From Lentzea albida (lineage in GTDB: Bacteria; Actinomycetota; Actinomycetes; Mycobacteriales; Pseudonocardiaceae): 64,000 nt of DNA. Made by a program: the position numbers and the translations under genes. Under the pieces are notes generated by a model, which did no database searches, was not told the origin of the DNA, and worked only from the letters and a program-made list of their open reading frames with translations. The stretch lies in the NCBI RefSeq assembly GCF_900111005.1, contig NZ_FOFV01000012.1:62001-126000 (forward strand). The letters are read 5' to 3'. The stretch's first letter is position 1. Every line of letters starts with the position of its first letter. Shown one piece after another: positions 1 to 64,000 of this stretch.

Positions 1-451
1 CCAGGCTGGCCGCGAGGTCGAGCCGCCGGCGCATGCCCCCCGAGTACGTCTTGGCGGCCCGGCCGGCGGCGTCGGTGAGCTCGAACTGCTCCAGCAACTC
101 GCGTGCCCTGGCCTTCGCCCCCGCGCGCGAGAAGTCCAGGAGCCGGGCCAGCAACACGAGGTTCTCCGTGCCGGACAGGTCCTCGTCCACCGACGCGTAC
201 TGCCCGGTCAGCCCGATCAGCGACCGCACCGCCCTCGGGTCCTTCACGACGTCGTGCCCGTGCACCGTCGCGTGTCCCGCGTCCGGGCGCAGCAACGTCG
301 CCAGCACCCGCACCGCCGTGGTCTTGCCCGCGCCGTTCGGCCCGAGCACGCCCACGACCCTCCCCTCCGGCACCTCGAGGTCGACGCCGTCCAGCGCCTT
401 GGTCTCCCCGTAGTGCTTGACCAGGCCTTCTGCCCTGATCGCGAGTGCCAT
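1..451 (-). CDS. ABC transporter ATP-binding protein, DrrA-like, 3' end outside window
   Basis: Nucleotide-binding subunit of a drug or lipid ABC exporter; only the first 150 or so residues lie in the window because the gene runs off the left edge. Reading from the ATG, which follows a GGAGGAA ribosome site, the protein shows Walker [10 protein letters not shown] near residue 38, a Q-loop region ([13 protein letters not shown]) and the ABC signature [12 protein letters not shown] near the window edge. The spacing and wording are typical of the daunorubicin-resistance (DrrA) class, which normally pairs with a separate membrane subunit, presumably further left. It lies downstream of the aminotransferase on the same strand, 66 bases away. 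There is no sterol operator nearby. Substrate unknown. Confidence 0.9.
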
Positions 452-500
452 CGTTCCTCCCTGTGGTTCAGGAGGAACTGTGCGCCGCCGCGCTGGCAGG

Positions 501-524
501 CCGCTGGCAGCGCGCTGTCAGCGG
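501..524. repeat. 24-bp near-perfect palindrome at the aminotransferase stop codon
   Basis: Two copies of CGCTGnCAGCG are fused into a 24-bp inverted repeat with one mismatched pair. It covers the aminotransferase stop codon and ends about 50 bases before the ABC ATPase start. It could be a regulator binding site for the ABC gene or a weak attenuator or terminator hairpin; there is no T-tract. Confidence 0.5.
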
Positions 525-1639
525 CTGGCGGCCATCCTGCGCACGGCCTCGGTGATGATCTCGGGTGAGGTGCCGATGTTGAACCGGGCGTGGCCCTCTC
601 CCCCGCTGCCGAAGCCGGCGCCGGACATCAGGGCGACCCGCCCCCGTTCGAGGAAGAACGCCGCCGGGTCGTCGCTGACTGCCCGGCAGTCGAGCCAGGC
701 CAGGAAGGTGGACTCGGAGGGCCGGTAGCCGATCTCCGGCAGGTGCTCGGCGAGCAGGTCCTGGAGCAGCCTGCGGTTCTCGTCGAGGCCTTGCAGCAAC
801 GCGTCGAGCCATGCGCCGCCCTCCCGGAACGCGGCGGCGTGGGCGATCGCGCCGAAGTGGCTCGGCCCGTGGCTGACCTCCTCGGGCAGTGTCGCGAGCT
901 CGTCGGTGTTCGAGATCGCGACCGCCGCCCGCACCGCCGCCAGGTTCCAGCCCTTCGACGCCGACATGAGCGACAGGCCGACGGGGTCGACGCTGAGGTA
1001 GGGAACGAACCTCGCGCTCGCGGAGACGAGCGGCGCGTGGATCTCGTCGGCGATCACGCGGATCCCGTACCGCGCGGCCAGTCGCGCGAGCGCGGTCAGC
1101 TCCTCCGCGGTGTGGACGGCGCCGGTCGGGTTCTGCGGGTTGCACAGCAGGTACACCGGGCGGTCGGCCTTGACGTGCCGGAACGTCCTCTCCAGCACCT
1201 CCAGGTCGAGGCGCCCGTTGCGCAGCGGTGCCTCCACGACCGCGCGGCCCATGCTCCGGACGAAGAGGTAGAACGGCGGGTACACCGGTGGGCTGACGAT
1301 CACCGGAGCGCCGGGCCCGGAGACCAGCTTGACCAGTTCGACCACGCCGAGCATCACGTCGGACACGAGAGCGGTGCGCCCGACCGGCAGGTCCCAGTCC
1401 CAGCGCTGTTTCGCGAAGCCCGCGAGCGCCTCGGGGTAGGCGGTGCCCGCCGGATAGCCGGTGTCACCGAGGGCGAGCGCGTCGGCGATCGCCTTCCTGA
1501 TCGGCTCGGCGGGGTCGACGTCCATCTCCGCGATCCACAGCGGCAGCACGTCCTCGGGGAACTCCCGCCACTTCGCGCTGGTGCGCTGCCGCACCCGTTC
1601 CCACGACACCTGGCTCAGCGGGTTCGGCATGAACCTCAA
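518..1639 (-). CDS. MalY/PatB-type PLP-dependent aminotransferase (probable C-S beta-lyase)
   Basis: Fold-type I PLP enzyme of the MalY/PatB branch, which usually cleaves cystathionine or other S-conjugates (beta-elimination to pyruvate, ammonia and a thiol) in the cytoplasm. At 373 residues it is slightly shorter than the usual 390. Visible signatures are WIAEMD near residue 35, CNPQNPTG at 166-173, ADEIH at 197-201 and the Schiff-base lysine in SASKGW (Lys229). An alternative start three codons later (MPNPLSQ) is equally plausible. It precedes the ABC ATPase on the same strand and follows the secreted peptidase gene. No sterol operator is present and nothing ties it to the sterol genes. The aminotransferase fold is certain; the C-S lyase activity is inferred from the subfamily. 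Confidence 0.85.
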   Translation of the reverse strand: MRFMPNPLSQVSWERVRQRTSAKWREFPEDVLPLWIAEMDVDPAEPIRKAIADALALGDTGYPAGTAYPEALAGFAKQRWDWDLPVGRTALVSDVMLGVVELVKLVSGPGAPVIVSPPVYPPFYLFVRSMGRAVVEAPLRNGRLDLEVLERTFRHVKADRPVYLLCNPQNPTGAVHTAEELTALARLAARYGIRVIADEIHAPLVSASARFVPYLSVDPVGLSLMSASKGWNLAAVRAAVAISNTDELATLPEEVSHGPSHFGAIAHAAAFREGGAWLDALLQGLDENRRLLQDLLAEHLPEIGYRPSESTFLAWLDCRAVSDDPAAFFLERGRVALMSGAGFGSGGEGHARFNIGTSPEIITEAVRRMAASR

Positions 1640-1675
1640 GGTAGATCACCCGGCGCGGGCCGTCACGTGCCCAGC

Positions 1676-1706
1676 GGGGCCGCACCCCCGGTGGGAGTGC
1701 GGCCCC
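1676..1706 (-). terminator. Hairpin after the secreted peptidase gene
   Basis: A 10-bp perfect stem (GGGGCCGCAC pairing with GTGCGGCCCC) with an 11-base loop, 16 bases past the stop of the peptidase gene. There is no T-run, as is usual for actinomycete terminators. Confidence 0.7.
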
Positions 1707-1721
1707 TGCCGGCGAAGCGGA

Positions 1722-3203
1722 TCAGGCGAACGGCGACCTGTCGATGCCGCAGGTCTTCTGAGCGGGCAGCACACCGGTGAAGAGGTACTCGCGCTTCACC
1801 TTCTCGGCGCACGTGCTGCGCACGTACATCGACGTGTGCCCGTAGCCCTCGACGGTCAGGAACCCGGTGCGCGCCATCTCCGCGGCGCCGTCCTGGGCAC
1901 CGTGCAGCGGCGTGGACGGGTCGAACCTGCTGTTGACGAACAGGATCGGCGCCGAAGTCCGGCGGTTCCACGGACCCGTGTAGCGGTCCTCGTCCCGGCC
2001 CTGCCAGAACGCGCAGGCCATCATGTCGAACACCACCGCACGACCCCAGTACGGCACGCGCTCGTCCTCGCTCTCGCCGTACCGCGAGTACGCGGCCGGG
2101 TCGCGCGGGAAGTCGCTGTCCGAGCACTGCACGGCGTTGAACGCCTCGAACCGGTTCGACACGTAGTCGGCGGACGCCGTCAGCGACGCCGGGGCCTCCC
2201 ACACGCCCTGCAGCACGCGGGCGGTGTTCTGCCAGGTGTCCGGCTGGGCCAGCGAGTCCCACACCGTGCTGATCAGCGAGACGCGGTCGAACCGCCCGTC
2301 CGGAGTCGTGACCGGCGACGCCGTCACCTTCGCGACGAGGTCCGCCCACTTCTGCTTCAGGTCACCACCCGCGAACGCGCACTGCGCACCGGGAGCGGCA
2401 CAGAGCTCCAGGAACTTGTCGAACGTCTCGGCGACACCGCGCGGCACGTCCTGGCGGGTGTCGAGCGGCACGGTCGTGCCCTGGTCACCGTGCCCGGTCG
2501 CGTTGCCCACGAAGTCGAGCGAGCCGTCGAACGCGAGCGCGCGCACCTTGTCCGGGAACAGGTTCGCGTAGATCGCGCCGAGGTGCGTGCCGTACGAAAT
2601 GCCGTGGTACGTCAGCTTCTTATCGCCCACGGCCTTGCGCAGCAGATCGAGATCACGGGCCGTGTTGGCCGACGACACTTGGTCCAGCAGGTCGCCGGAC
2701 TTCTCCTCGCACCGCCGCACGAACTCGCGGTAGCTGTCGTAGAACGCGGGTTCCTCCGCCGCCGTGTCCGGGTAGACCGGGATGGAGTTGAGGAACGCCT
2801 GCTGCTCGTCGACGCTGTCGAAGCAGCGCACGGTCGCCGAACGGCCCACCCCGCGCTGGTCCCACGACACCACGTCGAACCGCGACCGCAGTTCGGAGGA
2901 GAAAAGCCACTCCCACTTGCCGCGGGCCCGCAGCCGGTCCACACCGGACGCTCCGGGCCCGCCGAAGTTCACGAACAGCGAGCCGATCCGCTTGGACGGG
3001 TCGGTCGCGGGCAGCCTGATCAGCGCGAGGTCGACCTTCGCGCCGGACGGCTGGTCGTGGTCCAGCGGCACCTTCGCCGTCGAGCACTGGAACCCGTCCT
3101 GGCAGTCCTGCCACGACAGGACGGGCGTCTGCGCTTCCTCAGCCGCCAGCGCGGCCGGCGCCAGGCCTACGACCAGCGCGGCCGTCAACAGTAGTGATCT
3201 CAC
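1722..3203 (-). CDS. Secreted alpha/beta-hydrolase, tripeptidyl aminopeptidase (TAP/SlpD) family
   Basis: Probable exported peptidase that removes N-terminal tripeptides. The GTG start follows a GGGGAG site. Residues 1-20 form a Sec signal peptide ending ALA. The alpha/beta-hydrolase domain has the oxyanion segment NFGGPGASG at about 79-87, WDQRGVGRS at 114-122 and the nucleophile elbow GISYG (Ser203). A C-terminal TAP-like domain carries the acid (NSRFDPSTP) and histidine (EGYGHTSMY). At 493 residues, with six or more cysteines, it matches Streptomyces TAP/SlpD/SlpE. It is transcribed away from the sterol cluster and marks that cluster's left boundary. It has no KstR box, so it is probably unrelated to sterol use. 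Confidence 0.88.
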   Translation of the reverse strand: MRSLLLTAALVVGLAPAALAAEEAQTPVLSWQDCQDGFQCSTAKVPLDHDQPSGAKVDLALIRLPATDPSKRIGSLFVNFGGPGASGVDRLRARGKWEWLFSSELRSRFDVVSWDQRGVGRSATVRCFDSVDEQQAFLNSIPVYPDTAAEEPAFYDSYREFVRRCEEKSGDLLDQVSSANTARDLDLLRKAVGDKKLTYHGISYGTHLGAIYANLFPDKVRALAFDGSLDFVGNATGHGDQGTTVPLDTRQDVPRGVAETFDKFLELCAAPGAQCAFAGGDLKQKWADLVAKVTASPVTTPDGRFDRVSLISTVWDSLAQPDTWQNTARVLQGVWEAPASLTASADYVSNRFEAFNAVQCSDSDFPRDPAAYSRYGESEDERVPYWGRAVVFDMMACAFWQGRDEDRYTGPWNRRTSAPILFVNSRFDPSTPLHGAQDGAAEMARTGFLTVEGYGHTSMYVRSTCAEKVKREYLFTGVLPAQKTCGIDRSPFA

Positions 3204-3276
3204 ATGAAGCTCCCCAGTTCTGACCTCTCGACCACGAAGACGCCGTGGAGATCAACTGGGTTGCGTGGGTCAAACG

Positions 3277-4026
3277 TCAACCGTTCAACGCATGTGTGGC
3301 CGTGGCCCCTCCGTCCACCACGAACTCGCCGCCCGTGCAGTACGCACTCTCGTCACTGGCCAGGAACAACACGACGTTCGCGACGTCCTCCGGCTGCCCG
3401 ATCCGCCGCAGCGCCAGCTTCTTGCCGATCGGCGACACGTCGACCGGCCGCCCCAGCGCCTCGCTCACCATGGGCGTGTCGATGGCGCCGGGGTGCACCG
3501 AGTTCACCCGGATCCCGTGCTGTCCCAACTCCATCGCGGCGACCTTCGTCATGCCGCGGATCGCGAACTTCGACGCCGTGTACGCCGTCAGGTACGGCAT
3601 CCCGCCCAGGCCTTCGACGGACGACACGTTCACGATCGAGCCGCCGCCGGCCGCCTTCATCGACGGCACGACCGAGCGCATGCCGAGGAACGTGCCGACC
3701 TGGTTGATGCCGATCACGCGCTGGTAGTCGGCGAGCGAGGTGTCGGCCAGCGCGGAGAAGTGCAGGATTCCGGCGTTGTTCACCAGCACCGTGATCTCGC
3801 CGAAGGTCTGCACGGTGAACGCGACGGCCTCGGCCCAGGACTCCTCCGACGAGACGTCCAGGTGGCAGTACTCGGCGCCCAGTTCGGCCGCGAGCTCCTT
3901 GCCCTGGTCGTCGAGGACGTCGGTGATCATCACCTGGGCGCCCTCGGCGGTGAACCGGCGTGCGGCGGCCGCGCCCTGACCCCGTGCCGCGCCGGTGATC
4001 AGGGCGACCTTCCCGGTGAGCCGCAT
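3277..4026 (-). CDS. SDR oxidoreductase, 3-alpha/20-beta-hydroxysteroid dehydrogenase-like
   Basis: Classical short-chain dehydrogenase of 249 residues: cofactor motif TGAARGQG at 11-18, NNAG at 83-86, and catalytic Ser136, Tyr149 and Lys153 (YTASK). Overall wording is closest to the 3-alpha,20-beta-hydroxysteroid dehydrogenase type (M. tuberculosis Rv2002/FabG3), including NVSSVEGL and the C-terminal CTGGEFVVDGG. It probably oxidises or reduces a steroid hydroxyl with NAD(H). Its start codon directly abuts the aldehyde dehydrogenase stop, so it is the last gene of the alcohol dehydrogenase-SDR-aldehyde dehydrogenase-SDR operon. The steroid role is inferred from family resemblance and position; the SDR fold is certain. 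Confidence 0.85.
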   Translation of the reverse strand: MRLTGKVALITGAARGQGAAAARRFTAEGAQVMITDVLDDQGKELAAELGAEYCHLDVSSEESWAEAVAFTVQTFGEITVLVNNAGILHFSALADTSLADYQRVIGINQVGTFLGMRSVVPSMKAAGGGSIVNVSSVEGLGGMPYLTAYTASKFAIRGMTKVAAMELGQHGIRVNSVHPGAIDTPMVSEALGRPVDVSPIGKKLALRRIGQPEDVANVVLFLASDESAYCTGGEFVVDGGATATHALNG

Positions 4027-5532
4027 CTACATCATCTCGTCGGTGAGCGGCATCATCACGGTCTTGAGCTCGGTGTAGGCCTCGTAGGCGCTCTGCCCGC
4101 CCTCGCGGCCGAGGCCGGACTGCTTGTAGCCGCCGAACGGGATGTGCGGTTCGAGCTGGAAGCCGTTGATGCCGACCATGCCGACGCGCAGCGCCTTCGA
4201 GACGCGGAACGCGCGGCGGACGTCGTTGGTGTAGACGCCCGCGCCGAGGCCGTACTCGGTGTCGTTCGCGATGCGGACGGCTTCTTCCTCGTCGTCGAAC
4301 GGCACGACGGTGAGCACCGGGCCGAAGATCTCCTCGCGGGCGATGGCCATGTCGTTGCTCGCGTCGGCGAAGATCGTCGGGGCGACGAAGTTGCCGGACG
4401 CGTAGTCGCCGTCGAGCCGGGTGCCGCCGGTGACCAGGCGCGCGCCCTCCTCCTGGCCGCGTTCGATGAAGCCGAGCACGCGGTCGAGCTGCTTGCCGTT
4501 GATCAGCGGGCTGGCGAGCACCGCCGGGTCGAACGGGTCGCCGAACGTCACGGCGGTCGCGAGCATCTGGGCCATCGAGATGAACTCGTCCTGCGCGTCC
4601 CTCTGCACCAACGCCCTGGTGTGCGCGACGCAGGCCTGGCCGGACAGGCCCATCGTGACCATGCCCATGCAGGTCATCGCGGCGAGACCGACGTTCGGGG
4701 CGTCCGCGAACACGATCGCGGGCGACTTCCCGCCCAGTTCCAGGGAGACCCGCTTCATCGTGCCGGCCGAGGCCTCGACGATCCGGCGGCCGATCGCGCG
4801 GCTGCCGGTGAAGCTGATCTTGTCGACGCCGGGGTGGGTGATCAGCGCCTCGCCGGTCGGGTTGCCGGGTCCGGTGACGAGGTTGACGACGCCTTCGGGC
4901 AGGCCCGCCTCGATCAGCAGCTCGACCATGCGGATCACGCAGAACGACGCGTACTCCGACGGCTTGACGACCACCGTGCAGCCGGCGGCCAGCGCGGGTG
5001 CGAGCTTCTGGGCGAACAGCACGAAGGGCGCGTTCCACGGCAGGATCGCCGCGACCACGCCGACGGGCTCGCGGAACGTCATCGCGAGGTGGTCGCCGCC
5101 CTGGTACGGCGGCAGGGTCTGGCCGCCGACCTTGTCGATCCAGCCGGCGTGGTGGTCGAAGATGTCGGCCGCGATGCCGACCGAGGTGGCGTAGATCTGG
5201 CCGAACGACAGCGGCACGCCGTTGTCGAGCGCCTGCAGGCCGCGCAGCTCGTCGGAGTGCTCGCGCAGCAGGTCGCCGTACTTGCGCAGGACCTTTATGC
5301 GCTGGCTCGCCGTCGAGCGGCGCCACGGCCCCTCGTCGAACGCCTTGCGGGCCGCGAGCACGGCCGCGTCCACGTCCTTCGCCGACGCGACGGCGAAGCT
5401 GCCGATCTCCTCGCCCGTGGCGGGGTGGTGGTGGGTCCAGATCTCGTCCGCCTCGCGGAACTCGCCTCCGATGAGGAGCCGGCCGTCCTTGAGGCCCAGC
5501 GTCTCGCGGTGCGGTTGGACGGTGAGCGTCAC
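4027..5532 (-). CDS. NAD-dependent aldehyde dehydrogenase
   Basis: Aldehyde dehydrogenase superfamily enzyme converting an aldehyde to a carboxylate. The GTG start with AGGAGGAG just upstream gives 501 residues, the usual family length; the frame stays open upstream but shows no homology there. Visible motifs are ILPWNAP (cofactor site), FTGSRAIGR, the general-base segment LELGGKSP, the catalytic-cysteine segment SGQACVAHTR and EEIFGPV. The gene starts 8 bases after the stop of an SDR gene and abuts another SDR gene. In this setting it plausibly oxidises a steroid C26 aldehyde to the acid before CoA ligation, after the alcohol dehydrogenase two genes upstream. Substrate is inferred from context only. 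Confidence 0.9.
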   Translation of the reverse strand: MTLTVQPHRETLGLKDGRLLIGGEFREADEIWTHHHPATGEEIGSFAVASAKDVDAAVLAARKAFDEGPWRRSTASQRIKVLRKYGDLLREHSDELRGLQALDNGVPLSFGQIYATSVGIAADIFDHHAGWIDKVGGQTLPPYQGGDHLAMTFREPVGVVAAILPWNAPFVLFAQKLAPALAAGCTVVVKPSEYASFCVIRMVELLIEAGLPEGVVNLVTGPGNPTGEALITHPGVDKISFTGSRAIGRRIVEASAGTMKRVSLELGGKSPAIVFADAPNVGLAAMTCMGMVTMGLSGQACVAHTRALVQRDAQDEFISMAQMLATAVTFGDPFDPAVLASPLINGKQLDRVLGFIERGQEEGARLVTGGTRLDGDYASGNFVAPTIFADASNDMAIAREEIFGPVLTVVPFDDEEEAVRIANDTEYGLGAGVYTNDVRRAFRVSKALRVGMVGINGFQLEPHIPFGGYKQSGLGREGGQSAYEAYTELKTVMMPLTDEMM

Positions 5533-5540
5533 AGCTCCTC

Positions 5541-6389
5541 CTACAGGGCCATCGTGTCCGTACAGGCGAAAGTCCTTTGTAGATCGCGATCGGCGAAGTA
5601 GCCGTCGAGATCGGTGAACGCGCTGAACTTCTGCTCGACGGTCGGTGGCGCCATCAGCGCGACCATGCCGCCGTGCACGACGAAGACCTGTCCGTTGATC
5701 CTGTCCCCGGACGGTCCCGCCAGGTGCGCCACGAACTTCGCGACGTGCTCGGGCGCCAGCGAGTCGTCGCCTTCCGGTGCGTCGCCGAACACGTGCGCGG
5801 TCATCCGGGTGCGGGCGCGCGGGCAGATCGCGTTGGCGCGCACGCCGTAGCGGCTGGTGCCCCGCGCGGTCGCCACGGTCAGTGCCGTGATGCCCGCCTT
5901 GGCCGCCGCGTAGTTGGCCTGGCCCTCCGACCCGAGCAGGAACGCCTCCGAGGAGGTGTTCACGATCCGCGCGCAGACCGGTTCCCCCGCCGCCTTCGAC
6001 TGCTGCTTCCACAGCGCGACGGCGTTGCGCGACAACAGGAAGTGGCCGCGCAGGTGCACGCGCACGACCAGATCCCACTCGTCGTCGGTCATGTTGAACA
6101 GCATCCGGTCGCGCAGCACGCCCGCGTTGTTGACGACGACGTGCAGCCCGCCGAACTGCTCGACCGCGGCGGCGACGAGGGCGTCGGCCGTGGCCCGCTC
6201 CCCCACGTCCCCCTCGACGACCACGCACTTCGCGCCCAGCTCCTCGATCTCGGCCGCGGCGGCGTCCGCCGCTCCCGGCAGGTCGTTGAGCACGATCGAC
6301 GCGCCTGCCCGCGCGAGCTCCAGCGCTTCCGCGCGGCCGAGCCCCGCACCGGCGCCGGTGACGACGGCGACCTTCCCCTCAAGGTCCAC
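5541..6389 (-). CDS. SDR, Rv3502c/Hsd4A-like 3-hydroxyacyl-CoA dehydrogenase
   Basis: SDR of 282 residues with GTG start and AGGAG site. Motifs: VTGAGAGLGRA at 10-20, NNAG, and the long active-site segment NTSSEAFLLGSEGQANYAAAKAG carrying Ser, Tyr and Lys. Together with DDEWDLVVRVHLRGHF it matches the (3R)-type multifunctional-enzyme dehydrogenases. In M. tuberculosis the SDR beside the ferredoxin FdxD is Rv3502c (Hsd4A/ChsB1), which oxidises the 22-hydroxyl of steroid side-chain CoA esters; the neighbourhood here (FdxD, FadE26, FadE27) is the same. An unusual C-terminal tail of about 40 residues follows the normal SDR end (VVHGGMVAL). The ChsB1 role is inferred from synteny; it could instead act on another beta-hydroxyacyl-CoA. 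Confidence 0.8.
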   Translation of the reverse strand: MDLEGKVAVVTGAGAGLGRAEALELARAGASIVLNDLPGAADAAAAEIEELGAKCVVVEGDVGERATADALVAAAVEQFGGLHVVVNNAGVLRDRMLFNMTDDEWDLVVRVHLRGHFLLSRNAVALWKQQSKAAGEPVCARIVNTSSEAFLLGSEGQANYAAAKAGITALTVATARGTSRYGVRANAICPRARTRMTAHVFGDAPEGDDSLAPEHVAKFVAHLAGPSGDRINGQVFVVHGGMVALMAPPTVEQKFSAFTDLDGYFADRDLQRTFACTDTMAL

Positions 6390-6398
6390 AGAAGACTC

Positions 6399-7484
6399 CT
6401 AATCGAAGAGGATCACCTGGCGGATCAGCGATCCACCGCCGCGCAACGCCTGCAGTCCCTCGTTCACGTCCTCGAGCTTGATCCGTTTGGAGATCATGCC
6501 TTCGAGGTCGAGCCGCCCCTGGCGCCACAGCGCGATCATGCGCGGCACGTCGCGGCGGAAGTTCGCCGTCCCGTAGAACGACCCGTGCAGGGTCTTGTCG
6601 TGCAGGAAGAGCTCCTGGGCGCTGAACGACACCATCGCGTCCGCCCGTCCGGCGCCGACGACGACGGTGTGGCCGCCGCGGCGGGTCAGGTCCCACGCCT
6701 GGCGGATCGTCGCGGGCAGGCCGACGACGTCGAACACGTAGTCGAAGCCCATGCCGGAGTTCAGCTGGTTGTTGAGGTCCGCGATGCCGTCGGGCGCGGT
6801 CGCGTGCGTCGCGCCGAAGTTCCGCGCCACGTCGTGCTTCTCCTCGACCGGGTCCACGGCGACGATCTTCGCCGCGGCGGCGAGCCGGGCACCCTGGATC
6901 ACCGCGATGCCCACACCGCCGCAGCCGATCACGGCGACGCTGGAACCGGGTTCGACCTTCGCCGTGTTCAGCACGGCGCCGACGCCGGTCAGGATGCCGC
7001 ACGACAGCAGCGCGGCGACGTCCCACGGCACGTCGTCGTCGATCTTCACCGCGGCGTCGGCGGGCACGACCATCTCCTCGGCGAACGCGCCGAGCCCGGC
7101 GTAGCCGAAGGCCGGGCTGCCCCCGACGACGAACCTCGGCGACGTGAACGCGGAGATGGTGTGCACGAGGCAGAGGTGTGCCTGACCCGTCACGCACTGG
7201 GCGCACTTCCCGCACGGCGGCACGAACGTGATCGCCACGTGGTCGCCGACCGCGAGCGACGTGACGGCACTCCCGATCTCGGCGACCTCACCGGCGCCCT
7301 CGTGACCGACGACGCCGGGCGCCAGGGCGGGAAGAGTTCCGTCCATTGCGGACAGATCGCTGTGGCAGACACCGCACGCCTTGATCCTGATGCGGATCTC
7401 CTGCGGCCCGACGGGTGTCGTGGTCACGTCGTCGCGGAGCTCGAGCTTGTCGTCGCCTACCTGGTTGAGCACGGCAGCCTTCAC
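6399..7484 (-). CDS. Zinc-dependent alcohol dehydrogenase, class III/NDMA-type
   Basis: Medium-chain zinc alcohol dehydrogenase of 361 residues. Catalytic zinc ligands Cys40 (GVCHSD) and His61 (GHEGAGEV) are present. The structural zinc loop has Cys91, Cys94, Cys97 and Cys105, and the Rossmann motif VIGCGGVGI is intact. A GTG three codons upstream sits too close to the GAGGAG ribosome site, so the GTG at 7484 is preferred. The gene heads a four-gene operon (alcohol dehydrogenase, SDR, aldehyde dehydrogenase, SDR) with a degenerate KstR box upstream. Alcohol plus aldehyde dehydrogenase would turn a terminal steroid alcohol into the acid, complementing CYP125; this pathway role is inference. 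Confidence 0.87.
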   Translation of the reverse strand: MKAAVLNQVGDDKLELRDDVTTTPVGPQEIRIRIKACGVCHSDLSAMDGTLPALAPGVVGHEGAGEVAEIGSAVTSLAVGDHVAITFVPPCGKCAQCVTGQAHLCLVHTISAFTSPRFVVGGSPAFGYAGLGAFAEEMVVPADAAVKIDDDVPWDVAALLSCGILTGVGAVLNTAKVEPGSSVAVIGCGGVGIAVIQGARLAAAAKIVAVDPVEEKHDVARNFGATHATAPDGIADLNNQLNSGMGFDYVFDVVGLPATIRQAWDLTRRGGHTVVVGAGRADAMVSFSAQELFLHDKTLHGSFYGTANFRRDVPRMIALWRQGRLDLEGMISKRIKLEDVNEGLQALRGGGSLIRQVILFD

Positions 7485-7531
7485 CGGTATCACTCCTCGC
7501 TGAGCTCACGGCCGAAGTACGTTTGGCACAC

Positions 7532-7545
7532 TAGAATCTGTTCTT
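7532..7545. promoter_or_regulatory. Degenerate KstR box upstream of the alcohol dehydrogenase operon
   Basis: TAGAATCTGTTCTT resembles the consensus TnnAACnnGTTnnA with one core mismatch (AAT for AAC) and a T at the last position. It lies 47 bases before the alcohol dehydrogenase start and just after the ferredoxin gene, where an operator would be expected. Confidence 0.5.
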
Positions 7546-7562
7546 GTTCATGACAAGGCCCA

Positions 7563-7754
7563 TCAGCGTGAGAGCCGCAGTGCGCCCTTGGGGCACGACG
7601 CCACCGCGCGTTCCGCGGGAGCCTCCTCGCCGGAAGTGAGTTCACCCTCCCGGATCTGCAGAACTTCATCGTCGTCGAGATCGAAGACCTCGGGCAGGAT
7701 GGACATGCACTCCCCGTGCGCCTCGCACAGCGAAGGGTCGACGCCGACCTTCAT
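7563..7754 (-). CDS. fdxD: [3Fe-4S] ferredoxin, FdxD-like P450 electron donor
   Basis: A 63-residue ferredoxin with Cys10, His13 and Cys16 (CEAHGEC) and Cys54 followed by Pro. This three-cysteine pattern with histidine in place of the fourth ligand is diagnostic of the actinobacterial 3Fe-4S ferredoxins that feed cytochromes P450. The position between the Hsd4A-like SDR and divergent fadE26 is that of Rv3503c (FdxD), which supplies electrons to the cholesterol hydroxylases CYP125 and CYP142. Here the likely client is CYP125 at 24.6 kb. It is transcribed divergently from fadE26 across a perfect KstR box. No ferredoxin reductase gene is visible in the window. Confidence 0.92.
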   Translation of the reverse strand: MKVGVDPSLCEAHGECMSILPEVFDLDDDEVLQIREGELTSGEEAPAERAVASCPKGALRLSR

Positions 7755-7774
7755 CGCGGCCTCCTGACATCAAG

Positions 7775-7788
7775 TAGAACTTGTTCTA
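7775..7788. promoter_or_regulatory. KstR operator between fdxD and fadE26
   Basis: TAGAACTTGTTCTA is a palindrome apart from the central pair and a full match to the KstR consensus. It sits 20 bases before the fdxD start and 11 bases before the fadE26 start, so one bound repressor could control both. Confidence 0.92.
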
Positions 7789-7799
7789 GAGTAGCGGTC

Positions 7800-8960
7800 A
7801 TGCGCATCGGTTTCACGCCCGAAGAGGAGCAGTTGCGCCAGGAGTTGCGGGCGTACTTCGCCGCGCTCATGACGCCCGAACGCAAGGCCGGGCTCTCCGG
7901 TGGCGGCGACTACGGCGACGCCGCGGTCTACAAGGACACCGTCCGCCAGATGGGGCTCGACGGGTGGCTGACCATCGGCTGGCCCGAGGAGTACGGCGGG
8001 CGCGACCGCCCGATGCTCGAGCAGCTGATCTTCCTCGACGAGGCGTCGGCGGCCGGCGCGCCCGTGCCGTTCCTGACGCTGAACTCCATCGGGCCGACGA
8101 TCATGTCGCTGGGCACGCCCGAGCAGAAGGCCTTCTACCTGCCCAAGATCGCGTCCGGCGAGCTGCACTTCGCCATCGGCTACTCCGAACCGGAGGCGGG
8201 CACCGACCTCGCTGGCCTGCGCACGCGGGCCGTGCGCGACGGCGACGAGTACGTGATCAACGGCCAGAAGATGTGGACGAGCCTCATCCAGTACGCCGAC
8301 TTCGTCTGGCTGGCCTGCCGCACCGACCAGGAGTCGCGGCGGCACAAGGGCCTGAGCGTCATCATGGTGCCGACGACGGCTCCGGGCTTCTCCTGGACGC
8401 CTGTGCCGACGATGTCCGGCCCCACGACCAGCGCCACCTTCTACGACGACGTGCGGGTGCCGGCCGAGAACCTCATCGGCGAGGAGCACCAGGGCTGGAA
8501 GCTCATCACCAACCAGCTCAACCACGAACGCGTCGCGTTGTGCTCGGCCGCGCCGCTGCAGACCGCGTTGCGCGAGGTTCGTCGATGGGCGGACGAGACC
8601 GGTGCCGCGAAACAGGAGTGGGTGCGCCTGCACCTCGCCCGCGTGCACGCGAAGACCGAGTTCCTCAAGCTTATCAACTGGCGGATCGCGTCCGGTTCCG
8701 ACGAGGCGCCCTCCCCGGCGGAGGCGTCCGCCACCAAGGTGTTCGGCACCGAGTTCGCGACCGAGGGCTACCGGCTGCTCATGGAGGTGCTGGGCGCCAA
8801 CGGGATCGTGCGCGCCGGCTCGCCGGGAGCGCTGCTGCACGGCCGGGTCGAACGCATGCACCGCTCGTCGCTGATCCTCACGTTCGGCGGCGGCACCAAC
8901 GAGATCCAGCGGGACATCATCGCGCGCGCGGGCCTCGGGCTCCCCGCGGTACCCAGGTGA
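7800..8960 (+). CDS. fadE26: Acyl-CoA dehydrogenase FadE26 (ChsE4), catalytic subunit
   Basis: Acyl-CoA dehydrogenase of 386 residues with the full family architecture: N-terminal helices, AIGYSEPEAGTDLAGLRTRA (flavin/substrate loop), INGQKMWTS, and a C-terminal FGGGTNEIQRDIIA (FAD-binding end). The next gene encodes a shorter partner, and the pair matches M. tuberculosis FadE26-FadE27 (ChsE4-ChsE5), a heterotetramer that dehydrogenates steroid CoA esters with the long eight-carbon side chain. The ATG lies 11 bases after the KstR box with only weak Shine-Dalgarno complementarity. Upstream codons in frame are not homologous. Assignment rests on pair architecture and on synteny with fdxD. Confidence 0.92.
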   Translation: MRIGFTPEEEQLRQELRAYFAALMTPERKAGLSGGGDYGDAAVYKDTVRQMGLDGWLTIGWPEEYGGRDRPMLEQLIFLDEASAAGAPVPFLTLNSIGPTIMSLGTPEQKAFYLPKIASGELHFAIGYSEPEAGTDLAGLRTRAVRDGDEYVINGQKMWTSLIQYADFVWLACRTDQESRRHKGLSVIMVPTTAPGFSWTPVPTMSGPTTSATFYDDVRVPAENLIGEEHQGWKLITNQLNHERVALCSAAPLQTALREVRRWADETGAAKQEWVRLHLARVHAKTEFLKLINWRIASGSDEAPSPAEASATKVFGTEFATEGYRLLMEVLGANGIVRAGSPGALLHGRVERMHRSSLILTFGGGTNEIQRDIIARAGLGLPAVPR

Positions 8961-8971
8961 GGAGCACTGCC

Positions 8972-9883
8972 ATGGACTTCACGCTCACCGAGGCGCAGCG
9001 CGAGCTGGCCGCGCTGACCCGCAAGATCCTCGACTCGTCCGACTCCCCGTGGACCGACCTCGTCAAGTCCGGTGTCGTGCCCGAGCAGCCCGGCGAGTTC
9101 GGTGTGCTGGAGCAGTGCGCGGTGCTGGTCGAACTGGGCCGCGCGGTCTCGGACGTCCCCTACCTGCCCACGACGGTGGCGGCGTCGGCGCTCGCGGAGT
9201 TCGGCACGCCCGAGCAGCGCGCACGCTGGCTGACGCCCGGCACCGTGCTGTCGGTCGCGCTCTCCGAGGCCGACGGCGTGAAGACGACCGTGCCGTTCAC
9301 GAGCACCGCGGCCGCTTTCCTGGTGCCGCAGGGCGAACAGGTGTTCCTGGTCGAGGCGGGCGAGCTGGAGATCACGCCGCAGGAACTGGTCGACGGCTCG
9401 GACGCGGGCTCGTTCGAGCACTCCGGCGGTGACCTGGTGCCCGGTCTCACCCCCGGCTGGCTGCTCACGCGGTACGCGCTGGGCCTGTGCGCGCTCCAGC
9501 TCGGCGTGACCGAACGCGCCCTGGAGCTCACGGCCGAGTACGCGCGGACCCGCGTGCAGTTCGACCGGCCGATCGGCAGCTTCCAGGCCGTGGCACAACG
9601 GCTCGCCGATGCGTACATCGACGTCGCGGCCATCCGCCTGACGCTGTGGCAGGCCGCCTGGCGGCTCTCCGAGGGCATGGACGCGACGGAGGAGGTGGCG
9701 ACGGCCAAGTTCTGGGCGGCCGACGCCGGGCACCGCGTGGCGCACACGGCCGTGCACGTCCACGGCGGCACCGGCATCGACATGAGCCACGACGTGCACC
9801 GCTACTTCACCGCGGCCAAGCGCCACGAGTTCGAGCTGGGCGGGGCGACCGCCCAGCTCCTGAAGCTCAGCGCAGCTTGGTGA
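8972..9883 (+). CDS. fadE27: Acyl-CoA dehydrogenase FadE27 (ChsE5), partner subunit
   Basis: A 303-residue short acyl-CoA dehydrogenase subunit. It lacks much of the middle domain, but keeps the C-terminal half including ARTRVQFDRPIGSFQAVAQRLAD and the HVHGGTGIDMSHDVHRYF segment that completes the FAD pocket in alpha2-beta2 enzymes. It begins 11 bases after fadE26 with GGAG upstream, so the two are surely co-translated. Together they would introduce the double bond in the first beta-oxidation cycle of the C27 side chain. Its 3' end overlaps the convergent nitronate-monooxygenase-like gene by 17 bases. Confidence 0.9.
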   Translation: MDFTLTEAQRELAALTRKILDSSDSPWTDLVKSGVVPEQPGEFGVLEQCAVLVELGRAVSDVPYLPTTVAASALAEFGTPEQRARWLTPGTVLSVALSEADGVKTTVPFTSTAAAFLVPQGEQVFLVEAGELEITPQELVDGSDAGSFEHSGGDLVPGLTPGWLLTRYALGLCALQLGVTERALELTAEYARTRVQFDRPIGSFQAVAQRLADAYIDVAAIRLTLWQAAWRLSEGMDATEEVATAKFWAADAGHRVAHTAVHVHGGTGIDMSHDVHRYFTAAKRHEFELGGATAQLLKLSAAW

Positions 9884-10955
9884 GGCGTTCGACCGTCTCG
9901 TCGAACTCGCGCAGCAGGTCCGCCAGGACGTCCGCGACCGGGCGGACCTCGTTCATGCGCCCGACGACCTGCCCGACCGGCATCGACACCACGGACGGGT
10001 CGTCGGACCGGGCGATCCGCAGGTGCGCCTCGCTGACCAGGATGTTCTGCAACGGCATCGGCAGCGGGTCCGGTGCCTCGTCCGACGTCCACGCCTCGGT
10101 CCACCGCGTCTTCAGCAGCCGCGCCGGTTTGCCGGTGTAGATGCGGGTGCGGACGGTGTCGCTGGACCCGGCGGCGAGCAACGCCTCCTGGGTGCTGGAG
10201 TTGCCGAGGGTGTACTCGGCCGTGGTGAGCCAGTACGAGCCCATCCACACCCCGGACGCGCCCAACGCCATCGCCGCGGCCGCCTGGCGTCCCGAGCCGA
10301 TGCCACCGGCGGCGAGCACCGGCACGTCGACCGCGTCGACGATCTCCGGCACCAGCACCATCGTCGCGACCTCACCCGTGTGGCCACCGGCCTCGTACCC
10401 CTGCGCCACCACGATGTCGACGCCGTTCGCCACGTGCCGGCGCGCGTGTTCGGCCTTGCCCGCCAGCGCCGCCACGGGCACTCCCGCCGCGTGCACCCGT
10501 TCGATGACGTCGGTGGGAGGCGAGCCCAGGGCGTTCGCGATCAGCCGGATCGGGTGTTCCAGGGCCACGTCGACGTGCGAGCGCGCGACGGAGTGCAGCC
10601 AGCCGAGCACGCCCTCGCCGCCTTCGCCGTCGGGCAGTGGTGGCACACCGAGCTTCAGCAGGGTCTGGGCCACGAAGTCCTTGTGGCTCTGCGGGATGAG
10701 CCCGGCGAGGTCGATCTGCGTGCCCTCCTTCGGCACGGTGGCGGGCATGACGATGTCGACGCCGTACGGCTTGCCGTCGGTGTTCTCGTCCATCCACGTC
10801 AATGCGCGGTCGAGGTCCTCCGCGTCGTTGAACCGCACGCACCCGAGGACACCGAGCCCGCCCGCTCTGCTGATCGCCGCCGCCACGTGCTCGGACGGCG
10901 TGAAGCCGAAGACGGGGTGCTCGATGCCCAGCTCGTCACACAGGCTGGTGCGCAT
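9867..10955 (-). CDS. Nitronate monooxygenase-family FMN oxidoreductase
   Basis: FMN TIM-barrel protein of the NMO/2-nitropropane dioxygenase family, 362 residues. Visible: N-terminal LGIEHPVFGFTPSEHVAAA, the flavin-phosphate motif AGGIGSGRQAAAAMALGASGVWMGS and the conserved EAGGHTG loop. The ATG overlaps the fadD19 stop by 20 bases, so the two are one operon controlled by the KstR box between fadD19 and echA19. A related family member, IpdC, acts in ring C/D degradation as a flavin reductase-like enzyme, so this paralogue may act on a CoA-linked steroid intermediate rather than on nitronates. That is inference; the physiological substrate is unknown. Confidence 0.85.
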   Translation of the reverse strand: MRTSLCDELGIEHPVFGFTPSEHVAAAISRAGGLGVLGCVRFNDAEDLDRALTWMDENTDGKPYGVDIVMPATVPKEGTQIDLAGLIPQSHKDFVAQTLLKLGVPPLPDGEGGEGVLGWLHSVARSHVDVALEHPIRLIANALGSPPTDVIERVHAAGVPVAALAGKAEHARRHVANGVDIVVAQGYEAGGHTGEVATMVLVPEIVDAVDVPVLAAGGIGSGRQAAAAMALGASGVWMGSYWLTTAEYTLGNSSTQEALLAAGSSDTVRTRIYTGKPARLLKTRWTEAWTSDEAPDPLPMPLQNILVSEAHLRIARSDDPSVVSMPVGQVVGRMNEVRPVADVLADLLREFDETVERLTKLR

Positions 10956-12522
10956 GGTCCTCCACGTGGCGCTTCGCCCACTGGTAGTCGGGTTTGCCGC
11001 TGGGGGTGCGGCCGATCTCGCCGACGAGCCACAACGACCGCGGCACCTTGTAGCCCGCGAGGGTCTCGCGGACGTGGGCGTCCAGTTCGGACAGCGTCGG
11101 CGTGGTGCCGTCACGCGGCTGGACGATCGCGCCGACCCGTTGGCCGAGCAGGTCGTCCGGGACGCCGATCACGAGCGCGTCGAACACGTCGGGGTGTGAC
11201 TTCAGCACGCCCTCGACCTCTTCGGGGAACACCTTCTCGCCGCCGGTGTTGACGCACGTGTTGCCGCGTCCCAGCAACGTGATGTCGCCGTCGGACTCGA
11301 AGCGGGCGAAGTCGCCGGGCACCGTGAACCGCTTGCCGTCGACCTCGACGAACATCCGCGCGGTCTTCTCGGGGTCCTTGTAGTAGCCGATCGGGATGTG
11401 CCCGCCGCGGGCCAGCTTGCCGATCACGCCGGGCTTCGGCTCGAGCCTGTTGCCGTCGTCGTCGATGACGATGGTGTCCTCGTTGAGCTTCACCTTGGTG
11501 CCGTCGGTCTGCACGATCTCCTTGGGCACCGCGCCGATGCCGGTGGACCCGGTCTCGCTCGACCCGATCGACTCCAGCAGCGTCGTGTGCGGCAGGAGCT
11601 CCTGGTACTGCTTCTTGACGGTGTAGGAGAACAGCGCGGCACTGCTGTTGAGGATGTAGAGCGACGAGCCGTCGTAGGTGCCGCGCTGGAACTCCTCGAT
11701 CAGCGGCCGGCCCATCGCGTCCCCGGTGATGACGGCGACCTGGACCTTTTCCCTTTCGATCACCCGCCAGATCTCGACGGGGTCGAACTTGGGCACCAGC
11801 ACCACCGTGCTGCCGCTGAACAACGCGCCGAGCACGGCCCACTGCGCCGCGCCGTGGATGAGCGGCGGCAGGCACAGCCGGACGAGCCCGTAGTCCTTGC
11901 CGGACTTCGCCTGGTGCCATTCGTCGGTGAGCCGCTCGCCGGTGACGAAGTCGATGCCGCCGCCGAGCGTGCGCCACACGTCCTCGTGCCGCCACATGAC
12001 GCCCTTGGGCATGCCTGTGGTTCCACCGGTGAAGAGGATGTAGAGGTCGTCGGGGCTGCGCGGCGGGAAGTCCCGCTCGCCGGACTCCTCGCTCAACGCG
12101 GTCTCGTAGTCCGCGCCCTCGAACGGTTCCTCGGTTTCGTCGTCGATCACGACCGTGTGGCCGGGGGCGCCGACCTCCGCGACCAACGGCGCGTACCGCC
12201 GTTCGTGCACCAGCGCGGTCAGGTCCGCTTCACCGAAGAGGTAGTGCAACTCGTTCTTGGTGTAGCGGTAGTTCACGTTGATGGCCACGGCCCGCAGCTT
12301 GTAGACCGCGAGCATGGCCTCGACCAGTTCGATCGAGTTGCGCGCGTAGAGGCCCACGTGCGAACCCTGCGTCACGCCGTTCTTTGCCAGGTGGTGAGCC
12401 AGTTTGTTGGCTCGCGCCTCGAGTTCGGCGTAGGTGACCCTCTTCGGGCCGCAGACGAGCGCGGTCCGGTCGGGCACGGTGTCGGCGGCGTGTTCAACGA
12501 GGTCTGCGACGTTGAGGGCCAT
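10936..12522 (-). CDS. fadD19: Steroid side-chain acyl-CoA ligase FadD19
   Basis: ANL-superfamily acyl-CoA synthetase of 528 residues with P-loop YILFTGGTTGMPKG near residue 180, the SSETGSTG motif, GDFAR (ATP ribose binding), GGEKVFPEEVE hinge and C-terminal PSGKPDYQWAK lysine. The ATG at 12522 is chosen because the KstR box lies just upstream of it; a longer start would put the operator inside the gene. Synteny (divergent from an EchA19-like hydratase) and sequence identify FadD19, which ligates CoA to the C26 carboxylate of sterol side chains and is essential for C24-branched sterols in Rhodococcus. Downstream it overlaps the NMO-like gene. Confidence 0.93.
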   Translation of the reverse strand: MALNVADLVEHAADTVPDRTALVCGPKRVTYAELEARANKLAHHLAKNGVTQGSHVGLYARNSIELVEAMLAVYKLRAVAINVNYRYTKNELHYLFGEADLTALVHERRYAPLVAEVGAPGHTVVIDDETEEPFEGADYETALSEESGERDFPPRSPDDLYILFTGGTTGMPKGVMWRHEDVWRTLGGGIDFVTGERLTDEWHQAKSGKDYGLVRLCLPPLIHGAAQWAVLGALFSGSTVVLVPKFDPVEIWRVIEREKVQVAVITGDAMGRPLIEEFQRGTYDGSSLYILNSSAALFSYTVKKQYQELLPHTTLLESIGSSETGSTGIGAVPKEIVQTDGTKVKLNEDTIVIDDDGNRLEPKPGVIGKLARGGHIPIGYYKDPEKTARMFVEVDGKRFTVPGDFARFESDGDITLLGRGNTCVNTGGEKVFPEEVEGVLKSHPDVFDALVIGVPDDLLGQRVGAIVQPRDGTTPTLSELDAHVRETLAGYKVPRSLWLVGEIGRTPSGKPDYQWAKRHVEDHAHQPV

Positions 12523-12533
12523 GGTAGGCAAAG

Positions 12534-12547
12534 TAGAACGTGTTACT
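12534..12547. promoter_or_regulatory. KstR operator between fadD19 and echA19
   Basis: TAGAACGTGTTACT carries both core half-sites (AAC, GTT) of the KstR consensus; only the last base differs. It lies 11 bases before the fadD19 start and 49 before echA19, controlling both directions. Confidence 0.88.
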
Positions 12548-12596
12548 GTTCTCGACAATCCCCCGTGCGGTCAGACTCGATCCAGGAGGCGCGCGA

Positions 12597-13388
12597 ATGA
12601 CGACCACGACAGAACCACACGCGTTGGTGGACTTGGTCGACAACGTCTTGGTCGTCACGATGAACCGCCCCGAGGTCCGCAACGCCCTGTCCGGCCCCAT
12701 GTTGGCCATCATGAAAGAGGCGTGGGACCGCGTGGACGAAGACCCGGACGTGCGGGTCTGCATCCTGACCGGCGCCGGCGGCTCGTTCTGCGCCGGCGCG
12801 GACCTCAAGGCCATGACGTCCAACCACCCCAGCGAGAACGCCGGCAAGTTCGACTTCTCCGTCATCGAACCGCTGCTGAAAGGACGTCGATTGACGAAAC
12901 CGCTCATCGCGGCGGTGGAAGGCCCGGCGGTCGCGGGCGGCACGGAGATCCTTCAGGCGACGGACATCCGCGTGGCGGGCGAGAGCGCGCGGTTCGGCGT
13001 CTCCGAGGCGCGCTGGGGCCTGTTCCCGCTCGGTGGTTCGGCGGTGCGGCTGCCGCGCCAGATCCCGTACACGGTCGCGGCCGACCTCCTGCTGACCGGG
13101 CGGCACATCAGGGCCGCGGAGGCCAAGGAGATCGGGCTGATCGGCCACGTGGTGCCGGACGGCCAGGCCCTGGACAAGGCGCTGGAACTGGCCGCGCTCA
13201 TCACGGCCAACGGGCCGATCGCAGTGCGGAAGATCCTGCAGACCATGCGGGAGACCGAGGCGATGCACGAGAACGACGGGTTCACAGTGGACGCCCGGCT
13301 CGGCATGGAGGTGTTCTCCAGTGAGGACGCCAAGGAGGGGCCGCGGGCGTTCGCGGAGAAGCGCAAGCCGGAGTTCAGGGGAAGGTGA
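12597..13388 (+). CDS. echA19: Enoyl-CoA hydratase EchA19
   Basis: Crotonase-fold hydratase of 263 residues: substrate-binding [10 protein letters not shown], oxyanion-hole strands [17 protein letters not shown] and [17 protein letters not shown], and the acid-base region [23 protein letters not shown] precedes the ATG by seven bases. Divergent from fadD19 as in M. tuberculosis Rv3516, whose product hydrates long-chain steroid enoyl-CoA esters; here it would follow FadE26/27. Position 139-145 contains a plausible catalytic Glu (SEARWG). It stands alone in its transcription unit because the next gene is convergent. Confidence 0.92.
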
Positions 13389-13421
13389 GCGCCCGGCCGG
13401 AGGGGCCAGGCGCCTGAACGA

Positions 13422-13919
13422 CTACCCCCTGATCCAGCGCTGGTCGTTGTAGTTGGAGTTGCACGGCGAGATGAACACGTTCCCGTTGGCGTGTGCCGCC
13501 AGGCAGTTGCCGGGGTATTGGCGGTTCTCCAGCAGGCCCGGGTCCGGCGGGTACGGGGCCCACCGCTGGTCGCGGTAGCCGGAGTTGCAGTCGGACGTGA
13601 AGACCGCGCCGCCGTGGGTGGCCAGACAGCCGTTGCTGAACTTGTTCTGGATCATGCCGAGGTCGGAGTACCGGATCCAGAACTGGTCGTCGTACTGGCC
13701 GCAGAAGCCGCTGCCCGAACTCGGTCCGTAGTGCATGAAGACGGTCGGATGATGGTTGGCCATGCACATGTTCGGCAACCCCTGGTTGCGCCACACGGCA
13801 TAGTGATCGGCGAGGACCACGGCGTCCTGTTGCGCGGCGACCGCGGGTGACGCTCCGAAGAGAAGCGTCAACGCGGCCAGCACTCCGAAGAAGCGCGCGG
13901 CAAAGCGTTGCTTGAGCAT
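13422..13919 (-). CDS. Secreted ricin-B (beta-trefoil) lectin-like protein
   Basis: Small exported protein of 165 residues. A Sec signal peptide (MLKQRF, hydrophobic core, AVAA cleavage region around 25-29) is followed by three repeats of about 40 residues. Each ends in a QxW motif: QFW 79-81, QRW 118-120 and QRW 160-162, the hallmark of beta-trefoil carbohydrate-binding domains. Paired cysteines (CLATH...DC; CLAAH...PC) suggest a disulfide in repeats two and three. There is no catalytic domain, so this is a stand-alone binding module. It has no KstR box and no obvious link to sterols; it may have been inserted between echA19 and the next sterol genes. Function unknown beyond likely glycan binding. 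Confidence 0.85.
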   Translation of the reverse strand: MLKQRFAARFFGVLAALTLLFGASPAVAAQQDAVVLADHYAVWRNQGLPNMCMANHHPTVFMHYGPSSGSGFCGQYDDQFWIRYSDLGMIQNKFSNGCLATHGGAVFTSDCNSGYRDQRWAPYPPDPGLLENRQYPGNCLAAHANGNVFISPCNSNYNDQRWIRG

Positions 13920-14043
13920 GAGCGTGCAGATCCCCTCTGTCCCCAGTTCGCGTCCCGGTTCACGGAACTCGAGGCACGATAACGAGGAGCGGACTGGCCA
14001 CCTGATCATTTGTGCCCGCAGTTGTCCGCGTCAGGAGGCGCTC

Positions 14044-14769
14044 GTGGTACCACCGGTCGTCATCATCGACCTCGACGACTGCCTGATCCCGGACGGCACC
14101 GCCGCGCGTGCCGCCATCGCCGCGGTGCTCGACGAGCTCTCGATCACCGCGGACGAGCAGGCGGTCGACACCGTGCTGGCCGCCGCGCGCCGGGAGTGGC
14201 GCGAGAACCGGCAGATCACTCACCGCGAGGTCGAACGGGTCGCGTCCTGGGAGGCGCTCTGGGCGGACTTCCACGACCTGCCGATGCCACCCGAGGTCGT
14301 GGACGCGCTGGTCGGCAACGACGTGCGCGCGTGGCGGCTCGCCCTGGACGACCTGGGCAGCTCAGCCGACGCCCAGGTCGCCGCGCTCGCGTTCCGCAGG
14401 CTGCGCCGTGCTTTGGTGGTCCCGTTCCCCGGTGTGGAACAGGCGTTGGAGTCCCTCGGCGAACGGCACGAGCTGTGGCTGGCCACCGACGGGTGCCGAT
14501 CGCTGCAACGCGCGAAGATCGCGCTCTCCGGGCTGGCCGACCGGTTCGCGCGCGTGTTCGTCTCGGGCGAGGTCGGTCACCCCAAGGGCACCGCGGGGTT
14601 CACCGACGCCGTCCGCGCCGCGCTGACGGACGGCCGGACGGTGTGCTTCGTCGCAGGCGACAGCGAGACCACCGATCTCCTGCTCGCGAAGACCGGTGGC
14701 TGGCCGTTCGTGCGCATCACCGACGAGGTGAGGTTCGCGGGCGCGGCCGCGTTCTGCCGCTGCCCTTAG
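14044..14769 (+). CDS. HAD-superfamily phosphatase-like hydrolase
   Basis: Haloacid-dehalogenase-fold hydrolase of 241 residues from a GTG start preceded by AGGAGG. Motif I is DLDDCLIPD (nucleophile Asp9, general acid Asp11), motif II LATDG near 150, motif III lysine in GHPKGT near 185 and motif IV FVAGDSETTD near 206. An alpha-helical cap sits between motifs I and II. Likely a small-molecule phosphatase; substrate unknown. It is divergent from the lectin gene across a 124-base spacer in which I see no KstR box. Its stop codon overlaps the convergent Tat-exported KstD-like gene by four bases. Probably not a sterol gene. Confidence 0.85.
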   Translation: MVPPVVIIDLDDCLIPDGTAARAAIAAVLDELSITADEQAVDTVLAAARREWRENRQITHREVERVASWEALWADFHDLPMPPEVVDALVGNDVRAWRLALDDLGSSADAQVAALAFRRLRRALVVPFPGVEQALESLGERHELWLATDGCRSLQRAKIALSGLADRFARVFVSGEVGHPKGTAGFTDAVRAALTDGRTVCFVAGDSETTDLLLAKTGGWPFVRITDEVRFAGAAAFCRCP

Positions 14770-16472
14770 ATGTCGTTGGCCGCGATGTACCCGAACGTCA
14801 TGGCGGGCCCGATGGTCGACCCGGCCCCGGCGTAGCTGCGGCCCATCACGGCCGAGCTCACGTTGCCCGCCGCGTACAGGCCGGGGATGACCGAGCCGTC
14901 CGGCCGCAGCACGCGGGCACGCGCGTCGGTGACCAGGCCGCCCTTCGTGCCGAGGTCGCCGGGCACGATCTTGAAGGCGTAGAACGGCGGTGCCCACAGC
15001 GGTGCGAGGCACGAGTTCGGGAAGATCGCCGGATCGGTGTAGTAGTGGTCGTAGGCGCTGTCGCCGCGGCGGAAGTCGGCGTCGCGGCCGGTCACGGCCT
15101 GGCCGTTGAACCGGCTGACGGTCGACCTGAGGTTCGCCGCCGGCACGCCGATGGCCGCCGCCAGGCCGTCGAGCGACCAGTTCTTCACGACCGCGCCGGA
15201 GGAGTACCAGCCGTCGGGCAGCGGCAGGGTCGGGGCGACGTCGGCGAAGAGGTACCTGTTGCGGTAGTTCTGGTCCACGACGAGCCACGCCGGGATGCAC
15301 GGGTCGGTGGGGTTCTTGTCGTACATGACGTGCACGACGTCGCTGTAGGGCGCGGCCTCGTTGACGAACCGGCGACCGGCGGCGTTGATCATCAGGCCGC
15401 CGGGCAGCGTGCGTTCGGCGAGGCAGAAGTACGGGGAGCCGGGCGTCGGGATGGCGGGGCCCCACCAGGCGTCGTCCATCAGGTCGACGGCGGCGCCTGC
15501 CCTGAGGCCCGCGCGGTGGCCGTCACCGGTGTTCTCCTTCGCGCCGACCGTCCACTGCGTACCGATCGGCTGGCGCTGGTACTGGGCGCGCATGGCGGCG
15601 TTGTGCTCGAAGCCGCCGGAGCCCATGATCACTCCGCGACGGGCGCGCACGACTCCCCGCGAGGTCACCACGCCGCGGACGGCGCCGTTCTCCACGACGA
15701 GGTCCTGCAGGCCGGTGTTCAACCACACCGGGACGTTCGACTGCAGCAGGCCCGCGCGCAGACCACCGGCCAGCGCCTGGCCCATCGTCAGCGGCTTCTC
15801 CCCCGCCAGCGCGGCCGCCGTGCCGCGGGCGAGAGCGGCGGCCGCGGTCGCCGCACCCTTGGCGTTGACCAGGGCCAGCGCGAGCCACTTGTAGTCGGCG
15901 CCGTAGATGACCATGCCGGCGGGCGGGCTCAGGTACGGCGCGTTCAGGTTCGCCAGTTCGGCGCCGAGGACGCGGCCGTCGAGCACCTCCGGTTCGATCG
16001 AGCGGCCCTTGGCGATGCCGCCGGGGAACTCCGGGTAGTAGTCGCTGTAGCCGTCCATGTGCCGGAAGCGCAGCGGGCTGTTCCGCATGACGAACGAGAT
16101 CATCCGCGGTCCCTGCGCCAGGTAGGCCTGCTGGCGGGCCGGCGGGATGTCGCCGACGACCGCGGCGAGGTACTGCGCGGCCTTCGCCGGTGTGTCCGGC
16201 ACCCCGGCGGCCAGGATCACCTCGTTGTTGGGGATCCAGATGCCCGCGCCGGACCTCGCGGCCGAGCCGCCGTACGTCGGCGCCTTCTCCACGACCACGC
16301 AGGTCAGGCCGCGCTTGGCGGCGGTCAGCGCGGCGGTCATGCCCGCCGCGCCCGCACCGACGACCACGACGTCGAACTCCCCGAGGTCAGCGGACGCCGA
16401 GCCGGGTCTGACCAGTCCGGAGGCCAGCGCGAGGCCGGCTCCGGCGAGCACCTGACGGCGGTTCAGGGTCAC
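14766..16472 (-). CDS. Tat-exported 3-ketosteroid delta1-dehydrogenase paralogue
   Basis: 568-residue flavoprotein of the KstD family with an N-terminal twin-arginine signal: NRRQVLA at 4-10, a hydrophobic stretch to about residue 20, and a SASA-D cleavage site near 28. FAD motif VVGAGAAG at 37-44. The KstD catalytic set is intact: YSDYYPE at 142-148, Tyr376 (NEAAPY), Tyr547 and Gly551 (RSYAGAG), plus VPGDLGTKGG. It should therefore introduce the 1,2-double bond into 3-ketosteroids, but outside the membrane. It is the last gene of a KstR-controlled operon after an acyl-CoA synthetase and a PPOX protein; its GTG overlaps the PPOX stop by four bases. Catalysis is well supported; export is inferred from the signal. 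Confidence 0.88.
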   Translation of the reverse strand: MTLNRRQVLAGAGLALASGLVRPGSASADLGEFDVVVVGAGAAGMTAALTAAKRGLTCVVVEKAPTYGGSAARSGAGIWIPNNEVILAAGVPDTPAKAAQYLAAVVGDIPPARQQAYLAQGPRMISFVMRNSPLRFRHMDGYSDYYPEFPGGIAKGRSIEPEVLDGRVLGAELANLNAPYLSPPAGMVIYGADYKWLALALVNAKGAATAAAALARGTAAALAGEKPLTMGQALAGGLRAGLLQSNVPVWLNTGLQDLVVENGAVRGVVTSRGVVRARRGVIMGSGGFEHNAAMRAQYQRQPIGTQWTVGAKENTGDGHRAGLRAGAAVDLMDDAWWGPAIPTPGSPYFCLAERTLPGGLMINAAGRRFVNEAAPYSDVVHVMYDKNPTDPCIPAWLVVDQNYRNRYLFADVAPTLPLPDGWYSSGAVVKNWSLDGLAAAIGVPAANLRSTVSRFNGQAVTGRDADFRRGDSAYDHYYTDPAIFPNSCLAPLWAPPFYAFKIVPGDLGTKGGLVTDARARVLRPDGSVIPGLYAAGNVSSAVMGRSYAGAGSTIGPAMTFGYIAANDI

Positions 16473-16903
16473 GGTGTCACTCCAGACATCGTCTTCCGGT
16501 GGTCCCAGCTGGCGGTCTTCGTCGGGCGGAAGACCACGGCGACGCGCCTCGACATCGCCTTGCGCAACGCGTCACGGGCCTGCGGGTCGTCGCCGACCTC
16601 GCCGAAGTTGCGCGCCACCACGGCGTCCACGACCGGGCCCAGCTCGGTGAACTCGGTGACGCCCTCCATGTGCACGCCGCACAACTGCTCGTAGGACTCC
16701 CCCGCCTCGGCGAGCACGCTGCACCGCGGGTCCCGGCGCAGGTTCACGATCTTCTGCGACTTGCGGTCCGTGCAGAACACGATCTCGCCACCGACCCAGG
16801 CGAACCACATCGGCGCGAGGTGCGGCAGGCCGGTGCGGCCGATGGTGGCCACGACCAACGTCTTCTGCCCGCGCAGGAACTCCTCGACCTCGGCGGCCGA
16901 CAT
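16469..16903 (-). CDS. PPOX-fold flavin/F420-binding protein
   Basis: Split-beta-barrel protein of the pyridoxamine-phosphate-oxidase-like superfamily, 144 residues. Visible: AEVEEFLRGQKTLVVATIGRTGLPHLAPMWFAW at the N-terminus and FCTDRKSQKIVNLRRDPRCSVL (cofactor phosphate binding). Such proteins bind FMN, F420 or heme and often reduce enoates or serve as small reductases. It is sandwiched between an acyl-CoA synthetase gene and the Tat-type KstD gene, the latter overlapping by GTGA. A GTG at 16921 overlapping the synthetase stop is an alternative start. Presence of several LLM (F420-type) oxidoreductases nearby makes F420 a reasonable cofactor guess, but I cannot tell from sequence. Confidence 0.8.
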   Translation of the reverse strand: MSAAEVEEFLRGQKTLVVATIGRTGLPHLAPMWFAWVGGEIVFCTDRKSQKIVNLRRDPRCSVLAEAGESYEQLCGVHMEGVTEFTELGPVVDAVVARNFGEVGDDPQARDALRKAMSRRVAVVFRPTKTASWDHRKTMSGVTP

Positions 16904-16913
16904 CCTGATGGCG

Positions 16914-18428
16914 TCACGCACGGTCGCGCAGCTTTCGCTTGTACAGCTTGCCGTTGGGGTCACGCGGCAGCTCGGTCACGTACTCGACCGTGCGCGGCAA
17001 CTTGAACTTGGCCAGCCTCGTGCGTGCGAACTCCAACAGCTCCTCGGTCAGCGCTTCATCGCCCTCGACGCCGTCCGTCGGCTGCACCACGGCCTTGATC
17101 GCCTCGCCCCAGTCCGGGTGCGGCACGCCGAACACCGCCACGTCCGCGACCTTGGGGTGGCAGATCAGCTCCCCCTCGATCTCCGCCGGGTAGATGTTCA
17201 CCCCGCCTGAGATGATCATGTCGTTCTTGCGGTCGCACAGGAACAGGTAGCCGTCCTCGTCGAGATATCCGATGTCCTGCAACGTGAACAGCTTGCCCAC
17301 GCGCGCGGCCCGCGTCTTCTCGGAGTCCTTGTGGTACTCGAACGTCGAGTCGCCCATCCGCATGTAGACGAGCCCCTGCTCACCCACCGGGAGCTCGGTG
17401 CCGTCCTCACCCAGGATCTTGATCTCGGACGTCGGCCACGGCAGTCCGACGGATCCGGGCTTGCGCAGCCACTCCTGGGCGCTGATCGCCGTGCCGCCGC
17501 CCTCGGTGGCCGCGTAGTACTCGATCACCACGGGACCCCACCAGTCGAGCATGCGGCGCTTGACCTCGAGCGGGCACGGCGCCGCGCCGTGGATCATCGC
17601 GCGGAGCGATCCCATGTCGTACTTGGCTTTGACGTCGTCCGGCAACGCCAGCAGGCGGTGGAACTGGGTCGGCACCATGTGGCTGTGGGTGACCTTGTGA
17701 CGCTCGATCAGCCGCAGCATCTCCTCCGGCGCCCAGTGGTCCATGAGCACCGCGGTGTGGCCGAGCTGGAGGGAGATGGTCACGAAGTTGAGCACGGCCG
17801 TGTGGTAGAGCGGAGATCCGCACAGGTGCACGTGCCCGTCGTGCGGCTTGATCCCGAAGATGCCGAAGAACCAGGCGGCACTCGGCGGCACGACGTCGGG
17901 ATCGGCCCCGGTCAACGGCCTGCGCACGCCCTTGGGGCGCCCGGTCGTGCCGGAGGTGTAGAGCATCGGCGAGCCGGTGGTGCGTCCGTCGGGCCTGCCC
18001 TCCTCGCCCGCGCCGAGCGCGCTCAACGGCTCGAAGCCCGCGATCTCGCCGACCGCGAAGCGGGCACCGGGTGGCAGGCTCGCCGCGGCTTCGGTCGCCG
18101 CCGCCGCGAAGCGTTCGTGCGCAACGAAAGCCTTGGCACCGCTGTCCTGCACGAGGTACGCGACCTCGGCCCCGGTGAGGTGCCAGTTGGCCATCACGAC
18201 GTAAAGGCCGGTCTGGTAGGCGGCGAAGTACACCGCCACCAGTTCGGCGCTGTTGGGCAGCATCAGCACGATGCTGTCGCCGGGTTCGAGCCCCAGGGCC
18301 CGGAACCCGCGTCCATAGCGGTTCGCGTCGGCGGCGAGCCCGGCGTAGGTGATCTCGCGACCGCTCGGATCGACCAGCGCGGTCAGGTCCGGCTGATCGG
18401 CTGCGATGTTCCAGAGTCCTGTGACCAC
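16914..18428 (-). CDS. Acyl-CoA synthetase, FadD17-like
   Basis: ANL-family ligase of 504 residues: P-loop MLYTSGTTGRPKG near 154-166, EYYAATEGGG (A5), ARVGKLFTLQDIGYLDEDG (A7), GGVNIYPAEIE hinge (A8) and PNGKLYKRKLR lysine (A10). Length and presence in a KstR-controlled unit suggest FadD17 (Rv3506), which in M. tuberculosis follows fadE26/fadE27; here it lies 7 kb away. It would activate a steroid or side-chain carboxylate. The GTG start is 10 bases from a KstR box with no clear ribosome site, compatible with leaderless translation. Substrate not predictable. Confidence 0.85.
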   Translation of the reverse strand: MVTGLWNIAADQPDLTALVDPSGREITYAGLAADANRYGRGFRALGLEPGDSIVLMLPNSAELVAVYFAAYQTGLYVVMANWHLTGAEVAYLVQDSGAKAFVAHERFAAAATEAAASLPPGARFAVGEIAGFEPLSALGAGEEGRPDGRTTGSPMLYTSGTTGRPKGVRRPLTGADPDVVPPSAAWFFGIFGIKPHDGHVHLCGSPLYHTAVLNFVTISLQLGHTAVLMDHWAPEEMLRLIERHKVTHSHMVPTQFHRLLALPDDVKAKYDMGSLRAMIHGAAPCPLEVKRRMLDWWGPVVIEYYAATEGGGTAISAQEWLRKPGSVGLPWPTSEIKILGEDGTELPVGEQGLVYMRMGDSTFEYHKDSEKTRAARVGKLFTLQDIGYLDEDGYLFLCDRKNDMIISGGVNIYPAEIEGELICHPKVADVAVFGVPHPDWGEAIKAVVQPTDGVEGDEALTEELLEFARTRLAKFKLPRTVEYVTELPRDPNGKLYKRKLRDRA

Positions 18429-18438
18429 ACCCTCAAAG

Positions 18439-18452
18439 TAGAACGCGTTTCA
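18439..18452. promoter_or_regulatory. KstR operator upstream of the FadD-PPOX-KstD operon
   Basis: TAGAACGCGTTTCA matches TnnAACnnGTTnnA at every fixed position. It sits 10 bases upstream of the acyl-CoA synthetase start and 2 bases from the stop codon of the preceding LLM gene, so it belongs to the downstream operon. Confidence 0.88.
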
Positions 18453-18453
18453 C

Positions 18454-19482
18454 CTACTGACAAGCCTCCGACAAGGCCTTGATCGAGGCAACGTCGCGGC
18501 AGCCGACGAGCAGTGTCGTGACGCCCGCCTTCTCCCACCGGCGGACCTCCTCGCGCACGTGATCGGCATCGCCCACGATGCTGATCTCGGCCACCAGTTC
18601 GTCCGGGACCACCTGCGCGGCCTCGTCCTTGCGCCCGGCCTGGAAGAGCTTCCCGATGTCCTGCACGACCTCGCCGTAGCCCATGCGCGTGAACACCTCG
18701 GCGTGGAAGTTCATCCCCGGAGCGCCCATCCCGCCGATGTACAGCGCGACGAACGGCTTCAACATCGCCCGCACGGCCGCTGGATCGTCCGTCACGACGA
18801 CCTGGCAGGTGGCGGCGACCTCGAAGCCCTCCCTGCTCCGCCCCGACTTCGCAAAACCCTCGTCGAGCCATTCGTCGTACATGCCGGCGAGCCGCGGCGC
18901 GTAGTAGATGGCGAGCCACCCGTCGGCGATCTCCGACGTCAGCGCCACGTTCTTCGGGCCCTCCGCACCGAGCCAAATGGGCAGGTCAGCGCGCAGTGGA
19001 TGGGTGATCGACCTGAGTGGCTTGCCCAGCCCCAAAGCACCAGGCCCCTGGTAGGGCAGCGGGTAGTGCGGGCCGTCGTTGCGCACGGGCGCCTCGCGGG
19101 CCATCACCTGGCGCAGGATCGACACGTACTCCCTGGTCCTGGCCAGGGGCCGGGCGAACGGCCGCCCGTACCAGCCCTCCACGACCTGCGGCCCGGACAC
19201 GCCCAGCCCCAGCACGAACCGGCCGCCGGACAGGTGGTCGAGCGTCAGCGCGTGCATGGCGCAGGCGGCCGGCGTGCGTGCCGACATCTGCACGACCGAC
19301 GTGCCCAGCCGGACCCTCGAAGTCTCGGATCCCCACCACGCCAAGGGGGTGAAGGCATCCGATCCCCACGCCTCGGCGGCGAACACCGCGTCGAAGCCGA
19401 ACTCCTCCGCCGCCGCCACGAGATCGGCGGCGTTCGTGGGCGGCTGAGCACCCCAGTACCCGAGCTGCAGACCGAGCTTCAT
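18454..19482 (-). CDS. LLM-class (probably F420-dependent) oxidoreductase, Rv3520c-like
   Basis: Luciferase-like TIM-barrel protein of 342 residues. Typical features: LGLQLGYWGAQPP start, FAAEAWGSDAFTPLAWW, SARTPAACAMHALTLDHLSGGRFVLGLGVSGPQVVEGWYG and a C-terminal ERWxKAGVTTLLV-like strand. The position divergent from a DUF35 protein gene followed by Ltp4 and Ltp3 is exactly that of Rv3520c, a putative coenzyme-F420 oxidoreductase of the KstR regulon. It probably reduces or oxidises an intermediate of C24-branched side-chain breakdown; the reaction is unknown. Transcribed alone, its promoter shares the KstR box at 19505. Confidence 0.88.
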   Translation of the reverse strand: MKLGLQLGYWGAQPPTNAADLVAAAEEFGFDAVFAAEAWGSDAFTPLAWWGSETSRVRLGTSVVQMSARTPAACAMHALTLDHLSGGRFVLGLGVSGPQVVEGWYGRPFARPLARTREYVSILRQVMAREAPVRNDGPHYPLPYQGPGALGLGKPLRSITHPLRADLPIWLGAEGPKNVALTSEIADGWLAIYYAPRLAGMYDEWLDEGFAKSGRSREGFEVAATCQVVVTDDPAAVRAMLKPFVALYIGGMGAPGMNFHAEVFTRMGYGEVVQDIGKLFQAGRKDEAAQVVPDELVAEISIVGDADHVREEVRRWEKAGVTTLLVGCRDVASIKALSEACQ

Positions 19483-19504
19483 GCACCCATCTTGCCACCA
19501 TTTC

Positions 19505-19518
19505 GAGAACCTGTTTCA
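19505..19518. promoter_or_regulatory. KstR operator between the LLM gene and the DUF35-ltp4-ltp3 operon
   Basis: GAGAACCTGTTTCA has both AAC and GTT cores and the final A; only the first base (G for T) differs. It lies 22 bases before the LLM start and 9 before the GTG of the DUF35 gene, in a 45-base divergent promoter. Confidence 0.82.
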
Positions 19519-19527
19519 CTTTGATCT

Positions 19528-20472
19528 GTGACTCGGCCGCTGAGTGCTCCGCTCGACGTTGGCTTCGACTACACGCGCTCCCTCGGCCCGACGCTGGGCC
19601 GGTTCCTCTCGGATCTGCGCCGCCGCAGGGTGACCGGGATCCGCGGCAGCGACGGGCGCGTGCACGTGCCTCCGCTCGAGTACGACCCCGTGACCGCCGA
19701 ACGCCTCCACGAGTTCGTGGACGTGGCGGCGACCGGTGTCGTGCGCGGGTGGTCGTGGATCCCCGAGCCCCTCGAAGGGCAGCCGCTCGACCGGCCGTTC
19801 GCCTGGGCGCTGATCCAGCTCGACGGCGCGGACACCTCGTTGCTGCACGCCGTCGACGCCGGATCACCGGAGGAGATCTCGACCGGCGCGCGGGTGCGGG
19901 TGCGATGGCGTGGCGAACGGGTCGGGGCCATCACGGACATCGAGTGCTTCGAGCTCTCGGACGAGCCGGCCGAGGAACCGGCCGAGGCCGAGGACGTCAC
20001 GATGGTGACCACGCCGGTCACCCTGCACTACACCCACTCGGCGTCGCCGACGGAGGACCCGTTCCTGCGCGGTCTCATGGAGGGCAGGCTGCTCGGCCAG
20101 CGCTGCCCGTCGTGCGAGAAGGTCTACTTCCCGCCGCGCCCGGCCTGCCCGACGGACGGCGTGCCGACGACCGAGCAGGTCGAGCTCGCCGACCACGGCA
20201 CGATCACGACCTTCTGCGTGGTCAACGTGCCGTTCCTGGGCCAGCGCATCCCACCGCCGTACGTCTCCGCGTACGTGCTGCTCGACGGCGCGGACATCCC
20301 GTTCCTGCACCTGCTGCTCGGCGTCGCACCCGAGGACGTGCGGATGGGCATGCGCGTCGAGGCGGTGTGGAAGCCGCGCGAGGAGTGGGGCCCGACGATG
20401 CAGAACATCGACCACTTCAGGCCGTCCGGTGAGCCGGACGCGCCGTTCGACTCCTACTCCCAGCACCTGTGA
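19528..20472 (+). CDS. Tandem DUF35 (zinc-ribbon/OB-fold) protein, Rv3521-like
   Basis: 314-residue protein built of two DUF35 units. The C-terminal unit (about 175-300) has a zinc ribbon CPSC at 193-196 with Cys207 and Asp210 as further ligands, then an OB fold. The N-terminal unit (about 15-140) has the same layout (SLGPTLGRFLSDLRRRRVTGI) but its ribbon cysteines are gone (GSDG at 40-43). DUF35 proteins are obligate partners of steroid side-chain aldolases and thiolases (as ChsH2 with Ltp2); this one precedes Ltp4 by 7 bases and should form a complex with Ltp4 and/or Ltp3. The GTG start lies 9 bases after the KstR box with no Shine-Dalgarno, suggesting a leaderless transcript. Confidence 0.88.
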   Translation: MTRPLSAPLDVGFDYTRSLGPTLGRFLSDLRRRRVTGIRGSDGRVHVPPLEYDPVTAERLHEFVDVAATGVVRGWSWIPEPLEGQPLDRPFAWALIQLDGADTSLLHAVDAGSPEEISTGARVRVRWRGERVGAITDIECFELSDEPAEEPAEAEDVTMVTTPVTLHYTHSASPTEDPFLRGLMEGRLLGQRCPSCEKVYFPPRPACPTDGVPTTEQVELADHGTITTFCVVNVPFLGQRIPPPYVSAYVLLDGADIPFLHLLLGVAPEDVRMGMRVEAVWKPREEWGPTMQNIDHFRPSGEPDAPFDSYSQHL

Positions 20473-20479
20473 GGCTCGC

Positions 20480-21535
20480 GTGCGTGACATTGCGGTAGTC
20501 GGCTTCGCGCAGACGCCCTGCGTGCGCGAGACCGACGGCACCACCAACGGTGTCGAGATGCTGGTCCCGATCTTCCACGAGGTGCTCGGCGGGCTCGGGC
20601 TCACCAAGACCGACATCGGGTTCTGGTGCTCGGGTTCCTCGGACTACCTGGCGGGGCGGGCGTTCTCGTTCGTCTCGGCGGTCGACGCGATCGGCGCGTT
20701 CCCGCCGATCGCCGAGTCGCACGTCGAGATGGACGCGGCCTGGGCCCTGTACGAGGCGTGGGTGAAGCTGCTCTGCGGCGAGGTCGACACCGCTCTCGTC
20801 TACGGCTTCGGCAAGTCGTCGGCCGGTCAGCTCCGGCGGGTCATGGCGATGCAGCTCGACCCGTACCTCGTCACTCCACTGTGGCCGGACACGCTCGGCC
20901 TGGCCGGCATCCAGGCGCGGATGGGCATCGAGAACGGGCTGTGGGACGAACGCGCGATGGCCGCCGTGGCCGCGCAGAGCCGCAGGAACGCCCTGTCGAA
21001 CCCGCTCGCGCAGCTGTCCGGCGAAGTCGACGCGGACGACCTGCTGGAGCTCCCGTACGTCGTGGACCCGTTGCGGCGGCACGACTGCGCGCCGATCACC
21101 GACGGCGCCGCCACGGTCGTGCTCGCCGCCGGAGATCGCGCACGGGAGCTGTGCGAACGCCCGGCGTGGATCACCGGGTTCGAGCACCGCACCGACTCGC
21201 CGTCGTTCGGCACGCGCGACCTCACGACCTCCCCGTCCGCGGTCGCCGCGGGCAAGGCGGCGGGCGCCGACGGCGTCCAGGTCGCCGAGCTGCACGCGCC
21301 GTTCACCCACCAGGAGATCCTGCTGCGCCAGGCACTCGGGCTCGGCGACGACGTGACGGTGAACCCGTCGGGCGGTGTGCTCGCGGGCAACCCGATGTTC
21401 TCCGCCGGCCTGGCGCGCATCGGCGAGGCCGCGCGCCGGATCCACGACGGCACGGCGTCCAAGGTCCTCGGGCACGCGACCAGCGGCCCGTTGCTCCAGC
21501 AGAACCTCGTCTGCGTCATGGAAGGGCGGGAGTAG
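20480..21535 (+). CDS. ltp4: Steroid side-chain thiolase/aldolase Ltp4
   Basis: Lipid-transfer-protein-type (SCP2) thiolase-fold enzyme of 351 residues, matching Rv3522. Seen: IAVVGFAQTPCVRETDG start, AESHVEMDAAWALYEAWVKL, PITDGAATVVLA, AELHAPFTHQEIL and NPSGGVLAGNPMFSAGLARIGEAA. This family lacks the normal thiolase nucleophile cysteine and cleaves beta-hydroxy acyl-CoAs by retro-aldol chemistry. In Rhodococcus, Ltp3 and Ltp4 are required for aldol cleavage of C24-branched (plant) sterol side chains. It directly abuts ltp3 (TAG then ATG). The GTG start lies 7 bases after the DUF35 stop. Substrate preference is inferred from the Rhodococcus orthologues. Confidence 0.9.
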   Translation: MRDIAVVGFAQTPCVRETDGTTNGVEMLVPIFHEVLGGLGLTKTDIGFWCSGSSDYLAGRAFSFVSAVDAIGAFPPIAESHVEMDAAWALYEAWVKLLCGEVDTALVYGFGKSSAGQLRRVMAMQLDPYLVTPLWPDTLGLAGIQARMGIENGLWDERAMAAVAAQSRRNALSNPLAQLSGEVDADDLLELPYVVDPLRRHDCAPITDGAATVVLAAGDRARELCERPAWITGFEHRTDSPSFGTRDLTTSPSAVAAGKAAGADGVQVAELHAPFTHQEILLRQALGLGDDVTVNPSGGVLAGNPMFSAGLARIGEAARRIHDGTASKVLGHATSGPLLQQNLVCVMEGRE

Positions 21536-22678
21536 ATGCGACCGGCAGCAGTGGTCGGCACCGGCCAGACGCACCACGCGGCGAAGCGCCTCGACGTGTC
21601 GATGGCGGGCCTGTGCCGCGAGGCGATCGACCGCGCGATGGCGGACGCCGGCGTGGACTGGTCCGACATCGACGCGGTGGTCCTCGGCAAGGCACCGGAC
21701 CTGTTCGAGGGCGTGATGATGCCCGAGCTGTTCCTCGCGGACGCGCTGGGCACCGTCGGGAAACCGTTGCTGCGCGTGCACACCGCCGGTTCGGTCGGCG
21801 GCAGCACGGGCAACGTGGCGGCGTCGCTCGTCCAGTCCGGCGTGCACGACCGCGTGCTGGCCGTGGCGTTCGAGAAGCAGTCGGAGTCGAACGCGATGTG
21901 GGCGCTGTCGGTGCCGACGCCGTTCACCATGCCGGTGCACGCGGGCGCGGGCGGCTACTTCGCGCCGCACGTCCGTTCCTACATCCGCCGGGCGAGCGCG
22001 CCCGAGCACATCGGCGCGATGGTCGCCGCCAAGGACCGCCGCAACGGCGCCCGCAACCCCTACGCGCACCTCAAACAGCCGGACATCACCGTCGAGTCCG
22101 TGCAGGCCTCGACCATGCTGTGGGACCCGATCCGGTACGACGAGACGTGCCCGTCCTCCGACGGCGCCTGTGCGGTCGTCATCTCGTCGGAGCCCACGTC
22201 GGGCCGGGCGGCCTGGATCCGCGCGACCGCGATGCGCACCGAGCCCACGACGTTCGCCGGACGCGACCAGGTCAACCCGCAGGCGGGCCGGGACGCGGCC
22301 CGCGCGCTGTGGAAGCAGGCAGGCATCACCGATCCGCTGTCCGAAGTGGACGCCGCCGAGATCTACGTGCCGTTCTCCTGGTTCGAGCCGATGTGGCTGG
22401 AGAACCTCGGCTTCACCGACGTCGGCCAGGGCTGGAAGCTCACCGAGGCGGGCGAGACCGAGATCGGCGGCCGCCTGCCGGTGAACCCGAGCGGCGGCGT
22501 GCTCTCGTCCAACCCCATCGGCGCCTCCGGGCTCCTGCGCTTCGCCGAGGCCGCCATGCAGGTCATGGGCACCGCGGGAGACCACCAGGTGGACGGCGCG
22601 CGGGTCGCGCTGGGCCACGCGTACGGCGGTGGGTCGCAGTTCTTCGCCATGTGGGTCGTCGGATCGGAGAAGCCATGA
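21536..22678 (+). CDS. ltp3: Steroid side-chain thiolase/aldolase Ltp3
   Basis: SCP2-thiolase-fold aldolase of 380 residues, matching Rv3523. Motifs include VVGTGQTHHAAKRLD, the KAPDLFEGVMMPELFLADALG segment, HTAGSVGGSTGN (position of the degenerate nucleophile loop, with no cysteine), CPSSDGACAVVI and NPSGGVLSSNPIGASGLLRFAEAAMQVMG. It starts immediately after the ltp4 stop and its stop overlaps the next ATG (ATGA). With Ltp4 and the DUF35 partner it should cleave the 24-hydroxylated branched side-chain CoA to release a propionyl- or acetyl-type unit. Which of the two is the catalytic subunit cannot be told from sequence alone. Confidence 0.9.
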   Translation: MRPAAVVGTGQTHHAAKRLDVSMAGLCREAIDRAMADAGVDWSDIDAVVLGKAPDLFEGVMMPELFLADALGTVGKPLLRVHTAGSVGGSTGNVAASLVQSGVHDRVLAVAFEKQSESNAMWALSVPTPFTMPVHAGAGGYFAPHVRSYIRRASAPEHIGAMVAAKDRRNGARNPYAHLKQPDITVESVQASTMLWDPIRYDETCPSSDGACAVVISSEPTSGRAAWIRATAMRTEPTTFAGRDQVNPQAGRDAARALWKQAGITDPLSEVDAAEIYVPFSWFEPMWLENLGFTDVGQGWKLTEAGETEIGGRLPVNPSGGVLSSNPIGASGLLRFAEAAMQVMGTAGDHQVDGARVALGHAYGGGSQFFAMWVVGSEKP

Positions 22679-23535
22679 AGTTCACCGTTGGCATCGCCAT
22701 GAGCCCGCTCGACCAACTCACCGAGCTGGCGAAGTGCGCCGAGGAGTGCGGCTACGCCTCCATCGCGCTGCCGGACTCCCTCTTCTTCTCGGAGAAGGTC
22801 TCCGCCGACTACCCGTACACCCCGGACGGCTCCCGGATGTGGAACGCCGACACCCCATGGGTCGACCCGTTCGTCGCGGCCGCCGCGATGGGCGCCGTGA
22901 CGTCCCGGATCACCTTCTACACGCAGGTGCTGAAACTGGGCTCCCGCAACCCGTTGCTGCTCGCCCGCCAGGTCGGCTCGGTCGCGCACATGACCGGCAA
23001 CCGCTTCGGCTTCGGCGTGGGCCTCGGCTGGTCGCCGGAGGAGTTCGAGTGGTGCGGAGTCCCGTTCAAGAACCGCGGCGCGCGCGTGGACGAGATGATC
23101 GACGTGCTGAAGCTCGTGCTCGGCGGCGGCATGGTCGAGTACCACGGCGACTACTTCGACTTCGACCGCCTGCAAATGTCGCCGGCCCCCACGTCCCCGG
23201 TGCCGTTCTACGTGGGCGGCCACTCCCCCGCGGCGTTGAAGCGCGCCGCCCGCGTCGGCGACGGCTGGACGTCGGCGATGATCAAGTTCGAGGAGCTCAA
23301 GTCGGTCATCGCGACGCTGGACGACCTGGGCGCGTTCGAGCGGCCGTTCGAGATCCAGGCCGTGTGCATCGACCGGTTCGGGCTCGACGGCTACAAGCAG
23401 CTGACCGAGGTCGGCGTGACGGACACGATCGTCGTGCCGTGGCTCTTCTACGGCGTCGGTTTCGACGGCAGCCTGCAGGCCAAGAAGGACGGACTTCGGC
23501 GCTTCGCCGACGAGGTGATCGGAGAGTTCGCATGA
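22675..23535 (+). CDS. LLM-class F420/flavin oxidoreductase
   Basis: Luciferase-like monooxygenase-fold protein of 286 residues: MKFTVGIAMSPLDQLTELAKCAEECGYASIAL start, ITFYTQVLKLGSRNPLLLARQVGSVAHMTGNRFGFGVGLGWSPEEF core and PVPFYVGGHSPAALKRAARVGDGW. It overlaps ltp3 by ATGA and the isomerase-like gene by ATGA, so all are one operon under the KstR box at 19505. The family uses reduced FMN or F420; this subgroup is often annotated TIGR03619-like F420-dependent. A side-chain redox step is likely. Exact reaction unknown. Confidence 0.86.
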   Translation: MKFTVGIAMSPLDQLTELAKCAEECGYASIALPDSLFFSEKVSADYPYTPDGSRMWNADTPWVDPFVAAAAMGAVTSRITFYTQVLKLGSRNPLLLARQVGSVAHMTGNRFGFGVGLGWSPEEFEWCGVPFKNRGARVDEMIDVLKLVLGGGMVEYHGDYFDFDRLQMSPAPTSPVPFYVGGHSPAALKRAARVGDGWTSAMIKFEELKSVIATLDDLGAFERPFEIQAVCIDRFGLDGYKQLTEVGVTDTIVVPWLFYGVGFDGSLQAKKDGLRRFADEVIGEFA

Positions 23536-23972
23536 CAGCGGTGACCTGGACGGCGTCGAAGACCGAGACCCCGGCCCGCGTGGCGTCGTGGCGTTCGATG
23601 GACTGCGTGACGCGCGGTGCCAAGGACGAGTGGCTGGCCCTGTTCGCCGAGGACGCCGTGGTCGAGGACCCGGTGGGGCCGTCGATGTTCGACAACGAGG
23701 GCAAAGGGCACCACGGCAAGGAGGCGATCGCGGCCTTCTGGGACCTGGCGATCGCCAACGTGGAGCGCTTCGAGTTCGCGATGCACGACTCGTTCGCGGC
23801 CGGTTCCGAGTGCGCGAACGTCGGCACGATCAGCGCGTTCCTGCCCGGTGGTGCGCGGGTCGACACCGAGGGCGTGTTCGTCTACAACGTGAGCGAGGAC
23901 GGGCTGATCAAGTCGATGCGGGCGTTCTGGGAGACCGAACGGGCGATGGCGACCCTTCGCGTCGAAGGCTGA
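23532..23972 (+). CDS. SnoaL/ketosteroid-isomerase-like (NTF2-fold) protein
   Basis: 146-residue NTF2-fold protein. The segments WLALFAEDAVVEDPVGP, GKEAIAAFWDLAI and DGLIKSMRAFWE match the delta5-3-ketosteroid isomerase (KSI) branch, where equivalent regions carry the catalytic Asp residues. It may move a steroid double bond (delta5 to delta4), or act as a SnoaL-type hydratase/cyclase on the side chain. Its location at the end of the ltp4-ltp3-LLM operon, rather than with a cholesterol oxidase, is unusual. A strong hairpin terminator follows 12 bases after the stop. Fold assignment is firm, reaction is inference. Confidence 0.8.
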   Translation: MTAVTWTASKTETPARVASWRSMDCVTRGAKDEWLALFAEDAVVEDPVGPSMFDNEGKGHHGKEAIAAFWDLAIANVERFEFAMHDSFAAGSECANVGTISAFLPGGARVDTEGVFVYNVSEDGLIKSMRAFWETERAMATLRVEG

Positions 23973-23984
23973 CGCCACACAGCA

Positions 23985-24018
23985 TGAGGCCCCTCCATCC
24001 GCAGGTGGAGGGGCCTCA
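23985..24018 (+). terminator. Strong hairpin terminator after the ltp4-ltp3 operon
   Basis: A 13-bp perfect stem (TGAGGCCCCTCCA pairing with TGGAGGGGCCTCA) and an 8-base loop, 12 bases after the isomerase-like stop codon. No T-tract, as is usual in high-GC actinomycetes. Confidence 0.9.
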
Positions 24019-24026
24019 GTCGTGTC
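24011..24026 (+). repeat. 16-bp direct repeat, copy 1 (GGGCCTCAGTCGTGTC)
   Basis: This tail of the first terminator recurs exactly at 24581-24596, so the lipoprotein gene is bracketed by two identical terminator-associated sequences. It may be a shared terminator element or the scar of a duplication or insertion. Confidence 0.85.
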
Positions 24027-24095
24027 CGGTTGCTCGAAACGGCGTAACGCGGACGTTGATCGGCGCGACCACAAGAAGAATCGAAGGAGGGACTC

Positions 24096-24572
24096 ATGAG
24101 AGCAGTGCTCGCCGCCGTACTGCTCATGGCCGTCGCCGCTTGCGGCGCGAGTGGGTCCATCCAAGCCGCGCCGACCACGACCAACGCGATGACCACCACG
24201 ACAGCGCCGACCACGACCACGAGCAAGACCAAGTTCCTGCAGGTGTGGGAACGGGAACTCACGGCCGCGTCGCCGCGTGCCAAATGTCGGGGTGGTGACG
24301 CGTTCACCGCTGACTGCATGCTCGCGCTGGAGAAATTCGCGACCACGATCGAGAAGCTCGTGAAGACCGTTGCGGCTGAAGGCACCAGGTACTTCGACGC
24401 GGGCCTGGAGGCGCTCGAAGTCCGGGACGCTGCCCGGACGTGGAACGAGCAGTGCATCACCGAGCCGGCTGAAGTGCGCATCGAACGCGGGTGCTTGCAA
24501 GCACTCTTCAAGGCGACCAACGGCGAGGAAGCGATCCTCGCCGAGATCTACGAGGCCGACCAGGCCCGCTGA
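24096..24572 (+). CDS. Small lipoprotein with Thr-rich linker, unknown function
   Basis: 158-residue predicted lipoprotein. A signal peptide is followed by the lipobox VAAC (Cys16 would be lipidated), so it should sit on the outer face of the membrane. Residues 25-45 are a threonine-rich, low-complexity linker (runs of four Thr). The remainder is an alpha-helical domain with four cysteines (CRGGD, DCMLAL, QCITE, GCLQAL) that could form two disulfides. GGAGG precedes the ATG. It is a single-gene unit between two hairpins and has no KstR box. I do not recognise a family; it resembles small actinomycete lipoproteins in general layout only. Confidence 0.78.
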   Translation: MRAVLAAVLLMAVAACGASGSIQAAPTTTNAMTTTTAPTTTTSKTKFLQVWERELTAASPRAKCRGGDAFTADCMLALEKFATTIEKLVKTVAAEGTRYFDAGLEALEVRDAARTWNEQCITEPAEVRIERGCLQALFKATNGEEAILAEIYEADQAR

Positions 24573-24586
24573 TACGAAGCGGGCCT
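24562..24586. terminator. Bidirectional hairpin between the lipoprotein gene and cyp125
   Basis: A 9-bp perfect stem (AGGCCCGCT with AGCGGGCCT) and a 7-base loop overlapping the lipoprotein stop codon. It can serve the convergent cyp125 gene, which ends 11 bases away. Confidence 0.8.
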
Positions 24587-24596
24587 CAGTCGTGTC
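24581..24596 (+). repeat. 16-bp direct repeat, copy 2 (GGGCCTCAGTCGTGTC)
   Basis: Identical to 24011-24026. It begins inside the second arm of the terminator hairpin and ends at the base before the cyp125 stop codon. Confidence 0.85.
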
Positions 24597-25823
24597 TCAC
24601 GCGTACTGGACGCGGAACTCCTTGATGCCGTTCAACCACCCCGACCGCAGCCGCCGCGGCTCCGCGAGCTGCTTGATGTTCGGCATGGCGTCCGCGATCG
24701 CGTTGAAGATCAGGTCGATCTCCAGCCGAGCCAGGTTCGCCCCGATGCAGAAGTGCGCCCCGCTCCCGCCGAAGCCGAGGTGCGGGTTCGGGTCCCGGGT
24801 GATGTCGAACGTCTCCGGCGACTCGAACACCTCCTCGTCGAAGTTGGCCGACGAGTAGAACATCCCGACCCGCTGCCCCTGCTTGATCTCCACCCCGCCG
24901 AGCTCGGTGTCGGCCATCGCGGTGCGCTGGAACGACACGACCGGCGTGGCCCAGCGGACGATCTCGTCGCCGGCGGTGGCGGGCCGGGAGGCCTTGAACA
25001 GCTCCCACTGCTCGGGGTGGTCGAAGAACGCCTTCATGCCGTGCGTGATGGCGTTGCGGGTCGTCTCGTTGCCCGCCACGGCCAGCAGCAGCACGAAGAA
25101 GCCGAACTCCTCCGACGCGAGCCCGGCACCGTCCACGTCGGCCTGGACGAGCTTGGTGACGATGTCGGCACGCGGGCACTTGCGGCGGTCCTCCGCCATC
25201 GTCCACGAGTAGCCGAGCAGTTCGGTGGCGGCCGTCAGCGGCTCGATCTCGAACTCGGGGTCGTCGTAGGCGATCATCTGGTTGGACCAGTCGAAGATCT
25301 TGCGGCGGTCGTCCTGCGGGATGCCGATCAGTTCGGCGATCGCCTGCAACGGCAACTCGCACGCCACGTCCGAGACGAAGTCGCCGCTGCCCTTCTCGAG
25401 CGCCTCCGCGACGATCCGCTCGGCGCGGGAGGCGAGCGCCTCGCGCAGGCTGTTCACCGCGCGGGGCGTGAAGCCGCGGGAGACGATCGCGCGCTGCTTG
25501 GTGTGGGTCGGCGGGTCCATGTTGAGCAGGAGCAGCCGCTGCATCTCGATGTTGTCGCGCGGCATGTCCTCCTTGAACCGGATGATCGCCGTGTTCTCGC
25601 GACTGGAGAACAGCTCGCTGTTGCGCGAGACCTCCTTGACGTCGCGGTGCTTCGTCACCACCCAGTAGCCGTCGTCGGGGAAGCCGGCCGATCCCTGCGG
25701 TATGGAGTTCCACCAGATCGGCGCGGTCTGGCGCAGTTCGGCGAACTCCTCGAACGGCAACCTGCTCGCGTACATGTCGGGGTCGGTGAAGTCGAAGCCT
25801 TCCGGGATGCGCGGCTTGCTCAC
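24597..25823 (-). CDS. cyp125: Cytochrome P450 CYP125, steroid C26-monooxygenase
   Basis: P450 of 408 residues whose wording tracks M. tuberculosis CYP125A1 throughout (PEGFDFTDPDMYA, EFGFFVLLLAVAGNETTRNAIT, SANFDEEVF, RLRSGWLNGIKEF). I-helix AGNETT at 250-255, K-helix EIVR at 287-290, heme-binding FGGSGAHFCIG at 351-361 with Cys359 as axial ligand. It oxidises the sterol side-chain terminus to the C26 alcohol, aldehyde and acid, the step that commits cholesterol to beta-oxidation. Electron supply is probably FdxD at 7.6 kb. The GTG start has AGGAGG six bases upstream; a longer frame upstream would cross the KstR box. It is divergent from fadA5. Confidence 0.95.
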   Translation of the reverse strand: MSKPRIPEGFDFTDPDMYASRLPFEEFAELRQTAPIWWNSIPQGSAGFPDDGYWVVTKHRDVKEVSRNSELFSSRENTAIIRFKEDMPRDNIEMQRLLLLNMDPPTHTKQRAIVSRGFTPRAVNSLREALASRAERIVAEALEKGSGDFVSDVACELPLQAIAELIGIPQDDRRKIFDWSNQMIAYDDPEFEIEPLTAATELLGYSWTMAEDRRKCPRADIVTKLVQADVDGAGLASEEFGFFVLLLAVAGNETTRNAITHGMKAFFDHPEQWELFKASRPATAGDEIVRWATPVVSFQRTAMADTELGGVEIKQGQRVGMFYSSANFDEEVFESPETFDITRDPNPHLGFGGSGAHFCIGANLARLEIDLIFNAIADAMPNIKQLAEPRRLRSGWLNGIKEFRVQYA

Positions 25824-25838
25824 GAGCAACCTCCTAGG

Positions 25839-25852
25839 TGGAACGCGTTCTA
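25839..25852. promoter_or_regulatory. KstR operator upstream of cyp125
   Basis: TGGAACGCGTTCTA matches all fixed positions of TnnAACnnGTTnnA. It lies 15 bases before the cyp125 start, immediately upstream of its ribosome site. Confidence 0.9.
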
Positions 25853-25914
25853 TCCGATTCAAACACGGTTGCGCCTTGTGTTGAAGCCCCCACACGGCCA
25901 ATCTGGAGCTTCAC

Positions 25915-25928
25915 AGGAACGTGTTCTA
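25915..25928. promoter_or_regulatory. KstR operator upstream of fadA5
   Basis: AGGAACGTGTTCTA has both cores and the final A of the KstR consensus; only the first base differs. It lies 23 bases before the fadA5 start, so the cyp125-fadA5 divergent promoter has one operator per gene. Confidence 0.86.
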
Positions 25929-25936
25929 GTTTCTAG

Positions 25937-28007
<2,071 letters not shown>

Positions 28008-28017
28008 ATGATCGAAC

Positions 28018-28872
28018 CTACTCGGCCCCGTAGACCGGCACCGGGTGGTCGTCCGCGACCAGCTTGCGCACCACAGCCCCCAACTCCTCCACAGACCAGC
28101 GCGCCCCCTTGTCGACCTCCGGCCCGCGCCGCCACCCGTGCACCACGCAGACGCGCCCGCCGTCGACCTCGAACATCCGCCCCGTCACGTCCCCGGCCTC
28201 CTCGCTGCCGAGCCACACGACCAGCGGCGAGATGTTCTCCGGCGCCATCGCGTCGAAGCCGTCCTCCGGCGCCGCCATCATGTCCGCGAACGTCGCCTCG
28301 GTCATGCGGGTGCGGGCGGCGGGGGCGATCGCGTTGACCGTGACGCCGTAGCGGGCCAGTTCGGCGGCCGCGACCAGCGTCATCGAGGCGATGCCCGCCT
28401 TGGCCGCCGAGTAGTTCGCCTGGCCGACGCTGCCGAAGAGGCCCGCGCCGGACGACGTGTTGATCACGCGGCCCGACACCGCGCCGCCGGCCTTCGCGAC
28501 TCCGCGCCAGTGGGCGGCGGCGTGGTGCAGCGTTGCGAAGTGGCCCTTGAGGTGGACGCGGACGACCTCGTCCCACTCGTCCTCGCTGCAGCCGACGACC
28601 ATGCGGTCGCGCACGATGCCGGCGTTGTTGACCAGCACGTCGAGGCCGCCGAACTCCGACACCGCGGTCTCGACCAGCCGCCGCGCGCCCGCCCAGGTGC
28701 CGACGTCGTCGGTGTTGACGACGGCCCGCGGGCCGATCTGCTCCGCCACCTCGCCCGCGACGGCGGCGGACAGGTCGTTCACCACGACCCTGCACCCGGC
28801 GGCGCCGAACGCCAGCGCGTGGGCCCGGCCGATGCCCCGGCCCGCTCCCGTCACGATCACGACCCGGCTCAT
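28018..28872 (-). CDS. SDR, Rv3548c-like, sterol ring C/D block
   Basis: SDR of 284 residues: VTGAGRGIGRAHALAFG, NNAG, NTSSGAGLFGSVGQANYSAAKAGIASMT (Ser, Tyr, Lys). The hydroxyacyl-CoA-dehydrogenase-type extension RVHLKGHF is present. Together with the next upstream SDR it reproduces the Rv3548c-Rv3549c pair that lies divergent from echA20 in M. tuberculosis. Its ATG overlaps the upstream stop (ATGA). The C-terminus carries about 35 residues beyond the usual end, unlike a classical SDR. It presumably handles a hydroxyl/keto step in HIP or side-chain metabolism; the specific step is not established. Confidence 0.82.
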   Translation of the reverse strand: MSRVVIVTGAGRGIGRAHALAFGAAGCRVVVNDLSAAVAGEVAEQIGPRAVVNTDDVGTWAGARRLVETAVSEFGGLDVLVNNAGIVRDRMVVGCSEDEWDEVVRVHLKGHFATLHHAAAHWRGVAKAGGAVSGRVINTSSGAGLFGSVGQANYSAAKAGIASMTLVAAAELARYGVTVNAIAPAARTRMTEATFADMMAAPEDGFDAMAPENISPLVVWLGSEEAGDVTGRMFEVDGGRVCVVHGWRRGPEVDKGARWSVEELGAVVRKLVADDHPVPVYGAE

Positions 28873-29621
28873 GCGGTACCCCCATCGGCAGCGGTCAGGA
28901 ACGCGGGTGCCTCTCCCCCGCCGTGAACGACCAAGGTCGCGCCGCTCACGTAGGACGCCAGCGGTGACGCCAGGAACACGGCGCACGCGCCGACCTCGTC
29001 CGGTGACGCGAGACGCCCCAACGGAACAGTGCGAGCCACGGCCTCGATCCCGGCCTCGGAGCCGTAGTGCAGGTGTGACTGCTCGGTGCGCACCATGCCC
29101 ACGGCCAGCGCGTTGACCCGCACCTTCGGCGCCCACTCGACGGCCAGCGAAGACGTCAGGCTGTCGAGACCGGCCTTGGCGGCGCCATAGGCGGCGGTGC
29201 CCGGCGAGGGACGCCGTCCGCTCACGCTGCTCACGTTGACGATCGAGCCGGAACCTTGCTCCTGCATGACCTCGTTGGCCGCCTGGGACACCAGAAGTGG
29301 CGCCAGCAGGTTCAGCTCGACGATCTTCGAGTGGAAGCGCGGCGACGCCTTGTCCGCCAGCGCGAACGGCGCCCCTCCCGCGTTGTTCACCACCACGTCC
29401 ACCCGACCGTGCTCGGCGACGATCCCGGACACCAGCTCGGACACCTGGTCGGCGTCCCGCACGTCGCACGGCACGAACGACGCGCCTTCGACCTCCGCGG
29501 GGCGTCGTGCACACGTCACGACGGTCGCGCCCGCGGAGAGGAACGCGCGGGTGATGCCGAGACCGACGCCCCGCACGCCGCCCGTCACCAGGACCACTGC
29601 TCCGTGAAGGTCCAGTTCCAC
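28869..29621 (-). CDS. SDR, Rv3549c-like
   Basis: SDR of 250 residues with VTGGVRGVGLGITRAF at the N-terminus, NNAG, NVSSVSGRRPSPGTAAYGAAKAG (Ser, Tyr, Lys) and AVFLASPLASYVSGATLVVHGG. The GTG at 29621 is preferred over one two codons upstream because GGGTAGG is better spaced to it. It is the first gene of the two-SDR operon and is divergent to echA20 across a KstR2-type palindrome, exactly as Rv3549c. Role in HIP or ring degradation is inferred from regulon membership; the substrate is unknown. Confidence 0.84.
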   Translation of the reverse strand: MELDLHGAVVLVTGGVRGVGLGITRAFLSAGATVVTCARRPAEVEGASFVPCDVRDADQVSELVSGIVAEHGRVDVVVNNAGGAPFALADKASPRFHSKIVELNLLAPLLVSQAANEVMQEQGSGSIVNVSSVSGRRPSPGTAAYGAAKAGLDSLTSSLAVEWAPKVRVNALAVGMVRTEQSHLHYGSEAGIEAVARTVPLGRLASPDEVGACAVFLASPLASYVSGATLVVHGGGEAPAFLTAADGGTA

Positions 29622-29657
29622 AAGCACCTACCCCGGTCGCTTCGGCACTGCTAAATT

Positions 29658-29675
29658 ACCAAGCAATCGCTTGGT
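29658..29675. promoter_or_regulatory. KstR2-type operator between the SDR pair and echA20
   Basis: ACCAAGCAATCGCTTGGT is an 18-bp palindrome (7-bp arms, 4-base centre). It contains the CAAG...CTTG arms of the KstR2 motif with wider spacing than the published AnCAAGnnCTTGnT. It shares ACCAAGC-N4-GCTT with the second site at 36575, supporting KstR2 binding. Confidence 0.78.
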
Positions 29676-29690
29676 TTGGAAGGCGGCTCC

Positions 29691-30458
29691 ATGGGAATCT
29701 CCAGCAGCCACACCGAAAACGGCATCATCGAGGTCACCGTCGACTACCCACCGGTCAACGCCATCCCGTCGCAGGGCTGGTTCGAGCTGGCCAGGGCCGT
29801 GAGGGCCGCGGGCGAGGACCCGGACGCGCGGGTGGTGGTCCTCAGGGCCGAGAACCGCGGTTTCTGCGCGGGCGTCGACCTCAAGGAGATCCAGCGCGCC
29901 GAGGGCTACAACGCGCTCGTGGCGGCGAACCGGGGCTGCGCCAAAGCCTTCGCGGCCGTGTACGACTGCGAGGTGCCGGTGATCGCCGCGGTGAACGGGT
30001 TCTGCCTCGGCGGTGGCGTCGGGCTCGTCGGCAACGCGGACGTCATCGTCGCCTCGGACGACGCCACGTTCGGGCTGCCCGAGGTCGATCGCGGAGCCCT
30101 CGGCGCGGCGACGCACCTGGCCAGGCTCGTGCCGCAACACCTCATGCGGACGCTGTACTACACCGCGCGCAACGTCAGCGCGCAGACGTTGCACCACCAC
30201 GGGAGCGTCGTCGAGGTCGTGCCACGCGCACAGCTGGACGAGGCGGCCCGCGAGATCGCCAGAGAGATCGCGAAGAAGGACACGTCGGTGATCCGCGCGG
30301 CCAAGGAGGCCATCAACGGCATCGACCCGCAGCGCGTGCACCAGAGCTACCGCTTCGAGCAGGGCTTCACCTTCGAGCTCAACCTCACCGGTGTGTCGGA
30401 CCACGCCCGGCAGGCCTTCCTGGACGGACACCATGCGCGACAAGCGAATGACGGCTGA
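29691..30458 (+). CDS. echA20: Crotonase-family hydrolase EchA20
   Basis: Crotonase-fold protein of 255 residues: DYPPVNAIPSQGW, LRAENRGFCAGVDLKEIQR and the oxyanion strand NGFCLGGGVGLVGNADVIVAS. In cholesterol degradation EchA20 hydrolytically opens the D ring of HIEC-CoA, a late step of HIP breakdown. The ATG lies 15 bases after the KstR2-type palindrome; the gene starts the echA20-ipdA-ipdB-ipdC operon and its 3' end overlaps ipdA by 26 bases. Placement matches Rv3550. Confidence 0.93.
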   Translation: MGISSSHTENGIIEVTVDYPPVNAIPSQGWFELARAVRAAGEDPDARVVVLRAENRGFCAGVDLKEIQRAEGYNALVAANRGCAKAFAAVYDCEVPVIAAVNGFCLGGGVGLVGNADVIVASDDATFGLPEVDRGALGAATHLARLVPQHLMRTLYYTARNVSAQTLHHHGSVVEVVPRAQLDEAAREIAREIAKKDTSVIRAAKEAINGIDPQRVHQSYRFEQGFTFELNLTGVSDHARQAFLDGHHARQANDG

Positions 30459-31230
30459 CGAGGTCGTCGGCACCATCAAGGACGGGATGACCGTCGGCAT
30501 CGGCGGCTGGGGCTCGCGGCGCAAGCCGATGACGCTGGTCAAGGCGTTGCTGAAGAGTCCTGCCGCAGACCTGACCGTGGTCACGTACGGCGGCCCGGAC
30601 GCCGGGTTGCTGTGCGCGGCGGGCAAGGTCCGCAAGCTCGTCTACGGGTTCGTCTCGCTCGACTCGATCCCGTACGACCCGTGGTTCAAACGGGCGCGCG
30701 AGACCGGCGCGATCGAGGTCCTCGAACTCGACGAGGGCATGTTCCAGACGGGGCTGCGGGCCGCCGCGCACCGGTTGCCGTTCCTGCCGATCAGGGCGGG
30801 TCTCGGCTCGGACGTGCTGACATACGCGCCGGAGCTCAAGACCGTGCGGTCGCCGTACGACGACGGCGAGGAACTGGTCGCGATGCCGGCGTTGAAGCTC
30901 GACGTCGCCCTGGTGCACCTGAACCGCGCGGACAAGCACGGCAACGCCCAGTACCTCGGGCCCGACCCGTACTTCGACGACCTGTTCTGCCTGGCCGCGG
31001 ACCGGCGTTACGTCTCGTGCGAGCAGGTCGTGGAGGCGTTCGACGGTCCGCCGCAGACGTTGCTGCTCAACCGGATGATGGTCGACGGCGTGGTGGAGGC
31101 GCCCGGTGGAGCGGGGTTCACGAGCTGCGTGCCCGACTACGGCCGCGACGAGGCCCTCCAGCGCGAGTACGCCAACGCCGCCACGGACCTGGGGCAGTGG
31201 CCGGACTTCTACGAGAGGTTCCTCGGATGA
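30433..31230 (+). CDS. ipdA: COCHEA-CoA hydrolase alpha subunit IpdA
   Basis: CoA-transferase-fold subunit of 265 residues. MRDKRMTADEVV aligns with the start of M. tuberculosis IpdA, followed by GIGGWGSRRKPMTLVKALL, TVVTYGGPDAGLLCAAGKVRKLVYGFVSLDS and NRMMVDGVVEAPGGAGFTSC. With IpdB it hydrolytically opens the last carbocycle (ring C remnant) of COCHEA-CoA. The start lies inside the end of echA20; the stop overlaps the ipdB ATG. It lacks the usual CoA-transferase glutamate, as expected for a hydrolase subunit. At 265 residues it is shorter at the C-terminus than Rv3551 (292). Confidence 0.93.
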   Translation: MRDKRMTADEVVGTIKDGMTVGIGGWGSRRKPMTLVKALLKSPAADLTVVTYGGPDAGLLCAAGKVRKLVYGFVSLDSIPYDPWFKRARETGAIEVLELDEGMFQTGLRAAAHRLPFLPIRAGLGSDVLTYAPELKTVRSPYDDGEELVAMPALKLDVALVHLNRADKHGNAQYLGPDPYFDDLFCLAADRRYVSCEQVVEAFDGPPQTLLLNRMMVDGVVEAPGGAGFTSCVPDYGRDEALQREYANAATDLGQWPDFYERFLG

Positions 31231-31940
31231 GCGACATCACGCGAGCAGAGGTCTGCGTCACGGCGTGCGCCGACCTGTTCCTCGGCGCCGGTGAGACGCT
31301 CGCCAGCCCGATGGGCCTCATCCCGTCCCTCGGGGCGAAACTGGCCAGGCTGACGAACGAACCCGACCTGCTGCTGAGCGACGGCGAGGCGTTCCTGCTC
31401 ACGCCCGAGTCCACTGTGGAGGGATGGCTGCCGTACCGGAAGGTGTTCGACGTCGTCGCGCACGGCCGCCGGCACGTCGTGATGGGCGCGAACCAGGTAG
31501 ACCGGTTCGGCAACCAGAACATCTCCGCGATCGGCGACCACGCCCGGCCTACCAGGCAACTCCTGGGCTTCCGGGGTGCGCCGGGCAACACCGTCAACCA
31601 CCGCACCAGCTACTGGGTGCCGCGGCACAGCCCGCGCGTGCTGGTCGAGGCCGTGGACGTGGTGTCCGGTGTCGGCTACGACCGCGCGGCCGGGCCGTTC
31701 CACGACGTCCACCGCGTGGTCACGAACCTCGCCGTGCTCGACTTCGGGACCCCCGACCACTCGATGCGCATCGTCTCCGTGCACCCCGGCGTGTCGGTCG
31801 ACGAGGTCCAGGAGCAGACGTCGTTCCCGCTCGTCGCCGAGGACGTCGGCGAGACCCGCCTGCCGACCGGCGAGGAACTGGACCTGATCAGGACGAGGCT
31901 CGATCCGCACGGCAAGCGGGACAAGGAGGTGCCGCAGTGA
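31227..31940 (+). CDS. ipdB: COCHEA-CoA hydrolase beta subunit IpdB
   Basis: CoA-transferase-fold beta subunit of 237 residues: EVCVTACADLFLGAGETLASPMGLIPSLGA, DGEAFLL, and the GNTVNHRTSYWVPRHSPRVLVEAVDVVSGVGYDRA core. Partners IpdA. Its ATG overlaps the ipdA stop and its stop overlaps the ipdC GTG, giving a tightly coupled trio. The complex opens the six-membered ring of the HIP-derived COCHEA-CoA in the cytoplasm. Confidence 0.92.
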   Translation: MSDITRAEVCVTACADLFLGAGETLASPMGLIPSLGAKLARLTNEPDLLLSDGEAFLLTPESTVEGWLPYRKVFDVVAHGRRHVVMGANQVDRFGNQNISAIGDHARPTRQLLGFRGAPGNTVNHRTSYWVPRHSPRVLVEAVDVVSGVGYDRAAGPFHDVHRVVTNLAVLDFGTPDHSMRIVSVHPGVSVDEVQEQTSFPLVAEDVGETRLPTGEELDLIRTRLDPHGKRDKEVPQ

Positions 31941-32986
31941 GGACAGCGCTGACCGAGCTGGTCGGTGTGCGGCACCCGGTCGTGCAGACCGGCATGGGGT
32001 GGGTCGCGGGCCCGCGGCTGGTCTCGGCGACCGCCGAGGCCGGTGGGCTCGGCATCCTGGCCTCCGCGACCATGACCTACCCCGAGCTCGAAGCCGCCAT
32101 CAAGGAGACCCGCTCCCGCACGTCGGCGCCGTTCGGCGTGAACCTCAGAGCCGACGCGCACGACGCCCCGGAACGGATCGACCTGTTGATCCGGGAACAG
32201 GTGAAGGTCGCCTCCTTCGCGCTGGCCCCGAAACCGGACATGATCGCGAAGCTGAACGACGCCGGGGTCGTGGTGATCCCGTCGGTCGGTGCGGCGAGGC
32301 ACGCCGAGAAGGTGGCGAAGTGGGGCGCGCACGCGGTGATCGTGCAGGGCGGCGAGGGCGGCGGGCACACCGGTGGTGTCGCGACGACGTTGCTGCTCCC
32401 GAGCGTGCTGGACGCCGTCGACATCCCGGTGGTCGCGGCCGGCGGCTTCTTCGACGGCCGCGGGCTCGCGGCGGCGCTCGCGTACGGCGCGGCCGGCATC
32501 GCGATGGGCACGAGGTTCCTGCTCACCCGGGAGAGCACCGTGCCGGACGCGGTCAAACAGGCCTACCTCCACCGGGATCTCAACGGCACGGTCGTGACCA
32601 CCCGCGTCGACGGACTCCCGCACCGGGTCCTGCGCTCGGACCTGGTCGAGCACCTCGAGAGGTCCGGCCGGATCAGCGGCCTGGCGCGAGCCGTCGCGAA
32701 CGCCGCCAGGTTCCGGCAGCACACCGGGCTGACGTGGCGCGCGATGATCCGCGAAGGCCTGGCCATGAAGCACGGCAGGGACCTCACCTGGTCGCAGGTC
32801 GTCATGGCCGCGAACACGCCGATGCTGCTCCGGGCAGGCCTCGTCGAGGGCCGCACCGACGCCGGCGTGCTCGCGTCCGGGCAGGTCGCCGGACTGCTCG
32901 ACGACCTGCCGACGTGCGCGGATCTGGTCGAGGGGATCGTGAAGGACGCTGAGGCGGCGATCGACCGGCTCAGAGACGTTCGATGA
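31937..32986 (+). CDS. ipdC: IpdC, NMO-family flavin oxidoreductase for HIP-CoA ring C/D
   Basis: FMN-dependent nitronate-monooxygenase-family protein of 349 residues: VQTGMGWVAGPRLVSATAEAGGLGILASATM, QGGEGGGHTGGVATT, and AAGGFFDGRGLAAALAYGAAGIAMGTRFLLT. IpdC (Rv3553) is required for conversion of 5-OH-HIC-CoA/HIEC-CoA-type intermediates. Co-translated with ipdB by GTGA overlap. The final 17 bases overlap convergent fadA6. A paralogue of the NMO-like protein at 9.9 kb. Confidence 0.92.
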   Translation: MRTALTELVGVRHPVVQTGMGWVAGPRLVSATAEAGGLGILASATMTYPELEAAIKETRSRTSAPFGVNLRADAHDAPERIDLLIREQVKVASFALAPKPDMIAKLNDAGVVVIPSVGAARHAEKVAKWGAHAVIVQGGEGGGHTGGVATTLLLPSVLDAVDIPVVAAGGFFDGRGLAAALAYGAAGIAMGTRFLLTRESTVPDAVKQAYLHRDLNGTVVTTRVDGLPHRVLRSDLVEHLERSGRISGLARAVANAARFRQHTGLTWRAMIREGLAMKHGRDLTWSQVVMAANTPMLLRAGLVEGRTDAGVLASGQVAGLLDDLPTCADLVEGIVKDAEAAIDRLRDVR

Positions 32987-34115
32987 TCGTCACGTTCGCC
33001 TGACCGCCGCCCTCGCACATCGTCTGCAGCCCGTACCGGCCGCCCGTCCGCTCCAGTTCGTGCAGCAAGGTGGTGAACAGCTTCGTGCCGGTCGCGCCGA
33101 TCGGGTGGCCCAGCGCGAGCGCTCCCCCGTTCACGTTCACGCGCCCGAGATCGACCTTCAGCTCCTTGGCCCACGCCATGGCCACCGACGCGAACGCCTC
33201 GTTGATCTCGAACAGGTCGATGTCCGAAATGGACATCCCGGCGCGCTGCAGCGCGTACTTCGTCGCCCGGATCGGCGCGGTCAGCATGTAGATCGGGTCC
33301 GAGCCGCGGGCGGACATGTGGTGCACGCGGGCGCGTGGCGTCAGCTTGTGCTCGCGTACGGCCTGTTCCGACACGACCAGCACCGCCGAGGCGCCGTCGG
33401 AGATCTGCGACGACAACGCCGCCGTCGTCCGTCCGCCCGGCCGCAACGGTTGCAGCTTCGCCATCTTCTCGGCGCTGGTGTCCGGACGCGGGCACTCGTC
33501 GGCCGCGATGCCGTTGACCGGCGCGATCTCGCGGTCGAACCGGCCCTCCTTGATCGCGGTGATCGCCCGCAGGTGGCTCTGCAGCGCGAAGTCCTCCATC
33601 TCGCGCCGCGACAGGTCCCACCGCACGGCGATCAGGTCGGCCGCCCGGAACTGGCTGACCTCCTCGTCGCCGTAGCGGTGCTGCCAGCCCTCGCAGCCCT
33701 CGAACGGGCTGCCCACCTGCGAACCGGCCGTCATCGCCGAGCCGATCGGCACCTGCGACATGTTCTGCACGCCGCCCGCGACGACGACGTCGGCCGTGCC
33801 GCTCATCACCGCCTGCGCCGCGAAGTGCAGCGCCTGCTGGCTCGACCCGCACTGGCGGTCGACCGTCACGCCCGGCACCTGTTCCGGGAACCCGGCGGCC
33901 AGCCAGGACGTCCGCGCGATGTCACCCGCCTGCGGGCCGACGGTGTCCACGCAACCGAAGATCACGTCGTCCACGTCAGTCGGGTCGACGTCCACGCGGT
34001 TGAGCAGCGCCGTGATCACGTGCGCGCCGAGATCTGCCGGGTGGACGTGGCTCAGCTCGCCACCACGCCTGCCCGCCGGGGTCCGCACAGCCTCGATGAT
34101 GTACGCCTCGGCCAC
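32970..34115 (-). CDS. fadA6: Thiolase FadA6
   Basis: Thiolase of 381 residues: nucleophile Cys89 (DRQCGSSQQ), NEAFASVAMAW, GHPIG (His) and TMCEGGG (Cys). FadA6 (Rv3556c) cleaves the C6 beta-keto CoA ester formed after ring opening by IpdAB, giving acetyl-CoA and shorter acyl-CoA. It begins 18 bases downstream of kstR2 and is the last gene of the fadE30-ipdF-kstR2-fadA6 operon. Confidence 0.93.
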   Translation of the reverse strand: MAEAYIIEAVRTPAGRRGGELSHVHPADLGAHVITALLNRVDVDPTDVDDVIFGCVDTVGPQAGDIARTSWLAAGFPEQVPGVTVDRQCGSSQQALHFAAQAVMSGTADVVVAGGVQNMSQVPIGSAMTAGSQVGSPFEGCEGWQHRYGDEEVSQFRAADLIAVRWDLSRREMEDFALQSHLRAITAIKEGRFDREIAPVNGIAADECPRPDTSAEKMAKLQPLRPGGRTTAALSSQISDGASAVLVVSEQAVREHKLTPRARVHHMSARGSDPIYMLTAPIRATKYALQRAGMSISDIDLFEINEAFASVAMAWAKELKVDLGRVNVNGGALALGHPIGATGTKLFTTLLHELERTGGRYGLQTMCEGGGQANVTIIERL

Positions 34116-34133
34116 GAGGGGCCCTCCTTCAAG

Positions 34134-34730
34134 CTATGTCTTGGAGTTCTTCCGGCGGCCCGTGGCGATGCCGTCGAGCAGGATCGCGAGGTACTGGTCG
34201 GCCACCGCCTCCGCGCGCAGTTCGCCGTCCGGCCGGTACCAGCGCACGGCCACCCACACCGTGTCGCGGATGAACCGGTACGCCACGTCCACGTCGAGGT
34301 CGGCGCGGAACACGCCCGCGCTGATCCCCTCCTCCAGCAGCACCGTCCACAGCTTGCGGAACTCCACGCTGCGGTCGTCGATGTAGGAGAACCGCTCCAG
34401 GCCGGTGAGGTGCTTGGCCTCGTTCTGGTAGATCGCGACGGCGGCGTGCCGGGTGTCGATCGCCTCGAACGACGCCACGACCAGGGCCTTCAGCGTCTGC
34501 TTGGGGCCGAGCCCGGCGTCGACGATCTCCCGGTACCGCGTGAACAGCTCGTCCAGGAACGTCCGCAGGATCTCGTCCACCATCGACTCCTTGGAGTCGA
34601 AGTGGTGGTAGAGGCTGCCGGACAGGATCCCCGCCGCGTCCGCGATGTCGCGCACGGTCGTCTGCCCGTACCCGCGTTCGGCGAACATCTTCGCCGCCAA
34701 CGCGAGCAGTTCCTGCCTTCTGGTGCTCAC
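34134..34730 (-). CDS. kstR2: TetR-family repressor KstR2
   Basis: 198-residue TetR regulator. The N-terminal helix-turn-helix (ERGYGQTTVRDIADAAGILSGSLYHHF) and the ligand domain (FIRDTVWVAVRWYRPDGEL) are strikingly like M. tuberculosis KstR2, which represses the HIP-degradation genes until HIP-CoA binds. The GTG start is preceded by GAGGAAGG. It is co-transcribed with ipdF and fadE30 from the operator at 36575, so it represses itself. The two palindromes in this block (29658 and 36575) are the expected targets. Confidence 0.95.
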   Translation of the reverse strand: MSTRRQELLALAAKMFAERGYGQTTVRDIADAAGILSGSLYHHFDSKESMVDEILRTFLDELFTRYREIVDAGLGPKQTLKALVVASFEAIDTRHAAVAIYQNEAKHLTGLERFSYIDDRSVEFRKLWTVLLEEGISAGVFRADLDVDVAYRFIRDTVWVAVRWYRPDGELRAEAVADQYLAILLDGIATGRRKNSKT

Positions 34731-34743
34731 GGTCTTACCTTCC

Positions 34744-35487
34744 TCACGGGTGCTGACTGCTCACCGAGACGACCTCGCCCGTCAGGTAGGACGAGTAGTC
34801 GCTGGCGAGGAACACGATCACATTCGCGACCTCCCAGGGCTCGGCGGCGCGCCCGAAAGCCTCCCGGGACGCCAGTTCCGTCAGCAACTCCTCACTGGTG
34901 ACCTTGGTCAAGAACGGGTGCGCCGCCAAGCTCGGCGCGACCGCGTTCACCCGGATGCCGTGCTCGGCGACGTCCATCGCGGCGCACCTCGTCAGCGCCA
35001 TGACGCCCGCTTTCGCTGCGGCGTAATGGGCTTGACCCTTCTGGGCGCGCCAGCCGATCACACTGGAGTTGTTAACGACGACACCGCTTCGTTGGACGAC
35101 CATTCGGCGTAACGCGGCCCTGGTGCAGCGGAAGGTGCCGTTCAGCGTGACGTCCAGGACTTTCGCCCACTCGTCGTCGGTCATGTCCAGGACGGACTTC
35201 TCGCCGCCCAGGCCGGCGTTGTTGACCATCACGTCGATGCGGCCGTAGCGCTCGACCGTCTCGTCGACCAGGTGCTGCACCTGCTGCTCGTCGGTGACGT
35301 CGCACGGGACGGCGTGGGCGGTGCCGAGAGCCTCGTGCGTCTCCTTGAGGCGGCGCTCGTGCCAGTCGCTGATGACCACCGTGGCGCCCTCTTCGAGGCA
35401 CCTCTTGGCGGTGGCACTGCCGATGCCGGTGCCCGCCGCGGCCGTGACCACGACGACCTTGTCCCGGAGCAGGTCGTGGCCGGTCAT
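34744..35487 (-). CDS. ipdF: IpdF, SDR for 5-hydroxy-HIC-CoA
   Basis: SDR of 247 residues. The cofactor loop is unusual (TAAAGTGIG rather than TGxxxGIG), then NNAG, NNSSVIGWRAQKGQAHYAAAKAG (Ser, Tyr, Lys) and SDYSSYLTGEVVSVSSQHP end. Matches Rv3559c (IpdF), which interconverts the 5-hydroxy and 5-keto forms of HIP-CoA derivatives. The start overlaps the fadE30 stop (ATGA), and kstR2 follows after 13 bases. Confidence 0.9.
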   Translation of the reverse strand: MTGHDLLRDKVVVVTAAAGTGIGSATAKRCLEEGATVVISDWHERRLKETHEALGTAHAVPCDVTDEQQVQHLVDETVERYGRIDVMVNNAGLGGEKSVLDMTDDEWAKVLDVTLNGTFRCTRAALRRMVVQRSGVVVNNSSVIGWRAQKGQAHYAAAKAGVMALTRCAAMDVAEHGIRVNAVAPSLAAHPFLTKVTSEELLTELASREAFGRAAEPWEVANVIVFLASDYSSYLTGEVVSVSSQHP

Positions 35488-36557
35488 CGCGGCAGTCCCA
35501 GGACGCGGTGGGCGATGATCTCGCGCTGGATCTCGTCCGAGCCGCCGTAGATCGTCTCCGCGCGGCTGAACAGGAACAGGCGCTGCCACTCGTTGTCGTC
35601 GATCATCGACTCGGGCCCGAGCGAGTCCATCGCGAGCTCGCCGAGCCTGCGGTGCCAGCTCCCCCAGAACAGCTTCAGCACGGACGCCTCCGGGCCCGGT
35701 TCGTCGTTCAGGGTCCTCATGGTGTGCGAGCGCATCACGTGCAGCTCGAGCCACGCCCTGGTGAGGCGTTCGTCGTCCGGGTTCGTGGCCATGATCGCGT
35801 CGAGCTGGCGGCGGAAGCCCACCTGGTGCCCGAGCATCGCCGTGCCGCGTTCGAAGCCGAGGGTGGCCATCGCGATCTTCCAGCCCTCGCCGGGCTCGCC
35901 CACGACGTTCGCGCGCGCCGTCACCGCTTCGTCGAAGAAGACCTCGTTGAACTCGGACGTGCCGGTGAGCTGGCGGATCGGCCGGACCTCGACGCCGGGC
36001 TGGTTCATCGGCACGAGCAGGTACGAGAGGCCGTGGTGCCGTTGGGAACCGGGTTCGGTGCGGCACAGCACGAAGATCCAGTCCGAGTAGTGCGCGTTCG
36101 ACGTCCAGATCTTCTGGCCGTTGATCACCCACCGGTCGCCGTCGAGAGCGGCCTTGGTCTGCACGGACGCGAGGTCCGAGCCGGCGCCCGGTTCGGAGTA
36201 GCCCTGGCACCACAGCTCGTCGAGCGTGCGGATCTTCGGCAGGAAGCGCGCCTTCTGCTCCGGTGTGCCGAAGGCGAGCAGCGTCGGGCCGAGCAGGCCC
36301 TCGCCCACGATGTCGACCTTCGCCGGCGCGTCGGCCTCCGCGTACTCCTCGTGGAAGACCACCTGCTCCTCCACGCTGCGCTCGCCGGGCCAGCCGAGGC
36401 ACGTCCACCCGCTCCGCGCGAGATGGCGGTGCCACCGCAGCCTGCCCTCGAACGCCTCGTGCTCGCGGCCAGGTCCACCCAGGCCGCGCAGCTCAGCGAA
36501 CTCACCGACGAGGTTGGCGGACAACCATTCCCGCACCTCGCGCCGGAAGGACTCCAT
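35484..36557 (-). CDS. fadE30: Acyl-CoA dehydrogenase FadE30
   Basis: Full-length acyl-CoA dehydrogenase, 357 residues: CQGYSEPGAGSDLASVQTKA, INGQKIWTSNAHYSDW, FERGTAMLGHQ and ETIYGGSDEIQREIIAHRVLGLP (FAD end). FadE30 (Rv3560c) acts on 5-OH-HIP-CoA in rings C/D degradation. It is the first gene of the fadE30-ipdF-kstR2-fadA6 operon, divergent from fadD3, with the KstR2 operator 17 bases upstream. The N-terminus is compact relative to other FadE proteins here. Confidence 0.92.
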   Translation of the reverse strand: MESFRREVREWLSANLVGEFAELRGLGGPGREHEAFEGRLRWHRHLARSGWTCLGWPGERSVEEQVVFHEEYAEADAPAKVDIVGEGLLGPTLLAFGTPEQKARFLPKIRTLDELWCQGYSEPGAGSDLASVQTKAALDGDRWVINGQKIWTSNAHYSDWIFVLCRTEPGSQRHHGLSYLLVPMNQPGVEVRPIRQLTGTSEFNEVFFDEAVTARANVVGEPGEGWKIAMATLGFERGTAMLGHQVGFRRQLDAIMATNPDDERLTRAWLELHVMRSHTMRTLNDEPGPEASVLKLFWGSWHRRLGELAMDSLGPESMIDDNEWQRLFLFSRAETIYGGSDEIQREIIAHRVLGLPR

Positions 36558-36574
36558 GGGCCATACTCTAACCT

Positions 36575-36588
36575 ACCAAGCACTTGCT
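36575..36588. promoter_or_regulatory. KstR2 operator between fadE30 and fadD3
   Basis: ACCAAGCACTTGCT is a full match to the published KstR2 motif AnCAAGnnCTTGnT. It lies 17 bases before fadE30 and 12 before fadD3, so one site controls both operons including kstR2. Confidence 0.92.
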
Positions 36589-36600
36589 TTGGAGGGCGTT

Positions 36601-38076
36601 GTGGCCGTAGATCCAAGCAGGCAAACGGTTTCAGCCGTGCTCGACCGCGCTGCTGCTTCGTACATCGACGCGGAGGCGTTGGTGGACGGGGAGGTCCGCC
36701 TCAGCTGGCGCGAGCTCCGCTCGGCGGTGCTCGACGCGGCGCGCGCCCTCGTGGGGATGGGCGTCCGTCCGGGTGATCGGGTGGCCCTGTGCGCGCCCAA
36801 CTCGGCGCGGTGGGTGGTCGCGGCGCTCGGGGCGTTGCGGGCGGGCGCCGCGCTCGTGCCGATCAACACCCGGTTCACCGCGACGGAGACGCTGGACGTG
36901 CTCCGCCGCAGTGCCGCTCGGGTGCTGGTCGTGGAGGGCGAGTTCCTCGGCCGCGACCGGGAGGCGGAACTCCGTGTGCTGTCCCCGGAACTGCCCGCGG
37001 TGGTGCGACTACCGACCACGTGGGTTCCGGCCGATGCGGATCTGCCCGAGCTTTCCGGGGAAGCGTTGTGCGACGTCATGTTCACCTCCGGTACGACGGG
37101 GCGCAGCAAGGGGGCGATGAGCGCGCACCGGCAGTCGATCGGGGTGGCCGAGGCCTGGGCGGCCTGTGGTGAGCTGACGTCCGCGGACCGGTACCTGGTC
37201 GTCAACCCCTTCTTCCACACCTTCGGGTACAAGGCGGGGATCCTCGCCTGCCTGCTCACCGGCGCGACGATCGTGCCGCAGCCGGTGTTCGACGTCGTCG
37301 AGACGATGCGGCTGGTCGAGCGGGAGCGGATCACCGTGCTGCCGGGGCCGCCGACGATCTTCCAGACGCTCCTCGACCACCCGGAGCGCGGCTCGTTCGA
37401 CCTGTCGAGCCTGCGGCTCGCCGTCACCGGCGCCGCGGTCGTGCCGGTGGTGCTGATCGAACGGATGCGGTCGGAGCTCTCGCTGACCGTGCTCACCGCG
37501 TACGGACTGACCGAGGCGGTCGTCGCCACGATGTGTCGGCCGGGTGACTCGCCGGAGACGGTCGCGCACACCTGCGGGGCACCGATGGCGGGGTTCGAAC
37601 TGCGGCTGGGCGCGCGGGACGAGGTGTTGCTGCGCGGCCCCAACGTGATGCTCGGGTACCTCGACGACCCTGCCGCCACCGCCGAGGCCGTCGATGCCGA
37701 CGGCTGGTTGCACACCGGTGACGTCGGACGGCTGGACTCCCGCGGCTACCTGTCCATCACCGACCGGCTCAAGGACATGTACATCTGCGGCGGGTTCAAC
37801 GTCTACCCCGCAGAGGTCGAGCAGGCACTGGCCCGGTTGCCGGGCGTCGCCGAGGTGGCCGTGGTCGGCAGGGCGGACGCACGGCTCGGCGAGGTGGGGC
37901 TCGCCTTCGTCGTGACGGCGCCGGGGTCCTCGCTCAGCGAGTCCGACGTGATCGCGTTCTGCCGCGAACGGCTGGCCAACTACAAGGTGCCGCGCGCGGT
38001 CGAGTTCGTGCCGGCACTCCCCCGCAACGCGATGGGCAAGGTCCTCAAAACCCAACTGCGCAAGGAGAACGCGTGA
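36601..38076 (+). CDS. fadD3: HIP-CoA ligase FadD3
   Basis: ANL ligase of 491 residues starting at GTG after GGAGGG. Motifs: MFTSGTTGRSKGA (P-loop), TAYGLTEAVVATM (A5), GWLHTGDVGRLDSRGYLSITDRLKDMYICGGFNVYPAEVE (A7-A8) and NAMGKVLKT (A10 lysine). FadD3 (Rv3561) adds CoA to HIP, the C/D-ring propionate left after ring A/B cleavage, and so makes the KstR2 inducer. It overlaps the next gene by GTGA. Confidence 0.93.
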   Translation: MAVDPSRQTVSAVLDRAAASYIDAEALVDGEVRLSWRELRSAVLDAARALVGMGVRPGDRVALCAPNSARWVVAALGALRAGAALVPINTRFTATETLDVLRRSAARVLVVEGEFLGRDREAELRVLSPELPAVVRLPTTWVPADADLPELSGEALCDVMFTSGTTGRSKGAMSAHRQSIGVAEAWAACGELTSADRYLVVNPFFHTFGYKAGILACLLTGATIVPQPVFDVVETMRLVERERITVLPGPPTIFQTLLDHPERGSFDLSSLRLAVTGAAVVPVVLIERMRSELSLTVLTAYGLTEAVVATMCRPGDSPETVAHTCGAPMAGFELRLGARDEVLLRGPNVMLGYLDDPAATAEAVDADGWLHTGDVGRLDSRGYLSITDRLKDMYICGGFNVYPAEVEQALARLPGVAEVAVVGRADARLGEVGLAFVVTAPGSSLSESDVIAFCRERLANYKVPRAVEFVPALPRNAMGKVLKTQLRKENA

Positions 38077-38903
38077 CAGTCTCGTATGAGCGGCGGGACG
38101 CGGTCGCCGTCGTGACCATGAACCGCCCGGAGTACCGCAACGCGCAGAACTCGGCGATGACCTACGCGTTGGACGAGGCCTTCACCCGCGCGGTCGACGA
38201 CGACGAGGTCAAGGTGATCGTCCTGGCGGGCGCCGGCGACCACTTCTCCGCGGGCCACGACATCGGTTCTCCCGGCCGTGACGTCGACGTCTCCTTCGAG
38301 CGCAGGGCCGTGATGTGGTGGGACCACGTCGGCCGCGAGGGCGGTGACCTCCGGTTCGCCCGCGAGATGGAGGTCTACCTCGGCATGTGCCGGCGGTGGC
38401 GGGAGATCCCGAAGCCGACGATCGCGATGGTGCAGGGCGCGTGCGTGGCCGGCGGCCTGATGCTCGCCTGGGTGTGCGACCTGGTCGTGGCGTCCGAGGA
38501 CGCGTTCTTCGCCGATCCCGTCGTGCGCATGGGGATTCCGGGCGTCGAGTACTTCGCGCACCCGTGGGTGCTCGGGCCGCGCGCCGCCAAGGAGGTGCTC
38601 TTCACCGGCGACCGGTTCTCCGCCCAGCGCGCCTACGAGTGGGGCATGGTCTCGCGCGTCGTGCCACGTGCCTCGCTGGAGTCGTCCGTGTTCGAGCTGG
38701 CCGGGCGGATCTCGGCGATGCCGCGGTTCGGGCTGGCGCTCGCCAAGAAGGCGGTCAACCAGTCCGAGGACCTGATGGGCCTGCGCGCCGGCATGGACTC
38801 GGTGTTCGGGCTGCACCACTTCGCGCACGCGCACAACGCCGAGGTGAGCTCCGACGCGCTGGCGGGGATGGACGCCCGCGCGATGAAGAAGGCCTCCGGC
38901 TGA
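38073..38903 (+). CDS. Enoyl-CoA hydratase/isomerase in the fadD3 operon
   Basis: Crotonase-fold protein of 276 residues: NRPEYRNAQNS, LAGAGDHFSAGHDIG (oxyanion strand with GHD in place of GAD) and QGACVAGGLMLAWVCDLVVASEDAFFADP. The signature SAGHDIGSPGRD and the WWDHVGREGG insert match a subgroup of steroid/terpenoid crotonases. It sits between fadD3 and fadE31 with overlaps on both sides, whereas in M. tuberculosis fadD3 is followed directly by fadE31. It probably hydrates the product of one of the FadE dimers in HIP degradation. Precise step unknown. Confidence 0.87.
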   Translation: MTVSYERRDAVAVVTMNRPEYRNAQNSAMTYALDEAFTRAVDDDEVKVIVLAGAGDHFSAGHDIGSPGRDVDVSFERRAVMWWDHVGREGGDLRFAREMEVYLGMCRRWREIPKPTIAMVQGACVAGGLMLAWVCDLVVASEDAFFADPVVRMGIPGVEYFAHPWVLGPRAAKEVLFTGDRFSAQRAYEWGMVSRVVPRASLESSVFELAGRISAMPRFGLALAKKAVNQSEDLMGLRAGMDSVFGLHHFAHAHNAEVSSDALAGMDARAMKKASG

Positions 38904-39994
38904 TGGACCTCTCGCTGGATGCCGAGACCCTGTCGTTCCAGGCCGAGGTGCGCGCCTGGCTGGCTTCGCACGTGCGTTCGCTGTCGTCGATGGACACCGC
39001 CGAGGGCTTCGAGGAACACCGCGCGTGGGAACGTTCGCTGGCCGCCGAGCGGTTGTCGGTCGTGTCGTGGCCTGCGGTCTACGGAGGTCGGGAGGCCTCG
39101 CTGCTGCAGTGGCTGGTGTTCGAGGAGGAGTACCACGCCTCGGGCGCACCGGGACGCGTGTCGCAGAACGGCATCTTCCTGCTGGCGCCGACGTTGTTCG
39201 CGCACGGCACCGACGAGCAACGCGCGCGGATCCTGCCCGCGATGGCCCGCGCCGACGAGGTGTGGGCGCAGGCCTGGTCGGAACCCGAGGCGGGGTCGGA
39301 CCTGGCGTCGTTGCGCAGCACGGCCACCCGCTGCGACGGCGGCTGGCTGCTGCGCGGCCAGAAGACCTGGAGCTCCCGCGCGGCGTTCGCGGACCGCGCG
39401 TTCGGCCTGTTCCGCACCGGCCCCGGCGAGCGCCACCGCGGTCTGACCTACCTGCTCTTCGACCTGCGTTCGGACGGCGTCACCGTGCGCCCGATCGACC
39501 AGCTCGACGGCGAGCCGGGCTTCGCCGAGATCTTCCTGGACGACGTGTTCGTGCCGGACCACGACGTCGTCGGCGAGGTCGGCGACGGCTGGCGCGTGGC
39601 GATGAGCACCGCGGGCAACGAGCGCGGCCTCACCCTGCGCTCACCGGGCCGTTTCACCGCCGCGGCCTCCCGCCTGGTCGAGCTCTACCGCAAGAACCCG
39701 GACCCGGCCCTGCGCGACCGAGTCGTCGACGCGTGGATCGGCGCGCAGGCCTACCGCCTCCACACCTACGGTGCTTTGGCCTCGCCGTTGAGCGGACCGG
39801 CCGCGAGCGTGACGAAGGTGTTCTGGTCGGAGCTGGACGTCGCCCTGCACGAGACGGCGCTCGACCTCCTGGGCGAGGTGGCGCCGGGGTGGCGGGACGG
39901 GTGGCTGTTCTCGCTGTCGGGGCCGATCTACGCGGGCACCAACGAGATCCAGCGCAACGTGATCGCCGAACGACTCCTGGGGCTGCCGCGATGA
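38903..39994 (+). CDS. fadE31: Acyl-CoA dehydrogenase FadE31
   Basis: Full-length acyl-CoA dehydrogenase subunit of 363 residues: AQAWSEPEAGSDLASLRSTA, LRGQKTWSSRAAFADRAF, NERGLTLRSPGRF and GPIYAGTNEIQRNVIAERLLGLP (FAD end). Matches Rv3562 by position, followed by two short partner subunits. FadE31 pairs with FadE32 or FadE33 in alpha-beta enzymes acting on HIP-derived CoA esters. Starts with TGATG overlapping the hydratase stop, and ends overlapping fadE32 (ATGATG). Confidence 0.9.
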   Translation: MDLSLDAETLSFQAEVRAWLASHVRSLSSMDTAEGFEEHRAWERSLAAERLSVVSWPAVYGGREASLLQWLVFEEEYHASGAPGRVSQNGIFLLAPTLFAHGTDEQRARILPAMARADEVWAQAWSEPEAGSDLASLRSTATRCDGGWLLRGQKTWSSRAAFADRAFGLFRTGPGERHRGLTYLLFDLRSDGVTVRPIDQLDGEPGFAEIFLDDVFVPDHDVVGEVGDGWRVAMSTAGNERGLTLRSPGRFTAAASRLVELYRKNPDPALRDRVVDAWIGAQAYRLHTYGALASPLSGPAASVTKVFWSELDVALHETALDLLGEVAPGWRDGWLFSLSGPIYAGTNEIQRNVIAERLLGLPR

Positions 39995-40806
39995 TGTTCA
40001 CACTGTCGGCGGAGCAGACCGACTTCGCCTCCGTGCTGCACGACTTCCTGAAGGCGGGCGGGACGGACCTGGCGTCGCTCGGGGTGGACCAGGTGACGGA
40101 CCCGGTCGACCTGGTGGTGCTGTTCGAGGAGGTGGGGCACCACGCGGTGGCGGGGCCGCTGGTGGAGACGCTCGCGGTGGTGCCGGCGCTGATCGGGTCG
40201 TCAGGCGGGTCGAGCTGTTCCGTGGCGTTCCCTCCCCTGCTCCCCCACGCCCCCGAAGCCGACCGCTACCTCCTGGTCGACGGCGACACCCTCCGCGAAG
40301 CCACCCCCATCACCGAACTCGACTCCGTCGACCCGACCCGCCGCCTGGTCGAACTCACCCCCGGCCCCGTGATCGCGACCGACGCGCCCACCGGCAGAGC
40401 GTTCGACCTGGGCGTCCTAACCACCTCCGCGCAGCTCCTGGGCCTCGGCCGCGCCCTGCTCGAGATGACCACCGAGCACGCCAAGGCCCGCACCCAGTTC
40501 GGCACGCCGATCGGCCGGTTCCAGGCGGTCAAGCACCACCTCGCGAACGTCCTCATCGGACTCGAGCTCGCCCGGCCGCTGGTGTTCGGCGCGGCCGTGA
40601 CCATGAGTGCGCGGGACGTGTCCGCCGCCAAGGTCGCCACGTCCGACGCCGCGTGGCAGGCCGCTCGCGTCGCGTTGCAGGTGCACGGAGCGATCGGGTA
40701 CACCGCCGAGCACGGCCTCGGGCGGTTCCTGCTGCAGACCCGAGCCCTGCGCACCGCGTGGGGCAGTCCGTCGATGCACCGAGCACGTGTGCTGGAGGCG
40801 TTGTGA
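39991..40806 (+). CDS. fadE32: Acyl-CoA dehydrogenase FadE32, short partner subunit
   Basis: 271-residue short-form acyl-CoA dehydrogenase: the N-terminal helical domain is reduced, and the C-terminal part keeps AKARTQFGTPIGRFQAVKHHLANVLIG and HGAIGYTAEHGLGRFL (partner FAD contacts). Synteny is Rv3563. A second ATG one codon on is also possible. It is overlapped by the fadE33 GTG (GTGA). Confidence 0.88.
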   Translation: MMFTLSAEQTDFASVLHDFLKAGGTDLASLGVDQVTDPVDLVVLFEEVGHHAVAGPLVETLAVVPALIGSSGGSSCSVAFPPLLPHAPEADRYLLVDGDTLREATPITELDSVDPTRRLVELTPGPVIATDAPTGRAFDLGVLTTSAQLLGLGRALLEMTTEHAKARTQFGTPIGRFQAVKHHLANVLIGLELARPLVFGAAVTMSARDVSAAKVATSDAAWQAARVALQVHGAIGYTAEHGLGRFLLQTRALRTAWGSPSMHRARVLEAL

Positions 40807-41756
40807 CACCGGAACAACTGGCTCTCAGGGACGCCGTCCGCAGCCTGTTGGCCAAGCACTCGGACGTGCGCGCGGCCATCGAGACCCCGCACGGCTACGA
40901 CAAGGACGTGTGGGCGCGGCTCACCGACATCGGCGTGCTGCCGATCCCCGAGCGATACGGCGGTTCGGGCGCGACACGAGCCGAGACCACCATCGCCCTC
41001 GAAGAGCTCGGCCGCACCCTCACGCCCTCGCCGCTGCTGGCGTCGACGCTGGCCGTCGAGGCGCTGCTGGCCGCGGAGAACGAGGAGGCGTGCGAGCGGT
41101 TGTTGCCGCGGATCGCGGACGGGACGGTCGCCACGCTCATCTGGCCCTGGCACGGCACCGAGTACGACCTCGACGGTCCGGCGCGCTACGTGCTGAACGG
41201 CGACACCGCCGAGATCGTCCTCGCGACCGACGGCACCGACCTGTACGAGGTCGACCCCGGCGCCGCCCGCGAACACACCCCGACGATGGACCAGACCCGC
41301 CGCCTGGCCACCGTCACACCGAGTGGCGCGACCCGTCTGGGTCCGTGGGATCCGGGAGTCCGCGACATCGCGTTGGCCGCGTTGTGCGCCGAACAGGTCG
41401 GCACGGCCGCGCGAGCCCTGGAGCTCACCGTCGAGCACACGAAGACCAGGGTTCAGTTCGGCAGGCCGATCGGCTCGTTCCAGGCGTTGAAGCACCGCAT
41501 GGCCGACATGCACGTTCTCGTGGAGACCGCGAGGTCGGCCGCGGGAGCGTTCACCGACGAGATCTCGGCGGCGGTGGCGAAGGTGTACTGCTCGGAGGCG
41601 TTGTTCGAGGTCGCGGCCGAGATGGTCCAGTTGCACGGCGGCATCGCGATCACGTGGGAGCACGACGCGCACCTCTACCTGAAGCGGGCGCACGGCAGCG
41701 GACAGCTGTTCGGCAGCCCTGTCATGCACCTCCAACGCCTCAAGGCCAAAATCTGA
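40803..41756 (+). CDS. fadE33: Acyl-CoA dehydrogenase FadE33, short partner subunit
   Basis: 317-residue short acyl-CoA dehydrogenase: LAKHSDVRAAIETPHGYDKDVWARLTDIGVLPIPERYGG in the N-terminal domain, then HTKTRVQFGRPIGSFQALKHRMADMHVLVETARS and LHGGIAITWEHDAHLYLKRAHG in the C-terminal domain. Corresponds to Rv3564. With FadE31 it would form the second alternative heterotetramer in HIP degradation. An uncharacterised gene follows three bases after its stop. Confidence 0.89.
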   Translation: MTPEQLALRDAVRSLLAKHSDVRAAIETPHGYDKDVWARLTDIGVLPIPERYGGSGATRAETTIALEELGRTLTPSPLLASTLAVEALLAAENEEACERLLPRIADGTVATLIWPWHGTEYDLDGPARYVLNGDTAEIVLATDGTDLYEVDPGAAREHTPTMDQTRRLATVTPSGATRLGPWDPGVRDIALAALCAEQVGTAARALELTVEHTKTRVQFGRPIGSFQALKHRMADMHVLVETARSAAGAFTDEISAAVAKVYCSEALFEVAAEMVQLHGGIAITWEHDAHLYLKRAHGSGQLFGSPVMHLQRLKAKI

Positions 41757-41759
41757 CAG

Positions 41760-42332
41760 GTGGACGTCAAGACCTACGCGGTGGTCACGGACCTGTGCGC
41801 GCGGTTCGCGGGGCGGCTGGACGACGACGCGCTGAACTCGGTGCGGGTGCACTACTTCGCCGGGGAGCCCGCGCTGGCGGAGGCGACGCTGCTGCTCACC
41901 CTGGCGCACGGGGACATCGGCATCACGCGGGAGGAGCACGACCTCATCCGGTCCACCTCGGACGATCCCGACCTGGCCGCCGTGCGCATCATCGACCAGG
42001 TGCCGCCGCTCGCCTACCGCTTCAGCCCCACCGGTCCCGCGGACGCGCCGGACCCGGGCAGGGCCGACCAGGTGCTGGCCGACGAGGCGGCGCGGTACGG
42101 CGGACGCGTGCTCCGTCGCGCGTGGCGCGACCCGTTGCCCGGCGCTCCGGACACCGCGAAGTGGACGTACCTGCTGCACACCGACGACGCCGACGTGCTC
42201 GGGGTGTACGCGGGCCTGTCCGGACGGCTCCGGGTCACGCTGGAGGAGAAGTGGCCGCTGGAGGTGGTGCACACCAACGTGTCCCCGTACCAGGCCGCCG
42301 CCTCACTGGCCCCGCGGATCTGGGTGGCCTAG
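41760..42332 (+). CDS. Conserved-looking protein of unknown function at the end of the fadE31-33 operon
   Basis: 190-residue acidic soluble protein from a GTG start three bases after fadE33. No signal peptide, membrane segment, cofactor motif or recognisable domain; only one cysteine. Two regions (residues 1-60 helical, 140-185 with KWTYLLHTDDADVLGVYAGLSGRLRVTLEEKWPLEVVHTNVSP) look like an alpha/beta fold. Co-transcription with the HIP fadE genes suggests a role in ring C/D degradation, but I do not recognise its family. It overlaps the convergent MerR gene by 30 bases. Confidence 0.72.
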   Translation: MDVKTYAVVTDLCARFAGRLDDDALNSVRVHYFAGEPALAEATLLLTLAHGDIGITREEHDLIRSTSDDPDLAAVRIIDQVPPLAYRFSPTGPADAPDPGRADQVLADEAARYGGRVLRRAWRDPLPGAPDTAKWTYLLHTDDADVLGVYAGLSGRLRVTLEEKWPLEVVHTNVSPYQAAASLAPRIWVA

Positions 42333-42707
42333 GAGGCTCCGGAACCGGGGGCACTCCAGGTGCGTCGGCGCCGGGCACGCCGCCGCGTGCCGCAGGTCGT
42401 CGCGCATCAACGCCAGCTTCTGGATCGTCGCGTCCAGTTCGTCGGCCTTCGCGGCGAGCATCTCGCGGTTCGGCGACGGGCGGCCGTCGGGCGAGAACAT
42501 CAGCGTGATCTCGTCGAGCGAGAACCCCGCCGTGCGGCAGACCGCGATCAACGCCAGCTGTTCCAGCACGGCCGACGTGAACACGCGCGTCAGGCCTTGC
42601 CGTCGCACGGAGGCGATCAGGCCGCGCTCCTCGTAGTAGCGCAGGGTCGAGGCGGGCACGCCCGAACGGCGGACCACCTCGCCGATGCCGATCTCAGCGG
42701 AATCCAC
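42303..42707 (-). CDS. MerR-family transcriptional regulator
   Basis: 134-residue regulator. The N-terminal winged helix-turn-helix has the MerR wording IGIGEVVRRSGVPASTLRYYEERGLI, then a long dimerisation coiled coil (MLAAKADELDATIQKLALMRDDL), and a short C-terminus with two cysteines in ACPAPTHLECPRF. That spacing lacks the four-cysteine cluster of SoxR, so it may bind a different cofactor or sense thiol stress. It runs divergently from a methyltransferase gene with a SoxR-box-like dyad between the promoters. GTG start. It is probably the local regulator of that pair and not part of sterol metabolism. Confidence 0.85.
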   Translation of the reverse strand: MDSAEIGIGEVVRRSGVPASTLRYYEERGLIASVRRQGLTRVFTSAVLEQLALIAVCRTAGFSLDEITLMFSPDGRPSPNREMLAAKADELDATIQKLALMRDDLRHAAACPAPTHLECPRFRSLLGHPDPRGQ

Positions 42708-42716
42708 GACACTTGA

Positions 42717-42734
42717 CCTCAAGCCGACTTGAAG
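42717..42734. promoter_or_regulatory. MerR/SoxR-type operator dyad
   Basis: CCTCAAGCCGACTTGAAG fits the 18-bp SoxR-box form CCTCAAGnnnACTTGAGG with one mismatch. It lies between the MerR and methyltransferase genes, just after a TTGACC (-35-like) hexamer, as expected for MerR-type activation across a long spacer. Confidence 0.72.
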
Positions 42735-42749
42735 TAGGACGGTAGGACC

Positions 42750-43553
42750 ATGACATCCAACAGCGCCCAGGCCGAGTGGTGGAACGCAGCGGGGCAGGGC
42801 TGGGCGAACGCGCAGGACATCGTGGGTCTGATGCTGCGGCCCTTCCAGGACGTGCTCGTCGACGCCGCGGCCCGGCGCCCGCGCACCAGCGTTCTCGACG
42901 TCGGGTGCGGTACGGGTGCCGTCACGAGGGCGATCGCCGAGGCCACCGGGGCGGCCTGCGTGGGCGTCGACATCGCCGAGTCGATGCTCGAAGCCGCCCG
43001 CGCGCACGGCAAGGCGGAATACGTCCGGGCGGACGCGCAGGTGCACACGTTCGACAGGAGCTTCGACCTGGTCGTGAGCCGGTTCGGGGTCATGTTCTTC
43101 GACGACCCGACGGCCGCCTTCGCGAACCTGCGCAGGGCCGCGACCGGCGAACTCTGCTTCATCACCTGGCGCGGCAGGGACGAGAACCCGTTCATGACCA
43201 CCGCCTCCGAAGTCGCGGCGACGCTGGCACCCGACGCACCGGCACCGGACCCGAACGGTCCCGGCCCGCACGCGTTCGCCGACCCCGGCCACACCCGCTC
43301 CGTTCTCGCGGACGCGGGCTGGACGGGGATCGACGTCCAGCCGGTCGATCGGACCTGCACGATCCCCGAGAACCTGCTCGCCATGTACCTGAGCAACCTC
43401 GGCCCCATCTCCCGCGCGCTCGCCGCCGTACCCGAAGAGGACCGCCCGGGGATGCTGGCCGGCGTCCGGAGCGCGTTCGACGGCTTCGTGCACGGCGACG
43501 AGGTGCGGGTGCCCGCCGCGTGCTGGCAGGTCACCGCGTCAGCTCCACTCTGA
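42750..43553 (+). CDS. SAM-dependent class I methyltransferase
   Basis: Rossmann-fold methyltransferase of 267 residues. Motif I is VLDVGCGTGAVTR at 48-60, followed by GVDIAESMLEAARAH (motif II acidic residue), FDLVVSRFGVMFFDDPTAAFANLRRA (motif post-I to IV) and ITWRGRDENPFM. The ATG is only a short distance from the predicted promoter. Together with the divergent MerR gene it looks like a stress-inducible small-molecule methyltransferase. Substrate unknown. Its 3' end overlaps convergent hsaB by 15 bases. Confidence 0.87.
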   Translation: MTSNSAQAEWWNAAGQGWANAQDIVGLMLRPFQDVLVDAAARRPRTSVLDVGCGTGAVTRAIAEATGAACVGVDIAESMLEAARAHGKAEYVRADAQVHTFDRSFDLVVSRFGVMFFDDPTAAFANLRRAATGELCFITWRGRDENPFMTTASEVAATLAPDAPAPDPNGPGPHAFADPGHTRSVLADAGWTGIDVQPVDRTCTIPENLLAMYLSNLGPISRALAAVPEEDRPGMLAGVRSAFDGFVHGDEVRVPAACWQVTASAPL

Positions 43554-44089
43554 CTGGCGCTGCCACGTCAGGAGGGTGTCGAGCACCTCGCCGGACCAGC
43601 CGCGCGGGTCCAGCTCGGCGTGCGAGGCGTACCGGCCGCGGTAGAACAGCAGCGGCTGCGCCTCGCGCACCGGGCCCAGCTCGACCACGGAACCGACGAC
43701 CATGTGGTGGTCGCCGGCGTCGTGCACCACCGACACCTCGCAGTCGACCCACGTCAGGGTGCCGTCGAGCACCGGAGCGCCGGTGGCCGACGGCGTCCAC
43801 GACACCCCGGCGAACTTGTCCGCGCCCGCCCTGCCGAACACCGTGGAGATCTCCCGCTGGTCCTCCGCCAGCACGTTCACGCAGAACGAGCCGGAGGACG
43901 CCATCGCCGCCCAGCTGCGCGAGGTCCGCTGTGGACAGAACACCACCAGCGGCGGGTCCAGCGAGAGAGCCGCGAACGCCTGGCAGGCGAACCCGACGGG
44001 GCCCTCGGCGGACATGCCGGTCACCACGGTCACCCCGGTGCAGAAGTGGCCGAGCACGGAACGGTAGCGGGCCGTTACCTCTGACCGCA

Positions 44090-44090
<1 letters not shown>
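43539..44090 (-). CDS. hsaB: Flavin reductase HsaB
   Basis: Flavin reductase-like split-barrel protein, 183 residues: YRSVLGHFCTGVTVVTGM, GFACQAFAALSLDPPLVVFCPQRTSRSW, SGSFCVNVLAEDQ and HHMVVGSVVELG. HsaB uses NADH to make reduced flavin for the HsaA oxygenase that hydroxylates 3-HSA. The ATG overlaps the hsaC stop (TAATG). It is the last gene of the hsa operon. Confidence 0.93.
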
Positions 44091-46974
<2,884 letters not shown>

Positions 46975-46978
<4 letters not shown>

Positions 46979-47985
46979 CGGACGTTCTCCCTGCTCAGCT
47001 CCAGTGCGATGTCGATCAGCTGGTCCTCCTGCCCGCCGACGAGCTTGCGCTCGCCCGCGCGGACGAGGATCTGCGCGCCGGACACGCCGTAGCGCTGTGC
47101 CTGCGTGTAGGCGTGTTTGAGGAAGCTGGAGTAGACGCCCGCGTAGCCCATCATCAGCGCCATCCGGTCGAGCAGGCACTCGTCGGGCATGACGGGCCGG
47201 ACGACGTCCTCGGCCGCATCCACGATCTTGAAGAAGTCGACGCCGGTCTCGAAGCCGAGCTTGTCGCAGACGCCGACGAACGCCTCCAGCGGCGTGTTCC
47301 CCGCTCCCGCACCGAATCCGCGCACGCTGCCGTCGATCTGCTCGGCACCCGCCCGTGCCGCGGCGACGGAGTTCGCGACGCTCAGCCCGAGGTTCTCGTG
47401 CCCGTGGAAGCCGACCTGGGCGTCCTTTCCCAGTTCCGCGACCAACGCCTCGACGCGCTCGGAGACCTGCTCCAGCACCAGGGCTCCGGCCGAGTCGACC
47501 ACGTAGACGCACTGGCAGCCCGCGTCGGCCATGATCCGCGCCTGCTTCGCCAACGCCTCCGGCGGCTGCGAGTGGGCCATCATCAGGAACCCGACGGTCT
47601 CCAGCCCGCGTTCGCGGGCCAGCTGGAAGTGCTGCACGGACACGTCGGCCTCGGTGCAGTGCGTGGCGATCCGCACGATCGAGGCGCCGTTGTCCTGGGA
47701 GACGAGGATGTCGTCCTTCACCCCGACACCCGGCAGCATCAGCACGGCGATCCTGGCCCGCGTCGCGGTCTCGGCCGCGATCTTGATGAGCTCCTGCTCC
47801 GGCGTGTGGCTGAAGCCGTAGTTGAACGACGACCCGCCCAGCCCGTCGCCGTGCGTCACCTCGATCACCGGCACCCCGGCGCCGTCGAGTGCCGCGACGA
47901 TCGAGCGCACGTCGTCCGCCGTGAACTGGTGTCGCTTGTGGTGCGAGCCGTCACGCAGTGACGTGTCGGTGAGCCGCAGCTGCAT
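46975..47985 (-). CDS. hsaF: 4-hydroxy-2-oxoacid aldolase HsaF
   Basis: Class II pyruvate aldolase of 336 residues: [10 protein letters not shown] at 6-15 (catalytic arginine and metal region), [33 protein letters not shown] and [18 protein letters not shown] (metal histidines). It splits the 4-hydroxy-2-oxohexanoate from ring A degradation into pyruvate and an aldehyde that is passed to HsaG, with which it forms a channelling complex. Start lies inside the hsaG 3' end by 35 bases; it overlaps hsaA. Confidence 0.94.
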
Positions 47986-48829
47986 TGGCGATCTCCTCCC
48001 CCACCTTGGTCGCGGCGGCCGTCATGATGTCGAGGTTCCCGGCGTACTCGGGCAGGAAGTCGCCCGCTCCCGCGACCTCGACGAAGATCGCGACGCGGCC
48101 GGCGTCGTACTGCGGTTCGCGCAGCAACCGGAATCCCGGCACGTACGAACGGATGTCCGTCTCCATGCGCGCGATCGAGTCGGTGATCGGGTCCGGGTCG
48201 GTGTCCTCGGGGATCGCGCAGAAGATCGTGTCGCGCATGATCATCGGCGGGTCGGCCGGATTCAGCACGATGATCGCCTTGCCCTTCGCGGCACCCCCGA
48301 TCTCCTCGATGCCCCGGCTGGTCGTGCGGGTGAACTCGTCGATGTTGGCCCGTGTGCCCGGCCCCGCCGACACCGACGCGACGCTCGCGACGATCTCGGC
48401 GTACGACACCGGTACGACCCGGGACACCGCGTGCACCATGGGGATCGTGGCCTGGCCACCGCACGTGATCAGGTTGATGTTGGGCGCGTCCGCGTGCTCA
48501 CCGAGGTTGACCGGCGGCACGACGTGCGGCCCGACCGCAGCCGGTGTCAGGTCGATCGCCCGCACGCCCGCCTCGGCGTAGCGCGGCGCGTTGGCCCGGT
48601 GCACCGCCGCGGACGTCGCCTCGAACACGACGTCCGGCAGTTCGTCCTGGCGCAGCAACCACTCCGCGCCGTCCACCGAGACCTCGAGCCCCAGATCGGC
48701 CGCGCGCCGCAGCCCCTCGCTGGCCGGGTCGATGCCCACCATCCAGCGCGGTTCCAGCGCGTCCGAGCGCAGGAGCTTGTAAAGCAGGTCCGTGCCGATG
48801 TTGCCGGAGCCGACGATGGCCGCCTTCAC
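47951..48829 (-). CDS. hsaG: Acylating aldehyde (propanal) dehydrogenase HsaG
   Basis: 292-residue acylating dehydrogenase: Rossmann motif [10 protein letters not shown], catalytic Cys123 ([12 protein letters not shown]), [11 protein letters not shown] and [14 protein letters not shown]. It oxidises the aldehyde released by HsaF to its CoA ester with NAD. GTG start, 9 bases after the hsaE stop, and it overlaps hsaF. Confidence 0.95.
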
Positions 48830-48838
48830 CCAGTCACC

Positions 48839-49609
48839 TCACTCGAATTTCAGGTCGACGGAGCCGAGTCCGGCGAACTCGGCGTGGAACTCGTCGCCGG
48901 GCCTGGCGTCGATGGCACGGGTGCACGACCCGGGCAGCACGATGTCGCCCGCCAGCAGCCGGACGCCGAAGCCCGCGACCTTCGCCGCGAGCCACGCCAC
49001 GGCGATCGCCGGATCGCCCAGCACGGCGTCACCCCGTCCTTCGGCGACCACCTCGCCGTTGCGCCGCAACGTGGCCGCGACCGCGCCGATGTCCAGTTCG
49101 GACGGACGCACGCGCTCCGACCCGAGCATGAACCCGGCCGACGACGCGTTGTCGGCGATGGTGTCCTGCAGGCCGATCCGCCAGTTCTCGATCCGGCTGT
49201 CGATCAGCTCGATGGCCGGGACGACGAACTCGGTCGCCTCCAGCACGTCCTGCACGGTGCAGCCCTCGCCCGGCAGGTCGCGGGCCAGCAGGAACGCGAT
49301 CTCCACCTCCACCCTCGGGTAGAGGTACGCCGAGGCGTCCGCGGTACCGGCGAGCTGCATGTCGTCGAGCAGGTGGCCGTAGTCCGGTTCGTCGACGCCC
49401 ATCATCTGCTGCATCGCCAGTGACGACAGGCCGACCTTGTGCCCGATGACGTCGCGGTTGCGGTGGCGGACGTTCAGCAGCTGGATCTCGTACGCGTCGA
49501 CGACGTCGATCTCGGGATACAGCTCCACCAGCGGTTTGATGGGCACACGGTCGCGTTCCGCCGTGCGCAGCAGTTCGGCGGCCGCCTCCCTGGACTGGAT
49601 CGTCAGCAC
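48839..49609 (-). CDS. hsaE: 2-hydroxyhexa-2,4-dienoate hydratase HsaE
   Basis: Metal-dependent hydratase of 256 residues: VDAYEIQLLNVRHRNRDVIGHKVGLSSLAMQQMMGVDEPDYGHLLDDM, PRVEVEIAFLLARDLPGEG (metal-binding Glu pair) and ELIDSRIENWRIGLQDTIADNASSAGFMLG. It hydrates the dienoate released by HsaD. GTG start with AGGAGG four bases away; its start overlaps the stop of the flavoprotein gene by 7 bases, making it the second gene of the operon. Confidence 0.93.
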   Translation of the reverse strand: MLTIQSREAAAELLRTAERDRVPIKPLVELYPEIDVVDAYEIQLLNVRHRNRDVIGHKVGLSSLAMQQMMGVDEPDYGHLLDDMQLAGTADASAYLYPRVEVEIAFLLARDLPGEGCTVQDVLEATEFVVPAIELIDSRIENWRIGLQDTIADNASSAGFMLGSERVRPSELDIGAVAATLRRNGEVVAEGRGDAVLGDPAIAVAWLAAKVAGFGVRLLAGDIVLPGSCTRAIDARPGDEFHAEFAGLGSVDLKFE

Positions 49610-51060
49610 CTGGCCTCCTTCGCGACGTGACTTCCCGCCCGGCGACCGGAGAAGACGCAGTCGGCGAGCGCGAGGCCGCTGACGTAGGACTCCGAGCACA
49701 CGCCGACCGCCGACCTGCCGGCCGCGTACAACCCCGGAACCCCCTGCACCTGGCCCGTGTCCTCGTCCACGACGAGCCCGCCGAGCGTGAGCATCGGGCA
49801 CGGGTAGCCGAACCCCGCGCGCACCGACACGTTGATCAACGAATAGGGCGGCGTCCCGAACGGCTCGGGCGTCGCGATACCGGCCTTGCGGGCCACTTCC
49901 TCGATCGTGGGCGCGGTGACGAGGCCACGACCGAGCAGGTGGCGGACCTGCCAGCGCTGGAACGGCGCGGTCTGCGTCTTCACCTGCGCACGGGCCACCT
50001 GGAGGATCTCGTCGTCGACCAGCAGCCACGCCTTGCCGCCCCGCGCGACGATCTCGCTCCCGTTGGCTGCGCCGTACAACCTCGCGTCACCGAAGCGCTG
50101 TCCCGCCGAGTCGACCAGGACACCGCGCTGCAAGGCACTGGGCGGTGTGACGAACCGCCACACCGAGATCCTGTCCATCCGCGCGGTCCTCCCCCCGGCG
50201 GCGACGCCGAGCCGGATCCCGCCGCCGTCGTCACCGGGCGTGCCGAGCGCGAGTCCGCCGCGGTGGGCCGGTGCGTGCTCGTGCACCAGGGCCCTGTCGG
50301 CGATGAAGCCGCCGGCCGCGATGACCACGCCCTGCCCGGCGGTGATCACCAACGGCCGGCTGAACCGTTCGAGCCGTGCGGCCAGCCCGAACAGCCTCCT
50401 GCCCAACGGCGGGTAGTACAGCCACGGTTTGGCGCCCGCCTTGGACAACGCGCTGTGCAGGACGCGCGGCAGACCGGTGAGCGCACGGCACCGCACGCCC
50501 GTCACGCGGCCGTTCTCCTGGACCAGTTCGACGGCGCGGGTCTGCGGCATGATCCGCACGCCCGCGCGCCGGGTCGCCTCGGCCAGCCGGGTGAAGAACT
50601 CCCTGCCCGACGTGCCCTTCGCCCTGGTGCGGTGCCCGCGGGGCGCCGGGTCGGGCCAGGCGTCCTCGCTGCCGGACAGGTAGAGGTAGTAGTCGTCGGT
50701 CGGGTACGAGGTCTTGAACGGCGACAGCCGCGCGTCGAACGGCACACCCTGGTCCTCGAGCCAGGCCAGCATCTTCGCGCTGTCCTCGCAGAAGCGCCGC
50801 AGGGTCTCCGGCGACACGGCGTCGCGGACCTCGTGCCACAGGTAGGAGTACATCGCGTCGACCGAGTCCGGCACACCCGCCTCGACCTGCTGCCGCGTCC
50901 CGCCACCCGCGTAGACGACCCCGCCGGACAACGCGGTCGCGCCCCCGCCACCGAACCGGTCCAGCACCACCACGGACGCACCGGACGCGGCGGCCTCGAC
51001 GGCGGCGCACGCGCCGGCCGCGCCGAAGCCGATGACGACCACGTCCGCGGTGACCTCCAC
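49603..51060 (-). CDS. FAD-dependent oxidoreductase, KstD/fumarate-reductase superfamily, first gene of the hsa operon
   Basis: 485-residue flavoprotein: FAD motif VIGFGAAGACAAVEAA at 9-24, GGGGATALSGGVVYAGGG, RTRAKGTSGREFF and C-terminal GLYAAGRSAVGVCSESYVSGLALADCVFSGRRAG. It belongs to the KstD/fumarate-reductase superfamily but lacks the KstD catalytic motifs (no YSDYYPE, no Tyr-Gly pair), so it is not a delta1-dehydrogenase of the usual type. It may be a 3-ketosteroid delta4(5alpha)-type or related steroid dehydrogenase. It leads the hsaEGFADCB operon, divergent from kstD across a promoter holding KstR boxes, which links it to ring degradation. No equivalent sits here in M. tuberculosis. 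Confidence 0.82.
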   Translation of the reverse strand: MEVTADVVVIGFGAAGACAAVEAAASGASVVVLDRFGGGGATALSGGVVYAGGGTRQQVEAGVPDSVDAMYSYLWHEVRDAVSPETLRRFCEDSAKMLAWLEDQGVPFDARLSPFKTSYPTDDYYLYLSGSEDAWPDPAPRGHRTRAKGTSGREFFTRLAEATRRAGVRIMPQTRAVELVQENGRVTGVRCRALTGLPRVLHSALSKAGAKPWLYYPPLGRRLFGLAARLERFSRPLVITAGQGVVIAAGGFIADRALVHEHAPAHRGGLALGTPGDDGGGIRLGVAAGGRTARMDRISVWRFVTPPSALQRGVLVDSAGQRFGDARLYGAANGSEIVARGGKAWLLVDDEILQVARAQVKTQTAPFQRWQVRHLLGRGLVTAPTIEEVARKAGIATPEPFGTPPYSLINVSVRAGFGYPCPMLTLGGLVVDEDTGQVQGVPGLYAAGRSAVGVCSESYVSGLALADCVFSGRRAGSHVAKEARC

Positions 51061-51070
51061 GCAACCCTCC

Positions 51071-51102
51071 TGGAACAGGCTCTTGGCCAGAAACAGGTTC
51101 TT
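51071..51102. promoter_or_regulatory. Tandem KstR-like half-sites upstream of the flavoprotein-hsa operon
   Basis: Two direct repeats related by the 14-mer GAACAGGCTCTTGG / AAACAGGTTCTTGG. The second (AGAAACAGGTTCTT at 51089-51102) has both KstR cores; the first has only AAC. They start 11 bases before the flavoprotein gene. Confidence 0.65.
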
Positions 51103-51156
51103 GGTGAGTCGACTTGCCTGGAACTCCTACACCATAGCGCCAAACCGCCTCAGAAC

Positions 51157-51170
51157 TATAACCTGTTCTA
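51157..51170. promoter_or_regulatory. KstR operator upstream of kstD
   Basis: TATAACCTGTTCTA matches all fixed positions of TnnAACnnGTTnnA. It lies 22 bases before the kstD start in the flavoprotein-kstD divergent promoter. Confidence 0.92.
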
Positions 51171-51192
51171 GTCTGAGCTTCCGGGAGGTGCG

Positions 51193-52764
51193 ATGTACGA
51201 CGTGATCGTCGTCGGCAGTGGCGCGGCGGGCATGACAGCCGCGCTCTGCACCGCTCAACACGGCCTGCGGACCTTGATCATCGAGAAGGCCGCGCACTAC
51301 GGCGGGTCCACCGCGAGGTCCGGTGGCGGCATCTGGGTGCCGAACAACGCCGTGGTCGCCGCCAACGGCGTCAGCGACTCACCGGAGCGGGCCGGCACCT
51401 ACCTGGGGCACATCGCGCCCGAGGTCCCCGCCGAGCTGCGCCAGGCGTTCCTGGACGCGGGACCGGCCATGCTGGCGTTCGTCCGCGCGCACACACCGCT
51501 GGAGTTCCGCTGGGTCCGCGACTACTCCGACTACTACCCGGAGGCGCCCGGCGGGCAGCCGCGGGGCCGGTCGGTCGAGCCGTTGCCGTTCAGGACGAAG
51601 CTGCTTGGCGAGGAGGTCGAGGACCTCGAACCGCCGTACGTGCCGACGCCCGCGGGCATCGTGATCACCCAGACCGACTACCGCTGGCTGACGCTGATCG
51701 GACGGCACCCGCGCGGAATCGCCACCGCGGTCAAGGTGTTCGCCCGCCGGTTCCTGCCGGGCCGCCGCCTCACCATGGGCCAAGCGCTGACCGCGGGACT
51801 GCGAGCGGGCCTGAAAGCACTGAACGTCGAGATCAGGCTCAACACGGCGATGACCGACCTGCACCACGAGAACGGCCGCGTCGCCGGAGTGCTCGTCGGC
51901 GAGAAGCTCATCCTGGCGAAGCACGTGGTGCTGGCGTGCGGTGGCTTCGAGCACAACGAGCAGATGCGCAAGCAGCACCAGAACATCGGTACCGAGTGGA
52001 CGGTCGGCGCCAAGGCCAACACGGGAGACGGCATCGAAGCAGGTCAACGCGCCGGCGCGGCCGTGGGGCTGATGGACGACGCCTGGTGGGGCCCGTCCGT
52101 CCCGTTGCCGCGCGGCCCGTTCTTCCTGCTGGCGGAACGGTCGCTGCCCGGCTGCGTGCTGGTCGACAAGACCGGACGCCGGTTCGTCAACGAGTCGGCG
52201 CCCTACATCGACGTGGTCAACGCGATGACCGGCGACACCTGGCTGGTGTTCGACCACTCCTACCGCGGCCGCTACCCGTTCTGCGGCATCCCGCCACGGC
52301 GTCCGCTCCCCCGGCGGTGGAAGGACTCCGTCCTCACCGCTCCCAGCCTCGAAGAACTCGCGCAGCAGGCCGATCTGCCGGAACTCGTGGACACCGTACG
52401 GCGGTTCAACGCGCTCGCGGTCGCCGGGGAGGACCCCGACTTCCACCGCGGCGACAGCGCGTACGACCGCTACTACGGCGATCCCCGCACCAAGCCCAAC
52501 CCCAACCTGGCGCCGCTGACCACCGGACCGTTCTACGCGGTCAGGATCGTGCCGGGCGACCTCGGCACCAAGGGCGGCCTGCGCACCGACGCCTCCGCGC
52601 GGGTGCTGCGCGAGGACGGTTCGGTGATCGAGGGCCTGTACGCGGCGGGCAACACCAGCGCTTCCGTCATGGGCCACACCTACGCGGGCGCGGGCGCCAC
52701 CCTCGGACCGGCGATGACGTTCGGATACCTCGCCGGCCTCGACATCACTGGAGGAGAGCGATGA
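51193..52764 (+). CDS. kstD: 3-ketosteroid delta1-dehydrogenase KstD
   Basis: 523-residue flavoenzyme with FAD motif VVGSGAAG at 6-13, YSDYYPE at 111-117, Tyr338 (NESAPY), Tyr497 and Gly501 (HTYAGAG), and VPGDLGTKGG near 454: all KstD catalytic positions are kept. It introduces the C1-C2 double bond in ring A, which together with KshAB 9-alpha-hydroxylation opens ring B. No signal peptide, unlike the paralogue at 14.8 kb. The ATG follows GGGAGGT; the stop overlaps the kshA ATG (ATGA). First gene of kstD-kshA-79-residue gene-kshB-chsH3. Confidence 0.95.
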   Translation: MYDVIVVGSGAAGMTAALCTAQHGLRTLIIEKAAHYGGSTARSGGGIWVPNNAVVAANGVSDSPERAGTYLGHIAPEVPAELRQAFLDAGPAMLAFVRAHTPLEFRWVRDYSDYYPEAPGGQPRGRSVEPLPFRTKLLGEEVEDLEPPYVPTPAGIVITQTDYRWLTLIGRHPRGIATAVKVFARRFLPGRRLTMGQALTAGLRAGLKALNVEIRLNTAMTDLHHENGRVAGVLVGEKLILAKHVVLACGGFEHNEQMRKQHQNIGTEWTVGAKANTGDGIEAGQRAGAAVGLMDDAWWGPSVPLPRGPFFLLAERSLPGCVLVDKTGRRFVNESAPYIDVVNAMTGDTWLVFDHSYRGRYPFCGIPPRRPLPRRWKDSVLTAPSLEELAQQADLPELVDTVRRFNALAVAGEDPDFHRGDSAYDRYYGDPRTKPNPNLAPLTTGPFYAVRIVPGDLGTKGGLRTDASARVLREDGSVIEGLYAAGNTSASVMGHTYAGAGATLGPAMTFGYLAGLDITGGER

Positions 52765-53897
52765 CGCAGGACGGTGTGCGGACGATCGACGCGGGCGCGC
52801 CGCCGGCCCGGTTCGCGCGCGGCTGGCACTGCCTCGGCCTCGCGAGCCACTTCCGCGACGGCAAGCCGCACGCCGTCGAGGCGTTCGGCACGAAGCTCGT
52901 GGTGTTCGCCTCGGAGGACGGCGAGATCAACGTGCTCGACGGGTACTGCCGGCACATGGGCGGCGACCTCACCCAGGGCACGGTCAAGGGCAACACCATC
53001 GCCTGCCCGTTCCACGACTGGCGCTGGGCGGGCAACGGCCGCTGCGTCGACATCCCCTACGCCAAGCGGGTCCCGCTGCGGGCGCGCACCCGGTCGTGGA
53101 TCACGCTGGAGGAGAACAAACAGCTCTTCGTGTGGAACGACCCGCAGGGCAACCCGCCGCCCGAGCACGTCACGATCCCGCGCATCGACGCGGCGTTCTC
53201 GACCGAGTGGAGCAACTGGACCTGGGACTCCGTCGTCATCGACAACGCGAACTGCCGCGAGATCATCGACAACGTCGTCGACATGGCCCACTTCTTCTAC
53301 ATCCACTTCGCGTTCCCGACCTACTTCAAGAACGTGATGGAGGGCCACGTCGCCTCGCAGTACCTGACCACGCGCGGCCGTCCGGACGTGGCGATGGGCT
53401 CGAACTACACCGGTGACGTGGAAGTCCGGTCGGAGGCCGCGTACTACGGGCCGTCATACATGATCGACTACCTGTGGAACGACTACAAGGGCCTCGAGAT
53501 CGAGACCGTGCTGATCAACTGCCACTACCCGATCTCGCCGACGTCGTTCAAGCTCCAGTGGGGCGCGATCGTGAAGAAGCTGCCGGGCGTGGACGACGAG
53601 CACGCCGACAAGATCGCGGCGAAGTTCGCGCGCGGCATCGGGGTCGGGTTCCTGCAGGACGTCGAGATCTGGCAGAACAAGTCGCGCGTCGACAACCCGT
53701 TGCTGTGCGAGGAGGACGGTCCGGTCTACCAGCTCCGGCGCTGGTACGAGCAGTTCTACGTCGACGTCGAGGACGTCAGCGACGACATGGTGCGGCGCTT
53801 CGAGTTCGAGGTCGACACGAGCAGGGCGATCGAGGTGTGGGAGAAGGAGGTCGCCGAGAACCTGGCCAGGCAGCAGCCCCAGGAGCAGGCGACGTGA
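52761..53897 (+). CDS. kshA: 3-ketosteroid 9-alpha-hydroxylase oxygenase KshA
   Basis: Rieske non-heme iron oxygenase of 378 residues. Rieske ligands are Cys63, His65, Cys82 and His85 (CRH...CPFHDW). The mononuclear iron site has Asn171, Asp174 with His177 and His182 (NVVDMAHFFYIHF) and Asp300. Numbering is shifted by four from M. tuberculosis KshA. It hydroxylates C9 of ADD/AD. ATG overlaps kstD stop; its stop overlaps the GTG of the next small gene. Normally partner KshB is unlinked or separately placed, here it is seven genes-worth closer: only the 79-residue gene intervenes. Confidence 0.96.
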   Translation: MTQDGVRTIDAGAPPARFARGWHCLGLASHFRDGKPHAVEAFGTKLVVFASEDGEINVLDGYCRHMGGDLTQGTVKGNTIACPFHDWRWAGNGRCVDIPYAKRVPLRARTRSWITLEENKQLFVWNDPQGNPPPEHVTIPRIDAAFSTEWSNWTWDSVVIDNANCREIIDNVVDMAHFFYIHFAFPTYFKNVMEGHVASQYLTTRGRPDVAMGSNYTGDVEVRSEAAYYGPSYMIDYLWNDYKGLEIETVLINCHYPISPTSFKLQWGAIVKKLPGVDDEHADKIAAKFARGIGVGFLQDVEIWQNKSRVDNPLLCEEDGPVYQLRRWYEQFYVDVEDVSDDMVRRFEFEVDTSRAIEVWEKEVAENLARQQPQEQAT

Positions 53898-54133
53898 GCG
53901 AGCGCGACGAGTTCCTGAAGGGCGGCATGGTTCCCGTGGGCTGCGACTGCGGGAACCGGGTGCTGGTGAAGAAGAACAGCCCGCAGCACACCAGCGTGCA
54001 GTGGCTCTCCGACACCAAGACCTGTCCCGAGTTGTGCGGTGCACGGGCCGCCTTGGTGCCGACCTGCCTGCGGTTGCGCGACAGCATCGAGAAGGCCGTG
54101 CGCGAGGGGACGCTGGAGGTCGCCGATGGCTGA
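53894..54133 (+). CDS. 79-residue Cys-rich protein of unknown function between kshA and kshB
   Basis: A tiny gene starting with GTG overlapping the kshA stop (GTGA) and ending 8 bases inside kshB. The 79-residue product has five cysteines (Cys17, Cys19, Cys44, Cys48, Cys58) in CDCGN and CPELC, and one histidine (His32). The first half looks like a beta ribbon (VPVGCDCGNRVLVKK), the second is helical (LRLRDSIEKAVREGTL). It could bind zinc or an Fe-S cluster or act as a small assembly or electron-transfer factor for the Rieske oxygenase pair. I recognise no family. Tight translational coupling on both sides makes it a real gene and ties it to KshAB. Confidence 0.82.
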   Translation: MSERDEFLKGGMVPVGCDCGNRVLVKKNSPQHTSVQWLSDTKTCPELCGARAALVPTCLRLRDSIEKAVREGTLEVADG

Positions 54134-55088
54134 GGTGCACCGGCTGCGGGTCGACGCCGTGATCGAGGAGACCGCCGACGCGCGTTCGTTCGTGCTGTCG
54201 GGAGCTTCGTTCGCGGTGAAGCCCGGGCAGTTCCTGACCGTGCGGGCGGGCGAGGTGGCGCGCTGCTACTCGCTGTCCAGCGCGCCGGGTGAGCCGTTGA
54301 AGATCACCGTCAAGCGCACGCCCGACGGGCACGGGTCGCTGTGGATGTGTTCGGAACTGCGGGCCGGCATGGAACTCGACGTGCTGGCACCGGCCGGGGT
54401 CTTCACGCCCTCGTCGCTGGACGGGTCGCTGCTCGCGTTCGCCGCGGGCAGCGGGATCACGCCGGTCATGTCGATCATCAGGGCCGTGCTGCACGGCGGC
54501 TCCGGACAGGTGTTCCTCTTCTACGCCAACCGGGACGAGTCCTCGGTGATCTTCGCCGGCGAGCTCTCCGAGCTGGCTCGCGCGCACCCGGACCGGCTGA
54601 CCGTCGTGCACTGGCTCGAATCGGTGCAGGGGCTGCCGCACGGCCTGCGGGCGTTCGTCCGCCCCTGCGACGAGGCGTTCGTGTGCGGGCCGGCACCGTT
54701 CATGGAGGCCGCGCGGAAGGCCTTGCACGACGTTCCGGTCGTGCACGTCGAGAAGTTCGTGTCGCTGTCCAGCGATCCGTTCGGCGCGGAGGAGCCGATC
54801 GCGGACGACCGGCCGGACGCCGTCGTCGAGGTGTCGCTGGACGGTGAGCGGCACCGGTTCCCGTGGCCCGCCCGGACGAAGCTGCTGGACCTGTTGCTGG
54901 AGAAGGGACTCGACGCGCCCTACTCGTGCCGGGAGGGCGCGTGCAGCGCCTGTGCCTGCCGGCTGGTCGAGGGCGAGGTCAAGATGCTCAACAACGACGT
55001 GCTCGACTCCGAGGACATCGCCGAGGGCATCGTGCTGGCGTGCCAGTCGGTTCCGGTCACGGACAACGTGAAGATCACCTACGAGTGA
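54126..55088 (+). CDS. kshB: 3-ketosteroid 9-alpha-hydroxylase reductase KshB
   Basis: Rieske-oxygenase reductase of 320 residues: FAD-binding RCYSLSSAP at 46-54, NAD-binding GSGITPVMSIIRA at 108-120, DEAFVCGP near 182-189, and a C-terminal plant-type [2Fe-2S] ferredoxin with Cys268, Cys273, Cys276 and Cys306 (YSCREGACSACAC). It passes NADH electrons to KshA. The ATG at 54126 follows AGG with the start inside the end of the small gene. In M. tuberculosis kshB is distant from kshA. Confidence 0.95.
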   Translation: MAEVHRLRVDAVIEETADARSFVLSGASFAVKPGQFLTVRAGEVARCYSLSSAPGEPLKITVKRTPDGHGSLWMCSELRAGMELDVLAPAGVFTPSSLDGSLLAFAAGSGITPVMSIIRAVLHGGSGQVFLFYANRDESSVIFAGELSELARAHPDRLTVVHWLESVQGLPHGLRAFVRPCDEAFVCGPAPFMEAARKALHDVPVVHVEKFVSLSSDPFGAEEPIADDRPDAVVEVSLDGERHRFPWPARTKLLDLLLEKGLDAPYSCREGACSACACRLVEGEVKMLNNDVLDSEDIAEGIVLACQSVPVTDNVKITYE

Positions 55089-55098
55089 GGGGCGCCTG

Positions 55099-55932
55099 AT
55101 GCCGATCGATCCTTCCGTCGCCGTCGGCGCGGAGCTTCCCGAGGTCAAGTTCTCCTGGACCGAGTCGGACGTGCTGCTCTACCACCTCGCGCTGGGGGCG
55201 ACGGAACTCCGGTACGTCTACGAGCAGGGGCTGCGGGTGCTGCCGACCTTCGGCGTGGTGGCGCCCCGCTTCCACGAGACCGCGGCACCCGTCGTGTCGT
55301 TCCCCGGTGTGGACATCGACCTCGCGCGGGTGTTGCACGGCACGCAGGAGATCGCCGTGCACTCTCCGCTGCCCGCGTCCGGAGAAGCGGTGCTGCGGAC
55401 GCGGATCTCCGACGTGTGGGACAAGGGCAAGGCCGCGGTGATCGTGCAGGAGGCGACCGCCGTGACACCGGACGGGACGGCGTTGTTCACCACCCGGTCC
55501 AGCATCTTCGCCCGCGGTGAAGGCGGGTTCGGCGGCGACCGCGGACCGTCCGGAAAGGTGGAGGTGCCCGCCCACGAACCGGACTTCCTGATCGAGACCG
55601 CGACCCTGCCGCAGCAGGCCTACCTGTACCGCCTTTGCGGCGACCGGAACCCGTTGCACGCCGATCCGGAGTTCGCCGCGCGGGCCGGGTTCGACGCGCC
55701 GATCCTGCACGGGCTGTGCACGTACGGGGTGGTGTGCAAGGCCGTCATCGACGCGCTGCTGGACGGGCCGGAGCAGGTGTCGTCGTTCTCGGCCAAGTTC
55801 GCCGGGGTGGTGTTCCCCGGCGAGACGCTGACGACGCGGGTGTGGCGGGACGGTACCCGGCTCGTGGTGTCGACCTCGGCCGGGGACCGTCCCGTGCTCT
55901 CCGACGCAGTGCTACGCCTGACCGAGGACTAG
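55099..55932 (+). CDS. chsH3: MaoC-type enoyl-CoA hydratase, Rv3538/ChsH3-like
   Basis: Double hot-dog (MaoC) R-hydratase of 277 residues. The hydratase motif is in the C-terminal hot dog: YRLCGDRNPLHADPEFAARAGFDAPILHGLCTYG (catalytic Asp and His). It hydrates steroid enoyl-CoA esters in the side-chain cycles and belongs beside kstD as Rv3538 does. ATG 10 bases after kshB with GAGGGGC. The 3' end overlaps convergent ltp2 by 21 bases. The gene name is by synteny; the exact chain length is not certain. Confidence 0.88.
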   Translation: MPIDPSVAVGAELPEVKFSWTESDVLLYHLALGATELRYVYEQGLRVLPTFGVVAPRFHETAAPVVSFPGVDIDLARVLHGTQEIAVHSPLPASGEAVLRTRISDVWDKGKAAVIVQEATAVTPDGTALFTTRSSIFARGEGGFGGDRGPSGKVEVPAHEPDFLIETATLPQQAYLYRLCGDRNPLHADPEFAARAGFDAPILHGLCTYGVVCKAVIDALLDGPEQVSSFSAKFAGVVFPGETLTTRVWRDGTRLVVSTSAGDRPVLSDAVLRLTED

Positions 55933-57054
55933 ACCGCTGGTCGGGACGCCGGTGCCGGCGGTGACCAGGACGTGGCCGACGTTCGCGACCTGGTTCACCG
56001 CGGTGCCGCGGATCTGCCGCACCCCTTCGGCGATGCCGTTCATGCCGTGCAGGTAGGCCTCGCCGAGCTGACCGCCGTGCGGGTTGAGCGGCAGGTCGCC
56101 GTCGAGTTCGAGCGCGCCGGTGCGGATGAAGTCCTTGGCCTCCCCCCGGCCGCAGAAGCCCAGTTCTTCGAGCTGGACCAGCACGAACGGGGTGAAGTGG
56201 TCGTAGAGCACGGCCACGTCCACATCGGACCGCGTGATGCCCGACCTCTCCCACAGTCCGCGCGCCACCACGCCCATCTCGGGGAGGCGGGTCAGGTCGT
56301 CGCGGTAGTAGCTGGTCATCGTGAACTGGTCGGCGCTGCTGCCCTGCGTCGCCGCCTTGACGTGCGCGGGCTCGTTCGGCAGGTCCTTGGCGCGTTGTGC
56401 CGACGTGACCACGAGCGCGACCCCGCCGTCGCTCTCCTGGCAGCAGTCGAGGAGCCTCAGCGGTTCGGCGATCCAGCGCGACGACTGGTGGTCGTCCAGC
56501 GTGATCGGCCGGTCGTGGAACCAGGCGTGCGGGTTCGTGGCGGCGTGCTTGCGGTCGATCACGGCGATTCGGCCGAAGTCCTCGCTCGTGGCGCCGTACT
56601 CGTGCATGTACCTCTGCGCGAACATGGCGACCATCGCGGCCGGCGTGCCGAGTCCCATCGGGTACGACCAGCTGTTGTCGATGTTGGCGGCGGCCGCCGT
56701 CTGGACCTGCCCGAACCGGTGCCCGGACCGTTCGTTGAAGGCCCGGTAGCACACGACGACCTCCGCCGCCCCGGTCTCCACGGCCATCGCGGCCTGCTGG
56801 ACGGTAGCGCACGCCGCCCCGCCGCCGTAGTGCACCCGGCTGAAGAACGTGAGTTCCGGGATGCCGAGTTCCCTCGCCACCGCTATCTCGGCGTTGGTGT
56901 CCATGGTGAAGCTGACCAGGCCGTCCACATCGGACGGTGTCAGCCCGGCGTCTTCGAGCGCGGCTCTCACGGCCTCGGCGGCGAGCTGGAGCTCGCTGCG
57001 GCCGGAGTCCTTGGAGAAGTCGGTCGCGCCGATCCCGACGATGGCGGCGTTCAC
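55912..57054 (-). CDS. ltp2: Steroid side-chain retro-aldolase Ltp2
   Basis: SCP2-thiolase-fold aldolase of 380 residues: VGIGATDFSKDSGRSELQLAAEAVRAALEDAG, FFSRVHYGGGAACATVQQAAMAVETG (thiolase-like loop without nucleophile cysteine), and NPHGGQLGEAYLHGMNGIAEGVRQIRG. Ltp2 cleaves the 17-hydroxy-pregnane-type CoA ester to androstenedione (or ADD) and propionyl-CoA, with ChsH2 DUF35 as partner. GTG start overlaps chsH1. Last gene of the fadE34 operon. Confidence 0.93.
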   Translation of the reverse strand: MNAAIVGIGATDFSKDSGRSELQLAAEAVRAALEDAGLTPSDVDGLVSFTMDTNAEIAVARELGIPELTFFSRVHYGGGAACATVQQAAMAVETGAAEVVVCYRAFNERSGHRFGQVQTAAAANIDNSWSYPMGLGTPAAMVAMFAQRYMHEYGATSEDFGRIAVIDRKHAATNPHAWFHDRPITLDDHQSSRWIAEPLRLLDCCQESDGGVALVVTSAQRAKDLPNEPAHVKAATQGSSADQFTMTSYYRDDLTRLPEMGVVARGLWERSGITRSDVDVAVLYDHFTPFVLVQLEELGFCGRGEAKDFIRTGALELDGDLPLNPHGGQLGEAYLHGMNGIAEGVRQIRGTAVNQVANVGHVLVTAGTGVPTSGLVLGQA

Positions 57055-57434
57055 GCGGGCACCTCGATCTTCACGGTCCCGGTGACGTGGTCACCGTGCG
57101 CGGTCCGGCCGACGACCTCGATGGTCAGGTCCTGCTGCTCGCGTCCGACGACCTGGCCGAAGAACTTCAGCGTGTCGTAGGCGAAGCAGGGCGCGCCGAG
57201 CCGGATGTTCACCTGCCGCACGAGCGCCCGCGGGCCCGCCCAGTCCGTGACGTAGCGCTGGACGAGGCCGGTCGTGGTGAGGATGTTGATGAAGATGTCC
57301 TTCGACCCGCGCTGGACCGCGAGATCCCGGTCGTGGTGGACGTCCTGGAAGTCGCGGGTGGCCAGCGCGGTGCTGATCACGAACGTCGGCGTGGCCTCGA
57401 CGTGCCACTCGGGCAGGGAATCACCGATCCGCAC
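57051..57434 (-). CDS. chsH1: MaoC-like enoyl-CoA hydratase subunit ChsH1
   Basis: 127-residue single hot-dog protein with the hydratase motif TRDFQDVHHDRDLA (Asp/His catalytic) near 29-42 and GSKDIFINILTTTGLVQRYVTDWAG. ChsH1 pairs with ChsH2 to hydrate the C17 side-chain enoyl-CoA before Ltp2 cleavage. GTG start overlaps the chsH2 stop by 14 bases and its own stop overlaps ltp2 (GTGA). Matches Rv3541c. Confidence 0.93.
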   Translation of the reverse strand: MRIGDSLPEWHVEATPTFVISTALATRDFQDVHHDRDLAVQRGSKDIFINILTTTGLVQRYVTDWAGPRALVRQVNIRLGAPCFAYDTLKFFGQVVGREQQDLTIEVVGRTAHGDHVTGTVKIEVPA

Positions 57435-58308
57435 GGGGCCTCCAGCTCGGCATCGTCAACTCGTCGTCGACCTTCGTGAACACGACCTCGACCCGCTGCC
57501 CGATCTTGGGTTCGCCGTCGAACTCGCCCAGCATGCGCACGCCCTCGTCCAGCTCGACCAACGCGATGACGAACGGGGTCTGCCTGCCCGGCACCTGCGG
57601 GTGGTGGTGCACGACGTAGCTGTAGATCACGCCGTTGCCGTCGGAAACGAGGTACTTCGGTTTGGTGGCACCGCATTCGGGACACATCGGACCCGGCGGA
57701 TGGCGCAGGAGGCCGCACCCGCCGCAGCGCTGGATGCGGAGCTCGTGCTGCCGGGTGCCCTCCCAGAAGTACTCGGTGTCGCGGTTGACGGAGGGGCGGA
57801 TGGCCTGTGCCTTCGGCGCCTCGGGTCGTGGTTCGGGTTTCTGCGCGGGTTTGAACTTCAGCACCCGGAAGCGCATCTCCGCCACGGCTTCGTCCCCGAC
57901 CCACCACGTGCTCCGGGTCGTGACGAACCACCCCTCCCCCAGCCCGGTCCTCTTCGGCCCGGTCACGTCCTCCAGGCTCGTCGTCACGGAGAGGTGCTCG
58001 CCGACCTCGAGGTACCGGTGGTAGGTCTGGTCGGAGTTGGTCGCGACCACCGACGTGTACCCGGCCTCGTCGAGGATCGTCATCATCTGCCCGAGCGGGT
58101 CGTCGAGTGTCCTTTGGCCGTGCAGCCCGGCCATCGTCCACACCTGCACCATCGCGGGCGGCGCGACGCCGTCGTAGCCGGGATGCTCGTCGCCGAGGGC
58201 CTCCAGCCAGTTGTTGATCATCGGCTGGTTGACCGGGTCGCGTGCCAGCCGCGGTGCGCATTCGCCCTGTTCGGCGATGCGGGCGGCCTCCTTCTCGATG
58301 TCGATCAT
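57421..58308 (-). CDS. chsH2: ChsH2, MaoC-DUF35 fusion, hydratase and aldolase partner
   Basis: 295-residue two-domain protein: an N-terminal MaoC-like hot dog (1-155) and a C-terminal DUF35 with zinc ribbon RCGGCGLLRHPPGPMCPECG (four cysteines, about 211-230) plus OB fold. The MaoC part dimerises with ChsH1 for hydration, the DUF35 part holds and activates Ltp2, so the trio makes a hydratase-aldolase complex. A proline-rich linker (KPAQKPEPRPEAPKAQ) joins the domains. Overlaps fadE29 (ATGA) and chsH1. Confidence 0.94.
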   Translation of the reverse strand: MIDIEKEAARIAEQGECAPRLARDPVNQPMINNWLEALGDEHPGYDGVAPPAMVQVWTMAGLHGQRTLDDPLGQMMTILDEAGYTSVVATNSDQTYHRYLEVGEHLSVTTSLEDVTGPKRTGLGEGWFVTTRSTWWVGDEAVAEMRFRVLKFKPAQKPEPRPEAPKAQAIRPSVNRDTEYFWEGTRQHELRIQRCGGCGLLRHPPGPMCPECGATKPKYLVSDGNGVIYSYVVHHHPQVPGRQTPFVIALVELDEGVRMLGEFDGEPKIGQRVEVVFTKVDDELTMPSWRPRADR

Positions 58309-59432
58309 CGCACCACCCGCGGTAGTCCGAGCCCGATGTTGGCGATCAGTTCGCGCTGGATCTCCTGCACGCCACCGCCGAACGTCAGCACGAGGTTGCG
58401 GCGCGCCTGCACGTCGAGCCAGCGCACCAGGTCCGCCGGGGCGCCGTGCCGTCCGACGACCTCCTCCAGCAGCCGGCCGACGCGCTGGGTGCGGTCGGCG
58501 GCGAACACCTTGGTGGCGCTGGCGTCCGCGACCTCCAGCTCACCGCTCGCGACCTGCCAGTTGAGCAGTTCGTTCACGCGGTGGACGGCCCGTACCTCGG
58601 CCAGCGCCCGCCGCACGTCCGGTTCGTCCAGCAGCTGCCGTTCCGCTGCCCAGCCGTGGACGCGTTCCACCAGCGCGCCGATGCGCCCGGACGGGCCGAG
58701 CATCACGCGTTCGTGGTTGAGCTGGGTGGTGATCAGCCGCCAGCCCTTGTCCTCCTCGCCGACGCGGCGGGATTCGGGCACGCGGACGTCGTTGTAGTAG
58801 GTGGCGTTGACGTGGTGCGCGCCGTCGCAGGTGATGATCGGCGTCCACGAGTAGCCGGGGTCCTTCGTGTCCACGATGAGGATCGTGATGCCCTTGTGCC
58901 GCGAGTCCGGCTCCCCGGTGCGGCAGGCCAGCCACACGTAATCAGCGTCGTGGCCGCCTGTTGTGAACGTCTTCTGGCCGTTGACCACATAACCGTCGCC
59001 GGAGCGGACGGCCTTGGTGCGCAACGCCGCCAGGTCGGTGCCCGCGTCGGGTTCGGTGTAGCCGATGGCGAAGTGCAGGTCGCCGCTGAGGATCTTCGGC
59101 AGGAAGAAGTCCTTCTGCTCCTGCGTCCCGTACGACTGCAGCGTCGGGCCGACGGTCTGCAGCGTCACGTACGGCAGCGGCACGTCGGCGCGCGCGGCCT
59201 CGTTGACGAAGATCTGCTGCTCGACCGGCCCGAACCCCAGCCCGCCGTACTCCCGCGGCCAGCCGACGCCCAGCCTGCCGTCGCGGCCGAGCCTGCGGAC
59301 CAGTTCGCGGTAGGTCTCGCCGTGCCGTTCGGTGAGCATCGCCTCGCGTTCGGCGGGCGTCATGACGGTCGCGAAGTACTCGCGCAGCTCGTCGCGCAGC
59401 TTCAGCTGCTCGGTCGTGAGGTCAATGAACAT
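58305..59432 (-). CDS. fadE29: Acyl-CoA dehydrogenase FadE29 (ChsE2)
   Basis: Full-length acyl-CoA dehydrogenase subunit of 375 residues: FAIGYTEPDAGTDLAALRTKA, VNGQKTFTTGGHDADYVW, NHERVMLGPSGRIGALVERVHG and FGGGVQEIQRELIANIGLGLP (FAD end). FadE29 with FadE28 forms the alpha2-beta2 enzyme for the three-carbon side chain (C22). It overlaps fadE28 by 11 bases and chsH2 by ATGA. Corresponds to Rv3543c. Confidence 0.93.
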   Translation of the reverse strand: MFIDLTTEQLKLRDELREYFATVMTPAEREAMLTERHGETYRELVRRLGRDGRLGVGWPREYGGLGFGPVEQQIFVNEAARADVPLPYVTLQTVGPTLQSYGTQEQKDFFLPKILSGDLHFAIGYTEPDAGTDLAALRTKAVRSGDGYVVNGQKTFTTGGHDADYVWLACRTGEPDSRHKGITILIVDTKDPGYSWTPIITCDGAHHVNATYYNDVRVPESRRVGEEDKGWRLITTQLNHERVMLGPSGRIGALVERVHGWAAERQLLDEPDVRRALAEVRAVHRVNELLNWQVASGELEVADASATKVFAADRTQRVGRLLEEVVGRHGAPADLVRWLDVQARRNLVLTFGGGVQEIQRELIANIGLGLPRVVR

Positions 59433-60384
59433 CGATGGCCCCCAAGCGGTGCTCCACTCCGCCGACGAACCGCGTCAGCTCCTTGGCCGTGCCGTAGTAG
59501 CGGTGCAGGGGGTAGGTGATGTCGAGCCCGAGGCCGCCGTGCAGGTGGTGGCAGGTGTGCACGGCCGGCAACGCCTCCGCCGCGAGCCAGTACGCGGCGG
59601 TGTCGAGGTCGTGGTCGTCGAGGCTCCAGGCGGCCGTCAGCGCGGCGAGGTGCAGTGTGCGGGAGGCGATGTAGACGTCCGCGACCAGCGCGGCGGCGAC
59701 CTGGAAGGTGGCCAGGGGCTTGCCGAACTGGTGGCGGGTGCCGACGTGCTTCACGGTGAGGTCGAGCGCTCCGGCGAGGACGCCGTCGGCGACCGCGCAG
59801 GCACCGGCGAGGGCGAACCGGCGGAGGTCGTCGGCCGCTCCGTCGAGCAGCTCGCCGCGAGCGCCCTCGAACACCACGGTCCCCTCCGAAATGGACACTC
59901 CGGGGCCTGCCGGGTCGACGACGAACACGCCGCCGTCCGTGCTCACCAGCATTCGCTGCGCCTCGGCGGCGAACGGCACGTTGATCTTCGTGCCGAAGAT
60001 CCCGTCCTCACCCGCTCTCGTCCCCGGCGCGGAAGGCAGTGGCCTGCCGGGCTCGCTCAGCGCCGCCGTCAGCACCCCGTGCTGCTCGGTCACCAACGGC
60101 AGCAACGCGTCCTGTTGCCCAGCGGTGCCGTACCGCGCGATCGGCAGCACGCCCAGCGCGAGCGTGGCCAGCGCCGGCACGTCCACCGCCCGCCGGCCCA
60201 CCTCGGTGAGCAGCACGGCCGTCTCCAGCACGCCGAACCCGTCACCCCCCAGCCGCTCCGGAACGGCCAGTGCCAGCAGTCCCGCCTCCCCCAGCGCCTT
60301 CCAGGGGGTGTCGCTCTCCCTGCCCAGCACGTCGGCCGCCAGCCTGGCGATCTCCTGCTGGGTCTCGTCGAGCTCGAAGTCCAT
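59422..60384 (-). CDS. fadE28: Acyl-CoA dehydrogenase FadE28 (ChsE1)
   Basis: Short-type acyl-CoA dehydrogenase partner subunit of 320 residues: MDFELDETQQEIARLAADVLG, GGDGFGVLETAVLLTEVGRRAVDVP, LTVKHVGTRHQFGKPLATFQVAAALVADVYI and HHLHGGLGLDITYPLHRYYGTAKEL. Functions only with FadE29. TGATG overlap with the fadE34 stop. Corresponds to Rv3544c; the paired genes are in the same order as M. tuberculosis. Confidence 0.92.
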   Translation of the reverse strand: MDFELDETQQEIARLAADVLGRESDTPWKALGEAGLLALAVPERLGGDGFGVLETAVLLTEVGRRAVDVPALATLALGVLPIARYGTAGQQDALLPLVTEQHGVLTAALSEPGRPLPSAPGTRAGEDGIFGTKINVPFAAEAQRMLVSTDGGVFVVDPAGPGVSISEGTVVFEGARGELLDGAADDLRRFALAGACAVADGVLAGALDLTVKHVGTRHQFGKPLATFQVAAALVADVYIASRTLHLAALTAAWSLDDHDLDTAAYWLAAEALPAVHTCHHLHGGLGLDITYPLHRYYGTAKELTRFVGGVEHRLGAIDVH

Positions 60385-62285
60385 CAAGGCTCCCTCGGTA
60401 GACCGAGAATCCGCTCGCCTGCCAGGTTCATCAACACCTGCGTCGTCCCGCCCGCGATGCTCAGGCACCGCGACAGCAAGAACTCGTACATCTCGCCGCT
60501 GTCCACGGCACCGTCCGGCCCGAGCAGCTCGACCGCGAACTCGGCGACCTCCTGCCGCTGCCGCACCCCGACGAGCTTGCGCACGCTCGACTCCGCGCCC
60601 GGCCCCTGCCCGCTCAGCACCCGCAGGCTCGCCCGCAGGTCCAGCACCGACACCGCGAGTCCCTGCGCCACCAACGCACCCAGCCGTTCGGCGTGGTCGT
60701 GAGCCGCCGGGGACTTCAGGACCTGCTCCAGCGGCTCGCCCAGCGACGACCCCATCGCGACGCGCTCGTTGGCGAGCGTCGTGCGGGCCAGGCGCCAGCC
60801 GTCGTTCACGGCGCCGACCACGCAGTCGTCCGGCACGAACACGTCGTCGAGGAACACCTCGTTGAACCGCGCGTCGCCGGTGATCTCCCGCAACGGCCGC
60901 ACGTCGACCCCCGGCGACCGCATGTCGACCAGGAAGTACGTGATGCCCTTGTGCTTCGGCACACCTGAGTCCGTGCGGGCCAGGCAGATCGCCCAGTCGG
61001 CCTGGTGCGCGAGCGACGTCCACACCTTCTGCCCGGTGAGCTTCCAGCCGCCGTCCACGCGCACGGCCCTGGTGCGCAACGACGCCAGGTCCGACCCGGC
61101 CTCCGGTTCGCTGAACAGCTGGCACCAGGTCAGCTCGCCGCTCAACGTCGGCGGCACGAACCGCTCCTGCTGCTCGGGCGTGCCGTGGTGCAGGATCGTC
61201 GGCCCGGCCCAGCCGCCGATGACCAGGTCCGGTCTGCGCACCCCTGCGCGCGCGAACTCGTTGTCGATCACCATCTGCCGCGCGGGATCGGCGTCCCGCC
61301 CGTACGGCGCCGGCCAGTGCGGAACCAGGAACCCGCTGTCCGCCAGTCGTTCCCGCTGATCGGCCGGATCCAGTCCCGCGATCTCCTCGGCGAACGCCCG
61401 CACGTCCGGATCGGACTCGACCCGGACGGCCAGTGAACGGCGTTCACCCGCCAGCGCCAGTTCCGCCACCCTTCGGCGCCAGAGGGCCACGCCTCCCGCG
61501 AGTTGCTGCAACGCCAACGCCCGCCGCAGGTAGCGGTGCGCGTCGTGCTCCCAGGTGAACCCGATGCCGCCCAGGACCTGGATGCAGTCCTTGGCGTTGC
61601 GGACCGCCGCGTCGAACGCGACGGCGCCCGCCACCGCGGCGGCCAGCGGGTGTTCGTCCTCGCCGAAGGATCGCGCCGCGTCCCACGCGACCGACGACGC
61701 CTGCTCCGCCCGGCACAGCATCTCCACGCACAGGTGCTTCACCGCCTGGAACGACCCGATGACACGCCCGAACTGCTGACGCTGCTTCGCGTACTCGACA
61801 GCGGTGTTCAGGCACCACGCCGCCACCCCGCTCGCCTCGGCCGCCATCAACGTGATCGCGAGGTCCGTCGGGTCCGCGACGGCCTCTCCAGGTCCGTCGA
61901 CCACGACCGACCCGAGTGAACGCGTGTGGTCCACGGCCTCGAGCGGCGTCACCGAGACCTGGTCCGCCGCGACCAGCGACCACCTGTCCGGTCCGAGCAA
62001 CAGGTGCGTCGCCTCGGCGGCGCCGACCACGTGCCGCGACGAGAACCCGAACCCGGCGATCCCCTCGAAATCGGGCAACAGCACCGACACCAGCGCCGTC
62101 GGCAGCAACGGCCCCGGCACCAGGTTCTCGGCCGCGCGCTCCAGCATCACCGCGAGATCGGCGACCGTGCCGCCCTCGCGCGTCACCTCGAAGAACCCGA
62201 CCCGGACGAGATCGGCCCACTCACCCTTGGCGGCGTCCACGCTGTCGCGCAGCGCTCGCCCTTCCCCGGTCGTGGCGATCGGCAT
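60384..62285 (-). CDS. fadE34: Fused two-domain acyl-CoA dehydrogenase FadE34 (ChsE3)
   Basis: 633-residue protein composed of two acyl-CoA dehydrogenase halves: residues 1-280 a short-subunit-like half (KQRQQFGRVIGSFQAVKHLCVEMLCRAEQAS, LGGIGFTWEHDAHRYLRRALA) and residues 290-633 a full catalytic half (SEPEAGSDLASLRTRA, GQKVWTSLAHQADW, SIAGGTTQVLMNLAGERILGLP). This natural fusion of the two subunit types of a FadE pair matches FadE34, which dehydrogenates the five-carbon (C24) side chain. It is divergent from kstR across a perfect KstR box and leads the six-gene side-chain operon. Confidence 0.93.
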   Translation of the reverse strand: MPIATTGEGRALRDSVDAAKGEWADLVRVGFFEVTREGGTVADLAVMLERAAENLVPGPLLPTALVSVLLPDFEGIAGFGFSSRHVVGAAEATHLLLGPDRWSLVAADQVSVTPLEAVDHTRSLGSVVVDGPGEAVADPTDLAITLMAAEASGVAAWCLNTAVEYAKQRQQFGRVIGSFQAVKHLCVEMLCRAEQASSVAWDAARSFGEDEHPLAAAVAGAVAFDAAVRNAKDCIQVLGGIGFTWEHDAHRYLRRALALQQLAGGVALWRRRVAELALAGERRSLAVRVESDPDVRAFAEEIAGLDPADQRERLADSGFLVPHWPAPYGRDADPARQMVIDNEFARAGVRRPDLVIGGWAGPTILHHGTPEQQERFVPPTLSGELTWCQLFSEPEAGSDLASLRTRAVRVDGGWKLTGQKVWTSLAHQADWAICLARTDSGVPKHKGITYFLVDMRSPGVDVRPLREITGDARFNEVFLDDVFVPDDCVVGAVNDGWRLARTTLANERVAMGSSLGEPLEQVLKSPAAHDHAERLGALVAQGLAVSVLDLRASLRVLSGQGPGAESSVRKLVGVRQRQEVAEFAVELLGPDGAVDSGEMYEFLLSRCLSIAGGTTQVLMNLAGERILGLPREP

Positions 62286-62316
62286 GCGGCCTCCTCACAG
62301 GATGTGAAGAAGTTTA

Positions 62317-62330
62317 TAGAACGTGTTCTA
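62317..62330. promoter_or_regulatory. KstR operator upstream of fadE34 and kstR
   Basis: TAGAACGTGTTCTA is a palindrome apart from the central pair and matches every fixed position of the KstR consensus. It lies 31 bases before the fadE34 start, 82 before kstR. Confidence 0.94.
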
Positions 62331-62384
62331 TTTCGAGCAACAGATCATGGCCGGGAAACCGATCGAGTATGATGCGGAGGCAGC

Positions 62385-62398
62385 TGCAACACGTTTCA
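62385..62398 (+). promoter_or_regulatory. Second KstR-like box next to the kstR start
   Basis: TGCAACACGTTTCA matches TnnAACnnGTTnnA. It ends 14 bases before the kstR GTG, in the predicted 5' leader, so it may give additional autorepression. Confidence 0.75.
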
Positions 62399-62412
62399 GG
62401 AGGATCATCTCC

Positions 62413-63021
62413 GTGTCACCTTCGAAGTCGCGCACGGACGCGCTCATGGCGGGCGACGAGCTCAGCTCCGCCGCGCAGCGCGAGCGTCGCAAGCGGATCG
62501 TCGACGCGACCATCGCGCTGGCGTCCAAGGGCGGGTTCGACGCGGTCCAGATGCGCGCCGTGGCCGACCGCGCGGACGTCGCGCTGGGCACGTTGTACCG
62601 CTACTTCCCCTCGAAGGTCCACCTGCTCGTGTCTAGCCTCGCCGTGGAGCTGGAGCGCGCCCAGGAGAAGATGGACCGCACCACCGTTCCCGGCGAGTCG
62701 CCGTACGAGCGCGTGCTGTTCGTCCTCGGCCGCATCACCCGCGGCCTGCAGCGCAACCCGCACCTCACCGAGGCGATGACGCGCGCGTTCACCTTCGCCG
62801 ACGCCTCCGCGGGCGCCGAGATCGACAGGGTCTCGCTGCTGATGGAGTCCATGTTCACCAAGGCGATGAGCGACGAACCGGCCACGGACGAGCAGAAGGC
62901 CATCGCCCGCGTGATCAGCGACGTGTGGCTGTCGAACCTGGTCGCCTGGGTGACCCGCCGCGCCACGGCCACGGACGTCGCGAACCGCCTCGAGCTGACG
63001 GTGCGCCTGCTGCTCAAGTGA
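62413..63021 (+). CDS. kstR: TetR-family repressor KstR
   Basis: 202-residue TetR repressor. SAAQRERRKRIVDATIALASKGGFDAVQMRAVADRADVALGTLYRYFPSKVHLL (helix-turn-helix) and AIARVISDVWLSNLVAWVTRRATATDVANRLELTVRLLL are almost word for word M. tuberculosis KstR. It represses the sterol side-chain and ring A/B genes until a 3-oxo-cholestenoyl-CoA-type ligand binds. GTG start with AGGAGG nine bases upstream; longer in-frame starts would cross both KstR boxes. Divergent from fadE34, as Rv3574/Rv3573c. Confidence 0.96.
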   Translation: MSPSKSRTDALMAGDELSSAAQRERRKRIVDATIALASKGGFDAVQMRAVADRADVALGTLYRYFPSKVHLLVSSLAVELERAQEKMDRTTVPGESPYERVLFVLGRITRGLQRNPHLTEAMTRAFTFADASAGAEIDRVSLLMESMFTKAMSDEPATDEQKAIARVISDVWLSNLVAWVTRRATATDVANRLELTVRLLLK

Positions 63022-63043
63022 CCACGATGCGGGACGGCTGAGC

Positions 63044-63067
63044 GCGGGGAACACGGGCCGTCCCCGC
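63044..63067 (+). terminator. Possible hairpin after kstR
   Basis: A 7-bp stem GCGGGGA/TCCCCGC with a 10-base loop, 22 bases after the kstR stop. It is weak, so the terminator call is tentative. Confidence 0.4.
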
Positions 63068-63128
63068 GGAGTTCCCCCGGGGTGAGCGCCGCGGACGGCG
63101 CGATCCGTCCTCACCGCGGAGTCACCAG

Positions 63129-64000
63129 ATGAAGTTCCAGGTCCTCGACATCCTGCCGAACCTCACCAACCCGGTCACCGGGCGGCAGGTCCGCGCCGAC
63201 GAGCGCTACGCCCAGGCCCTCACGTCCGCCCGGTATGCCGAGGAGTTCGGCTACGACGCCGTGGCACTCGGCGAGCGGCACGCGGGACCGTTCCTGAGCA
63301 GCGGCGTCTCCGTCCTGCTCGGGGCCATCGCGGCGACCACGAGCCGCGTCCGGATCCAGACCGGCGTGTCCGTGCTGTCGATCCACGACCCGTTGCGGGT
63401 CGCCGAGGACTACGCGACGGTCGACCAGCTGTCCCGCGGCCGCCTGGAGCTCGTCGTGGGCAAGGGCAACCAGCAACAACAGCTGCCGATGTTCGGCATC
63501 GAGGACGGCGACCAGTGGGAGTCGTTGCAGGAGAAGTACGAACTGCTCCGCCGGCTGTGGCGCGAGGAGGACGTCACCTGGCAGGGCCGCTTCCGCGGCC
63601 CGCTGAACGGCGTGACGAGCCTGCCGCGCCCGTTCGCCGGAGCGCCCCGGATCTGGCACGGCCCCGCGACCACCCTCACCTCGGCCGAGCTCGCCGCCAA
63701 GTGGGGCGACCCGCTCTTCTCCGCCAACGCGATCCAGCCCAGGGACAACTACACCGTCCTCATCGACCACTACCGCGCCAAGTACGCCGAACACGGTCAC
63801 GACCCGCGGTTCGCGTACGTGGCGGCGGGTGCCGGGTTCCTCTACCTCGCCGACACGACCCAGGAGGCCCGCGAGGCGTTCGGCCCGACCTACGAGAAGA
63901 TCGTCGAGTTCTTCAACCTGCCCGGCAACCACACGCCCGGCAACGAGATGACGTTCGCGACCATCGACGACGCGATCGAACGGGGACCGGTGCTGGTCGG
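63129..64000 (+). CDS. LLM-class flavin/F420 oxidoreductase, 3' end outside window
   Basis: Luciferase-like monooxygenase-fold protein; 290 residues are in the window and the gene runs off the right end. MKFQVLDILPNLTNPVTGRQVRADERYAQAL, GYDAVALGERHAGPFLSSGVSVLLGAIAATTSRVRIQTGVSVLSIHDPLRVAEDYATVDQLSRGRLELVVGKGNQQQQ and a typical substrate loop are present, resembling bacterial alkanal monooxygenase-like proteins. A weak GCGGAG ribosome site precedes the ATG. It is 107 bases after kstR with no KstR box between, so sterol linkage is uncertain. Confidence 0.85.
   Translation, partial: MKFQVLDILPNLTNPVTGRQVRADERYAQALTSARYAEEFGYDAVALGERHAGPFLSSGVSVLLGAIAATTSRVRIQTGVSVLSIHDPLRVAEDYATVDQLSRGRLELVVGKGNQQQQLPMFGIEDGDQWESLQEKYELLRRLWREEDVTWQGRFRGPLNGVTSLPRPFAGAPRIWHGPATTLTSAELAAKWGDPLFSANAIQPRDNYTVLIDHYRAKYAEHGHDPRFAYVAAGAGFLYLADTTQEAREAFGPTYEKIVEFFNLPGNHTPGNEMTFATIDDAIERGPVLV

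Follow-up and report, generated by a model that had tools for sequence, protein, structure and literature searches.

A 3-ketosteroid Δ1-dehydrogenase with a predicted twin-arginine signal in a KstR-linked sterol cluster of Lentzea albida

A stretch of 64,000 nt from Lentzea albida (GCF_900111005.1, contig NZ_FOFV01000012.1, positions 62,001 to 126,000, forward strand; hereafter the window) was found to encode a 3-ketosteroid Δ1-dehydrogenase (KstD) whose catalytic part is preceded by a twin-arginine (Tat) signal. The presence of such an ORF with its catalytic residues, reported in a preliminary description of the same DNA, was confirmed, and its interpretation as a Tat-type KstD within a KstR-linked sterol cluster is supported, export being predicted. 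It is likely that the protein is a genuine KstD which is exported by the Tat system and pairs with a Tat-exported cholesterol oxidase for the extracytoplasmic oxidation of the sterol A-ring. KstD is a workhorse of steroid-drug manufacture and is regarded as intracellular. An exported form, if true, would relocate the initial A-ring reactions of sterol attack and would represent a natural secreted Δ1-dehydrogenase; it also poses the question of how FAD, once reduced, gets reoxidised outside the membrane.

The gene (14766..16472, minus strand) starts with GTG at 16472, finishes with a stop codon ending at 14766 and encodes a protein of 568 aa. Its N-terminus reads (M)TLNRRQVLAGAGLALASGLVRPGSASA-DLGEFDVVVVG, and the homology to KstDs begins at residue 32, after the twin-arginine signal. 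A ribosome-site GGAG ends 7 nt upstream of the GTG, which overlaps the stop codon of the upstream gene as GTGA. This upstream gene, sharing 4 nt with the KstD start, encodes a PPOX-class F420-dependent oxidoreductase-like protein (16469..16963, minus strand; TIGR03618 74.4 bits, just below the cut-off of 79.05). It is preceded by a gene for a FadD-type acyl-CoA synthetase (16914..18428, minus strand; FadD4 model 488.9 bits, under the cut-off of 850) and, as the first gene of the operon, by one for an LLM-class F420-dependent oxidoreductase of the Rv3520c type (18454..19482, minus strand; TIGR03559 503.9 bits, cut-off 335). By their profile matches, these neighbours resemble cytoplasmic enzymes, which counts against an exported KstD. 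The gene order LLM-fadD-PPOX-KstD was considered as a functional clue and rejected, as it is a Lentzea trait. An LLM gene precedes the Tat-type KstD in some Amycolatopsis loci and in Paractinoplanes, which has a PPOX gene too, further away and on the opposite strand; the neighbour families scanned around the Streptomyces Tat-KstDs are apparently unrelated.

The protein resembles KstDs of the PRK07843 type (e.g. R. erythropolis KstD1; EC 1.3.99.4) over the whole mature length, including the FAD motif and four catalytic residues. It passes the PRK07843 equivalog with 883.6 bits (cut-off 788), and its best PDB matches by sequence are the solved KstDs 7p18 and 4c3x. The catalytic residues given for KstD1, Tyr119, Tyr318, Tyr487 and Gly491 (PMC6130075, PMC10018825), align to Y145, Y376, Y547 and G551, in agreement with the earlier claim that all four positions are retained. 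Equivalents of Y145 and Y376 were found in 123/123 rows of the Tat clade and those of Y547 and G551 in 122/123, the remaining row being gapped at both. Judged by its sequence, the gene encodes a genuine 3-ketosteroid Δ1-dehydrogenase with predicted activity. It differs from the PRK07843-type enzymes by an N-terminal extension of 31 residues, which carries a conserved twin-arginine signal, and by 18 mature positions that are nearly fixed in the Tat clade but uncommon elsewhere among KstDs; three of these positions adjoin a catalytic Tyr or Gly. The ordinary KstD that had also been noticed at 51.2 kb is indeed present (51193..52764, plus strand; PRK07843 779.9 bits, just under the cut-off of 788; KstR box at 51157-51170) and has no N-terminal extension.

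The predicted signal peptide covers residues 1-28 (16389..16472, minus strand), with the arginine pair R5-R6 encoded by CGC CGT (16455..16460, minus strand) and cleavage predicted after ASA at residue 28. As proposed before, an arginine pair, a hydrophobic stretch and A-x-A follow in order at the N-terminus. The conservation of this arrangement was evaluated in 219 distinct KstD sequences, comprising 123 of the Tat clade, five of its signal-less sister group (g16) and 91 others. It was found in 123/123 Tat-clade rows (121 by the strict rule and 2 with a shorter hydrophobic stretch permitted), 0/5 sisters and 0/91 other KstDs. The phylogeny suggested in the preliminary description united the Tat-bearing KstDs in a single clade, with one change on the tree. 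Across the 123 rows the arginines are encoded by 22 different codon pairs, and the 20 residues around them display a median identity of 35% vs 77% overall (101 rows). Ahead of the pair stands S, T or N in 110 of the 123 rows; 109 rows have L as the fourth residue after the first R, and V-L mostly trails the pair. An alignment of 81 N-extensions has just two invariant columns, R5 and R6, with A26 and A28 almost invariant. When the N-extensions were taken alone, the commonest NCBIfam match was TIGR01409 (26/81 at E 0.0072, a value picked to sit near the cut-off of that model; 55/81 fall short of its threshold) and the commonest Pfam match was PF10518 (57/81 at E 0.05). In control sets the Tat rule matched 47 of 1063 other predicted genes (named loci and window) and 80 of 6150 shuffled N-termini; within the window it picked out no gene besides the KstD, 57 others having been predicted there. 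TatC is present in the genome (210.4 bits, cut-off 25.1). Given its constancy in one clade and absence from the sisters and other KstDs, the varied codons and the single change on the tree, the predicted signal is not a product of chance.

The KstR consensus motif TNNAACNNGTTNNA occurs in 7 exact copies in the window vs 0.10 expected. One of the putative operators located by motif search, TAGAACGCGTTTCA (18439..18452, no strand assigned), starts 24 nt upstream of the fadD start, in the 25-nt gap before this gene, and is identical in 15/16 Lentzea-group loci, window included. A near-match with one mismatch, GAGAACCTGTTTCA, lies in the divergent promoter region (19505..19518, no strand assigned). 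The window also contains a KstR repressor gene (62323..63021, plus strand; 320.2 bits, cut-off 280; motifs at 62317 and 62385); the model begins to match only at residue 48, which probably puts the true KstR start further in. The operon of the Tat-type KstD had been said to have a KstR box, and this exact copy, along with the KstR gene, places the paralogue in a KstR-linked sterol cluster. The position of the box is refined, since it lies within the operon, upstream of fadD, and does not adjoin the KstD gene. The idea that a directly upstream box characterises the whole clade was rejected: an exact copy within 350 nt was detected in 25 of 112 Tat rows (not thinned) vs 50/54 ordinary KstDs and 5/5 g16 sequences, and the box of the Lentzea Tat-KstD sits further upstream.

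Among 297 Pseudonocardiaceae genomes, kinship being ignored, a class I cholesterol oxidase homologue was found in 54/54 genomes with a Tat-KstD and also in 89 without it. For a close orthologue of the oxidase the counts were 53/54 vs 10/243 other genomes, kinship again ignored, and 0/5 for the g16 sisters. Of the 13 oxidase 5' regions read, 10 combined a Tat signal with a KstR-type box. Tat-tagged oxidases adjoin the Tat-KstD in five loci (L260, L081, L089, L115 and L254), and in L267 one lies in the same cluster, about 3.6 kb off. Adjacency is rare (3/80 named loci, plus L254 and L260), and in many loci, where the flanks reach no further than about 1.5 kb, partner genes could be missed; in the genome of the window the oxidase is on a different contig. 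The ordinary, untagged KstD of L195 is also near a class II oxidase homologue, so Tat-type KstDs are not alone in having such neighbours. Phospholipase C was discarded as a general partner, having been found in only two genomes (L255 = L192 and L256 = L193) among the loci searched. The tendency of Tat-KstD to co-occur with a tagged cholesterol oxidase suggests that some bacteria start sterol attack extracellularly. Two roles had been offered for the enzyme, dehydrogenation of steroids before uptake or the modification of exported ones; of these, the partner genes favour action on sterols already outside, in company with a Tat-tagged cholesterol oxidase. As for the Streptomyces-type Tat-KstDs, gene content indicates that they are mostly uncoupled from ring catabolism: KstR was above cut-off in 0/13 of the Streptomyces-type genomes with a Tat-KstD, and KshA was missing from 9/13.

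It is very improbable that the enzyme stays in the cytoplasm, as other KstDs do, and that its extension reflects a wrongly assigned start or an N-terminal tail without use. This would agree with the low scores of this member against the curated Tat models (TIGR01409 13.1 bits, cut-off 16.7; PF10518 13.3 or 15.8 bits, cut-off 22.7) and with the ordinary KstDs examined, which begin close to the FAD motif. However, the start and ribosome site are kept across Lentzea, and the sole other usual start ahead of the FAD motif, a GTG at codon 8, would retain the hydrophobic stretch, so no alternative start removes it; moreover, the arginine pair is invariant despite the divergence around it. A Sec signal instead of a Tat signal is scarcely to be expected either. 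Arginines are frequent in Sec n-regions, but the invariance of the pair, the residues flanking it and the predominance of Tat models among the profile matches point to Tat, which is needed for the export of a folded FAD enzyme. In addition, cholesterol oxidases of the same pathway bear Tat motifs (PMC7588053).

Export may also be combined with a different function or a different final location. An exported enzyme doing another job, either with a different ketone or in the reverse direction as a 1(2)-hydrogenase, would be consistent with the clade-typical mature positions and with the occurrence of Streptomyces-type Tat-KstDs mostly apart from sterol catabolism; it is nevertheless improbable in view of the retained catalytic residues, the PRK07843 score, the cholesterol oxidase partner and the KstR-type boxes. 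Rather unlikely, too, is an exported KstD that stays anchored in the membrane by its uncleaved signal, facing outwards and delivering electrons straight to menaquinone. Such a flavoenzyme would retain access to quinones, and in N. simplex KstD feeds the respiratory chain and is membrane-associated (PMC10672877), but the A-x-A after the hydrophobic stretch across the whole Tat clade points to cleavage.

In the favoured reading, that of an exported KstD paired with cholesterol oxidase, the KstD would fold with FAD in the cytoplasm before the Tat system exports the folded enzyme, and the signal would probably be cleaved off after the ASA motif. It would then introduce a 1,2 double bond into 3-keto-4-ene steroids outside the membrane. 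Since these substrates would most likely be produced on site by the Tat-exported cholesterol oxidase, the two enzymes would form an extracytoplasmic A-ring oxidation pair, converting the sterol to the 4-en-3-one and this to the 1,4-dien-3-one. A membrane acceptor, menaquinone for instance, would take up the electrons of the reduced FAD. In Lentzea and its relatives the pair would belong to the KstR regulon and ready sterols for the normal catabolic pathway, and in Streptomyces it would operate mostly without that pathway. Plausible, though tentative, is a wider picture in which several actinobacterial families share an exported unit of cholesterol oxidase (class I or II, interchangeably) and KstD, which in Streptomyces, freed from catabolism, could serve another purpose, e.g. 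the modification of sterols in eukaryotes living nearby or the detoxification of steroids, with electrons leaving via a membrane acceptor at the outer face.

Published work places actinobacterial KstD mainly inside the cell, as a membrane-associated or cytosolic enzyme (PMC10672877), and no description of a Tat-tagged KstD was found in the available portions of the open-licence PMC literature. KstDs of Streptomyces and Actinomadura origin have been tested (PMC8950399); twin-arginine mentions in PMC10653915, PMC10637631, PMC12294881 and PMC6498646 refer, in the parts available, to genes other than KstD or to entries without a KstD identification. AcmB of Sterolibacterium denitrificans, likened here by its published description, is also a KstD and its membrane side is debated (PMC8220720). 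Unlike the Tat-KstD, it was assigned to the cytoplasmic side, the periplasmic fraction also showing some activity, and the main text of that article does not contain the word "signal". Its authors propose KstDs on both membrane sides, a question on which an exported KstD touches (PMC8220720). The R. erythropolis cholesterol oxidases ChoRI and ChoRII, which resemble the Tat-KstD in bearing a Tat tag, are flavoenzymes of the first sterol step with SRRGF-type signals (PMC7588053); they differ from it in reaction and fold.

The cysteines of the clade were also considered. Those at alignment columns 58 and 213 are missing from the g16 and ordinary KstD rows; in the Tat clade both occur in 60 rows, one or the other in 22 and 35, and neither in 6. 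A disulfide as a sign of extracellular life was dropped, as the two do not co-vary, and no paired extra cysteines were found in the mature part of the Tat-KstD in the Tat-clade alignment. C350 and C488 are common to the Tat-KstD and the signal-less sisters.

The Tat-KstD of the window is encoded by a 568-residue ORF (14766-16472, minus strand). Residues 32-568 matched the NCBIfam equivalog PRK07843 (3-oxosteroid 1-dehydrogenase) with 883.6 bits, passing the cut-off of 788, and its top PDB sequence matches were KstDs, 7p18 first and 4c3x second. In an alignment to R. erythropolis KstD1, its four catalytic residues found their counterparts in Y145, Y376, Y547 and G551, so that all four positions are kept, as proposed in the preliminary description. 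The nearest named relatives among the matches listed were Lentzea records (88-95% identity, one titled Nocardia sp.); the host is a member of the Lentzea group. A second, ordinary KstD (51193-52764) reached 779.9 bits with PRK07843 (cut-off 788). It had been called cytoplasmic, and its sequence opens right at the FAD motif. Divergent from this gene lies a PRK07121-type FAD-binding protein (49603-51060, minus strand; 608.8 bits, cut-off 466), possibly, at a guess, a relative of ketosteroid Δ4-dehydrogenase. Near the Tat-KstD, a 195-residue protein (13422-14009, minus strand) resembles by eye a small secreted ricin-type lectin.

The predicted signal comprises residues 1-28, (M)TLNRRQVLAGAGLALASGLVRPGSASA. 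The GTG start is preceded by a GGAG ending 7 nt ahead, and overlaps the stop of the upstream gene. In the Lentzea rows, a GTG or ATG start was found at the same position or at most two codons away. Conservation was evaluated on 219 distinct KstD rows from four sources: the best 80 named relatives among the matches listed, the listed rows of at least about 69% identity from 297 genomes of the family (54 with the signal, 5 of genus g16), 68 rows listed for 394 genomes of the class, and a sample of other family rows. A fixed Tat rule (RR-x-hydrophobic-hydrophobic, an uncharged hydrophobic 12-mer, A-x-A) was satisfied by 121 of the 123 clade rows, and by the remaining two when a 10-mer was allowed. 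In this set, none of the five signal-less g16 sisters and none of the 91 other KstDs satisfied it. Controls gave 47 positives among 1063 other predicted genes and 80 among 6150 shuffled N-termini.

Across the clade, 22 different codon pairs are used for RR. In 110 of the 123 rows S, T or N stands before RR, and in 109 the fourth residue after the first R is L. The 20 residues around RR showed 35% identity to this member, versus 77% for whole proteins (medians over 101 rows, each at most 85% identical to it). In 81 N-extensions (the window and 80 named relatives) only R5 and R6 were invariant, M1, L9, A26 and A28 being nearly so. The invariant RR, its varied codons and the motif residues retained despite low local identity lead us to read the extension as under selection for a signal.

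The 81 extensions were also compared with curated Tat models. TIGR01409 detected 26 of the 81 extensions at E 0.0072, a limit picked to lie near its cut-off of 16.7 bits and missed by most clade extensions; other NCBIfam models detected at most 7 each. PF10518 detected 57 of 81 at E 0.05, other Pfam models at most 4 each. This member stayed below both cut-offs, with 13.1 bits for TIGR01409 and 13.3-15.8 bits for PF10518 (22.7). TatC is encoded in the genome.

A tree of 80 thinned KstD rows was built from the mature part by a quick search (SH-aLRT support; L077 labelled manually). To the earlier question of whether Tat-bearing members form a clade the answer was positive: one branch (SH-aLRT 99) sets off all 32 Tat rows. 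Its sister is a pair of signal-less g16 rows (SH-aLRT 99). The named clade members belong to Pseudonocardiaceae, Streptomycetaceae, Streptosporangiaceae and Micromonosporaceae, and a further family, f20, contributes three more Tat-KstD genomes.

The operon had been described as carrying a KstR box, which agrees with an exact motif at 18439-18452, starting 24 nt before fadD, and with a KstR gene within the window. Seven exact motifs were counted in the window versus 0.10 expected, with what we take to be the KstR consensus. Counting the window, 15 of the 16 Lentzea-group loci share the fadD box letter for letter; in the sixteenth (L049) the gene call sets the fadD start elsewhere. An exact box within 350 nt upstream of RR was found in 25 of 112 Tat rows versus 50 of 54 ordinary KstDs. 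The 25 come from Amycolatopsis, Kibdelosporangium and Paractinoplanes, and from genomes in the window's family that have no genus name; none of the named Streptomyces, Nonomuraea or Kutzneria rows has an exact box at this distance. The g16 sisters (L134-L138) have kept KstR boxes and lack the signal; at E 1e-150 their five genomes also lack a class I cholesterol oxidase homologue.

Among the 297 family genomes, a class I oxidase homologue (E 1e-150) was present in 54/54 with Tat-KstD versus 89/243 without, and a close orthologue (at least 77% identity) in 53/54 versus 10/243 (Fisher p 3e-47, kinship ignored). Neither was found in the five g16 genomes. Judged from the g16 genomes, signal and class I oxidase behave as if they were gained and lost together. 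The three f20 genomes gave class I matches of merely 34-37%, but contain class II oxidases. In G596 (contig C1, 9287117-9288729) a class I homologue is split across two frames. In the window's genome the class I oxidase lies on a different contig (L266; 1coy, 732.3 bits), with SRRSFMAGTGSILGAVALGG and a box with one mismatch. Oxidase 5' regions were read for L266 and for 12 slices from other genomes. Ten of these 13 combine a Tat signal with a KstR-type box located 84-86 nt ahead of RR; the box is exact in seven and has one mismatch in three. The other three regions (L268, L271, L272) were not resolved.

Adjacency was rare (3 of 80 named loci among the matches listed, plus L254 and L260). On the Streptomyces plasmid NZ_CP109366.1 (L260), the homologue (annotated kstD) and a GMC oxidoreductase bearing SRRRFIAGTGSILGAVSLAGRAVAA near its start are encoded in head-to-head orientation. 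Among solved structures this oxidoreductase is closest to cholesterol oxidase 1coy (756.7 bits); it did not pass the cholesterol oxidase model NF058674 (98.5 bits, cut-off 850). The same pair occurs in Streptomyces aureus NRRL B-1941 (L081) and in S. populi (L089), and in each the oxidase has an SRRRF signal. In Paractinoplanes durhamensis (L115), the Tat-KstD has a KstR-type box, and a 65% identical oxidase homologue carrying MTRRRTVLRAAVLG follows on the same strand, overlapping its end or starting 1 base after, depending on the start codon chosen. In L254 (G538) a class II oxidase (PF09129, 444.2 bits; SRRAFVAGAVAAT) lies 21 nt beyond the Tat-KstD. The cluster in L267 (G193) includes a 53% identical class I homologue that carries GRRAFLAGAGAAAL, some 3.6 kb downstream of the Tat-KstD. 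Such neighbours are not confined to the Tat form: the ordinary KstD L195 has a class II homologue (44%) close by, and kstD3, hsd4B and choG are treated together in PMC5348764. In two f20 genomes, G407 and G619, a Tat-tagged phospholipase C (PF04185 and PF05506; L255:8519-10591, L256:5178-7349) with a RRRFLSLAGGTAAL signal follows the Tat-KstD.

The Tat-KstD would fold with FAD, leave by Tat and desaturate ring A of the 3-ketosteroids that the oxidase would produce outside; in the catabolising genera this would amount to extracytoplasmic A-ring oxidation under KstR. No report of a Tat-tagged KstD was found in the literature passages searched. A. simplex KstD has reportedly been overproduced in secreted form in S. 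lividans (a title cited in PMC6130075). Actinobacterial KstD is described mainly as intracellular and known KstD as handing electrons to the respiratory chain (PMC10672877), Tat-tagged cholesterol oxidases are already known (PMC7588053), and KstDs on either membrane side were suggested by the authors of the AcmB work (PMC8220720).

Two settings emerged among 36 genomes compared. Within the window's family, each of the 15 genomes with a Tat-KstD in this set had KstR over the cut-off, KshA and a second KstD. The 13 genomes of g71 are read as Streptomyces, because some g71 loci match named Streptomyces loci (e.g. L180/L081, L179/L104). None had KstR over the cut-off, and all had a class I oxidase homologue (at least 51%), the frame-split one of G596 among them. 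Independent support for a Streptomyces setting without ring catabolism comes from a study in which steroid catabolism pathways were missing from 55/57 Streptomyces genomes (PMC4810484). In Streptomyces the exported KstD would stand mostly alone. At E 1e-60 it was the sole KstD in 11/13 g71 genomes. KshA gave no match in nine of the 13; G439 had the only strong one (306.5 bits), followed by G314 (93.1), G556 (63.5) and G564 (21.9, under the cut-off). Without KshA, the classical route does not open the 1,4-diene, which would therefore be an end product in Streptomyces lacking this enzyme. G439 and G564 each encode one extra KstD (48-49% identity).
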